37,778 nucleotides of DNA, taken from Clostridia bacterium (lineage in GTDB: Bacteria; Bacillota; Clostridia; Christensenellales; Aristaeellaceae). The stretch lies in the NCBI GenBank assembly GCA_017410445.1, contig JAFQQU010000192.1, positions 1-37,778 of the forward strand, read 5' to 3'. Shown in pieces: positions 1 to 37,778 of the stretch. The notes beneath the pieces were generated by a model, which worked only from the letters and a program-made list of their open reading frames with translations, ran no database searches and was not told where the DNA came from. The translations under genes were made by a program, and so were the position numbers. Numbering within the stretch: position 1 is the stretch's first letter; every line of letters begins with the position of its first letter.

Positions 1-160
1 AAATCTGCGATTTGCTCTCGCTAGTCGGCTGCGCCGACCTCAAGGTGACAGCTCTCCCGGTCGCTGACGCTTCCCGCTTTGGCTAAAAATATGCCGCTGG
101 CATATTTTCTTAACGCGTCGCGCCTTGCACAGGGGAGCCTTGAAGAAGACAAAGGCTCAG
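1..160. repeat. Hairpin-rich intergenic element, possibly a dispersed repeat
   Basis: This non-coding stretch contains several exact inverted repeats. They are a 5-bp stem at 1-13 (loop TGC), a 6-bp stem at 24-38 (loop TGC), a 10-bp stem at 86-108 (AAAATATGCC, loop GCT, GGCATATTTT), and a 6-bp pair 135-140/153-158 around a 12-base loop. No convincing gene is present; the open minus frame here is antisense to the next gene. Clustered compact hairpins resemble small dispersed intergenic repeats of clostridial genomes, but I see no second copy in this window, so that reading is inference. Confidence 0.4.
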
Positions 161-206
161 GAATATTTCTTGGCCTTTTCTCTTTGTTTTGGAGAAGGGA
201 GACATC

Positions 207-851
207 ATGATGAATGATTTGACCATCCGGCAGATGGAGCTGGGGCCGCTGCAGGCAAACGCCTATCTGCTCTGGCGCGAGGGACGGGACGACTGCCTGA
301 TCATCGATCCCGGCGACGATCTGGATTCGATTGTCAGGGCCGTCGAGTTCTCCGGAAAGAGACTGACCGACATTCTGCTCACGCACGGCCATTTCGATCA
401 CATCCTGGCCGCCGCGCCGCTGAAGGAGAAATACGGCGCGCGCATTCATGTGCATCCGTATGATTCGCACATGCTCATGGTCTCTGGGGCGTCGCTGTAT
501 AATCCCGCGTGGTGCCGTCTGCCCTTCGTATCCGTTTCCGCGGACGAACCCTATCCGTCGGGTGATGCAGACTGGCATCTTTCCGTCTGCGGGATCAATT
601 TCACCGGCTTCCGCACGCCCGGACACACCCCCGGCAGCATCTGCCTTCTGGATGAGGAGCACAGAGCGCTCTTCACGGGAGACACGCTCTTTGCCTACAG
701 CTACGGCCGGACCGACTTCCCCGGCGGCAGCGACGAGGAGATGAACGCCTCCCTCGGCCGTCTGCTCTGCATGGACGCCGGGCTGACCGTTTACTCCGGC
801 CACGGCGAAGCCGATACCATGGACGCGATCGCCCGCCGCTGGCGCCGCTAG
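207..851 (+). CDS. MBL-fold metallo-hydrolase (glyoxalase II-like)
   Basis: This is a 214-residue cytoplasmic metallo-beta-lactamase-fold hydrolase, close in layout to YcbL/glyoxalase II-like thioesterases. The zinc motifs are complete: THGHFDH at residues 59-65, His140 in TPGHTPGS, Asp159 in GDT, and His199 in SGHGE. GRTDFPGG at 167-174 is typical of this subfamily. The ATG at 207 follows a purine-rich site (GGAGAAGGGAG) at the right distance; a TTG at 189 would place that site inside the gene. The stop lies 12 bases before hemZ, so the two are probably cotranscribed. An MBL gene beside hemZ is, from memory, a common clostridial arrangement. The substrate cannot be told from sequence; a small thioester such as a glutathione-like or bacillithiol-type adduct is only a guess. 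Confidence 0.9.
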   Translation: MMNDLTIRQMELGPLQANAYLLWREGRDDCLIIDPGDDLDSIVRAVEFSGKRLTDILLTHGHFDHILAAAPLKEKYGARIHVHPYDSHMLMVSGASLYNPAWCRLPFVSVSADEPYPSGDADWHLSVCGINFTGFRTPGHTPGSICLLDEEHRALFTGDTLFAYSYGRTDFPGGSDEEMNASLGRLLCMDAGLTVYSGHGEADTMDAIARRWRR

Positions 852-863
852 GAGGATATATCA

Positions 864-2288
864 ATGATCAGACTCATGACCAACCTGCCGGAATTCTTCG
901 GCGACATCTCCGAGGTGATCCGCCTCTTCCTGGGGCAGGTCGACATCTCCCTCGAGGAGGGAGAGGAGATCGTCCGGCACGTCCATTCGGAGGAGGACGG
1001 CGTGTGGACCGAGCGCTTCTCGATGGACGGCGTTCAGGTATGCCATACCGCGCAGGCGGTGCACGGCGGCCTCATTGAAAAGCGGCTGCTCAAGCGCGCC
1101 GTGAAAACCAGCTGCTTCCTCATGATGAAGGAAAAGACCGGCATGACCCCGCCGTGGGGCTCGCTCACCGGCATCCGCCCCACCCGCATCCTCTATGAGC
1201 TGCTCGAGGAGGGCCTGAGCGAGCAGGAAGCCATGGGCGCGATTCACGACCGGTTCTATGTATCGCCCGACAAGGCCACCCTGCTGCGCGATATCATCCA
1301 CATGCAGCGCGGCCTCATTGACGCCCCGGCCGACGAATACGATCTCTACATCGGCATTCCCTTCTGCACGACGCGGTGCGCCTACTGCTCCTTCGCCTCG
1401 GGCGAGCTGGGCAGCGGCTCTCTGGTCGAGCCGTATATCGAGGCGCTGATCCGGGAAATCCGCGAAAGCGCGAACCTCATGAACGAGCGGGGCATGAAAA
1501 TCCGCGCGGCCTACATGGGCGGCGGCACGCCCACCGCGCTCAATGCGCTTCAGCTCGACCGCGTGCTCTCCGCGGCGCAGGAATGCTTCCCCGGCGCGCG
1601 GGAATGGACGGTGGAGGCCGGCCGGCCCGACACCATCGACCGGGACAAGCTGACCGTCATGAACGAGCATGAAATCACCCGCATCTCCGTCAATCCCCAG
1701 ACCTTCTCGGACGAGACGCTCAGGATCATCGGCCGCGCGCACACCTCGAAGGACACCCTCGAGGCTTATGCCCTCGCGCGGGAGATGGGATTTAACCACA
1801 TCAATATGGACCTGATCGCCGCGCTGCCGGGCGAGGGGATGGAGCAGTTCGAAAAGACGCTGAGAACCACCACCGACCTCAGACCCGAGAGCGTCACCGT
1901 GCATACGCTGGCCATCAAGCGGAGCAGCAAGCTCCATGAGCAGGGATATACCCAGATCGGCGCGGAAGCTGCTGACGAAATGGTGACATTTGCGCGGCAG
2001 ACCTTGACAGAGGCGGGCTACAGGCCGTATTATCTGTACAGGCAGAAGTACATGGCGGGCAATCTGGAAAACGTGGGCTACGCGCTGCCCGGACACGCCT
2101 GTCTGTATAATATCGATAACATGGAGGAGACCACCAAGATTCTCGCGCTGGGCGCGGGTGCGATCACCAAGTGGCTCTACCCCCGCGAGCGGCGCATCGA
2201 GCGCGCGCCCAACGTCCGGAACATCGAGCAGTATATCGCCCGGGTGTCCGAGATGGTCGAGCGCAAGCGGGCGCTGATCGACGGCTGA
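864..2288 (+). CDS. hemZ: HemZ-type coproporphyrinogen III oxidase-like radical SAM protein
   Basis: This is a 474-residue radical SAM protein of the HemN/HemZ group. The 4Fe-4S cluster motif is GIPFCTTRCAYCSF with Cys168, Cys172 and Cys175. It is followed by the SAM-binding glycine motif MGGGTPTAL near residue 218. About 160 residues precede the radical SAM core, including GSLTGIRPTRI near 100-109, which marks HemZ rather than HemN or HemW. Members are annotated as oxygen-independent coproporphyrinogen dehydrogenases in heme synthesis, but many Clostridia that carry hemZ lack a full heme pathway, so the true substrate is uncertain. A GGAGG site lies just upstream of the ATG. It follows the MBL hydrolase by 12 bases and precedes two cyclophilin genes. 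Confidence 0.92.
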   Translation: MIRLMTNLPEFFGDISEVIRLFLGQVDISLEEGEEIVRHVHSEEDGVWTERFSMDGVQVCHTAQAVHGGLIEKRLLKRAVKTSCFLMMKEKTGMTPPWGSLTGIRPTRILYELLEEGLSEQEAMGAIHDRFYVSPDKATLLRDIIHMQRGLIDAPADEYDLYIGIPFCTTRCAYCSFASGELGSGSLVEPYIEALIREIRESANLMNERGMKIRAAYMGGGTPTALNALQLDRVLSAAQECFPGAREWTVEAGRPDTIDRDKLTVMNEHEITRISVNPQTFSDETLRIIGRAHTSKDTLEAYALAREMGFNHINMDLIAALPGEGMEQFEKTLRTTTDLRPESVTVHTLAIKRSSKLHEQGYTQIGAEAADEMVTFARQTLTEAGYRPYYLYRQKYMAGNLENVGYALPGHACLYNIDNMEETTKILALGAGAITKWLYPRERRIERAPNVRNIEQYIARVSEMVERKRALIDG

Positions 2289-2320
2289 CCAATTTTCACG
2301 GAGAGAGGAAGATTCACCCC

Positions 2321-2965
2321 ATGAAGAACATGAACAAGACGCTGAAGCTCATCCTGACCGCCGTCCTCGTGCTGGGTCTGTGCGCCGCGGCCGTAATGAT
2401 CTACGTCAAGGTCACCACGCCCGACTATTCCGACGTGCCCAACCCGAACGTCACCATCACCATGGAAAACGGCAGCGAGATCCATCTGGAGCTCTATCCC
2501 GCCGTCGCGCCGAACACGGTTGCGAACTTTGTCGCCCTCGCGCAGGAAGGCTTTTATGACGGCCTGATCTTCCACCGCGTCATCCCTGGCTTCATGATTC
2601 AGGGCGGCGACCCCAATGGCACCGGCATGGGCGGCCCCGGCTTCACCATCAAGGGCGAGTTTGCCGCCAACGGCGTGAAGAACGACATCCATCATGAGCG
2701 CGGCGTCATCTCCATGGCCCGCAAGAGCACCGGCTACAACACCGCCGGCAGCCAGTTCTTCATCATGCATCAGGCTGCGTCCCATCTGGACGGTCTGTTT
2801 GCCGCCTTCGGCCGCGTAACCGACGAGGAATCCATGGCCGTGGTCGATCAGATCGCCACCACCAAGACCGATTCCAACGACAAGCCGCTGACCGAATGGC
2901 GCATCAGGACCATCACGGTAGAAACGCACGGTTATGACTATGATCCTGTCAGAATCACGGAATAA
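2321..2965 (+). CDS. Membrane-anchored cyclophilin-type peptidyl-prolyl isomerase
   Basis: This 214-residue protein has an N-terminal hydrophobic segment (about residues 8-29) after a Lys-rich start, then a cyclophilin domain (about 44-205). The domain should therefore sit outside the membrane and assist folding of secreted proteins. Active-site signatures are present: FHRVIPGFMIQGGDP with the catalytic Arg, and GSQFFIMH. The tryptophan that human CypA uses to bind cyclosporin is replaced (HLDGLFAAFG), as in many bacterial cyclophilins. The ATG at 2321 is chosen because the upstream frame overlaps hemZ and lacks cyclophilin similarity; GAGAGGAAG lies before it. It is followed 24 bases later by a second, cytosolic cyclophilin of very similar sequence, which points to tandem duplication. 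Confidence 0.93.
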   Translation: MKNMNKTLKLILTAVLVLGLCAAAVMIYVKVTTPDYSDVPNPNVTITMENGSEIHLELYPAVAPNTVANFVALAQEGFYDGLIFHRVIPGFMIQGGDPNGTGMGGPGFTIKGEFAANGVKNDIHHERGVISMARKSTGYNTAGSQFFIMHQAASHLDGLFAAFGRVTDEESMAVVDQIATTKTDSNDKPLTEWRIRTITVETHGYDYDPVRITE

Positions 2966-2973
2966 TTATTTTC

Positions 2974-2980
2974 AGGAGGT
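2974..2980 (+). promoter_or_regulatory. Ribosome binding site that decides the start of the second cyclophilin
   Basis: AGGAGGT abuts an ATG at 2981 with no spacer, so that ATG cannot be used efficiently. The in-frame ATG at 2990 lies 9 bases downstream, which is a normal spacing. The start is therefore set at 2990. Confidence 0.8.
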
Positions 2981-2989
2981 ATGATTCCC

Positions 2990-3478
2990 ATGGCTAATCC
3001 GATCATCACCATCGAAATGGAAAACGGCGGCGTCATCAAGGCCGAGCTGTATCCCGAAATCGCGCCCATCACCGTTGAGAACTTCGTCAAGCTGACCAAG
3101 CAGGGCTTCTATGACGGCCTGATCTTCCACCGCGTCATCGCCGGCTTCATGATTCAGGGCGGCGACCCGACCGGCACCGGCATGGGCGGCCCCGGCCACA
3201 CCATCAAGGGCGAGTTCCGCCTGAACGGCGTCGCCAACAACATCAAGCATGAGCGCGGCGTTCTGTCCATGGCCCGCTCCATGATGCCCAACTCCGCCGG
3301 CAGCCAGTTCTTCATCATGCACAAGAACGCGCCCCATCTGGACGGCTCCTACGCCGCCTTCGGCCGCGTCATCGAGGGCATCGAGGTTGTCGATCAGATC
3401 GCCTCTGTCCAGACCGGCGCGCAGGATCGCCCGGTTGTCGAGCAGAAGATGAAGAAGGTCACCGTAGAAGAGGCCTGA
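2990..3478 (+). CDS. Cytosolic cyclophilin-type peptidyl-prolyl isomerase
   Basis: This 162-residue protein is a single cyclophilin domain with no signal or membrane segment, so it acts in the cytoplasm on prolyl bonds of folding proteins. It shows FHRVIAGFMIQGGDP, GMGGPGHTIKGEF and NSAGSQFFIMH, and HLDGSYAAFGRV in place of the cyclosporin-contacting tryptophan region. Sequence blocks match the membrane-anchored paralogue just upstream almost word for word, so the pair arose by duplication, with only one copy carrying an export anchor. The start is placed at 2990 from the ribosome-binding-site spacing. A strong terminator follows at 3500, closing the 207-3478 unit. Confidence 0.95.
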   Translation: MANPIITIEMENGGVIKAELYPEIAPITVENFVKLTKQGFYDGLIFHRVIAGFMIQGGDPTGTGMGGPGHTIKGEFRLNGVANNIKHERGVLSMARSMMPNSAGSQFFIMHKNAPHLDGSYAAFGRVIEGIEVVDQIASVQTGAQDRPVVEQKMKKVTVEEA

Positions 3479-3499
3479 TTTTCATAGGTTATTTCAGAA

Positions 3500-3536
3500 T
3501 GCGCCCGGGCGATGATGCGTCCGGGCGCGTTTTTAT
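3500..3536 (+). terminator. Rho-independent terminator of the MBL-hemZ-cyclophilin unit
   Basis: An 8-bp GC stem, GCGCCCGG (3501-3508) pairing with CCGGGCGC (3521-3528), is followed by a T run (GTTTTTA). It lies 22 bases after the cyclophilin stop. Confidence 0.88.
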
Positions 3537-3549
3537 GTGTCTCTGCCGA

Positions 3550-3578
3550 TTGACAGACATGGCCGATTGGAATATACT
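3550..3578 (+). promoter_or_regulatory. Sigma-A promoter for the GLUG-repeat protein
   Basis: TTGACA at 3550-3555 and TATACT at 3573-3578 are separated by exactly 17 bases. The element lies directly after a terminator and 32 bases before the gene, so it should drive that gene alone. Confidence 0.85.
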
Positions 3579-3610
3579 GAACGAAAAAGCAAGGGAAAGG
3601 AACGATCTCT

Positions 3611-5701
3611 GTGAACGGAAATATGCGGAATGCGGGCAGGGCCGCGCTGCGCCTGCTGGCGATGATCATGTGCGTGATGATCGGCTGTACGATGCTCTTC
3701 CCGGCGCGCGCGGAGGAATCGGCCGGGGAAGAAAGCGAGTTCATCCGCCCGGTCGCGCAGGTGAAAAAGGTCCCGGACGGCTTCACGCCGATTTACACCG
3801 CGGACGATGTTGAGAAGATCATCTCAGACCCCTCGGGCAAATTCATCCTGATGGCCGATATCGATCTGGGCAATTCCGATCAGCTGAGCGGTATCGGCTT
3901 CAAGGGCGAGCTGGACGGCAACGGATACAAAATAACCGGGCTGAAGCTCACGGGCTACGCCAATTTCCGAGATACCTACGGCTTCGGCCTGTTCGCATGG
4001 GTCAGAGACGCGGTCATCCGGAATCTGTATGTGCAAGGCGAGATCTTCATGACCGATACCGGCTACTACGGCGCGACGGCCAATGTCGGCGGCATTGCGG
4101 GCTATGTCTTCGGGACCAGCCTCATCACCAACTGCGTCAGCGACGTGCAGATCACCTGCCATGAATCGATGATCGAACGCGAGGATCAGCATCTGGGCGG
4201 CGGCATGGGCGGCATCGCCGGCTGCCTCGGTATGGATAAGGGCGCGGTCATCACCTACTGCCGGAACGTGGGCTATGTCAGCGGCGGCGAAAACGTGGGC
4301 GGCGTCGTCGGATCGATCACCAACTACGACGGCAAGGCCATCGAAAACGCGCCGGTATACGGCTGCCGCAACGACGGCGAGGTCGAGGCCCGCTGGAACG
4401 GCGCGGGCGGCATTGTCGGCGTGACGGACAACCGGATGGGCCGGAGCGACCGGTCGGCGCGGATTGAATCCTGCGCGAACTTCGGCCGGGTGACCGGGCA
4501 GCGGATGGTCGGCGGCATCCTGGGCTGGTGCGACGACGACTCGGGCAGCGCAGAAGTGAAAGATTCGCTGAACGCGGGCGAGCTGTTCGGCGCGCTGCTG
4601 GGCGAGACCAGCGTGAGCGGCATTGCGGGCGGCGGCGGCTGCGCCGTGACCACCTGCGTAAACGTCGGCAGGCTGACCGGCGCGCAGCCTTGCGGCATTC
4701 ATCCGGACGTCCGCAGCGCAAACATCACCGGCTGCTACATCCGGGGAAATGCGCTTGATCAGATGACGATGCCCGGGCAGACGGTTATGGTCTCCATGGA
4801 GGAGGCGAAAAAGAAGGAATCCTTCCCGGCGCTGGACTTTGAGGAAATCTGGGTGCTGGATGAGGGCATGGACTATCCCATCCCGGCCGCAGTGCTCGGC
4901 ATCCTGAAATGGATTGTCTATTCGCCGACCGCCTGGGAGAGCGACGTCTCCGACATGAAGGGAAACGAGACGCGCGAGGCGGCCGTTGAGGAGATCATGA
5001 ACGGCTACACCTTCACCGACGAGGAGTTGGCCGGAATCATCATTTGTCTGGCCGAGGGCTACGGCGAGTATCCGGACTGTGAAGACGGACGGTTTGCCCG
5101 CTCCAGCGCGCTGTGCGTGGTATGGAAGAATCAGGAGATCATCTTCGCTGCGGATAACTGCGCCACTTATCCCGATTACCCGACCGACGCTTCGCAGAAC
5201 GGGGGCAGGGCCATTCCGACGGTTGTCGACGGCAAATACGGGGCGTTTGCGGTCAATCATCTGTCCAAGAGGGTCGGAGAATTCAACTATCCCGCGCTGA
5301 AGGTGAAGGATCCCGTGCTTTGCCGGGTCAACGGATCGAAATACTCCATCGATACCGTGGAAAATGGCGGCATCAACATCCATGCCAAGTCTACCGAAAA
5401 GCTGGGAAAGAACTCCGAGGGCTGCACGGTCATCGGCTACGGCGAACTGCGCGTGAATTACCGCACCGTGCTGACCCCCGGCAACGAATTTACCCGGTTT
5501 GCGTATCTGGTCGGCTTCGCGAAGGATAAGGACGGCGACGGATACGCCGAAATCGAATCCGACATTCCGCATGTCTATATGGAATGTACGGTGATCATGA
5601 ACCGGGCCTACGGCTACGACCATGTTCCGGAATTTGCGAAGAATTTCGACGCGGACTACTGGGGTCATCAGGACATCATCAATACGATTCTCGGGCGCTG
5701 A
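3611..5701 (+). CDS. Secreted GLUG-repeat (beta-helix-like) surface protein
   Basis: This 696-residue exported protein of unknown role has a signal peptide (hydrophobic 13-31, likely cleavage after PARA at 34). The opening segment FTPIYTADDVEKI, then FILMADIDLG and LDGNGYKITGL, is typical of proteins that lead into GLUG repeats. At least six glycine-rich turns follow between about 155 and 345 (VGGIAGY, MGGIAGC, VGGVVGS, AGGIVGV, VGGILGW, SGIAGGG), each with a Cys/Asn-rich strand. This fits a short parallel beta-helix. Residues about 430-696 form a separate region I do not recognise. There is no LPXTG anchor or second membrane segment. The GTG at 3611 has AAAGGAAC upstream; the ATG at 3623 is the alternative. 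Roles such as adhesion or polysaccharide binding are inference only. Confidence 0.8.
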   Translation: MNGNMRNAGRAALRLLAMIMCVMIGCTMLFPARAEESAGEESEFIRPVAQVKKVPDGFTPIYTADDVEKIISDPSGKFILMADIDLGNSDQLSGIGFKGELDGNGYKITGLKLTGYANFRDTYGFGLFAWVRDAVIRNLYVQGEIFMTDTGYYGATANVGGIAGYVFGTSLITNCVSDVQITCHESMIEREDQHLGGGMGGIAGCLGMDKGAVITYCRNVGYVSGGENVGGVVGSITNYDGKAIENAPVYGCRNDGEVEARWNGAGGIVGVTDNRMGRSDRSARIESCANFGRVTGQRMVGGILGWCDDDSGSAEVKDSLNAGELFGALLGETSVSGIAGGGGCAVTTCVNVGRLTGAQPCGIHPDVRSANITGCYIRGNALDQMTMPGQTVMVSMEEAKKKESFPALDFEEIWVLDEGMDYPIPAAVLGILKWIVYSPTAWESDVSDMKGNETREAAVEEIMNGYTFTDEELAGIIICLAEGYGEYPDCEDGRFARSSALCVVWKNQEIIFAADNCATYPDYPTDASQNGGRAIPTVVDGKYGAFAVNHLSKRVGEFNYPALKVKDPVLCRVNGSKYSIDTVENGGINIHAKSTEKLGKNSEGCTVIGYGELRVNYRTVLTPGNEFTRFAYLVGFAKDKDGDGYAEIESDIPHVYMECTVIMNRAYGYDHVPEFAKNFDADYWGHQDIINTILGR

Positions 5702-5716
5702 AAAGAAAACATGAAG

Positions 5717-5752
5717 AAACCCTCCTGCCGGAATGACGGCGGGAGGGTTTCG
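5717..5752. terminator. Bidirectional terminator between convergent genes
   Basis: A 14-bp stem (5717-5730 with 5737-5750, one G-T pair) has a 6-base loop. On the minus strand it is followed by a T-rich run. It sits between the GLUG protein stop and the rhamnosidase stop and can serve both. Confidence 0.82.
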
Positions 5753-5771
5753 GCGTATATGGATATGCGGT

Positions 5772-8312
5772 TTATCTGCATTCGTCCTGCGGCATGGAAA
5801 AATAATGCGTGCCGCCGGAAATTGTTTTCGTCTCGCGGCCGAGGGTGACTGTGGCCGTTACGCCGGCGGGCAGGTCGATGTAGAGATGCACGCCGCCGTA
5901 GCGTTTGACCCACTTCACGTTCAGCGGGCCCTTGCAGGTATCGAGATTTCCCTGCGCGCTCATGAGCTTTTCAGGCATCTTCGGTGCGATTTCGAGCGTC
6001 TCAAAGCCCGCGCCGGTCGGCCTGACGCCCAGAAGAGAGGTATACAGCCAGCTGTCCGCCGCGCCGTACATCGGGTGGTTGTGGGAATTCATGCCCGGCT
6101 GCTTCTTGAGCTCGAAGCGCTCCCAGACGGTGGTGGCCTCCTGCTGAATCATGTATCCGAAGGAGGGATATTCCTCGCGGGTCATGAGGGCATAGGCGTC
6201 GTCGATGTAGCCGTATTCGGAGAGCATGTCCAGCATGTAGCGGGTGCAGAGGTTGCCGGTGGTGAAGCGGTAGCCGCGGGATACGAGGTCGTCGCGCATG
6301 AGCTTTGCGGCCCGCTGCCGGTCGCCCTCGGGGATGATCTTAAGCCACAGCGCGAACGCCTGACAGGCCTGCGAGCCGGTCGCCATCCTCGCAGAGGCGG
6401 GGTCGTACCATTTTTTAAGCATGGCGGCCTTGATCTTTCCGGCCAGCGTATCGTATTCCCGTGCGGCTTCCTCTCTGCCCAGCAGGCGCGCAAATTTCGC
6501 CAGCAGCGTGCAGTTGTAGTAGGAATAGCCGGTGGACATGAATACGCCGGGCGTGACGACCGATTTCGCGCCGTCGTTTCCTTCGCAGGCGTAGGCCGGG
6601 CCGGCCCAGTCGCCGTAGTAGGAGTAGTTTACGATATAGTCGTCGCTGTTGGCAAGCAGGCAGTTTTCCCACGCGGCGAAGCCGTCGAAGTTTTCCCTGA
6701 TGGTTTCAAGGTCTCCGTTGTGCAGGTAGTTCTGCCATGCGGCGACCAGATAGCTCGAGCAGACCGGGTCCGCAGGGAAGGAGCCGAACACCGCATAGGG
6801 CACGGTGCAGGAAATCGCGCCGTCCTCCCGCTGGCCGGCCCGGATATCGCGGACGATCTTCCGGAACATCGCGCCGGTTTCGAAGTTGAAGGGCGTTTCC
6901 TCAAAGCGCACGGTGGCGTCGTTCATCCAGCCCATGCGCTCGTCGCGCTGCGGGCAGTCGGTGAGGATCGAGTGCATATTGTCGCGCTCTGTCATGAGCA
7001 CATTCTGGTGAATGGCGTTGATGAGCGCGCTGCCCGAGCGGAAGGCGGTTTTCTTGTCGATGTTTGTGTACATCTGAACGGCATAAATGTCGTCCCTGCC
7101 GGGCTTGAAGCCGGTGATTTCGGCATAGCGGAAGCCGTGATAGGTGAAGGGCGGCTGATAGCAGTCCGCGTCGCCGCAGGAGATGTAGGTATCGGTGCAT
7201 TCAGCCTTTCTGAGCGGTGCGGTGTAGAGCGTGCCGTCCTCGTCGAGGAATTCGGCGTGGCGGATGGTGACCTCGGTTCCCTTGGGCAGCTCGGGAATGT
7301 CCAGCCGGACGACGCCCGCGATGTTCTGGCCGAAATCGACGATCCACTTGCCGGGAACGGGCTGGGAAATGCTGAGCGGCGGGAACAGGCGCAGCTCGCG
7401 GATGGAAGGGATGAGCATGGGCTTCAGCTCGCCGCCCGGGGCGTCCGCCAGACGGACGGGATTCAAGTCCTCGCCGTAATCCGGCATGTTCCAGCCGAAG
7501 ATTTCCTGCCGGGCGTCGTAGGCCGTGCCGTCAAAGACCGAGCAGGATGTGATGGGGCCATAGGTCCATGTCCAGCTTTCGTCGGTGGCGATGGTTTCCT
7601 CCGTGCCGTCCTCATAGGCGATTTTCAGCATCAGAATGAGCTGCTTGCCGCCAAAGAAGCGGGGCTTGGCGTAGCTTGCGGTGTTGATTCTGGTGCGCCG
7701 CCAGCCGCCGCCGAGAACGACGCCGATGCAGTTGGGGCCGTCATGGAGCCGATGCTCCCGGTCCACGCAGACGGCATACTGGCAGAGGCGGGTATAGTCG
7801 GTCGTAGGCGGATCGAGCAGCGTTTCGTCCAGCGTATGGCCGTTTAAGTACAGCTCCTGATAGCCGAGGCCGCAGGCGTATACCGCCGCCGAGCGAACGG
7901 GCTTGTCGATGGTGAATTCCTTTCTCAGATAGACGGCCGCCTCGCCGGCGTCCTCATCGGCTGTGATCCATTCGGCGTCCCATTCGATATCGCCGAGGTA
8001 GAAATATTCCTCTTCTTCGCCCTCGCGGCCCAGGCTGTCGCGCAGAATGACGCAGACGGTCAGCGCTTCGCCGCGCGGCCAGCCGGATTCGGTCAGGCGG
8101 CATTCCTGCCGCGCGGTTTCGACCCAGCCGCTGTCGAAGAGGTCGTTGAGCCGCCGGTCGGACACAATCACCCGGTATGCGGCCTGATTTGCTTCGGGCC
8201 GGTCGGTATCAAGCGCCCACGAAAACACCATCTCGCCGCCCTCGGCGATGTGCTCGCGGTCATAATGGCCCATTCTCTGCCGGTTGACACGGATATCGGA
8301 CGGTTTCAGCAT
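5772..8312 (-). CDS. GH78 alpha-L-rhamnosidase
   Basis: This 846-residue enzyme removes terminal alpha-L-rhamnose from glycosides or pectic oligosaccharides by inversion. Domain order fits GH78: an N-terminal Ig-like domain (residues about 1-110), a jelly-roll substrate-binding domain (about 115-300, VYLRKEFTIDKPVRSA and YACGLGYQELYLNG), an (alpha/alpha)6 catalytic barrel (about 400-750) and a C-terminal beta domain. The barrel holds the hallmark DCPQRDERMGW near residue 452 with the presumed general acid, and TTVWER with the presumed base. There is no signal peptide, so it acts in the cytoplasm on imported oligosaccharides. AAGGAG lies 8 bases before the ATG. It follows the DUF1294 gene by 42 bases and may be cotranscribed. 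A second GH78 gene is at 23121. Confidence 0.93.
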   Translation of the reverse strand: MLKPSDIRVNRQRMGHYDREHIAEGGEMVFSWALDTDRPEANQAAYRVIVSDRRLNDLFDSGWVETARQECRLTESGWPRGEALTVCVILRDSLGREGEEEEYFYLGDIEWDAEWITADEDAGEAAVYLRKEFTIDKPVRSAAVYACGLGYQELYLNGHTLDETLLDPPTTDYTRLCQYAVCVDREHRLHDGPNCIGVVLGGGWRRTRINTASYAKPRFFGGKQLILMLKIAYEDGTEETIATDESWTWTYGPITSCSVFDGTAYDARQEIFGWNMPDYGEDLNPVRLADAPGGELKPMLIPSIRELRLFPPLSISQPVPGKWIVDFGQNIAGVVRLDIPELPKGTEVTIRHAEFLDEDGTLYTAPLRKAECTDTYISCGDADCYQPPFTYHGFRYAEITGFKPGRDDIYAVQMYTNIDKKTAFRSGSALINAIHQNVLMTERDNMHSILTDCPQRDERMGWMNDATVRFEETPFNFETGAMFRKIVRDIRAGQREDGAISCTVPYAVFGSFPADPVCSSYLVAAWQNYLHNGDLETIRENFDGFAAWENCLLANSDDYIVNYSYYGDWAGPAYACEGNDGAKSVVTPGVFMSTGYSYYNCTLLAKFARLLGREEAAREYDTLAGKIKAAMLKKWYDPASARMATGSQACQAFALWLKIIPEGDRQRAAKLMRDDLVSRGYRFTTGNLCTRYMLDMLSEYGYIDDAYALMTREEYPSFGYMIQQEATTVWERFELKKQPGMNSHNHPMYGAADSWLYTSLLGVRPTGAGFETLEIAPKMPEKLMSAQGNLDTCKGPLNVKWVKRYGGVHLYIDLPAGVTATVTLGRETKTISGGTHYFSMPQDECR

Positions 8313-8354
8313 GGATGATTCTCCTTTCGATGCGGCGGGGGGTCCGCCCGGAAA

Positions 8355-8627
8355 TTACAGAATGAGCGTGAGCAGCCAGTAAGCGGCCGCCGCCTGAACG
8401 ATCAGCATGGCCGGAACGCCGATGCTGAACTTGAGCTTGCGGGTTTTATGGTGGAATACGTGCATGCCGATCAGGCCGCCGAGCGCGGCGAAGGGGACGC
8501 AGGCGAGCAGCAGCGTGCGCTCGGGAATGCGCCATGCATCGCGGACGGCCTTGCGCTTGTCGACGCCCATCATAAGGAAGGAGATGAGGTTCAGGATGAG
8601 CAGCGCGCCGATGATGAATGTGAGCAT
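8355..8627 (-). CDS. DUF1294 small membrane protein
   Basis: This 90-residue membrane protein belongs to DUF1294, whose function is unknown. It has hydrophobic segments at about 4-20, 38-58 and 68-90. The family signature is clear: LMMGVDKRKA near 18-27, WRIPERTLL at 32-40, GGLIGMHVFHHKTRKLKF at 50-67. The ATG at 8627 is preceded at 9 bases by GGGAGG. A longer frame reaching 8726 has no ribosome-binding site and no family similarity in its extension. It lies upstream of the GH78 gene on the same strand, but no functional link is evident. Confidence 0.9.
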   Translation of the reverse strand: MLTFIIGALLILNLISFLMMGVDKRKAVRDAWRIPERTLLLACVPFAALGGLIGMHVFHHKTRKLKFSIGVPAMLIVQAAAAYWLLTLIL

Positions 8628-8792
8628 GTATGGGTTCCTCCCTGTTTTGAGTGTGTGAAATAAATGTTCGGCGGCGGAGCGGAGTTTTCCTTCAATATAT
8701 GGAGAAGGCGTAAAAGGCAGGAGCAAAATAACATTTTTTCGTCATAAAAGATCATTTTTGGGGTATCGGAAGATAAGTTATTGCTCGTTTGC

Positions 8793-8821
8793 TTGACAAG
8801 GTTTTGGCTTTGTCATATACT
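8793..8821 (+). promoter_or_regulatory. Sigma-A promoter for the eight-repeat wall protein
   Basis: TTGACA at 8793-8798 and TATACT at 8816-8821 are separated by 17 bases, about 50 bases before the start. The rest of 8628-8792 shows AT-rich sequence but no gene. Confidence 0.85.
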
Positions 8822-8869
8822 GGATTCTGGAAGACAATGGCATGCAATGAATGAAAGAAGGTGCAGAAA

Positions 8870-11740
8870 TTGCCTGAATCCAATATGAAGCGGCTGATCT
8901 GCCTGATGCTCTGTATCGCCCTGATGCTGAGCTCGGTCGTTTTCGCTGAAACCTATACCGGAAAAGATGCGGTCTATCAGCCGCTTAAGTATGAGACGAA
9001 GGACAGCGACGAGGTGCGCGCCATGCAGGAGCGCCTCAAGGAGCTGGGCTTTTTCGACGCCGGAATCACCGGCGGCTACTACGGAGTGACGGCGGACGCC
9101 GTGCGCGAATTCCAGAAGGCGGCCGGCCTTGAGGTCAACCGCAAGCTGGCCTCCGGCGAAATGCTGGCGCTGCTCTTCTCCGACGACGCTCCTCTGGCGG
9201 ATGGCGCTCAGCCGACCGCGGCGCCCGTTCCCACGGCTACGCCCGACGTCGTTCTGTCCTATGGACTCAAGAACAACGAAAAGGTGCGTCAGGTGCAGAA
9301 GCGTCTTGCCGAGCTCGGCTATTTTGCCAGCAACGTCACCGGCAATTATTTTGACGTCACCCGCGTTGCGGTAGAGGCTTTCCAGGCGAAGGCGGGCCTC
9401 GAGGTCAACGGCAAGGTGATCGATTCGAAGACCATGGAGCTGCTCTTCTCCGAGTCCGCGCCCGCGGCAAACTGGTCTCCCTCCGCGACGGCTACGCCCA
9501 TGCCCACGGCGACGCCCAGACCGGTCTATACCACCGTGCCCAACGCGACGCCCCGCCCCGCGCTGTTCTACGGCAGCAGCAGCGGCGATGCGGTCATCGA
9601 AATGCAGCTGCGCCTGAAGGAACTGGGCTTCCTGACGAGCACCGCAACCGGCGGCTACTGGTCCATTACCGAGAAGGCGGTTGCAGCGTTCCAGCTGGCG
9701 GCCGGCCTGCCGGTCAACGGACGCGTGGCCGATACGTATACGCTGGAGAAGCTGTTCTCGAACGATGCGCCTGTCGGCCCGGACTGGAAAGAGGAAGTCA
9801 ATCAGCTGATGCCGCTGTATTTCGGCGTATCCGGCGATCTTCAGGTACGCGACATGCAGGACAGGCTGCGCGAGCTGGGCTATTTCAGCGATGTATCCAC
9901 CGGCAGCTACTATCTGAAGACCTCCGATGCAGTCGCGGAGTTCCAGAAAGCGGTCGGCCTGCCCGTACGGGGCTATATCGCCAGCGTCGAGATGCTGGAA
10001 ATCCTGTATTCCGAAAACGCGCCGAAGTATGATCCCGACCGGCCCGAGGCGACGCTGCGTCCCACGGAGACGCCTGAGCCCACGGCTACGTCCGCGCCCA
10101 CGGTCACGCCTGAGCCCACGGCCACGCCCGTGCCTACCGTGGAGCCGACCAAGGCGCCCTACCGGGAGCTGAAATACGGCATGAGCGCGGACGACGAGGT
10201 ATACGCCATGCAGGTCCGCCTGCGCGAGCTGGGCTACCTCAACACCTCGCCCACCGGCGGCTACTGGTCCATGACCGTGACTGCGGTCAAGGCCTTTTTG
10301 AAGGATCAGGGCCTGAGCGGCGACGGAAAGACCATGACCGCTCAGATGCTTGCTTTGCTCTATCAGGAGAAGCAGCCCGAGGAGGACGAGCCCGGCGAGG
10401 ACGAGACCGTTCTCTATGAAACTCTGACCTACGGCATGGAGAAAAACGCGGGCGTCAAGGCCATGCAGGCCCGCCTGCGCGCGCTGGGTTATTTCAACGA
10501 ATCCGCCACCGGCAATTACTACAGCCTGACGGCCAGAGCGGTTGAAGCGTTCCAGCTGGCGGCCGGCCTGCCGATCAACGGCGACGCCGTATCGCCCGAG
10601 ATGCAGGCGCTGCTCTTCAGCGCCGATGCTCCGACGGCGGACGGCGGCGTACTGCCTCCCGAGGACGGCGGCAGCAGCGGCGGCTCCGATCTGCCGGCGC
10701 TGGATACCAGCTATCAGGCGCTTAAATACGGCATGGAGAACAGCGATCTGGTCCGCATGATGCAGAAAAAGCTCAAGGAGCGCGGCTTCTTCAGCGGCAG
10801 CCCGACCGGCGGCTATTACGACGCCACCCGCAAGGCGGTCGCCTCGTTCCAGACCTATGCCAAGCTGCCCGTCAACGGCAAGGAAGCCTCCTCCCTGACG
10901 CTGGCCTATCTGTATTACACCGGCGATCTGGATGCGCTGATTGCCAACGGCGGCGTTGTTCCGCCGAGCAACGGAACGCCTGAATATGATCCCGATAAGT
11001 ATCAGAATGCTCAGACCGATACTCTCCTGAGCAAGGGCGACAAGGGCGAGCAGGTCAATCTGCTGATCATGCGTCTGACCGAGCTGGGCTATCTGACCGA
11101 TACCAAGCCGACCTACTACGATTCGGACGTCCATGACGCGGTCAAGTGGTTCCAGAACACCAACCTGCTGGATTCGGACGGCATCGCGGGCCCCAAGACG
11201 CTCAAGACGCTCTACAGCAAATCCGCCATGTCCGCCGACGAGGGCATGAAGGACAACGTGTCCTCCGGCGAACCGGAAGAGGTGGAAGGCGAGAAGATCG
11301 AGGTTTCCATCGGCACGGTGCTCAATATCGACTGGTTCTCCAGCGAGGGCGACCGTTACTATAACCGCCGGACCGGCGCGATGTGCGACGGCGCGGTGGT
11401 CATCATCACCGATGTGGACAGCGGCCTGTCCTTCCGCGCCAAGCGCGGCGGCGGCTACAACCATGCCGACATGGAGCCGCTGACGGCCTACGACACCTGG
11501 GTCATGTATCAGATTTACGACGAGGAATGGACCTGGAAGCGCCACGCGGTGTATATCACCCTGGAGAACGGAATCTCCCTGGCGGCCTCCATCAACGGCA
11601 TGCCCCACGGCTCCGGCTCCATTTCCAACAACAACTTCGACGGCCATTTCTGCGCCCACTTCCTCAACAGCCGTACCCACGGCACCGACAGAGTGGACCC
11701 GGATCATCAGGCCGCGGTCAAGAAGGCGGCAAGCCGCTAA
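8870..11740 (+). CDS. Secreted protein with eight peptidoglycan-binding repeats and a His/Cys C-terminal domain
   Basis: This 956-residue exported wall protein has a signal peptide ending near VVFA. Eight PG_binding_1-type repeats of about 70 residues follow (approximately 36-108, 127-200, 230-301, 311-385, 431-504, 516-587, 614-685, 714-785). Each has the pattern V..MQ.RL.ELGYF...TG.Y...T..AV..FQ..AGL.VNG and ends LLFS. Pro/Thr-rich linkers separate several. The last 150 residues form a different domain with NHADMEPLTAYDT, NGMPHGSG and GHFCAHF (His913, His926, Cys928, His930). I know similar tails from other Firmicutes wall proteins but no assigned function; an enzymatic role is a hypothesis. 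TTG at 8870 best fits the AAGGTG site; GTG 8861 or ATG 8885 are alternatives. Confidence 0.88.
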   Translation: MPESNMKRLICLMLCIALMLSSVVFAETYTGKDAVYQPLKYETKDSDEVRAMQERLKELGFFDAGITGGYYGVTADAVREFQKAAGLEVNRKLASGEMLALLFSDDAPLADGAQPTAAPVPTATPDVVLSYGLKNNEKVRQVQKRLAELGYFASNVTGNYFDVTRVAVEAFQAKAGLEVNGKVIDSKTMELLFSESAPAANWSPSATATPMPTATPRPVYTTVPNATPRPALFYGSSSGDAVIEMQLRLKELGFLTSTATGGYWSITEKAVAAFQLAAGLPVNGRVADTYTLEKLFSNDAPVGPDWKEEVNQLMPLYFGVSGDLQVRDMQDRLRELGYFSDVSTGSYYLKTSDAVAEFQKAVGLPVRGYIASVEMLEILYSENAPKYDPDRPEATLRPTETPEPTATSAPTVTPEPTATPVPTVEPTKAPYRELKYGMSADDEVYAMQVRLRELGYLNTSPTGGYWSMTVTAVKAFLKDQGLSGDGKTMTAQMLALLYQEKQPEEDEPGEDETVLYETLTYGMEKNAGVKAMQARLRALGYFNESATGNYYSLTARAVEAFQLAAGLPINGDAVSPEMQALLFSADAPTADGGVLPPEDGGSSGGSDLPALDTSYQALKYGMENSDLVRMMQKKLKERGFFSGSPTGGYYDATRKAVASFQTYAKLPVNGKEASSLTLAYLYYTGDLDALIANGGVVPPSNGTPEYDPDKYQNAQTDTLLSKGDKGEQVNLLIMRLTELGYLTDTKPTYYDSDVHDAVKWFQNTNLLDSDGIAGPKTLKTLYSKSAMSADEGMKDNVSSGEPEEVEGEKIEVSIGTVLNIDWFSSEGDRYYNRRTGAMCDGAVVIITDVDSGLSFRAKRGGGYNHADMEPLTAYDTWVMYQIYDEEWTWKRHAVYITLENGISLAASINGMPHGSGSISNNNFDGHFCAHFLNSRTHGTDRVDPDHQAAVKKAASR

Positions 11741-11751
11741 AAGACAGATAA

Positions 11752-11797
11752 GCAGGCCCGCAGCATGGATCAAATCCGTGCGGCGGGCCTGCTTTTT
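11752..11797. terminator. Bidirectional terminator
   Basis: GCAGGCCCGC (11752-11761) pairs perfectly with GCGGGCCTGC (11783-11792) and is followed by TTTTTATA. On the minus strand the T-rich tail is weaker. It separates the wall protein from the convergent cysteine-rich gene. Confidence 0.85.
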
Positions 11798-11866
11798 ATA
11801 TGAACGCCCCGTTGGGCGGGACGGGCGAAGGGAGCCGGGCGGCGGAGAATGCGCGCCCGGAGAGAA

Positions 11867-12859
11867 TTACAGGGTGGTCTGGGTCATGGCGCTGCCGCAG
11901 CGGGGACACTGGCCCGAGCATCCGGCGCAGGTGGTTCCGCAGGAGGAGCAGGTGGAGCAGGTCTGCCCGAGGGAGCTCACGCAGGAGCCGTTGTACATGG
12001 TGCAGCTGCAGGAAGAGGCGGATGCGGTGGATGTCGAGGACGCGGAAGAGGCATGCTCCGCCGTGCAGGCAGACTGCGGGAACAGCGGCAGCGAGAAGAA
12101 CTCGTCGCATACGTTTTCCGCGAATTCCTCACAGGGCGGGATGGCGCAGAAGCCGTAGGAGGGCACCATCAGCTCGACCTCGGCCAGAATCTTCAATACG
12201 ACCGTTACGCAGATGGTGATGCTGAACTGGCAGTTGCCCAGATATTTGCCCGATACGCAGATGGCGCTGACCATGCTCTCCAGCGTGAAGGGCACGATGG
12301 ATTCGTCCGGAATGGCCAGAAGAACGTCCTTATCGACGGTCACGCTGGCGCGGCCCATCCATTCCTGGCAGTTCTGATCGACGAAGAGCACGTCGATGGG
12401 AATGCTGACCTGACCGCGCACCCGGGCGAACTGGGGCCGGTCGCACAGGCGGTCGATGGAGAGATTGCTGATGGTTCCGCAGGTGGTGGAGGAGCGGCAG
12501 CTCTCGAAGGTCCACGCGCCGCAGGGCTGCGGATGGCAGGCGCTGTTCTCCGCGTTTTCGATGGCCTCATTATAAGTAAGGGAATTGCCGCAGCCCCGGC
12601 AGGTACAGCTGCAGCTGCAGCCGTCGCATTCGCAGGCGCAGGGGCGGGAGGTTACCGGGCGGCAGGACGCGTCCGGCAATACGGGCACGATGCCGGTGAC
12701 GGTGACGATCTGATCGTCGAGCTGCTCCTGCTGGAGACAGGAATCGTAAACGTTCTTGACCTGAATGCACACCCGCTCGGTCAGGCCCTGACAGGGATTT
12801 CCGGTGATGCAGCCGGGCGACAGTTCGGCATTGCCATTTTTGTAGCTGAAAAACGACAT
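11867..12859 (-). CDS. Cysteine-rich protein, possibly spore-coat or surface structural
   Basis: This 330-residue protein contains 36 cysteines (about 11 percent) and has no signal peptide. The N-terminal part has TERVCIQVKNVYDSC (27-41), which resembles a clostridial Cys-containing family, often of unknown function and thought to be spore-associated. A central cluster (74-90) has Cys at nearly every second residue, and the tail (284-321) has CSTCSSCGTTCAGCSGQCPRC. Between them, about 125-260, is a beta-rich region (ARVRGQVSIPIDVLF, VPFTLESMV) that could form a SPOCS/DUF3794-like or similar fold. The protein may form disulfide- or metal-linked layers; this is inference. The start at 12859 is set by AGGAGGT, which abuts an unusable ATG at 12865. 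Confidence 0.72.
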   Translation of the reverse strand: MSFFSYKNGNAELSPGCITGNPCQGLTERVCIQVKNVYDSCLQQEQLDDQIVTVTGIVPVLPDASCRPVTSRPCACECDGCSCSCTCRGCGNSLTYNEAIENAENSACHPQPCGAWTFESCRSSTTCGTISNLSIDRLCDRPQFARVRGQVSIPIDVLFVDQNCQEWMGRASVTVDKDVLLAIPDESIVPFTLESMVSAICVSGKYLGNCQFSITICVTVVLKILAEVELMVPSYGFCAIPPCEEFAENVCDEFFSLPLFPQSACTAEHASSASSTSTASASSCSCTMYNGSCVSSLGQTCSTCSSCGTTCAGCSGQCPRCGSAMTQTTL

Positions 12860-12865
12860 GTTCAT

Positions 12866-12872
12866 ACCTCCT
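12866..12872 (-). promoter_or_regulatory. Ribosome binding site that decides the start of the cysteine-rich gene
   Basis: AGGAGGT on the minus strand abuts ATG 12865 but lies 6 bases before ATG 12859, so the second ATG is the start. Confidence 0.8.
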
Positions 12873-12910
12873 GAGCGTTTCTGCGGCGCCGTTTTTTTCA
12901 GCCCGCACTG

Positions 12911-12937
12911 CATACTATGCGTCCGGCGGAATTGGGT
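12911..12937 (-). promoter_or_regulatory. Possible sigma-K-like promoter of the cysteine-rich gene
   Basis: On the minus strand, AC (12937-12936) is followed after 16 bases by CATAGTATG (12919-12911). This is one base from the sigma-K -10 consensus CATANNNTA, with matching -35 AC and spacing. Short motifs like this arise by chance, so it is tentative; the cysteine-rich product makes it plausible. Confidence 0.3.
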
Positions 12938-13083
12938 GCGAAGGGGCGTTAAGGCTGTCTTCAGACTCTGTTCTAACAAACATCTTACAAAACGCTGTGC
13001 GGGATCAAACGTTTATATGATATGATTTATGATGTAATAAGCCATCAAGGACTAATTTTCACATAAAAGGAGTGCAGACAGGG

Positions 13084-14880
13084 ATGGAAACTTTCAGCTT
13101 CTTTCACTTTCTGACCATGCTGGGCGGCCTGGCGCTGTTCCTGTTCGGAATGAGCCAGATGGGCGACGGCCTTGAGCGCGCATCCAGCGGAAAACTGGAA
13201 TCTCTTCTGGAGAAGATGACCACCAGCCGCATTAAGTGGCTCGGCCTGATGAAGGGCGTCGTGCTGGGCGCGGCGGTCACGGCAATCATTCAGTCCTCCT
13301 CCGCGACGACGGTAACGGTCGTCGGCTTCGTCAACTCGGGCGTCATGAAGCTGGGTCAGGCGATTCCGATCATCATGGGCTCGAACATCGGCACCACGAT
13401 CACCTCGTGGATTCTGAGCCTTGTCGGCATTGAGAGCAGCAACTTCTTCATTCAGCTGCTCAAGCCGACCTCCTTCTCTCCGATTCTGGCGATCATCGGC
13501 GCGGCCATGAACATGTTTGCCAAGAGCGAGAAGAAAAAGATGGTGGGCGGCATCTTCCTGGGCTTTGCGGTCATGATGTACGGCATGGACATGATGGGCG
13601 ACGCCATGGAACCCCTGTCCGGCGATCCCAAGTTCCAGAGCATCCTGACCATGTTCGAAAACCCGATTCTGGGCGTCCTGACCGGCGCGGTGCTGACCGG
13701 CGTCATCCAGAGCTCGGCGGCCTCCGTCGGTATCCTTCAGATGCTGGCGCTCAGCGGCCACATCAGCTACGGCATGGCCATTCCGATCATCATGGGCCAG
13801 AACATCGGTACCTGCGTGACTGCGCTGATCTCCTGTATCGGCGCCAACAAGAACGCGCAGCGCGCCGCGATGGTGCATCTGTATTTCAACATCATCGGCA
13901 CGGTCATGTTTTTGATTCTCTATGCCATCGGCCGCAGCATCTTTGATCTTCCGATTTTTGCCGAGGACATCAACGCGGCGGGCATCGCCGTTGTCCACTC
14001 CGTGTTCAATATCGCCTCCACGCTCATGCTGCTGCCCTTCCCGAAGATGCTGGAGAAGCTGGCCTGCATGACCATCCGCGACCGCAACACCGCGAAGGAT
14101 GAGGAAACCGTTCTGCTGGACGACCGTCTGCTGACCGCTTCCGCCTTCGCCATCGCCCGCTGCAAGGAGCTGACTGCCGAAATGGCCGAGCTGTCCAATA
14201 AGACGCTGCTCGGCGCGATCGACCTGATCGATAACTTCAGCCCGGAGGACGCGCAGAGGATCATCGCCGGGGAGAACAAGGTGGACGTATACGAGGATAA
14301 GCTGGGCTCCTTCCTGGTCAAGCTGTCGGCCAACAATCTCTCAAATGAGGAGAGCCGCGAGGCCAGCAAGATTCTGCATGGCATCGGCGACCTGGAGCGC
14401 CTTTCCGACCATGCGGTCAACGTCATGGAGGTCGCTCAGGAGCTGTACGACAAAAAGATCACCTTCTCCGAGGATGCGCAGGCCGAGCTGAACGTGCTGA
14501 CGCTGGCGGTCCGCGAGATTCTGGATCTGGCCATCCGTTCCTTCGAGACCGGCGACGTTCCGCTGGCCAAGTGGGTCGAGCCGCTGGAGGAGGTCATCGA
14601 CGACATGATCCGCGAGCTCAAGCTGCGCCACATTGAGCGCCTGCAGGCCGGCCGCTGCACGGTTGAGATGGGCTTCATCTTCAACGATCTGCTGGCCAAC
14701 TATGAGCGCGTGGCCGACCACTGCTCCAACCTGGCCATCTGCGTCATCGAGATCGCTCAGGGCGAATACAACGCGCATGAGTACGCCATGAAAATGGAGA
14801 AGGAAAGCGACTTCACCGCGCTCTACCGCGCGACCAAGCGCAAGTACATCCTGCCCAAGGCGGCTTCCGCGCAGAACTGA
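13084..14880 (+). CDS. Na/Pi-cotransporter family protein with PhoU-like C-terminal domain
   Basis: This 598-residue membrane protein combines a sodium-dependent phosphate carrier (residues about 1-330, eight or more hydrophobic segments) with a cytoplasmic helical PhoU-like domain (about 360-590). The inverted-repeat signature of the SLC34/NptA family is clear: QSSSATT at 70-76 with IIMGSNIGTT, and QSSAAS at 209-214 with IIMGQNIGTC. It probably imports phosphate with sodium, the PhoU part sensing or gating. AAAGGAG lies 11 bases before ATG 13084; GTG 13072 overlaps that site and is less likely. It is a single gene closed by a terminator at 14891. A PhoR-like kinase system lies 2.5 kb downstream, but no link is shown. 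Confidence 0.92.
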   Translation: METFSFFHFLTMLGGLALFLFGMSQMGDGLERASSGKLESLLEKMTTSRIKWLGLMKGVVLGAAVTAIIQSSSATTVTVVGFVNSGVMKLGQAIPIIMGSNIGTTITSWILSLVGIESSNFFIQLLKPTSFSPILAIIGAAMNMFAKSEKKKMVGGIFLGFAVMMYGMDMMGDAMEPLSGDPKFQSILTMFENPILGVLTGAVLTGVIQSSAASVGILQMLALSGHISYGMAIPIIMGQNIGTCVTALISCIGANKNAQRAAMVHLYFNIIGTVMFLILYAIGRSIFDLPIFAEDINAAGIAVVHSVFNIASTLMLLPFPKMLEKLACMTIRDRNTAKDEETVLLDDRLLTASAFAIARCKELTAEMAELSNKTLLGAIDLIDNFSPEDAQRIIAGENKVDVYEDKLGSFLVKLSANNLSNEESREASKILHGIGDLERLSDHAVNVMEVAQELYDKKITFSEDAQAELNVLTLAVREILDLAIRSFETGDVPLAKWVEPLEEVIDDMIRELKLRHIERLQAGRCTVEMGFIFNDLLANYERVADHCSNLAICVIEIAQGEYNAHEYAMKMEKESDFTALYRATKRKYILPKAASAQN

Positions 14881-14890
14881 CATACAGACA

Positions 14891-14925
14891 AAACCCGCTT
14901 CCGGTTCAGTCCGGAGGCGGGTTTG
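14891..14925. terminator. Bidirectional terminator
   Basis: A 14-bp stem (14891-14904 with 14911-14924, one G-T pair) and a 6-base loop lie between the Na/Pi carrier and the convergent foldase gene. T-rich bases follow the stem on both strands. Confidence 0.82.
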
Positions 14926-14984
14926 TGCGTGTGAGGTGGAGTAAAACAGCCGCCCCGCAGCGCGTGCGGAGCGGCCGGCGCATG

Positions 14985-16172
14985 TTATTCGGCGACGACG
15001 AAGTTCTCGAGATACACGGTGATGTCGGCGGCGGCGTACCACTCGTCGATGATGTCGTTGTAGTAGTTGTTCATGACGGTATCCAGCACCTCGGCGCGCA
15101 GGCTGTCCTTGATGGCCTCGTAATCCGCGGGACCGGCGGGCACTTCGCTCTCATAGCGGATGATGTGCAGGCCGTAGGAGGTGCGCACGGGCTGGCTGAC
15201 GTCGCCGGGCTTCTCCAGCGCGACGGCGGCGTCGCGGAAGGCGGTGACCCACTGGGTGGACTGAGGATGCACCAGATAGCCCTCGGTCTTGTTGGGCTCT
15301 GCCTTCATGCCAGGATCCTCGCCGTAGGTCTCCATCAGGGCGATGAAGTCCTCGCCGGCGGTCAGCTTGTCCATGATTTCCTGCGCTTTGGGCTCGATGG
15401 TGGCGAAGATTTCGTCGATCTGCGCCTGCAGCGCGGCCTTGTCGGCGGATTCGGAGGCCAGCTGCTTTTCGAGATCATACATCTTATCCTGATCTTCCTC
15501 GCTCAGCAGCACCAGAATGTGCTTCACGCGGCGGAAGCCCTCGGGCGTGTACACGATGCGCTCGCCGTACTGGGAGGCCTGCTCGTAATAGGCGATGTTG
15601 CTTTCGTACAGCTCGCGGTCGGAGGCGACCAGATCGTCGAAATACGCGCGGACGTCCTCTTCGGTGACGGAGATGTCGCCGGTGAAGTGCTTGAGCACGG
15701 CGTCGAGGCGGAAGGCGTTGCGGGCGTAGTCCTCGAAGTATCCGATATCGTAGCCGTCCCCGATCAGCAGGTTTTCGGCTTCCTTTCGAATCTGCTCCTC
15801 GGTCTTGCCGTCCTTCTGAACGTAGGTCTTGTAGCTTTCGACGGCGGACTGATACTCGCTGTCTGCGTTTTCGCGGACGAACTCCTCGCTGACCTCAAGG
15901 CCCAGCTCGTCGAACTTCGCGTAAACCAGCTCGAGCTTGATGTAATACTCGGCGATCTCCTCCTTGAGGGTTTCCAGCTGACTGGTCATGCCGTACATGC
16001 CGTACATCATGGCGTAGTAGGAATATTCGGTGAGCGCGTCGTCAATCGGCACGTCTTTTCCGTTGATGGTCGCCAGCAGGCCGGTCGTGTCCTTTTCGCG
16101 GGCATATCCCGCGCCGCACAGCGCAATCAGGAGCGCCAGCAGGCAGGCGGTGATTCGAAGCATCTTTTTCAC
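14985..16172 (-). CDS. Secreted parvulin-type peptidyl-prolyl isomerase (PrsA/SurA-like)
   Basis: This 395-residue exported foldase has a signal sequence (hydrophobic residues about 6-20, possible cleavage after GYA). A SurA/PrsA-like helical N-terminal region (about 25-195) follows, then a parvulin domain (about 210-350) interrupted by a charged helical insert. Parvulin signatures are RRVKHILVLLSEED near 215, EDFIALMETYGEDPG and PVRTSYGLHIIRY. It should assist folding of exported proteins outside the membrane. It lacks a clear lipobox (LIALC does not fit), unlike classic PrsA lipoproteins. GTG 16172 is 8 bases after GGAGGAG; the TTG at 16178 is only 2 bases away and is unlikely. A TATAAT on the minus strand at 16212-16207 could be its -10. 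Confidence 0.87.
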   Translation of the reverse strand: MKKMLRITACLLALLIALCGAGYAREKDTTGLLATINGKDVPIDDALTEYSYYAMMYGMYGMTSQLETLKEEIAEYYIKLELVYAKFDELGLEVSEEFVRENADSEYQSAVESYKTYVQKDGKTEEQIRKEAENLLIGDGYDIGYFEDYARNAFRLDAVLKHFTGDISVTEEDVRAYFDDLVASDRELYESNIAYYEQASQYGERIVYTPEGFRRVKHILVLLSEEDQDKMYDLEKQLASESADKAALQAQIDEIFATIEPKAQEIMDKLTAGEDFIALMETYGEDPGMKAEPNKTEGYLVHPQSTQWVTAFRDAAVALEKPGDVSQPVRTSYGLHIIRYESEVPAGPADYEAIKDSLRAEVLDTVMNNYYNDIIDEWYAAADITVYLENFVVAE

Positions 16173-16206
16173 AGGCAAATCTCCTCCGGTTCACATATTC
16201 TTTTAT

Positions 16207-16212
16207 ATTATA
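16207..16212 (-). promoter_or_regulatory. Probable -10 element of the foldase gene
   Basis: TATAAT occurs on the minus strand 35 bases upstream of the GTG start, in an AT-rich patch. No good -35 is visible at 16-18 bases. The rest of 16213-16447 holds no gene. Confidence 0.45.
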
Positions 16213-16447
16213 TCATATCCTGAGTGTGTCTGATACCGGAAAATCTGAATAAATCGTGAACGATGAGGGGCAGAATGTGCGCCCGTCCCTGAAAGAGATG
16301 GATTTTCGGGCGATTCGGGCCTCCCGGTGGAAGGTTTATGCCAAAATAATGGAAAAAAGCAGGCGGGGCCCTTCCGAATCGTGAGAATATGTGGTAAAAT
16401 ATAAGGAAGTATGGAAACAATCGATTTCCGAAGGGAGGGGGACGGGC

Positions 16448-17311
16448 ATGTATCCGGACAGCCGGTATATCACCATCCGCGGGCTGCAGCTTCATTTCCG
16501 CGTGGTCATGCCTGCCGGTACGGTGCGCCACCGCGTGCTGCTGGTTGCTTCTCCCGGCCAGTCCACGCACAGCTGGCGGAATATCGTTCCCGAGCTGACG
16601 GAAGCCGGATGTCAGTGCGTATTGTGCGACCTGCCGGGCTTCGGCCTGAGCGAGTGCCGGGACGACGTCCCTCAGGATCATGAGACGCGCGCGCAGTTCC
16701 TCTGGGGCCTCTTGGACGCGCTGGACCTGGAGACGGGCAGCCGGCTCAACTGCTGGCACCTGATGGCGCACGGCTCGGCCTGCGGAACCATCGCGACCAT
16801 GGCGATGCTGCAGCCGGACAGCGCCGCATCCCTCATGATGATCTGCCCCGCGCTCTATCCGCCGCTGCCGGGTCCTCTGATGAAGCTGATTGCCCGGCCC
16901 GGATTCAGGAAGCTGCTGGGCGCATTCTTCCGGAAGTATATTGTTCCGATCAAGAAATTTGAGAAGATTGCGGCATGGGTGTACGGACGCCCGCTGGCCA
17001 CGCCGCAGCTGACCGTGCTGCACGACAATATGCTCCGGCTGGAAGGCCACGAGGAGCTGATTCAGCGGATGCTGGTGGACGGATACCGGGTGGATACCGC
17101 CCGGCTCAACGGCCTGTTCATGCCCGCGATGGTCATCTGGGGCGGACGGGACGCCATTCTGGGCAGCTCGGTTCCCATGCGGCTGAAGGGACAGGATTTC
17201 AAGAGCGCGGAATACCATGTGCTCGCCGCCTCCGGCCATTGCCCCGTCGAGACCAACAGCCGCGCCGTCCGCGATTATCTGCGCGGATGGATCCGCGAAC
17301 TGTGGGTGTGA
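16448..17311 (+). CDS. Alpha/beta-fold hydrolase with unusual nucleophile elbow
   Basis: This 287-residue protein has the alpha/beta hydrolase layout: SPGQSTHSWRNIVPEL near 35-50 (oxyanion region), CDLPGFGLSE at 60-69, Asp235 in IWGGRD, and His264 in ASGHCPVE. The elbow reads LMAHGSACG (105-113). In common members the serine follows the His directly (GHSxGG); here a Gly sits at that position and Ser110 is shifted by one. The enzyme may use a rearranged elbow or be inactive. The ATG at 16448 has AGGGAGGGG upstream. It stands alone between divergent and convergent neighbours. Its substrate is unknown. Confidence 0.83.
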   Translation: MYPDSRYITIRGLQLHFRVVMPAGTVRHRVLLVASPGQSTHSWRNIVPELTEAGCQCVLCDLPGFGLSECRDDVPQDHETRAQFLWGLLDALDLETGSRLNCWHLMAHGSACGTIATMAMLQPDSAASLMMICPALYPPLPGPLMKLIARPGFRKLLGAFFRKYIVPIKKFEKIAAWVYGRPLATPQLTVLHDNMLRLEGHEELIQRMLVDGYRVDTARLNGLFMPAMVIWGGRDAILGSSVPMRLKGQDFKSAEYHVLAASGHCPVETNSRAVRDYLRGWIRELWV

Positions 17312-17329
17312 TAAAATGATATAAAAACG

Positions 17330-17363
17330 GCCCGTCCGGCGTGTGAAAACCGGGCGGGCTTTT
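17330..17363. terminator. Bidirectional terminator
   Basis: GCCCGTCCGG (17330-17339) pairs with CCGGGCGGGC (17350-17359, one G-T pair), then TTTT. On the minus strand a TTTTTATAT run follows, so it also ends the kinase operon. Confidence 0.85.
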
Positions 17364-17394
17364 GCATGGTTTTTGATCGGGAAATGCGCGTATC

Positions 17395-18792
17395 TTACCG
17401 GTTTTCCGGCTGCTCCTGCGCGTCCGTCAGGCGGACGGAGAAGGTGGTTCCCTCACCCGGCGCGCTGGTGACCGATACGTCGCCGCCGTATTTGAGCGCG
17501 ATGTGGCGGACGATCGACAGGCCGAGGCCGGTTCCGCCCGGCATGCCGTCCGCGCCGGCGCGGGAGTGGGATTTGTCCACCCGGTAGAATCTCTCAAAGA
17601 TGCGCGGCAGCTGGTCCTGCGCCATGCCGATGCCGTTGTCCGCGACGGTCAGCCCGTCCGGGTCGATCCGGACGCGGACGAAGCCGCCGGCCTTGCCGTA
17701 TCGGACGCCGTTGTCCACCAGATTGTAGATCAGCTCCCACATTTCCTGCGCGTTCGCGGTCATGTGGCCGTGGCCTGCGACGCTCAGGCGGATGCTCTTC
17801 TTCTCCGCGATCGATTCAAGCGCCTGAACGGCTTCGTCTGCGACCGCGCGCATGTCTACGAGGGTCACGTTTTCAGGCCGGCCCGATTCGGCGCGGTTGA
17901 GCAGGAGAATGTCCTCGATGATGGCCAGCAGCCGGTTGCTCTCGCGGACAATCCGGCCGATGTATTCCTGCCTCTGCTTATCCGACGGCACCATGCCCGC
18001 CTGAATGAGCTCGGCGAAGCCCTTGATCGAGGTGAGGGGCGATTTCAGCTCATGGGAGGCGTTGGCGACGAAGTCCCTGCGCATCTGCTGGGTGCGCTTG
18101 ATTTCCTCGAAGTCGTAATGGAGCTTGCGGATCATCGCGGAGATGTTGTCCATCAGCGGAACGACTTCCTCAAACACCTCGCCCTGCGGCGGGGCGGGGA
18201 TGGATTCGTGGGTCGAATGCAGCAGATCGTTGACCAGGCGCAGCGGCCGGAGCAGCCGCTCGCACAGTCTGTCCGACAGCATTCGCAGGAGAATAATCAG
18301 AAACACGCACACCGCCGCGCCGGTCGCCAGCATCACCAGAAGGAAGGTGGTGATGGCCGTCAGCGGATAGCCCAGGCGCAGCATCAGCCCGTCGCCGATG
18401 AGCCGGGTCACATACAGGGTGTAGACGCCGCTCTCTCTGCTTGGGCGGATGGCCTCGCCCCATGTCCCGGTCAGCGCCTGCCTGACGTCCGCGTCGGACG
18501 CGCAGCTGCGGCCGGTTCCGCCTCTGTCGGGCGCGGAGGCGATGAGCACGCCGTCCTCTCTCAGGAAGGCGGCTTCCAGATCATTGTCCGTGCCGGATAT
18601 CTGATCGGCAATCGCCTGACAGGCGTCCTCGGAGGGCGTTTCCAGCAGGAAGAAGGCGTCGATGACTGTTTTGAGGCTGGTCCGGGCGTTCTGCCGGAGA
18701 ATGTGCATGAACACCAGCGAGCTGACCAGCATGTTGAGAATCATCACGACGATCACGCCGCCGATGAAAATCCGTCTCAGATACCGCTTCAA
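17395..18792 (-). CDS. Sensor histidine kinase (PhoR-like)
   Basis: This 465-residue membrane kinase has transmembrane segments at about 9-31 and 147-169 around an extracytoplasmic sensor of about 115 residues. A short HAMP-like linker follows (about 170-230), then a HisKA domain with the phospho-acceptor His247 in NASHELKSPLTSI. The HATPase domain has the N box NLVDNGVRYGK, DNGIGM and GGTGLGLSI. It phosphorylates the regulator encoded just upstream (6-base gap). The start is a TTG at 18792, 9 bases after AAGGAG. The order regulator then kinase matches PhoP-PhoR, but the signal is unknown. It is the last gene of a three-gene minus-strand operon ending at the hairpin near 17345. Confidence 0.93.
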   Translation of the reverse strand: MKRYLRRIFIGGVIVVMILNMLVSSLVFMHILRQNARTSLKTVIDAFFLLETPSEDACQAIADQISGTDNDLEAAFLREDGVLIASAPDRGGTGRSCASDADVRQALTGTWGEAIRPSRESGVYTLYVTRLIGDGLMLRLGYPLTAITTFLLVMLATGAAVCVFLIILLRMLSDRLCERLLRPLRLVNDLLHSTHESIPAPPQGEVFEEVVPLMDNISAMIRKLHYDFEEIKRTQQMRRDFVANASHELKSPLTSIKGFAELIQAGMVPSDKQRQEYIGRIVRESNRLLAIIEDILLLNRAESGRPENVTLVDMRAVADEAVQALESIAEKKSIRLSVAGHGHMTANAQEMWELIYNLVDNGVRYGKAGGFVRVRIDPDGLTVADNGIGMAQDQLPRIFERFYRVDKSHSRAGADGMPGGTGLGLSIVRHIALKYGGDVSVTSAPGEGTTFSVRLTDAQEQPENR

Positions 18793-18798
18793 GGGAGA

Positions 18799-19479
18799 TC
18801 ACTCCTTCTTCATCCGGTAGCCGAAGCCGCGCACGGTTTCGATGTATCGGTTCTGCGCTTCGCCCAGCTTCTGGCGGAGGGAGGCGACGTGATAATCGAC
18901 GGTGCGGGTGGTTTCGGCCTCGTGGCGGTAATCCCAGACCGATTCGAGCAGCTGTTCGCGGCTGATTACCTGCCCCTGATGGCGGAACAGGTATTCAAGC
19001 AGCTCCAGCTCGCGCCGGGTCAGCCGGATTTCCTCCTCGCCCCGCCGCACCTCCTTTTTGAGGACGTCGAGGGTGAGATCGTCCAGCCGGTAGAGGGAGA
19101 CCGGTTCCGCGCCGGAGCGGCGGAGCACGGTTTTCACCCGCGCCTGCAGCTCCAGAACGCCGAAGGGCTTGGTGATATAGTCCTCCGCGCCGCTTTCCAG
19201 CCCGCGCACCTTGTCCAGCTCCTCGCTTCGGGCGGACAGAATGATCACAGGGACGCCCGCAGTCTTTGCGCGCGCCTTCCACTCGGCGAGGATGGTCCAG
19301 CCGTCCTTGCCCGGCAGCATGATATCCAGCATCAGGAGCCCCGGCGCTTCCTCCTCGATGGCGCGTTCCAGCTCGGAAGCGTCATGCAGGAGGCGCGTTT
19401 CATGCGCAGCCGAGCCCAGCGCGGCCTGAATCAGCATGCCGATGCTCTCGTCGTCCTCCACGATATAAATCAGAGCCAT
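18799..19479 (-). CDS. OmpR/PhoP-family response regulator
   Basis: This 226-residue regulator has a receiver domain (1-118) with acidic pocket Glu8-Asp9-Asp10, phospho-acceptor Asp52 in MLDIMLPG, Ser82 and Lys104 in ITKPFG. A winged-helix DNA-binding domain follows (about 128-226), ending LGEAQNRYIETVRGFGYRM, the classic OmpR tail. After phosphorylation by the kinase encoded downstream it should bind direct repeats at target promoters. It lies 30 bases after the HD-domain gene and 6 bases before the kinase, so all three are likely cotranscribed. Confidence 0.95.
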   Translation of the reverse strand: MALIYIVEDDESIGMLIQAALGSAAHETRLLHDASELERAIEEEAPGLLMLDIMLPGKDGWTILAEWKARAKTAGVPVIILSARSEELDKVRGLESGAEDYITKPFGVLELQARVKTVLRRSGAEPVSLYRLDDLTLDVLKKEVRRGEEEIRLTRRELELLEYLFRHQGQVISREQLLESVWDYRHEAETTRTVDYHVASLRQKLGEAQNRYIETVRGFGYRMKKE

Positions 19480-19509
19480 ATCTTTCTCCTCTGCCGCGGC
19501 ATGCGCCCG

Positions 19510-20175
19510 TTACAGCATGGCGGCCTCGTTGATGACCAGTCTGAACTGAAGACCCAGATACTCCGCAGCCCGTCTGCAGAGCAGCATGCGCCCGAGGAAA
19601 ATCTCGAAATAGTCCATCACTGCGCAGAACCCGGTGTCGATGGTGAGCCGCAGGGTAATCTGCCTGCCGGGGACGTCCATTTCGAGGCGGGCGTTATCGA
19701 CCGAATAGTTCACCCGGTCGTGGATATCGCCCTTGGGGGGCTGCTCGTCCTGCCGGACGCGGCTTCTTCTTACGTCGCTCTTGTCGGCCAGAATCAGCGC
19801 GGCGGCTACTTCGTTGACCGGAGCCGCAGTGCCTTCGTCGTGGTTTCCGATGGCGCAGATAACGGTGGCCAGCTCGTCTGCGGGCATGCCCATTTTGTCG
19901 AGGATGCGGAAGCTCATGACAGCGCCGCTCTGCGCGTGGTCCTTGCGGTTGATGACGTTTCCGATGTCGTGCATGTATCCGGCAATGCGCGCCAGCTCGA
20001 CCGTGCGGGCCGGATAGCCCAGCTTATCGAGGATGTCCGCCGCCTGCTGCGCGGTCTTCACGACGTGCGCGAAGGAATGCTCGGTGTAGCCGATGACCTT
20101 CAGCGACTCGTCCGCTTTGCGGATATAGGTTTTGATTTCTTCGTTGTTTTTGACCTGTTCAAAGGTAATGCTCAT
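19510..20175 (-). CDS. HD-domain phosphohydrolase
   Basis: This 221-residue cytoplasmic protein has an HD metal-binding domain. The probable ligands are His37, the His69-Asp70 pair in GYMHDIGN, His80, His112 in GNHDEG and Asp131. HD proteins hydrolyse phosphate esters or nucleotides; this one cannot be assigned to a substrate. After Asp131 a basic run (KSDVRRSRVR) precedes a beta-rich C-terminal part. ATG 20175 follows GGCGGTG; the 17-residue longer frame runs through the promoter. It heads the operon with the two-component pair, which suggests a shared signal or regulation, but that is inference. Confidence 0.88.
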   Translation of the reverse strand: MSITFEQVKNNEEIKTYIRKADESLKVIGYTEHSFAHVVKTAQQAADILDKLGYPARTVELARIAGYMHDIGNVINRKDHAQSGAVMSFRILDKMGMPADELATVICAIGNHDEGTAAPVNEVAAALILADKSDVRRSRVRQDEQPPKGDIHDRVNYSVDNARLEMDVPGRQITLRLTIDTGFCAVMDYFEIFLGRMLLCRRAAEYLGLQFRLVINEAAML

Positions 20176-20197
20176 TTGTTTCACCGCCTTTCCTTCC

Positions 20198-20226
20198 ATT
20201 ATAGCATGAGCATAAGCGTTTGTCAC
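20198..20226 (-). promoter_or_regulatory. Sigma-A promoter of the HD-regulator-kinase operon
   Basis: On the minus strand GTGACA (20226-20221) and TATAAT (20203-20198) are separated by 17 bases, 22 bases before the HD gene start. Confidence 0.82.
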
Positions 20227-20310
20227 GATGTATTCACGCGGCGCACGGCGGGCAATATCCGGGCGTTTTCAGGACTCAACCGGGCGCATCTAGCCTTGTT
20301 AACATGAGCA

Positions 20311-20319
20311 TGATATAAT
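20311..20319 (+). promoter_or_regulatory. Probable extended -10 promoter of the motor-pair operon
   Basis: TGATATAAT combines a TG extension with a perfect -10 and lies 84 bases before the ZorA-like gene. No -35 matches well at 16-18 bases (TAGCCT), so extended -10 use is likely. Confidence 0.55.
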
Positions 20320-20403
20320 AAAACCGGAAAGGTTTTTGAAATGAACTGATCGGTATATGGATGCGTCTAACGATATACTGACTGAAAGAAAGGTGGATGC
20401 GTT

Positions 20404-21996
20404 TTGGCTGAATTCTGGACGGAATACGGACAGGCAATCCTCAGCAATCTGGGCGAGTTCTCTGTCTATTTTATCATTGTTGTGATCTTTATTGTCGGTC
20501 TGATCAAGTGCATTCTTCCGGTTCTGAACAGCCGCGCTTCCCTGAGAAAGGCGACGCGCAGGCTGCGCCACAGCGAGGACCGCGATATCTGGCAGGACAA
20601 GGCGTTTCTGGGCAAGAAGAGTGTATTGACTGTTCACTGGAGCGCATACCTCAACAGCCGCCTCTTCGCCAACGACGAATACCACAACGCTTCCCCGCTG
20701 GACGACTACATCAACGAGGACACCGCCATTTACGAGCCGGGCTTTGCGAAGCTGGGCGACAGCCTGCCGAGCCTGATGGTCTCGCTGGGCTTCCTCGGAA
20801 CGATGCTGGGTATCGTTCAGGGTCTGGCCGGCATTGACCTGTCCAACGCGGACACGACGCTGGCCGCCATCTCCAGCATGATCGGCGGCATGAAGTATGC
20901 CTTCTGGACCTCGATCGTCGGCGTCGTCGCGTCGCTGATGTTTCAGGTGCTTCAGCGCTGGGTGCAGAACAGCACCGGTCACGCGCTGACCGCCTTCCAG
21001 GACGCCATGCGCACCGAGGCGCGCGTCGTCACCGTCGACCCGCTGACTCAGATTACGATTTATCAGCAGGAGCAGACCGCGCAGCTGCAGGCCATCGCCG
21101 AGGAGGTGACCCTGCACATGGCCGACCGGCTGGGCAAGACGCTTGATATGGCGCTCACGCCCATGCGCGAGAGCCTCGACAACTTCATCATGGCCACCAC
21201 GCAGGAGCAGCTCAAGGGCGTCGACCTGATCGTTCAGAAATTCGTTCAGCGGATGGACGAGTCCCTGAGCGGCCAGTTCCAGGCGCTGGGCATTGTGCTG
21301 CAGGAGAACTGCGTGTGGTATCGCCAGACGCAGGAGACCCTGCGCGCCGCAGTGGACGGCATCACCCGCATGAGCCGCGATATCATCGAGATTCAGCAGA
21401 TGTCCGAATCGCTGACTTCCCGTTTCGACGGGTATCTGAACCATCTGGGCGCGGCGCAGCAGCAGGTTGAGGACGGCTACGGAAAGGTCGCCGCAAACAT
21501 CAAGAACATGGAGCTGGTTTCCCGCCAGCAGGCCAATTATATCGCTCAGATCGGCCAGATGCAGGCCGACTTCATGCGCGAGGTCAATTCCTTCCAGACC
21601 CGCATGGACAGCTTCATCAAGGCGTATGTAGAGAATACCAACCTGTCCACCGGCGCGCTTCAGAAGGTGGCGGCCGAGCTCCGCAAGAGCGGCGAGGACA
21701 TGAAGAAGGGCGGAGATCAGCTGATCGCCTCCCACGAGGCCTTCGCCAAGGGCGTTCATCAGGAGCTGCAGCAGGCGTTCGGCGAGTTCGACGCGGGCGT
21801 CGGCGAGACGCTGGAGCGCATGAACAAGACCATCTCCGCCATCGGCGAGGGCATGGCGGACATTCCTCAGTACATGGGCGAGGCTTCCGCGGAGTATGCC
21901 GAGCAGATGGCCCAGCTCATTGAGTACATGAAGGAAACCCGCAAGATGCTGGACAACGCCCTGAACCGGATGAATATGTACGGAGGAGCACAGTAA
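20404..21996 (+). CDS. ZorA-like MotA/TolQ/ExbB proton-channel subunit with long cytoplasmic tail
   Basis: This 530-residue membrane protein has three hydrophobic segments (about 20-41, 121-143, 165-185). The MotA/TolQ/ExbB core spans the last two: LPSLMVSLGFLGTMLGIVQG and MKYAFWTSIVGVVASLMF. The remaining 340 residues form a helical, coiled-coil-like cytoplasmic tail. The topology with a long tail matches ZorA of Zorya systems more than MotA or ExbB. With the OmpA-domain partner downstream it should form an ion-driven rotary complex. The start is TTG at 20404, 8 bases after AAAGGTGG. It overlaps the partner gene by one base (TAATG). No ZorC, ZorD or ZorE lies nearby, so a defence role is not established; a wall-related role is equally possible. 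Confidence 0.85.
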   Translation: MAEFWTEYGQAILSNLGEFSVYFIIVVIFIVGLIKCILPVLNSRASLRKATRRLRHSEDRDIWQDKAFLGKKSVLTVHWSAYLNSRLFANDEYHNASPLDDYINEDTAIYEPGFAKLGDSLPSLMVSLGFLGTMLGIVQGLAGIDLSNADTTLAAISSMIGGMKYAFWTSIVGVVASLMFQVLQRWVQNSTGHALTAFQDAMRTEARVVTVDPLTQITIYQQEQTAQLQAIAEEVTLHMADRLGKTLDMALTPMRESLDNFIMATTQEQLKGVDLIVQKFVQRMDESLSGQFQALGIVLQENCVWYRQTQETLRAAVDGITRMSRDIIEIQQMSESLTSRFDGYLNHLGAAQQQVEDGYGKVAANIKNMELVSRQQANYIAQIGQMQADFMREVNSFQTRMDSFIKAYVENTNLSTGALQKVAAELRKSGEDMKKGGDQLIASHEAFAKGVHQELQQAFGEFDAGVGETLERMNKTISAIGEGMADIPQYMGEASAEYAEQMAQLIEYMKETRKMLDNALNRMNMYGGAQ

Positions 21997-23105
21997 TGCG
22001 TTACGGACGAAAGGGGAAGAACAGAGCAGGCAACGGCGACAGCAGCTTCTGGATCTGTTTCTCCGATCTGATGAGCGCGCTGATGCTGGTGTTCGTTCTG
22101 GTCATGTTCTACAGCGTATATCAGTATTTCGACATGCTGGAGGTCAAAACCGCCGAGCTGCTGAGGCAGAGCGGCATTCTGGATCAGCAGGCCGCGCAGC
22201 TGACGCTCTCTCAGGCGGAACTGAAGGAAAAGGAAGCACAGCTCAACGCCCAGCAGGCGACGCTGGACGAGCAGGCTGCGCAGCTGGACGAAAAAAACGC
22301 CCGCCTCGAGGAGCAGACCGCGCAGCTGGATGAAAAGAACGCCCAGCTGACGGAGCAGAGCGACAAGCTGACCGCGCAGGAGACCGCCATTCTCGCCCAG
22401 CAGGCGCAGATGCTTCTGCAGGAGCAGACGCTTCAGGCCCTTCAGGAAAAGCTGGAGGAGCAGGAGGCGGCGCTCAGCAGCGCGCAGATCAGCCTGGACG
22501 AGGCACTTCAGAGCCAGCAGGCCCAGCAGGCGCTGCTCAACGCCCAGCAGGAGAAGCTCGATAAGCTGGTCGGCGTGCGCACGGAGATCATCGAGGACCT
22601 GATGGAAGCGCTGATGCAGTCCAACATCACCGGTGCGAACGTAGACGCTTCCGGCGCGATCGTATTCAGCAGCGAGATGATGTTCTCCACCGGCTCCAGC
22701 AAGCTCAACAACACCGGCAAGGACTTCCTCAACCGGTTCCTGCCCAACTACCTGCGCGTTCTGATGAGCGACGAGTATGCAAAAAACGTCAGCCAGATCA
22801 TCATCGAGGGCCATACCGATACCACCGGCAGCTTCCTGACCAACGTAGAGCTCTCTCAGGACCGTGCGCTGGGCGTATTGAGATACATCATGAGCGACGA
22901 ATTCACCGGCATCACCCGGGCGGAGAAGGAACGGCTCTCCGAGGTCGTTACGGCAAACGGACGCGCGTACAGCGATCCCATCTACAAAGAGGACGGCACG
23001 ATTGATATGTCCGCTTCGCGCCGCGTTGTCATCAAGTTCCGCCTGAACGACGAGGACATGGTAACAGAGATGCTGGACGTGCTCAAAAATATGGAAATGA
23101 ATTAA
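21996..23105 (+). CDS. ZorB-like MotB/OmpA-family stator subunit with Gln-rich stalk
   Basis: This 369-residue protein has one membrane segment (about 25-42). It is preceded by FWICFSDLMSALMLVFVLVM, whose Asp24 matches the proton-binding Asp of MotB/ZorB proteins. A Gln/Ala/Leu/Glu-rich coiled coil of about 140 residues follows (46-188, repeated QLDEKNA and LDEQAAQ units). An OmpA-type peptidoglycan-binding domain ends the protein (about 215-360): IIEGHTDTTGS, ELSQDRALGVL and SASRRVVIKF. The domain should hold the complex to the wall while the ZorA-like partner forms the channel. The long stalk is unusual and may span the thick wall region of a Gram-positive cell. The two genes overlap by one base. 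Confidence 0.87.
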   Translation: MRYGRKGKNRAGNGDSSFWICFSDLMSALMLVFVLVMFYSVYQYFDMLEVKTAELLRQSGILDQQAAQLTLSQAELKEKEAQLNAQQATLDEQAAQLDEKNARLEEQTAQLDEKNAQLTEQSDKLTAQETAILAQQAQMLLQEQTLQALQEKLEEQEAALSSAQISLDEALQSQQAQQALLNAQQEKLDKLVGVRTEIIEDLMEALMQSNITGANVDASGAIVFSSEMMFSTGSSKLNNTGKDFLNRFLPNYLRVLMSDEYAKNVSQIIIEGHTDTTGSFLTNVELSQDRALGVLRYIMSDEFTGITRAEKERLSEVVTANGRAYSDPIYKEDGTIDMSASRRVVIKFRLNDEDMVTEMLDVLKNMEMN

Positions 23106-23120
23106 AGCGGGAGGCGCGCT

Positions 23121-25781
23121 ATGCTTCAGGCAATCAATCTGACCTGTGAATCCCAGATCAATCCGCTGGGACTGGATATCACCACGCCGCGGTTCAGCTG
23201 GCGGATTACTTCAAAAGAATACAACACGCTGCAGAGCGCCTACCGCATTCAGGTGTATCCGGAAGGCGAAGAAAAGCCGTGCTGGGACAGCGGCCGAATC
23301 AGCGGACGCGCCAGCGTGCTCATTCCCTACGAGGGCCCGGCGCTGCGCGCCCAGACCCGGTATTTCTGGCAGGTGCGCGTGTGGGACCAGAAGGGCCGCG
23401 ACTCCGGATGGAGCGAGCGCGCGTGGTGGGAAACCGGCCTGATGAAGAGCAGCGGCTTCCAGGCCAGCTGGATCAGCAACCCCAACAAGGGCGATATCAG
23501 CGTGATGCAGCCGGTCCCGATGTTCAGGAAAAAGTTTGAAATCAAGAAAGATATCGTCCGCGCCCGGATGTATGCCTCGGCGCTGGGCGTGTATACCCTC
23601 TATATCAACGGAAAGCCGGTCAGCGAGGATCTGCTCAGCCCCGGCTACACCAGTTACAACAACCGCATCCAGTATCAGACGTGGGACGTCACCGATCTTC
23701 TGAAGACCGGCGAAAACGCGGTGGCCGCGTCCGTCGGCGACGGCTGGTACCGGAGCTATCTGGGCGGCGGCGGAACCGGCAGGAACCGCTACGGCCAGCG
23801 CCTCGGCCTGATCTGCCAGATGCACATCATGTCGAGCGACGGCACGGAGACCGTCATCCGCACCGACGACAGCTGGAAGGCGTATGAGGACAGCCCCATC
23901 CGCTATTCCGATATCTACATGGGCGTCTGCTACGACGCGCGCAAGGAGCAGGACGGCTGGAACGACGCCGGCTTCGACGATTCCGCCTGGCAGAAGGCCG
24001 TCTGCCTGACCCACAGCAAATCCGTCCTGACGGCGCAGCTCTCCCAGCCCGTCCGCCGCCAGATGGCGCTCAAGCCCATCCGCATCATCACCACGCCCAA
24101 GGGCGAAACGGTGCTGGACATGGGCCAGAACATGGTGGGCTGGCTGAAGTTCACCGTCCGCGGCGCGGCTGGACACACGGTCACTGTGCATCACGGCGAG
24201 GTGCTGGACAAGGACGGCAATTTCTACAACGACAACTACCGCGACGCCAAAAGCGAGATCATCTACACCCTCAGGGGCGAGGAAAGCGAAACCTTTGAGC
24301 CGATGCATACCTTCTTCGGCTTCCGCTATGCGAAGCTGATCGACTGGCCGTGCGAGGTCCGCGCGGAGGACTTCGAGGGCGTTGTCGTCTGCTCGGATAT
24401 GGAGATCACCTCGGGCTTTGAGTGTTCGGACGAGCGCGTCAATCAGCTGTTCTCCAACATTCAGTGGGGCCAGAGGGGCAATTTCGTAGACATCCCGACC
24501 GACTGCCCGCAGCGCGACGAGCGCGTCGGCTGGACGGGCGACTGTCAGGCCTTTGCGCGCACCGCGTGCATCAATATGGATTCGCATCTGGTGCTGGCCA
24601 AGTGGCTGGGCGATCTGGCGATCGATCAGGCGGCGGACGGCGGCATTCCGCATATTGTGCCGCGCGTGTTCAGCAAGCCCCAGAATTTCGGCTCGGCCGC
24701 ATGGGGCGACGCGGCAACCATCGTTCCGTGGACGCTGTATCAGTGCTACGGCGACAAGGACCTGCTGCGCCGTCAGTATCCCAGCATGCGCCGCTGGCTG
24801 GACTATATCGATTCCCAGTCCACCGCGTATCTGTGGGACAGCGGAAAGCATTTCGGCGACTGGCTGGCGCTGGACGCCTATGAGGGCAGCTATGTCGGCG
24901 CGACCGATAAGGCGCTGATCGCAACCGCCTTCTCTGCCTATTCCACCCGGCTGACCATGCAGGCTGCCGAGGTGCTGGGCTACGAGAAGGACAAGCAGGA
25001 GCTTTCGCAGCTGCTCAAGAAAATCATCCGCGCATACCGGCGCGAATTCATTACGCCGAACGGACGGCTGGCCGTCCGCACGCAGACGGCGTATGTACTG
25101 ACGCTGTATTTCGATCTGGCCGAGGAGGCCGACCGCCCGCGCATGGCGAGGGAGCTGGTCGAGCTGATTGCGGAGCGCGGCGGACACCTGTCCACCGGCT
25201 TTGTCGGAACGCCGTATCTGTGTCTGGCGCTGACTGCGGCCGGCGCGCACGACGTTGCGGGTCAGCTGCTGATGAAGAGCGATTATCCCTCTTGGCTGTA
25301 TCCGATCACCAAGGGCGCGACCACCATGTGGGAGCACTGGGACGGCATCAAGCCGGACGGCAGCTTCTGGAGCCGGGATATGAACTCGTATAACCACTAT
25401 GCCTACGGCGCGATCGGCGAATGGATGATGCGCGCGCTGGCCGGCATCGACATGATCAAGCCGGCATACGGCGAGATTCTGCTGCATCCCAGACCCATCG
25501 AGGAGCTTTCCTTCGTATCGGCCTGGCAGAAGACGCCCTACGGCAAGGTGCGCTGCGAATGGCGCATCGAGGGCGGGCTGCACAGCGTGCACTGCACCGT
25601 TCCGGCGGGAACGACGGCGGTTCTGGTGCTGGAGCAGGCGGACTTGTATCAGGTGAGCTCGGGCGAGAAGCTGCTGACCGCGCAGCCGGGCGTTATCCGC
25701 GCGTGGCAGTCGGACGACGACGTCATGGTCGAGTTGGGCTCGGGCAAATATCAGTTTAAGTGGCGGGTACAGAACGGATGA
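23121..25781 (+). CDS. GH78 alpha-L-rhamnosidase (second copy)
   Basis: This 886-residue cytoplasmic enzyme cleaves terminal alpha-L-rhamnose. It starts with NLTCESQINPLGLDITTPRF, the standard opening of GH78 proteins, followed by an Ig-like domain (1-110), a jelly-roll domain (about 115-330, MYASALGVYTLYINGKPVS), a second beta domain, the catalytic barrel (about 430-770) and a C-terminal beta domain. DCPQRDERVGW begins at residue 461 and carries the presumed acid; TTMWEHWDG and SYNHYAYGAIGEWM follow. No signal peptide is present. It is clearly distinct from the GH78 at 5772, having the fuller architecture. It starts 15 bases after the ZorB-like gene and overlaps the next gene by 4 bases, so it belongs to the same transcript. 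Confidence 0.95.
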   Translation: MLQAINLTCESQINPLGLDITTPRFSWRITSKEYNTLQSAYRIQVYPEGEEKPCWDSGRISGRASVLIPYEGPALRAQTRYFWQVRVWDQKGRDSGWSERAWWETGLMKSSGFQASWISNPNKGDISVMQPVPMFRKKFEIKKDIVRARMYASALGVYTLYINGKPVSEDLLSPGYTSYNNRIQYQTWDVTDLLKTGENAVAASVGDGWYRSYLGGGGTGRNRYGQRLGLICQMHIMSSDGTETVIRTDDSWKAYEDSPIRYSDIYMGVCYDARKEQDGWNDAGFDDSAWQKAVCLTHSKSVLTAQLSQPVRRQMALKPIRIITTPKGETVLDMGQNMVGWLKFTVRGAAGHTVTVHHGEVLDKDGNFYNDNYRDAKSEIIYTLRGEESETFEPMHTFFGFRYAKLIDWPCEVRAEDFEGVVVCSDMEITSGFECSDERVNQLFSNIQWGQRGNFVDIPTDCPQRDERVGWTGDCQAFARTACINMDSHLVLAKWLGDLAIDQAADGGIPHIVPRVFSKPQNFGSAAWGDAATIVPWTLYQCYGDKDLLRRQYPSMRRWLDYIDSQSTAYLWDSGKHFGDWLALDAYEGSYVGATDKALIATAFSAYSTRLTMQAAEVLGYEKDKQELSQLLKKIIRAYRREFITPNGRLAVRTQTAYVLTLYFDLAEEADRPRMARELVELIAERGGHLSTGFVGTPYLCLALTAAGAHDVAGQLLMKSDYPSWLYPITKGATTMWEHWDGIKPDGSFWSRDMNSYNHYAYGAIGEWMMRALAGIDMIKPAYGEILLHPRPIEELSFVSAWQKTPYGKVRCEWRIEGGLHSVHCTVPAGTTAVLVLEQADLYQVSSGEKLLTAQPGVIRAWQSDDDVMVELGSGKYQFKWRVQNG

Positions 25782-26440
25782 GGGTGAAGACATACCGGGA
25801 ATTCCTCGCGGCGCTTGACGAGCTGGGCTTTCTCCTCTTCGGCGGCGGAAGCACGGGCATGCTGAAGCTCTCGGACATTACGGAGCCGGAGGCATGGTTT
25901 CGCGGCGGCGAGGACGACCCGTGGCACTGGCGGGAAATGCTGTGCGAGCGGAAGGACGGAGTATACGCCCGCGTGCTGGGCGGACAGACCTTCCTGATCT
26001 CGTGGAAGTGGTATCCGGCGTTTCTGGCGGCCTACCGGGACTGCGATACCCTGGACGAGCGGTATGAGGCCGGAATGGTGAGCGCGGCGGTGTGGCGGAT
26101 GCGGAACCTGTTTGAGGAGAAGCATGCGCTGGCCAAGCATGAGCTGAGCGCCCGATTCACCAAATCGGAGGTTACGAAAGGGCTTAACGTGCTTCAGCGG
26201 GAAATGTATATCACGATTTCCGGCGAGGTGCAGAAGCTGTCGGTGGATTTCAGGCCGGTCGGCTGGCCGTCGATGGAGTTCACCCGGGTGGAGGACTGGG
26301 CGCCGGAGGCGCTGGCCGAATCGGAAAAGCTGAACCCGAAGGAAATGCGGAAGGCCATCCGGCGCAGAGCGGGCGAGATCAGCCCGCAGGCAGACAAAGA
26401 GGCGCTGAACCGGCTGTTCGAGGAATGGGGCGTTGAGTAA
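25778..26440 (+). CDS. AlkZ-related protein
   Basis: This 220-residue protein resembles proteins annotated as AlkZ-related in Clostridia. The marks are PEAWFRGGEDDPWHWREML (37-55) and GVYARVLGGQTFLISWKWYPAF (61-82). A winged-helix-like stretch follows (about 115-150, KHELSARFTKSEVTKGLNVLQ). AlkZ itself excises DNA interstrand crosslinks through a QxQ/QxD motif, which I do not find here, so glycosylase activity is not supported. The family may bind DNA or another ligand. Its ATG overlaps the rhamnosidase stop (ATGA) and its stop directly abuts the next GTG, so translation is probably coupled to both neighbours. Confidence 0.65.
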   Translation: MRVKTYREFLAALDELGFLLFGGGSTGMLKLSDITEPEAWFRGGEDDPWHWREMLCERKDGVYARVLGGQTFLISWKWYPAFLAAYRDCDTLDERYEAGMVSAAVWRMRNLFEEKHALAKHELSARFTKSEVTKGLNVLQREMYITISGEVQKLSVDFRPVGWPSMEFTRVEDWAPEALAESEKLNPKEMRKAIRRRAGEISPQADKEALNRLFEEWGVE

Positions 26441-27001
26441 GTGAAGTATATCCGAAGACTTTTGTGGTTTGTGGCGACGCGGCTGGTGATGATCAGCGCG
26501 GTCGTCGGGCTGCTTACGCTGGTGTTCTATCTGGCGATGAACACGGCGAATATCTATCTTTTGCTGAGCGACGGCATGAAGCTGCGCGCCGAGGTCATCC
26601 TCACGCGCGACAACGCCGAGGAAATGCCCAGCTTCTTTACCGACGAATTCCTGCTGGACGACGAGACGCTGGCCATCGGCCTGTCGGAGCAGTCGCCCTA
26701 TGTGGATTACAGGATCGATTCGTTCAATTATGAGCTGAGCATGGAAAGCATGTGGGCCTGGCCGTGGGACAACACGGCGACGGCCACCATCGTCGAGAAG
26801 GTTCCGCGCATCGTAGGCTCTGTGCGCACGAACAGCCAGTCCCTGCTCAAGGCCGGGCTGATTTCGGCCACCCCGCCGCCGTGGTACGGCGGACGATACA
26901 CCGTCACGCTGCAGCGAATCGGCGGCCAGTGGAAGATCGCGGGTCTGAGACAGACTCAGCTGATCATCGAGCCGACGGCCGTTCCTTCGCAGCCCAAATA
27001 A
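26441..27001 (+). CDS. Single-pass membrane protein of unknown function
   Basis: I do not recognise this 186-residue protein. It has one hydrophobic segment (about 12-37) after an Arg/Lys-rich start, so the remaining 150 residues should lie outside the membrane. The outer part contains a Trp-rich turn (MWAWPWDN near 104-111), mixed beta strands and a WKIAGLRQTQL strand near the end. This fits a small NTF2- or cystatin-like domain, but that is a guess. The GTG start touches the preceding stop codon with no gap, so it relies on translational coupling. dusB follows after 27 bases. Confidence 0.75.
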   Translation: MKYIRRLLWFVATRLVMISAVVGLLTLVFYLAMNTANIYLLLSDGMKLRAEVILTRDNAEEMPSFFTDEFLLDDETLAIGLSEQSPYVDYRIDSFNYELSMESMWAWPWDNTATATIVEKVPRIVGSVRTNSQSLLKAGLISATPPPWYGGRYTVTLQRIGGQWKIAGLRQTQLIIEPTAVPSQPK

Positions 27002-27028
27002 GCGCGCACGGAATGAGGAGAAATAGCT

Positions 27029-28021
27029 ATGCAGATCGGTCAGCTGGCCATGCCGGCCGGCGCGGCGCTGGCGCCCATGGCGGGCGTAACGGACATGCCC
27101 ATGCGCATCCTCTGCTTTGAGCAGGGCGCCGCGTGGGCGGTGACGGAGATGATCAGCGCCAAAGGATACCTCTATGCGCCCGAGAACACCCGGGCCATCG
27201 AAGAGCTGCTCCGGCGCGACCCCGCAGAGGGCCCGCTGGGGCTTCAGCTATTCGGCAAGGAGCCGGAATTCATGGCGGAGGCGGCGGCGAAGCTCTCCGG
27301 ACAGGGATTTGCCTTCATCGACATCAATATGGGCTGTCCGGCGCACCGGATTGTCGGAAACGGCGAGGGATCGGCGCTGATGAAGACGCCTGATCTGGCC
27401 GGAAGAATCATCGAGGCGACGGTGAAGGCGTCTTCCGTGCCTGTGACGGTCAAAATGCGGGCCGGGTGGGACGAGACGTGCATCAACGCCGTCGAGCTGT
27501 CGGAAATCGCGGAGCAGGCGGGCGCGGCCGCGCTCACCATTCACCCCCGCACCCGGGTGCAGCAGTATTCCGGCCATTCGGACTGGGAGATCATCCGCAG
27601 GGTGAAGGAGCGGGTGCATATCCCGGTCATCGGAAACGGAGACGTGACCTCCGCGGACGAATACGAGCGCATGATCCGGGAGACCGGCTGCGACGCGGTC
27701 GCCATCGGCCGGGGCGCGCAGGGAAACCCGTGGATCTTTGCGGAAATCAAAGCCCGCATCGAGGGCAGGCCCTATGAAAAGCCCGCCTTTCGCGAGAAGG
27801 TGGAAGCGGCCATCCGCCACGGCAGAATGCAGGCCGAATACATCGGCGAATCGGGTGCGGCGCGCGAAATGCGCAAGCACCTGATCTGGTATCTGCAGGG
27901 CATGAAGGGCTGCGCGCGCGTGCGCGAACAGCTGGGAAAGATCAACACGCTGGACGAGATGAACCGCGTGCTTCTGGAGTATGCGGACAGACTGCAGGAA
28001 AGGCAGGAAAGCCATGAGTAA
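27029..28021 (+). CDS. dusB: tRNA-dihydrouridine synthase DusB
   Basis: This 330-residue FMN enzyme reduces uridines in the tRNA D-loop. It shows the Dus TIM-barrel motifs in order: APMAGVTDMPMR (15-26), TEMISAKG (39-46), INMGCPAHRIVGNGEGSALM (99-118) with catalytic Cys103, VKMRAGWDE, IHPRTRVQQYSGHSDW, VIGNGDVTS and AIGRGAQGNPW. A C-terminal helical tRNA-binding domain follows. A GAGGAG site lies before the ATG. The last 8 bases overlap the next gene. Confidence 0.96.
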   Translation: MQIGQLAMPAGAALAPMAGVTDMPMRILCFEQGAAWAVTEMISAKGYLYAPENTRAIEELLRRDPAEGPLGLQLFGKEPEFMAEAAAKLSGQGFAFIDINMGCPAHRIVGNGEGSALMKTPDLAGRIIEATVKASSVPVTVKMRAGWDETCINAVELSEIAEQAGAAALTIHPRTRVQQYSGHSDWEIIRRVKERVHIPVIGNGDVTSADEYERMIRETGCDAVAIGRGAQGNPWIFAEIKARIEGRPYEKPAFREKVEAAIRHGRMQAEYIGESGAAREMRKHLIWYLQGMKGCARVREQLGKINTLDEMNRVLLEYADRLQERQESHE

Positions 28022-29510
28022 ATCCCGGATGGCGCGTCTGTGCGCGCTGGCGCTTTGCGTGCTGCTTGCGCTGGGCGCGTGTCTTCCGGCCCGCGCGCAG
28101 GCGGAGGAGGAGACGGGCCGGGATAAATACGATCTGGCCATTGAGGTTTCCCTCGCCGAGCAGCTGGTCCGCGTGACCGAAACTCTTGAATACACCAACA
28201 GAACCGGCGCAGAGCTGAACGGCATGATGTTCTGCGTCTATGCAAATACGCTCAGGCGGCAGACTTCCGTTCCGGTAGAGGCCGACTTGTTCAGCTGCGC
28301 CTTTCCGGAGGGATACGCCCCGGGAGGCGTTGATTTTATGAGCGTTCAGGTGAACGGCGAGGCGGCGGAATGGGGCGTTCAGGGCAGCAGCGAGAGCTTT
28401 CTGAGGGTGGAGTGCCATCTTGAGCCCGGGGAAACTGCGCTGTTCCGGTTCGATTTTTACGTATTGCTCCCGGTGTATTCGGGCGCGATGGGCATAGGCG
28501 ACCTCACATGGCGGCTGACCAACTTCTATCCGGTTGCGGCGGTGTGGGACGAGTATCTTCAGGACTTTCCGCTGAACGGCTATACCGCCATGACCGAGCC
28601 GCTCTTTTCGGACGCGGCGGATTATCACGCGACCATCTCGCTGCCGGAGACCTATCATCTGGCCGCGCCGGGCGATGTCCGCGCGACGACGGATCAGAGC
28701 GGCATGGTCCATTATGATATTCAGGCGGAGGGCGTGCGCGAGCTGGCGCTCATCTTCAGCCGGAAGACGACCGACCGGACAGAGACGCTTGACAGCGGCG
28801 TGACCGTGCGCGCGCTCGGAAACACCCGCCAGAACGCGGAAAAGATGAAGTCTCTCGCAGCGGACGCGCTTTCGTGGATGGAGCATGTGCTGGGCGCGTA
28901 TCCGTGGCCGACGCTGACGCTCATTGAAACCGAGTATCTGTATGAGGGCGCGTCTTATCCGGGCGTGATTCAGGTGTCGAGTGATGCGCTGAAGGGAGAC
29001 GCGGACGCGCTTCACGATCTCATATACAATCTGGTGGCGCATCAGTATTTTTCCGGGATCGTCGGAAACAGCCGGGGAAGCGCCGCATGGCTCAGCGAGA
29101 CGCTCAGCTCCTACATGGCCCTGCTCAGCTACATGGACCGGGACGGAAACAACGAGCGGTATCTTAAGCGCTTCAACCGGCAGATTCTCCCCTCTCTTCA
29201 GATTACCATCCCCGGCGACGTGACCCCGGACAGCAGTACCGAGCGGTTCACCTCGCGGATGGAGTTTGAGCTGGTGGTGATCGACCGGGGCTGCGTGGTG
29301 CTGCACGACATTCAGAGCTCGATGGGCTATGAGAAGTTCCTGAGCGCGCTGAAGCTCTATGTGGAGCGGATGCATTTCAAAAACGCGACCGCCGCCGACC
29401 TTCTGGAGATACTGAACGAGGTCAGCGGACGGCGGTGGGACGAATTTCTGTACGGACAGATGCACAATATGAACGATTTCCTGACCGAGAAGATCGAATG
29501 GTATGAATGA
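28014..29510 (+). CDS. Degenerate M1-family metallopeptidase-like secreted protein
   Basis: This 498-residue exported protein has the layout of an M1 (gluzincin) aminopeptidase but lacks the zinc site. After a signal sequence (possible lipobox LGAC with Cys23, or cleavage after ARA), residues about 38-250 form the beta-rich N-terminal domain, and 260-480 the peptidase-like part. The substrate motif GxMEN is replaced by GASYPG (312-317). The HExxH motif is replaced by NLVAH (339-343) in the context YNLVAHQYF. The third ligand Glu362 in WLSET is retained. It is probably a pseudoenzyme acting as a binding or scaffold protein. It overlaps dusB by 8 bases. The frame is intact with no sign of decay. 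Confidence 0.78.
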   Translation: MSKSRMARLCALALCVLLALGACLPARAQAEEETGRDKYDLAIEVSLAEQLVRVTETLEYTNRTGAELNGMMFCVYANTLRRQTSVPVEADLFSCAFPEGYAPGGVDFMSVQVNGEAAEWGVQGSSESFLRVECHLEPGETALFRFDFYVLLPVYSGAMGIGDLTWRLTNFYPVAAVWDEYLQDFPLNGYTAMTEPLFSDAADYHATISLPETYHLAAPGDVRATTDQSGMVHYDIQAEGVRELALIFSRKTTDRTETLDSGVTVRALGNTRQNAEKMKSLAADALSWMEHVLGAYPWPTLTLIETEYLYEGASYPGVIQVSSDALKGDADALHDLIYNLVAHQYFSGIVGNSRGSAAWLSETLSSYMALLSYMDRDGNNERYLKRFNRQILPSLQITIPGDVTPDSSTERFTSRMEFELVVIDRGCVVLHDIQSSMGYEKFLSALKLYVERMHFKNATAADLLEILNEVSGRRWDEFLYGQMHNMNDFLTEKIEWYE

Positions 29511-29552
29511 GCCATTCTCTGCGGTGAGAAATAGAGACAGGAGGAAGTAAAA

Positions 29553-30278
29553 ATGCTGGTAGCGGGACACAGGGGCGTGCGCGTGGGCGCGCCGGAAAAC
29601 ACGATGGAGGCCTTCCTGATTGCGGCGAAGGCGGGCGCTGACATGATCGAGACCGATACCCACATGACCAAGGACGGCGTGATCATCCTGATGCACGATC
29701 ACACCATCGACCGGACCACCTCCGGCACCGGCCTCATCAGGGAAAAGACCTGCGCCGAAATCAAGGCGATTGCCCCGGAAGTGCCGACGCTTGAGGAGTT
29801 CCTCGAGGGCATGAAGGACTATCCGGAGATGACCTACAACTTCGAGCTCAAGGATTATCCGGCGGACGGCGAGGAGTGGGCCTGGGAATCGATGAGAAAG
29901 ACCATCGAGCTGGTGAAGAAGTACGGCCTGGAGGACAGGTGCGTCATCAATTCCTTCAGCGGAAAGCTGCTGGAGAAGGTGGACGCAGAGTATGATCACC
30001 GGTTCAGGCTGCACGGCTTCTATCCGTATCACATCCTCGGCGAGTGCGACGGAAACCCGATGGAGTATCTGTTCTGCGCCTGCCTGTGGGGCGCGGGCTC
30101 GCTGGAGAACAGGCAGCTGTATACCGATCTGATCGAAGGCGGCGTCGAGCCGTGGGTGGGCGCGAGCGTTAAGACCAAGGAACAGCTGAAGCTGGCCGCG
30201 GACAACGGCGCGAAGCTGGTCACGACGGATGATCCCATTCAGACGATTCAGTATCTGAAGGAACTGGGATTGAGATAA
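29553..30278 (+). CDS. Glycerophosphodiester phosphodiesterase
   Basis: This 241-residue cytoplasmic enzyme splits glycerophosphodiesters to sn-glycerol 3-phosphate and an alcohol. The GDPD signatures are complete: His6-Arg7 in GHRG, PENTMEAF (14-21), Glu33 and Asp35 in IETDTHMTKDG, and His48 in LMHDHTIDRTT. The C-terminal TTDDPIQTIQYL matches the end of the TIM barrel. It resembles UgpQ in size, without signal or membrane segments. AGGAGG lies just before the ATG. It follows the pseudo-M1 gene by 42 bases and precedes a terminator, so it is probably the last gene of the motor-pair transcript. Confidence 0.94.
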   Translation: MLVAGHRGVRVGAPENTMEAFLIAAKAGADMIETDTHMTKDGVIILMHDHTIDRTTSGTGLIREKTCAEIKAIAPEVPTLEEFLEGMKDYPEMTYNFELKDYPADGEEWAWESMRKTIELVKKYGLEDRCVINSFSGKLLEKVDAEYDHRFRLHGFYPYHILGECDGNPMEYLFCACLWGAGSLENRQLYTDLIEGGVEPWVGASVKTKEQLKLAADNGAKLVTTDDPIQTIQYLKELGLR

Positions 30279-30306
30279 TCGGTGGCATACGCAGGAGCAA
30301 AAAGAG

Positions 30307-30340
30307 CGCCTCTCCGGCACGGACAGCCGGGGAGGCGTTT
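30307..30340. terminator. Terminator closing the eight-gene unit
   Basis: A 12-bp stem (30307-30318 with 30326-30337, one G-T pair) and a 7-base loop are followed by TTT on the plus strand and preceded by an A run. It lies 28 bases after the phosphodiesterase stop. Confidence 0.75.
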
Positions 30341-30371
30341 GGCGAAATAAGCAGAAAGAGGAGCGGGAAGC

Positions 30372-31715
30372 ATGAAGCGGTTTGCTTCGTATCTTACTTT
30401 GGCATGCATGATGGCGATGATGATCCTTCCGGGCGGAGCTGCACGGGCAGCGGGCGTCGATTCGCTGGAAGTATCTGCGGAAATCGCCGTGTTCAGCAGC
30501 ACGAGCGAAAAGCTGGTCCGCACCTGCGGAAAGACCGCCTCCCTGTCTGATTTGTCGGGAGACGAGTATTACACGTATTTCTTCACCCTGCGCAACAATG
30601 GCAAGGAGACTGTCAGCATCCGGAACATGCAGGTTTCGGTGGACGGCAGCGAAAAGTGGGGCTGGAAGGATTTCACCCTCGAGCCGAACACGTATATCCG
30701 GCTGCACGTCTATTATTCCAACATGAAAATCCGGCAGACCGAGGGCGAGCACACCGTCGCGTGGTACATCGACGGGCAGGAAATCCACAGGGAGTCCTTC
30801 CGGCTGAGCGAGGAAATGGACTGGGACGAAGTGTTCCCGGCGCCGTCCAACGCTGAGATTTCTCAGCATAACCGGCAGTCGGCCATGCGCTCTCCCTATC
30901 TGCACGCCTGGGTCGGGCTGGACGATGAGGACCGGTTTACCGAGTATTCCGTCGATTTCCGGGCGGACATGCTGCCCAAGGCGACGTATCTGTGCCTTGC
31001 CAACATGCGCATGGACCTGACGCCGCTCAAAAAGCGCTATTCGAACGTCCATACCGAATATGAATACGTCAACATGTACGCCGGCTTCCAGCGCCGCTGG
31101 ACGGACAAGGTGTCTATTCTCTCCTTCTGGGATATCTACTACACCGATTCGTCCGGCCGGCAGCAGACCCTGCGCGCAAAGAGGATCTATCCGGAGGAGG
31201 GCGGGAACGATTCCTTCACCGGCGAGGGCGAGGGCGCGCATACGCTGGTTCCGTATGAATGGCAGGAAGACAAGTGGTACCGCATGCTGCTGCAGAGCCT
31301 GCCGTCTCACGAGACCGGCACGACGCATGTAGAGCAGTGGGTGTGCGATCTGGAGAGCGGCGAATGGACGATGCTTTGTCGATACGACACCGGCATCCCG
31401 GATTCAACCTTCCGGGGCCCGCTCTGCTTCTTCCTCGAGAATTTCGACAACGAGTATTCCGGCGAGGTGCGCACGATGGCGGTCTGCAATGTCCGCGTCA
31501 AGGACCTCTCCGGCCGCTGGCGCGGGATTGATTCGGCCTATATCGGCTCCAGCGGCGGACTGCCCAAACATGACGGCAGCTACGCCTACGGCTCGGATGG
31601 CGACCGATTCTGGATGATCACCAGCGGCGTGGGCGGCGACTGGTACGGTCAGGGCCGCGTTCGGCAGAACAAGACCTTCCGCGTTAGCCACGTTTCCTCG
31701 GACAGCCCGTATTGA
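30372..31715 (+). CDS. Secreted DUF3472 protein
   Basis: This 447-residue exported protein has a signal peptide (about 1-26, GGAARA then AG) and a DUF3472 region (about 190-390). The family marks are a strand with YLCLANMRMDL, then VNMYAGFQRR, SILSFWDIYYTD, GEGEGAHTLVPYEWQEDKWYR split over strands, GTTHVEQWVCD, GEWTMLCRYD and FFLENFDNEYSGEVR. Residues about 30-150 form a separate beta domain. DUF3472 has no assigned reaction; the all-beta folds suggest carbohydrate or wall binding. It starts after a terminator, so it probably has its own promoter, though I see none that is clear in the 31 bases left. It ends at a convergent terminator. Confidence 0.85.
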   Translation: MKRFASYLTLACMMAMMILPGGAARAAGVDSLEVSAEIAVFSSTSEKLVRTCGKTASLSDLSGDEYYTYFFTLRNNGKETVSIRNMQVSVDGSEKWGWKDFTLEPNTYIRLHVYYSNMKIRQTEGEHTVAWYIDGQEIHRESFRLSEEMDWDEVFPAPSNAEISQHNRQSAMRSPYLHAWVGLDDEDRFTEYSVDFRADMLPKATYLCLANMRMDLTPLKKRYSNVHTEYEYVNMYAGFQRRWTDKVSILSFWDIYYTDSSGRQQTLRAKRIYPEEGGNDSFTGEGEGAHTLVPYEWQEDKWYRMLLQSLPSHETGTTHVEQWVCDLESGEWTMLCRYDTGIPDSTFRGPLCFFLENFDNEYSGEVRTMAVCNVRVKDLSGRWRGIDSAYIGSSGGLPKHDGSYAYGSDGDRFWMITSGVGGDWYGQGRVRQNKTFRVSHVSSDSPY

Positions 31716-31727
31716 GAACATGAAAAG

Positions 31728-31776
31728 ACCCGGAACCGGTTTCCCTGATGTATGGGGGAGCCGGTTCCGGGTTTGT
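31728..31776. terminator. Bidirectional terminator
   Basis: ACCCGGAACCGG (31728-31739) pairs with CCGGTTCCGGGT (31761-31772), with further pairing inside. T-rich tails follow on both strands. It lies between the DUF3472 gene and the convergent nucleotidyltransferase, whose stop codon touches its end. Confidence 0.85.
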
Positions 31777-32846
31777 TATTGTCTGTATGTTTCGATGAAT
31801 GCGTCGATATCGGGATATCGGTTTTCGGTCAGAGCGGCCTGCTCATACAGGCGGCGGTAGTGACTGAGCGCTTCGTCGAACGACTGCGCCGTCTTCATGA
31901 GGTCGTTTGGGTCATATCCGCCCAGAACATCGATTCCGCCGGTCTCCATTTCTTCGGAGATATCGGAGAGCATGGCGTTCATGCTGATCATGCTCATGAA
32001 GGCGAGGTGACGGTTGTTTTCCTGTGCGGCGAGGAACATCTTGTTTCGCCAGTTGGAGAACATCTCTTCATAGGTGCCGCGCAGTACGTCGGCGTCCGGT
32101 TCGCTTTTCGCGCGCGCAAACATCCGGCGGACTTCGTGAAAGCACCTGCGGATCTCGCGGATGAGGAGAAGAGAGGTCCCCTTCAGAGCCTCGTCGGATT
32201 CCGCCGAGACGACTGACTCGATCAGCCCGGTGAGATTAGCGGGGCGGAGGGGCATGGCGTTCAGCTCGTCGTAGGCGCGGCGCACGCTTTTGCGGAAATA
32301 CCGCTTGTTGAGCAGGGCGACGGCGTTTTCCGTGTAGTAGATCACCCCGCCCGCAGCGTTCAGGATATCCGAATGATTGTCCGCGGTCAGCGCGTCCGTG
32401 AGACATCCCTCGGCCATGCGGAGCTGGGATGCGGCCTTTTCATAATCCGCTTCGGACAGGGGAGAGGTGAGAACGGTGCGGGCCCGCGCGCGCAGCGCTT
32501 CCAGCTCAGACAGATACTTTTCATCCGCGTGCCAGACGACGATCGAGTCCATGAGCTTGGCGATGTGCGGGTGTGGATACTGCGCGTCTTCGCGGAGGCT
32601 GTCCCATGTGGTGCAGTAGAGATCGTGGCCGACGCCGAGGTCGTCCTGTATGAAGGTATGGGCCAGCTGGTATCCGCGCTCGTCGTTGATGAGGATCAGA
32701 AGATCCAGATCGGACTTTTCGTGGATATCGCCGGTGGCAAACGAGCCTCCGACCGCGATCAGCGCGAGCGAGCCGGGGCAGACGGCGGCGGCCTTTTCAA
32801 TGATTGCGTCAATGATTTTCCGGTTTCGCCGGTCTAAGTAAGTCAT
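31776..32846 (-). CDS. Nucleotidyltransferase-fold protein with helical C-terminal domain
   Basis: This 356-residue protein has an N-terminal minimal nucleotidyltransferase domain with VGGSFATGDIHEKSDLDLL: Gly34-Ser35 and the metal-binding Asp46 and Asp48. The remaining 230 residues are helical, with repeated basic and acidic helices, as in aminoglycoside-nucleotidyltransferase-type or streptomycin-type enzymes. The substrate is unknown; antibiotic modification is possible but not supported beyond the fold. ATG 32846 has GGAGAG 8 bases upstream. It is the last gene of the GH31 unit, 28 bases after the small membrane protein. Confidence 0.82.
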   Translation of the reverse strand: MTYLDRRNRKIIDAIIEKAAAVCPGSLALIAVGGSFATGDIHEKSDLDLLILINDERGYQLAHTFIQDDLGVGHDLYCTTWDSLREDAQYPHPHIAKLMDSIVVWHADEKYLSELEALRARARTVLTSPLSEADYEKAASQLRMAEGCLTDALTADNHSDILNAAGGVIYYTENAVALLNKRYFRKSVRRAYDELNAMPLRPANLTGLIESVVSAESDEALKGTSLLLIREIRRCFHEVRRMFARAKSEPDADVLRGTYEEMFSNWRNKMFLAAQENNRHLAFMSMISMNAMLSDISEEMETGGIDVLGGYDPNDLMKTAQSFDEALSHYRRLYEQAALTENRYPDIDAFIETYRQ

Positions 32847-32874
32847 AAGAATCTCTCCGGTATGTGAAATCAGG

Positions 32875-33204
32875 TCATCCCTTCCCCGGAATCCAATCAA
32901 GAAGAACGCACAGACAGCAGAGCAGCCCGAACGAGATCAGCGGCAGAAACTGCCAGACCATCGCCCGGCCGTACTCGCCCTTGCTGCGCAGAATCAGCGA
33001 CTGGATCATCCCGGCGAAGAAAAACAGAGCAACGGGAACGCTCAGCCAGCCAACGAGGCTTACAATGAAGATATACAGGCTGTTCGTCGCGCCGATGGCG
33101 CTTTCCGGGGCCATGCCCATGAGCCAGCTGAGAATCGACAGCGGGATGTACAGGGCAAAGAGGACGTTTTGTGTAACGAGGCTGATGGTTTTCAGGTTCT
33201 TCAT
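32875..33204 (-). CDS. Small three-helix membrane protein of unknown function
   Basis: I do not recognise this 109-residue protein. It has three hydrophobic segments (about 9-31, 40-67 and 82-105), a conserved-looking YRG-type loop region (SKGEYGRAMVW) and a short hydrophilic tail. It lies 18 bases after the GH31 stop and 28 bases before the nucleotidyltransferase, so all three are probably cotranscribed. A weak AAAGGG site precedes the ATG. Confidence 0.78.
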   Translation of the reverse strand: MKNLKTISLVTQNVLFALYIPLSILSWLMGMAPESAIGATNSLYIFIVSLVGWLSVPVALFFFAGMIQSLILRSKGEYGRAMVWQFLPLISFGLLCCLCVLLDWIPGKG

Positions 33205-33222
33205 GGCGGATGTGCCCTTTCT

Positions 33223-35238
33223 TTAGTCAATCACCTTCGCCCCGTCCTTTACCCACAGCGGCATCTCGAAGAAATTGCAGGTATCCTTCATCCACCTGCC
33301 GCCCTGAACGGTGCGGCCGTCCAGGAGATGCGTCCATTTGCCCTCGGGCAGGTAGTAGGATACGTCTCCTTCTTTATTGAAGACCGGCGCGACCAGCAAG
33401 CTGTCGCCCAGCATATACTGCCGGTCGAGATAATCGCAGGCCGGGTCGTCCGGGAAGGCCATGAACATCGGCCGCACCATGGGAACGCCCTCTTCATGGG
33501 CAATGCGCGCCATCTTCATGAGATAGGGCATCATCTTCTGCTTGAGCTTTACGAAGAAGCGCAGAACGTCAACAGCTTCTTCGTCGAACAGCCACGGCAC
33601 GCGGTAGGAGGACGAGCCGTGCAGGCGGCTGTGCGTGGACATGAGGCCGAAGGCGCACCATCTCTTGTATACGTCCGCCGGCGCGGTCGATTCGAAGCCG
33701 CTGATATCGTGGCTCCAGAAGCCGAAGCCCGAGGCCGAGAGCGAAAGCCCGGCGCGCAGGGTCTCGGCCATGGATACGTAGGTCGCCGAGTTGTCGCCGC
33801 CCCAGTGTACGGGCATCTTCTGGCCGCCGGCGGTCGCGCTGCGGGCAAAGACCACGGCCTCGCCCTTGCCGCGCTCCTCCTCGAGCAAGGAGAAGACCAC
33901 CTCGTTGTAGAGCTGGGTGTAGTAATTGTGCATGCGGATGGGGTCGCTGCCGTCGTGCCAGGCGATGTCCTTTACCGGGATGCGCTCGCCGAAGTCGGTC
34001 TTGAAGCAGTCGACGCCCTGCGCTACCAGCCTGCGCAGGTGGGATTTGTACCATTCGCAGGCGGCGGGGTTGGTGAAGTCCACAATGCCCATGCCGGCCT
34101 GCCACAGGTCGGTCTGCCAGACGGAGCCGTCGGTCTTTCGGACGAGATAGCCGTTTTCAGCCGCCTCGTCGAACAGGGAGGAGGCCTGCGCGATGTACGG
34201 GTTGATCCACACGCAGATATGCAGCCCCCGCTCCTTGTATCGCTTCAGCATGCCCTCGGGGTCCGGAAAGACCGCGCCGTCCCATTCGAAATCGCACCAG
34301 TGGAAGGGCTTCATCCAGCAGCAGTCAAAATGGAATACGGAAAGCGGGATATCGCGCTGCTCCATGCCCTCGATGAACGAGGTGACGGTTTTCTCGTCGT
34401 AGTTGGTGGTGAAGGAGGTGGAGAGCCACAGCCCGAACGACCATTCCGGCGGCATGGCGGGCCGTCCGGTGAGCGCAGTGTAGCGGGATACGACGTCCGC
34501 GGGCGCGGGGCCGGAGATGAGGTAATAGATCATGGATTCGTCCTCGACGGCGAACTGAACGCGCTCGACGTTCTCGCTGCCGACCTCATACATGACTTCG
34601 CCCGGGCTGTCTACGAACACGCCGTAGCCGCGGTTGGTCAGGTAAAAGGGGATGTTCTTATACGCCATCTCGGAGCAGCTGCCGCCGTCGCCTTGCCACA
34701 TGTCGATGGCCTGACCGTTGCGGACGAACGGGGTGAAGCGTTCGCCGAGGCCGTATACGCATTCGCCCACGCCCAGCTCGAGCGCCTCCTGAATGTATTT
34801 CTTGCCGGAAGCGGTATCGGTGAAGTGCGCCATGGCGCGGAAGCCGGTCGAGGTGAGGACCTTTCCGTCCTGAATGAATTCAATGCCCCAGTTCCAGCCG
34901 CCCTTCTTCACGCGGGCGGTGAGCGGGCCGGAGATATAGTCGATATATCCGTCGGTCTCGGTGATTTCGACGGACACGGGCTCTCTGTTCAGCTCGAAAC
35001 GCGGGTCGTGTTTCGCCTGTCCTTTGTGATGGGCGATCGTCACGCCGATGATTCCCTCCCGCGGGGAGGAGAGGGTGATGAAGAGCGCATTGGTCAGCGT
35101 GCCGCCGCGGTTTTCGACATGGGAGCCGGGGGCGAGGATATGAAGCTCGTCGCCCTTGCGGTAGGATTCATAGTATTCGACGGCGTAAACCGGCTGAATA
35201 TTGGGCTTGATCATCCAGTGGCCGAGGTTGAATTTCAT
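33223..35238 (-). CDS. yicI: GH31 alpha-xylosidase (YicI-like), short C-terminus
   Basis: This 671-residue enzyme removes alpha-xylose, for example from xyloglucan oligosaccharides, by a retaining mechanism. It shows an N-terminal beta-sandwich (1-250), then the catalytic barrel with PPEWSFGLWLSTSF, HFDCCWMKPFHWCDFEWD, the nucleophile near Asp415 in KTDFGERIP, SGFGFWSHDISGFE with the region of the acid, and HSRLHGSSSYRVPW. These fit YicI rather than general alpha-glucosidases. The protein ends just after PLWVKDGAKV, where YicI continues with a distal beta domain of about 100 residues. There is no signal peptide, so it acts in the cytoplasm. A GGGAGGG site and a strong promoter precede it. Confidence 0.92.
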   Translation of the reverse strand: MKFNLGHWMIKPNIQPVYAVEYYESYRKGDELHILAPGSHVENRGGTLTNALFITLSSPREGIIGVTIAHHKGQAKHDPRFELNREPVSVEITETDGYIDYISGPLTARVKKGGWNWGIEFIQDGKVLTSTGFRAMAHFTDTASGKKYIQEALELGVGECVYGLGERFTPFVRNGQAIDMWQGDGGSCSEMAYKNIPFYLTNRGYGVFVDSPGEVMYEVGSENVERVQFAVEDESMIYYLISGPAPADVVSRYTALTGRPAMPPEWSFGLWLSTSFTTNYDEKTVTSFIEGMEQRDIPLSVFHFDCCWMKPFHWCDFEWDGAVFPDPEGMLKRYKERGLHICVWINPYIAQASSLFDEAAENGYLVRKTDGSVWQTDLWQAGMGIVDFTNPAACEWYKSHLRRLVAQGVDCFKTDFGERIPVKDIAWHDGSDPIRMHNYYTQLYNEVVFSLLEEERGKGEAVVFARSATAGGQKMPVHWGGDNSATYVSMAETLRAGLSLSASGFGFWSHDISGFESTAPADVYKRWCAFGLMSTHSRLHGSSSYRVPWLFDEEAVDVLRFFVKLKQKMMPYLMKMARIAHEEGVPMVRPMFMAFPDDPACDYLDRQYMLGDSLLVAPVFNKEGDVSYYLPEGKWTHLLDGRTVQGGRWMKDTCNFFEMPLWVKDGAKVID

Positions 35239-35279
35239 GATATATCCCTCCCGAAGATGATGTATGAGGTTATGGTTTT

Positions 35280-35307
35280 ATTATATCAGGATGAAGCGGA
35301 TTGTCAA
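35280..35307 (-). promoter_or_regulatory. Sigma-A promoter of the GH31 unit
   Basis: On the minus strand TTGACA (35307-35302) and TATAAT (35285-35280) are separated by 16 bases, about 41 bases before the GH31 start. Both hexamers are perfect. Confidence 0.83.
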
Positions 35308-35339
35308 TCGGGCGGGGCGCGCTGTAGCCCGGCAGGACA

Positions 35340-35368
35340 TTGACGGGCCGGGCGGGACATGTTATAAT
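35340..35368 (+). promoter_or_regulatory. Sigma-A promoter of the GNAT-kinase-deaminase cassette
   Basis: TTGACG (35340-35345) and TATAAT (35363-35368) are separated by 17 bases, about 30 bases before the start. It is divergent from the GH31 promoter, with the two -35 elements 32 bases apart. Confidence 0.83.
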
Positions 35369-35398
35369 CACGGAAAAATCCGGAAGGGAGGCGCGCGG

Positions 35399-35947
35399 AT
35401 GCGGACGGAAACCATTCGGACGGAGCGGCTGATTCTGAGGAGGCTGCGCCCGGAGGACTCAAAGCAGCTGCATGAGAACTGCTCGAGCGACGAGGCGGTC
35501 GTGAAGTATCTTGCGCGCGGCGCGTGCGCCGATCCGGAGATAACGAAGGCGCTGGCTGGCCGCTGGATTGATCTGTATGAAACGGATGATTTCTTCCTGT
35601 GGGCGGTGGAGTTCGGGGGGCAGGTGATCGGGACGGTCAACCTGCACGATATCGACCGCGCGGCCGGGAAGTGCGGAATCGGGTTCTCCATCGGTTCAAA
35701 CTGGTGGAACAGGGGCATCATGACCGAGGCGGCGGGCGCGGCGGTCAAGCATGCGCTGAACGAACTCGGTTTTTTGATGATCACCGGCTGGTGCGCGGCG
35801 GAGAACAGGGCGTCTGCGCGGGTGATGGAGAAAATCGGCATGAAGGCAGAAGCACGCACTGAGATGAGCGTTCGGCTGAGCAGCGGAGAATATGCGGATC
35901 AGATATGGTATTCGATCAGGCGGGAAGAAGGGGAGGAAGAGGAATGA
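35399..35947 (+). CDS. GNAT-family N-acetyltransferase (RimJ/RimL type)
   Basis: This 182-residue acetyltransferase has the RimJ/RimL opening RTERLILRRLRPEDSKQL (residues 7-24). The core strand WAVEFGGQVIGTVNLHD is followed by GIGFSIGSNWWNRGIMTEAA, which holds the acetyl-CoA loop, and ENRASARVMEKIGM. It transfers acetyl from acetyl-CoA to an amine, possibly a protein N-terminus or small molecule; the target is unknown. ATG 35399 has GGGAGG 8 bases upstream, and the frame before it overlaps the promoter. The stop overlaps the next start (ATGA). Confidence 0.92.
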   Translation: MRTETIRTERLILRRLRPEDSKQLHENCSSDEAVVKYLARGACADPEITKALAGRWIDLYETDDFFLWAVEFGGQVIGTVNLHDIDRAAGKCGIGFSIGSNWWNRGIMTEAAGAAVKHALNELGFLMITGWCAAENRASARVMEKIGMKAEARTEMSVRLSSGEYADQIWYSIRREEGEEEE

Positions 35948-36504
35948 AGCTGGTCATCATCACCGGCCCGCACGCGGTGGGCAAAATGACGGTCGGGCAG
36001 GAGCTGGCGAAAATCACGGGGCTTAAGCTCTTTCACAATCACATGACGATCGACTGCGTGTCCGGGCTGTTTGAGAACATGCCGGAGGAGCGCGGCCGCC
36101 TGACTGCTCTCTTCCGGGAGGAAGTGTTCAAGGCGTATGCGAAGAGCGATGAATACGGCATGATCTTCACCTTCATGTGGGCGTTTGATTCCAAGGCAGA
36201 CTGGGACTATATTCAGCATGTCGAGGATTTGTTTGCGAAGCACGGGGCTGAGGCGTACTTCGTCGAGCTGGAAGCCGATTACGACCTGCGCATTGAGCGG
36301 AACAAGACCGAAAACCGCCTGCTGCACAAGTCCACCAAGCGGGATATTGAGAAGAGCGAGGCGCTGTTCAGAAGGATCGAGGATAAGTATCGGCTCAATT
36401 CCCTGCCCGGCGAGGTGCAGAAGGAGCATTATCTGAGGATCGACAATACCGATATGGAGCCTTCTGAGGCGGCGCGGAGGATCAAAGAGGCGTTTGGGCT
36501 GTGA
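35944..36504 (+). CDS. P-loop NTPase, small kinase-like (AAA-annotated)
   Basis: This 186-residue cytoplasmic protein has a Walker A-like GPHAVGKMT (8-16), in which Met15 lies between the Lys and Thr. This GKMT variant is common in a family of small uncharacterised kinases. KLFHNHMTIDCV (28-39) follows and a basic region ERNKTENRLLHKSTKRD near 118-134 may be the lid. It probably phosphorylates a small molecule, but no substrate is known. It overlaps the acetyltransferase by 4 bases and the deaminase follows after 12 bases, so the three genes probably work from one transcript. Confidence 0.83.
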   Translation: MKLVIITGPHAVGKMTVGQELAKITGLKLFHNHMTIDCVSGLFENMPEERGRLTALFREEVFKAYAKSDEYGMIFTFMWAFDSKADWDYIQHVEDLFAKHGAEAYFVELEADYDLRIERNKTENRLLHKSTKRDIEKSEALFRRIEDKYRLNSLPGEVQKEHYLRIDNTDMEPSEAARRIKEAFGL

Positions 36505-36516
36505 GGAGGAAATTTT

Positions 36517-37056
36517 GTGAACTGGCTGGATACGGATAAGGAACGTCTGATGAGGCGCTGCTATGAGCTGGCGGTCAGCGCGGGCAGGAAGGGACATGAT
36601 ACCTTCGGCGCGCTGCTCGCTCATGACGGAAAGATTCTTGAGGAAGCGGAAAACACCGCCGATTACGAAAAGGGAATCTTCGGTCATGCGGAATTCAATC
36701 TGGTGAACAAATGTGCAAACCGGTATTCCGACGACGTCCTGAGAGAATCGGTGCTGTTTACCAGCTGCGCGCCGTGCGAGCGGTGCCTCGGCGCGATTGC
36801 GTCGCTGGGCATACAGACGGTGGTGTGCGGCGTTTCCTATCGGGCGTTCTGCAGGCTCCTTCCTTTTGACTATGTGCCCGTGGACCGGGAAGGACTGCTC
36901 ATGCAGCTGGGCATCCGGATGAAGCTGATTGAGTCCGTCCTGGAAGAGGAGGGCATGCATGCGTTTGAATGGTGGGGCGGAGAATGGCGGCCGCTCGATG
37001 AGCTGATCGCCGAGATGGATGAAATCAAGAAAAACCAACGGAAAGAAACTGAATAA
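36517..37056 (+). CDS. Nucleoside/nucleotide deaminase (CDA-fold, zinc-binding)
   Basis: This 179-residue enzyme has the cytidine-deaminase zinc site: His57-Ala-Glu59 (HAE) and PCERC with Cys87 and Cys90. It should deaminate a purine or pyrimidine base or nucleoside. Size and the FTSCAPCERCLGAI motif are nearest to guanine- or adenine-type nucleoside deaminases, but specificity is not clear. The GTG start lies 6 bases after AGGAGGA. A Trp-rich tail (FEWWGGEW) may shape the pocket. A terminator follows at 37066. Confidence 0.88.
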   Translation: MNWLDTDKERLMRRCYELAVSAGRKGHDTFGALLAHDGKILEEAENTADYEKGIFGHAEFNLVNKCANRYSDDVLRESVLFTSCAPCERCLGAIASLGIQTVVCGVSYRAFCRLLPFDYVPVDREGLLMQLGIRMKLIESVLEEEGMHAFEWWGGEWRPLDELIAEMDEIKKNQRKETE

Positions 37057-37065
37057 TGCGGCAGG

Positions 37066-37098
37066 CGCATCGGACTGATTCCGGTGCGTTTTGTTTTT
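37066..37098 (+). terminator. Terminator of the GNAT-kinase-deaminase cassette
   Basis: CGCATCGGA (37066-37074) pairs with TCCGGTGCG (37080-37088, one G-T pair), followed by TTTTGTTTTT. Confidence 0.82.
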
Positions 37099-37227
37099 GA
37101 AATCGCCGAACGCACGTTTTCACAACTTTGTCATCTTCCCTTTTCCACTCTGTCAAAAAAGAATGAATATTCTGCCAAATCATGAGTGTATACTTGATGT
37201 CAGAGGGTAAGGAGGAGGAGTTATACC

Positions 37228-37778
37228 ATGAAACAGGGCAAGAACCCGAGAAAGCCGCTGATATTCTACTACCTGATCGTCATGGTGATCATGACGCTGC
37301 TCAATGCGTTCGTCTTCCCGGCGATGATGAACATGAGCGTCACCGAGGTCGGATACAATAACTTCCGCCAGCTGGTGGAGGATGGAAAAGTCAAGGCGGT
37401 CGAGATCGGCGATGATTACGTCGCCTTTGTCGCGGACGTTGAGACCATGGACGGCGAGACGCGCGAGGGCATCTTCAAGACCGGCCTCGTCGACGACCCG
37501 GGCCTCAACGACCGGCTGTATGAGGCCGGCGTGAGCTATGCCAAGGTCATTCCGACGGAGAGCTCGCCCATCATCTCGTTTCTGACCAGCTGGATCTTCC
37601 CGCTGATCATCTTCATCGGTCTGGGCCGTCTTCTGACCAATATGATGCAGAAGAAGGGCGGCGGACCGGGCGCGATGCAGTTCGGCAAGTCCAATGCCAA
37701 GGTGTACGTCGAGGCGCAGACCGGCAAGACCTTCGACGACGTTGCCGGACAGGACGAGGCCAAGGAAGCGCTCAAGGA
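37228..37778 (+). CDS. ftsH: ATP-dependent zinc metalloprotease FtsH, partial (5' end)
   Basis: This is the first 183 residues of FtsH; the gene runs off the window. The visible part has a cytoplasmic start, a first membrane segment (about 11-32), an external domain with YNNFRQLVEDGKVKAVEIG (43-61), and a second membrane segment (about 110-130). It then reaches the AAA-domain entry TFDDVAGQDEAKEALK. FtsH degrades misfolded membrane and regulatory proteins from the cytoplasmic side. A strong GGAGGAGG site precedes the ATG. A TATACT at 37189 may be its -10, but no good -35 is seen. The AAA motifs and the HEXXH protease site lie beyond the window. Confidence 0.95.
   Translation, partial: MKQGKNPRKPLIFYYLIVMVIMTLLNAFVFPAMMNMSVTEVGYNNFRQLVEDGKVKAVEIGDDYVAFVADVETMDGETREGIFKTGLVDDPGLNDRLYEAGVSYAKVIPTESSPIISFLTSWIFPLIIFIGLGRLLTNMMQKKGGGPGAMQFGKSNAKVYVEAQTGKTFDDVAGQDEAKEALK

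What the first reader, a model, noticed from the sequence alone, without database searches (positions are those of the whole stretch)
20404..23105. Orphan ZorA/ZorB-like motor pair without Zorya effectors
The first protein has three membrane segments and a 340-residue helical tail, like ZorA. The second has the SDLMSAL motif with a proton-binding Asp and an OmpA domain, like ZorB. Zorya systems also need ZorC/D or ZorE. None is nearby: the next genes are a rhamnosidase, an AlkZ-related protein and a small membrane protein. The pair may drive a wall-linked process or be the sensor half of an undescribed system whose effectors are the AlkZ-related or membrane protein.
Basis: partly seen in the sequence, partly recalled or inferred. 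Interest (0 to 1): 0.72.

Follow-up and report, generated by a model that had tools for sequence, protein, structure and literature searches.

The report
Core Zorya-like motor, not phage defence
A gene pair that looks like the rotary motor of the Zorya anti-phage system turns out to be a single-copy, vertically inherited gene pair in nearly every genome of one family of single-membrane gut Clostridia, so it is probably an undescribed housekeeping motor anchored to the cell wall rather than the sensor of a defence system.

Summary
Window 20404-21996 encodes a ZorA-like protein (3 TM, about 320-residue helical tail); 21996-23105 encodes a ZorB-like protein (TM Asp24, 147-residue coiled linker, OmpA domain). 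No ZorC/D/E was found among the window proteins scanned, and the searched genome has no ZorD match.

The defence reading is not supported. The pair occurs in 141/150 genomes of the window's family (47/50 genera; 83/86 good-quality genomes) and is usually the only MotA/TolQ/ExbB-type protein in the cell. Its neighbourhood changed state once on the AB tree, which points to vertical inheritance. True Zorya loci (with ZorC/D or ZorE) are rare in the class. Their short-linker ZorB proteins group apart, but with modest support.

The rhamnosidase is shared only with the nearest genus, and AlkZ was seen only in the window. The small membrane protein (NTF2-like) occurs in families that lack the pair. 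A different protein tracks the pair: a single-TM beta-sandwich protein found only in this family, usually directly after ZorB. In the window's genome it lies on another contig.

Best reading: an undescribed wall-anchored 5:2 ion motor, core to a family without an outer-membrane Omp85, sharing ancestry with Zorya. Function is inferred, not shown.

The parts
20390..20396 (+). Shine-Dalgarno AAGGTGG, 7 nt before the TTG start of A
   Evidence: read from sequence
20404..21996 (+). A subunit (ZorA-like, 530 aa): TM1 within residues 2-56, TM2 115-142, TM3 149-205, helical cytoplasmic tail about 213-527
21996..23105 (+). B subunit (ZorB-like, 369 aa), overlapping A's stop codon by 1 nt
22065..22067 (+). 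codon of Asp24 of B, the ion-binding aspartate, invariant in alignment A1
   Evidence: 36/36; motif in 160/161 loci; equivalent to ZorB D24 of PMC11890865
22134..22571 (+). coiled-coil linker of B (about 147 residues from the end of the TM to the OmpA domain; in the sampled Zorya loci with a measurable linker the longest is 40)
22569..23102 (+). OmpA-like, presumed peptidoglycan-binding domain of B (alignment A3)
   Evidence: Pfam PF00691; alignment
23121..25781 (+). alpha-L-rhamnosidase GH78: found behind B mainly here and in the nearest genus; not part of the system
25760..26440 (+). AlkZ-related protein (PF24741): not a conserved neighbour; not part of the system
26441..27001 (+). single-TM NTF2/SnoaL-like exported protein (alignment A4): next to AB in one subclade, but widespread in families without AB; neighbour, probably not a dedicated component

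Best explanation
A and B form a 5:2 ion-driven rotary membrane motor of the ZorAB type. It is a core, vertically inherited component of a family of Omp85-less (monoderm) gut Clostridia, and not a phage-defence module. Ion flow at Asp24 of B against the Ser/Thr ring of A would turn the A pentamer around a B dimer. A roughly 20 nm coiled linker lets B's OmpA domain reach and grip the peptidoglycan, and A's helical tail passes motion or conformational change to a cytosolic partner. A single-TM beta-sandwich protein (alignments A5/A6; in the window's genome at G000:C279:9527-9988) is the lineage-specific third component and would act at the outer face. The most likely job is a wall-coupled housekeeping process such as sensing wall or envelope state, or coordinating wall growth and division, analogous to Tol-Pal but without an outer membrane. 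Shown by sequence or model: architecture, key residues, usual single copy, near-universality, one change of linkage on the tree, co-occurrence of the beta-sandwich protein. Inferred: rotation, wall binding, the cytosolic partner, and the physiological role.
For: B in 141/150 family genomes, 83/86 of good quality. PF01618 in 140/150, exactly one match in 131 of these, so usually the cell's only motor of this superfamily. Adjacency state (A4 or A5 behind B) changes once on the AB tree of 78 loci, which indicates vertical inheritance. Asp24 motif in 160/161 loci. Omp85 in 0/60 family genomes while 7 of 14 control genomes ring. B linker median 133 aa against at most 40 in the sampled Zorya loci. 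A model's best folds are ZorA. The beta-sandwich protein (model pLDDT 95.8) directly follows B in 42/81 family loci, is in 130/150 family genomes, and has no credible match in 141 other genomes of the order.
Against: No experiment. Most genomes are incomplete metagenome assemblies. A few well-conserved defence genes can also be widespread. Monophyly of the family's B against Zorya is weakly supported (one clade in 52% of bootstrap trees). The tail model is low confidence. Co-absence of B and the beta-sandwich protein (6 genomes, Fisher p 1.8e-4) is partly caused by missing contigs, and one genus (g10) has B but no detectable beta-sandwich protein.
Confidence: 0.62

Rival explanations
1. A domesticated, fixed anti-phage system (a Zorya-like type): AB senses wall breach at phage DNA injection, and effectors are encoded elsewhere or the beta-sandwich protein serves as a new accessory.
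For: Fold and sequence closest to ZorAB. In Zorya, both the ZorB peptidoglycan-binding domain and the ZorA tail are required for defence (PMC11890865), and both parts are kept here.
Against: 94% of genomes, usually single copy, one change of linkage on the AB tree, unlike the patchy spread of Zorya. No ZorC/D/E/F/G beside it; in the family the ZorD profile matches only over part of its length, mainly the SNF2 helicase core. NCBIfam ZorA/ZorB cut-offs not reached.
Confidence: 0.17
2. A force-generating motor for surface translocation, pilus/adhesin work or secretion (like AglRQS, SiiAB or GldLM) whose driven part is unlinked.
For: Other 5:2 motors drive gliding and secretion (listed in PMC12204202). 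One Clostridia pair (L222/L223) lies beside PilB/PilT-like genes.
Against: No pilus, gliding or secretion gene is a conserved neighbour in this family.
Confidence: 0.12
3. A decaying remnant of a Zorya locus that lost its effectors.
For: Pair without ZorC/D/E.
Against: Intact reading frames, invariant ion residue and OmpA core across about 50 genera; near-universal presence; tree grouping apart from effector-bearing Zorya.
Confidence: 0.02

Closest known systems
Zorya ZorAB core (types I and II; PDB 8qyd, 8vvn, 8vvi)
   Same: A fold best matched by ZorA; B's OmpA domain closest to PADLOC ZorB1 (2e-64); ion-binding Asp at position 24; long helical A tail.
   Different: No ZorC/D, ZorE or ZorF/G; coiled B linker about 100 residues longer than in the sampled Zorya; core and usually single-copy in a family rather than patchy; extra beta-sandwich membrane protein.
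Flagellar MotAB/PomAB stator
   Same: 5:2 motor superfamily, OmpA-type wall-binding domain on B.
   Different: A has three TM segments and only a weak fold match to MotA; E. coli MotA/MotB do not score with the A and B profiles; usually the only MotA-family gene in the genome, so no second flagellar stator.
TolQR / ExbBD / Tol-Pal
   Same: Three-TM A subunit; a wall-linked envelope role is proposed here by analogy.
   Different: B carries its own OmpA wall-binding domain, where E. coli TolR/ExbD are about 140 aa and have no match to that domain; the family has no Omp85; A is more ZorA-like.
Distant long-B ZorAB-like pairs of other Clostridia (CLO clade, families f37, f42, f44, f51, f52, f54, f67, f80)
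   Same: Same two-gene order, B with coiled linker and OmpA domain.
   Different: Separate clade with 100/100 support; 15 of 32 loci carry a TPR protein behind B instead.

Membership tests
Zorya anti-phage system | ZorA/ZorB motor core with Asp in the B TM helix and a wall-binding domain | tested here: met
Zorya anti-phage system | ZorC+ZorD, ZorE, or ZorF+ZorG encoded beside ZorAB | tested here: not met
   PADLOC and Pfam scans of window ORFs; conserved neighbours in 80 family loci. The same PADLOC scan found ZorC/D at L224 and L225 and ZorE at L228
Zorya anti-phage system | Reaches curated ZorA/ZorB family score cut-offs | tested here: not met
   NCBIfam ZorA_2 65.9 bits against cut-off 100; ZorB1 70.9 against 400
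Zorya anti-phage system | Falls within the clade of effector-bearing Zorya | tested here: inconclusive
   B tree: 26 of 28 family rows form one group apart from Zorya loci, but with 58/90 support; A tree unstable with long branches
Zorya anti-phage system | Patchy, mobile, strain-variable distribution | tested here: not met
   141/150 family genomes; one change of linkage state on the AB tree
Zorya anti-phage system | Confers protection against phages | not testable with these tools
   needs experiment
Flagellar MotAB stator | Four-TM MotA with rotor interface, flagellar gene context | tested here: not met
   three TM, fold, neighbours, single PF01618 match
TolQR/ExbBD with Tol-Pal/Ton | Outer membrane and short B without an OmpA domain | tested here: not met
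   Omp85 in 0/60 family genomes; B has OmpA domain
5:2 ion-driven rotary motor superfamily | A5B2 stoichiometry and ion-driven rotation | not tested
   inferred from homology; no complex predicted or measured

The most novel reading that the evidence does not exclude
A housekeeping branch of ZorAB-type rotary motors exists in monoderm Clostridia, working on the cell wall with a dedicated beta-sandwich membrane partner. Phage-defence Zorya would then be one offshoot of a wider, mostly non-defensive motor family, and current ZorA/ZorB profiles would misread core genes as defence genes.
Probability: 0.5. Interest if true: 0.78.

Novelty: new variant of a known kind. Interest (0 to 1): 0.62.

Why it matters
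If right, the usually sole MotA/TolQ/ExbB-type motor of a widespread gut-bacterial family is of the Zorya type and does an unknown envelope job in cells without an outer membrane. It would offer a possible starting stock for how a defence sensor was recruited from a wall-linked motor. It also warns that ZorA/ZorB hits, including strong PADLOC hits such as 2e-64 here, are not evidence of defence on their own.

Tried and rejected
1) AlkZ-related gene or rhamnosidase as effector: not conserved behind AB. 2) The NTF2-like small membrane protein as dedicated third component: first looked convincing (27 of 81 loci adjacent), but it is in 50 of 141 sampled order genomes outside the family, where AB is nearly absent, so adjacency is more likely chromosomal. 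3) The two third-gene families being homologous: hhalign probability 4.5%. 4) ZorD hidden elsewhere: family genomes match the ZorD profile over its helicase part (mostly positions about 495-945), not full length, B. subtilis rings too, and the window genome has none at 1e-20. 5) Full-length B profile for distant searches: coiled-coil noise, replaced by the OmpA-domain profile. 6) A-subunit tree: MotA, Nostoc and a few others are very long branches, so deep joins there are not used. 7) Fold search of the beta-sandwich protein: only generic Ig-like/adaptin-ear folds, best an uncharacterised C. difficile beta-sandwich protein at E 9e-4 with TM-score 0.27; no function read from it. 9) Prevalence of the Lachnospiraceae branch could not be tested. 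10) Held literature: no description of this pair found; the mBio 2025 MotAB phylogeny excluded Zorya.

Full report
Observation. The two ORFs are real and placed as stated. A (20404-21996, 530 aa) starts at TTG behind AAGGTGG. It matches MotA_ExbB (2.4e-6), PADLOC ZorA1 (6.6e-22) and solved ZorA chains. Its model shows three membrane helices with high confidence (block pLDDT mostly 88-98) and a helical tail with low confidence; the six best solved folds are all ZorA. B (21996-23105, 369 aa) has the TM Asp24, a long coiled linker and an OmpA domain. It matches PADLOC ZorB1 at 2e-64. NCBIfam's curated ZorA and ZorB cut-offs are not reached. PADLOC finds nothing above noise in the other window ORFs scanned.

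Distribution. With B as query, 141 of 150 genomes of the same family and 47 of 50 genera have a relative. In 78 of 80 fetched loci A and B are adjacent in the order A-B; one locus has them fused and one is a long paralog. PF01618 gives 140 of 150 genomes, and exactly one match in 131 of them, so the pair is usually the only motor of this superfamily in the cell. In the rest of the order B is nearly absent: three good matches among about 187 genomes. In 291 genomes of the class there are a few short ZorB proteins, a band of about 35 distant long B proteins, and MotB-like hits. Named relatives are gut Clostridia such as Ca. Limiplasma, Ca. Excrementavichristensenella and Ca. Onthenecus, plus some Lachnospiraceae including Butyrivibrio. 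The family itself is not named by the tools. Omp85 is absent from 60 of 60 family genomes while control genomes ring, so the family very probably lacks an outer membrane.

True Zorya as a control. The same methods find real Zorya in the class: L224 and L225 carry ZorC and ZorD behind ZorAB, and L228 carries ZorE. Plasmid Zorya II loci of E. coli, Vibrio and Psychrobacter were added. On the tree of the OmpA domain the family rows group apart from these loci, as does a Lachnospiraceae clade (98/95), all far from the CLO clade (100/100). Support for the family group is modest: 26 of 28 rows at 58/90, and one clade in 52% of bootstrap trees. So 'not inside Zorya' is likely, not proven.

Neighbours. 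Behind B lies one of two unrelated single-TM exported proteins in 69 of 81 family loci, mostly within 130 bp (unrelated). Type A4 (NTF2/SnoaL-like; the window's 26441-27001) and type A5 (beta-sandwich) are each single-copy in most family genomes (140 and 130 of 150). The state 'A4 behind B' or 'A5 behind B' changes once on the AB tree of 78 loci, which indicates vertical inheritance with one rearrangement. In the window's subclade A5 sits elsewhere, in most loci near polA (gene names there read from the sequences by eye); in the window's genome it is at G000:C279:9527-9988. In the order outside the family, A4 is in 50 of 141 genomes but A5 in none, apart from one noise hit at 8.7e-4 inside a 3163-aa frame. 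Hence A5, not A4, tracks AB. The A5 protein is modelled at pLDDT 95.8 as one TM helix plus a beta-sandwich; fold matches are generic. The rhamnosidase lies behind B mainly in the window and its nearest genus (two further loci, L064 and L086, also have a rhamnosidase downstream), and the AlkZ-related gene only in the window.

Mechanism. By established knowledge of ZorAB (PMC11890865) the conserved Asp of B packs against a Ser/Thr ring of A, the complex is 5:2, and both the wall-binding domain and the A tail are needed for function. These parts are all kept here. The linker is far longer (median 133 residues in the family, 147 in the window, at most 40 in the sampled Zorya loci). As a helix, 140 residues would span about 20 nm, enough by my estimate to cross the inner wall zone of a single-membrane cell. 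I infer a wall-anchored ion-driven motor that passes force or information between wall and cytosol. The physiological role (envelope sensing, wall growth or division) is inference.

Verdict. Limits: mostly draft metagenome genomes, a sample of 150 of a larger family, a low-confidence tail model, weak deep tree nodes, and no experiment.

Noticed in passing
L229-L261 (families f37, f42, f44, f46, f51, f52, f54, f67, f80): A separate clade of long-B ZorAB-like pairs in other Clostridia; 15 of 32 loci have a TPR-like protein of about 318 aa directly behind B, a second possible motor-plus-partner operon.
   Followed up: partly
L222:7134-14386, L223: ZorAB-like pair with short B between a shikimate-dehydrogenase-like gene and PilB/PilT-like genes; the 402-aa gene directly behind B has no PADLOC match.
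   Followed up: partly
L111:9483-11651: A and B fused into a single 722-aa reading frame.
   Followed up: no
L107:16805-18748, L110:8062-10491: Long second B paralogs (647 and 809 aa) in some family genomes.
   Followed up: no
window 8861-11740: 959-aa protein with at least eight PG_binding_1 repeats.
   Followed up: no
window 5772-8312: Second GH78 alpha-L-rhamnosidase on the minus strand; a GH31 enzyme lies at 33223-35238.
   Followed up: no
L267:9332-10006 (G000:C279): In the window's subclade the beta-sandwich partner gene is unlinked from AB and sits in most loci near polA and a dephospho-CoA-kinase-like gene.
   Followed up: partly
window 26441-28021: NTF2-like exported protein directly upstream of dusB; the NTF2-like family is common in the order independent of AB.
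   Followed up: partly
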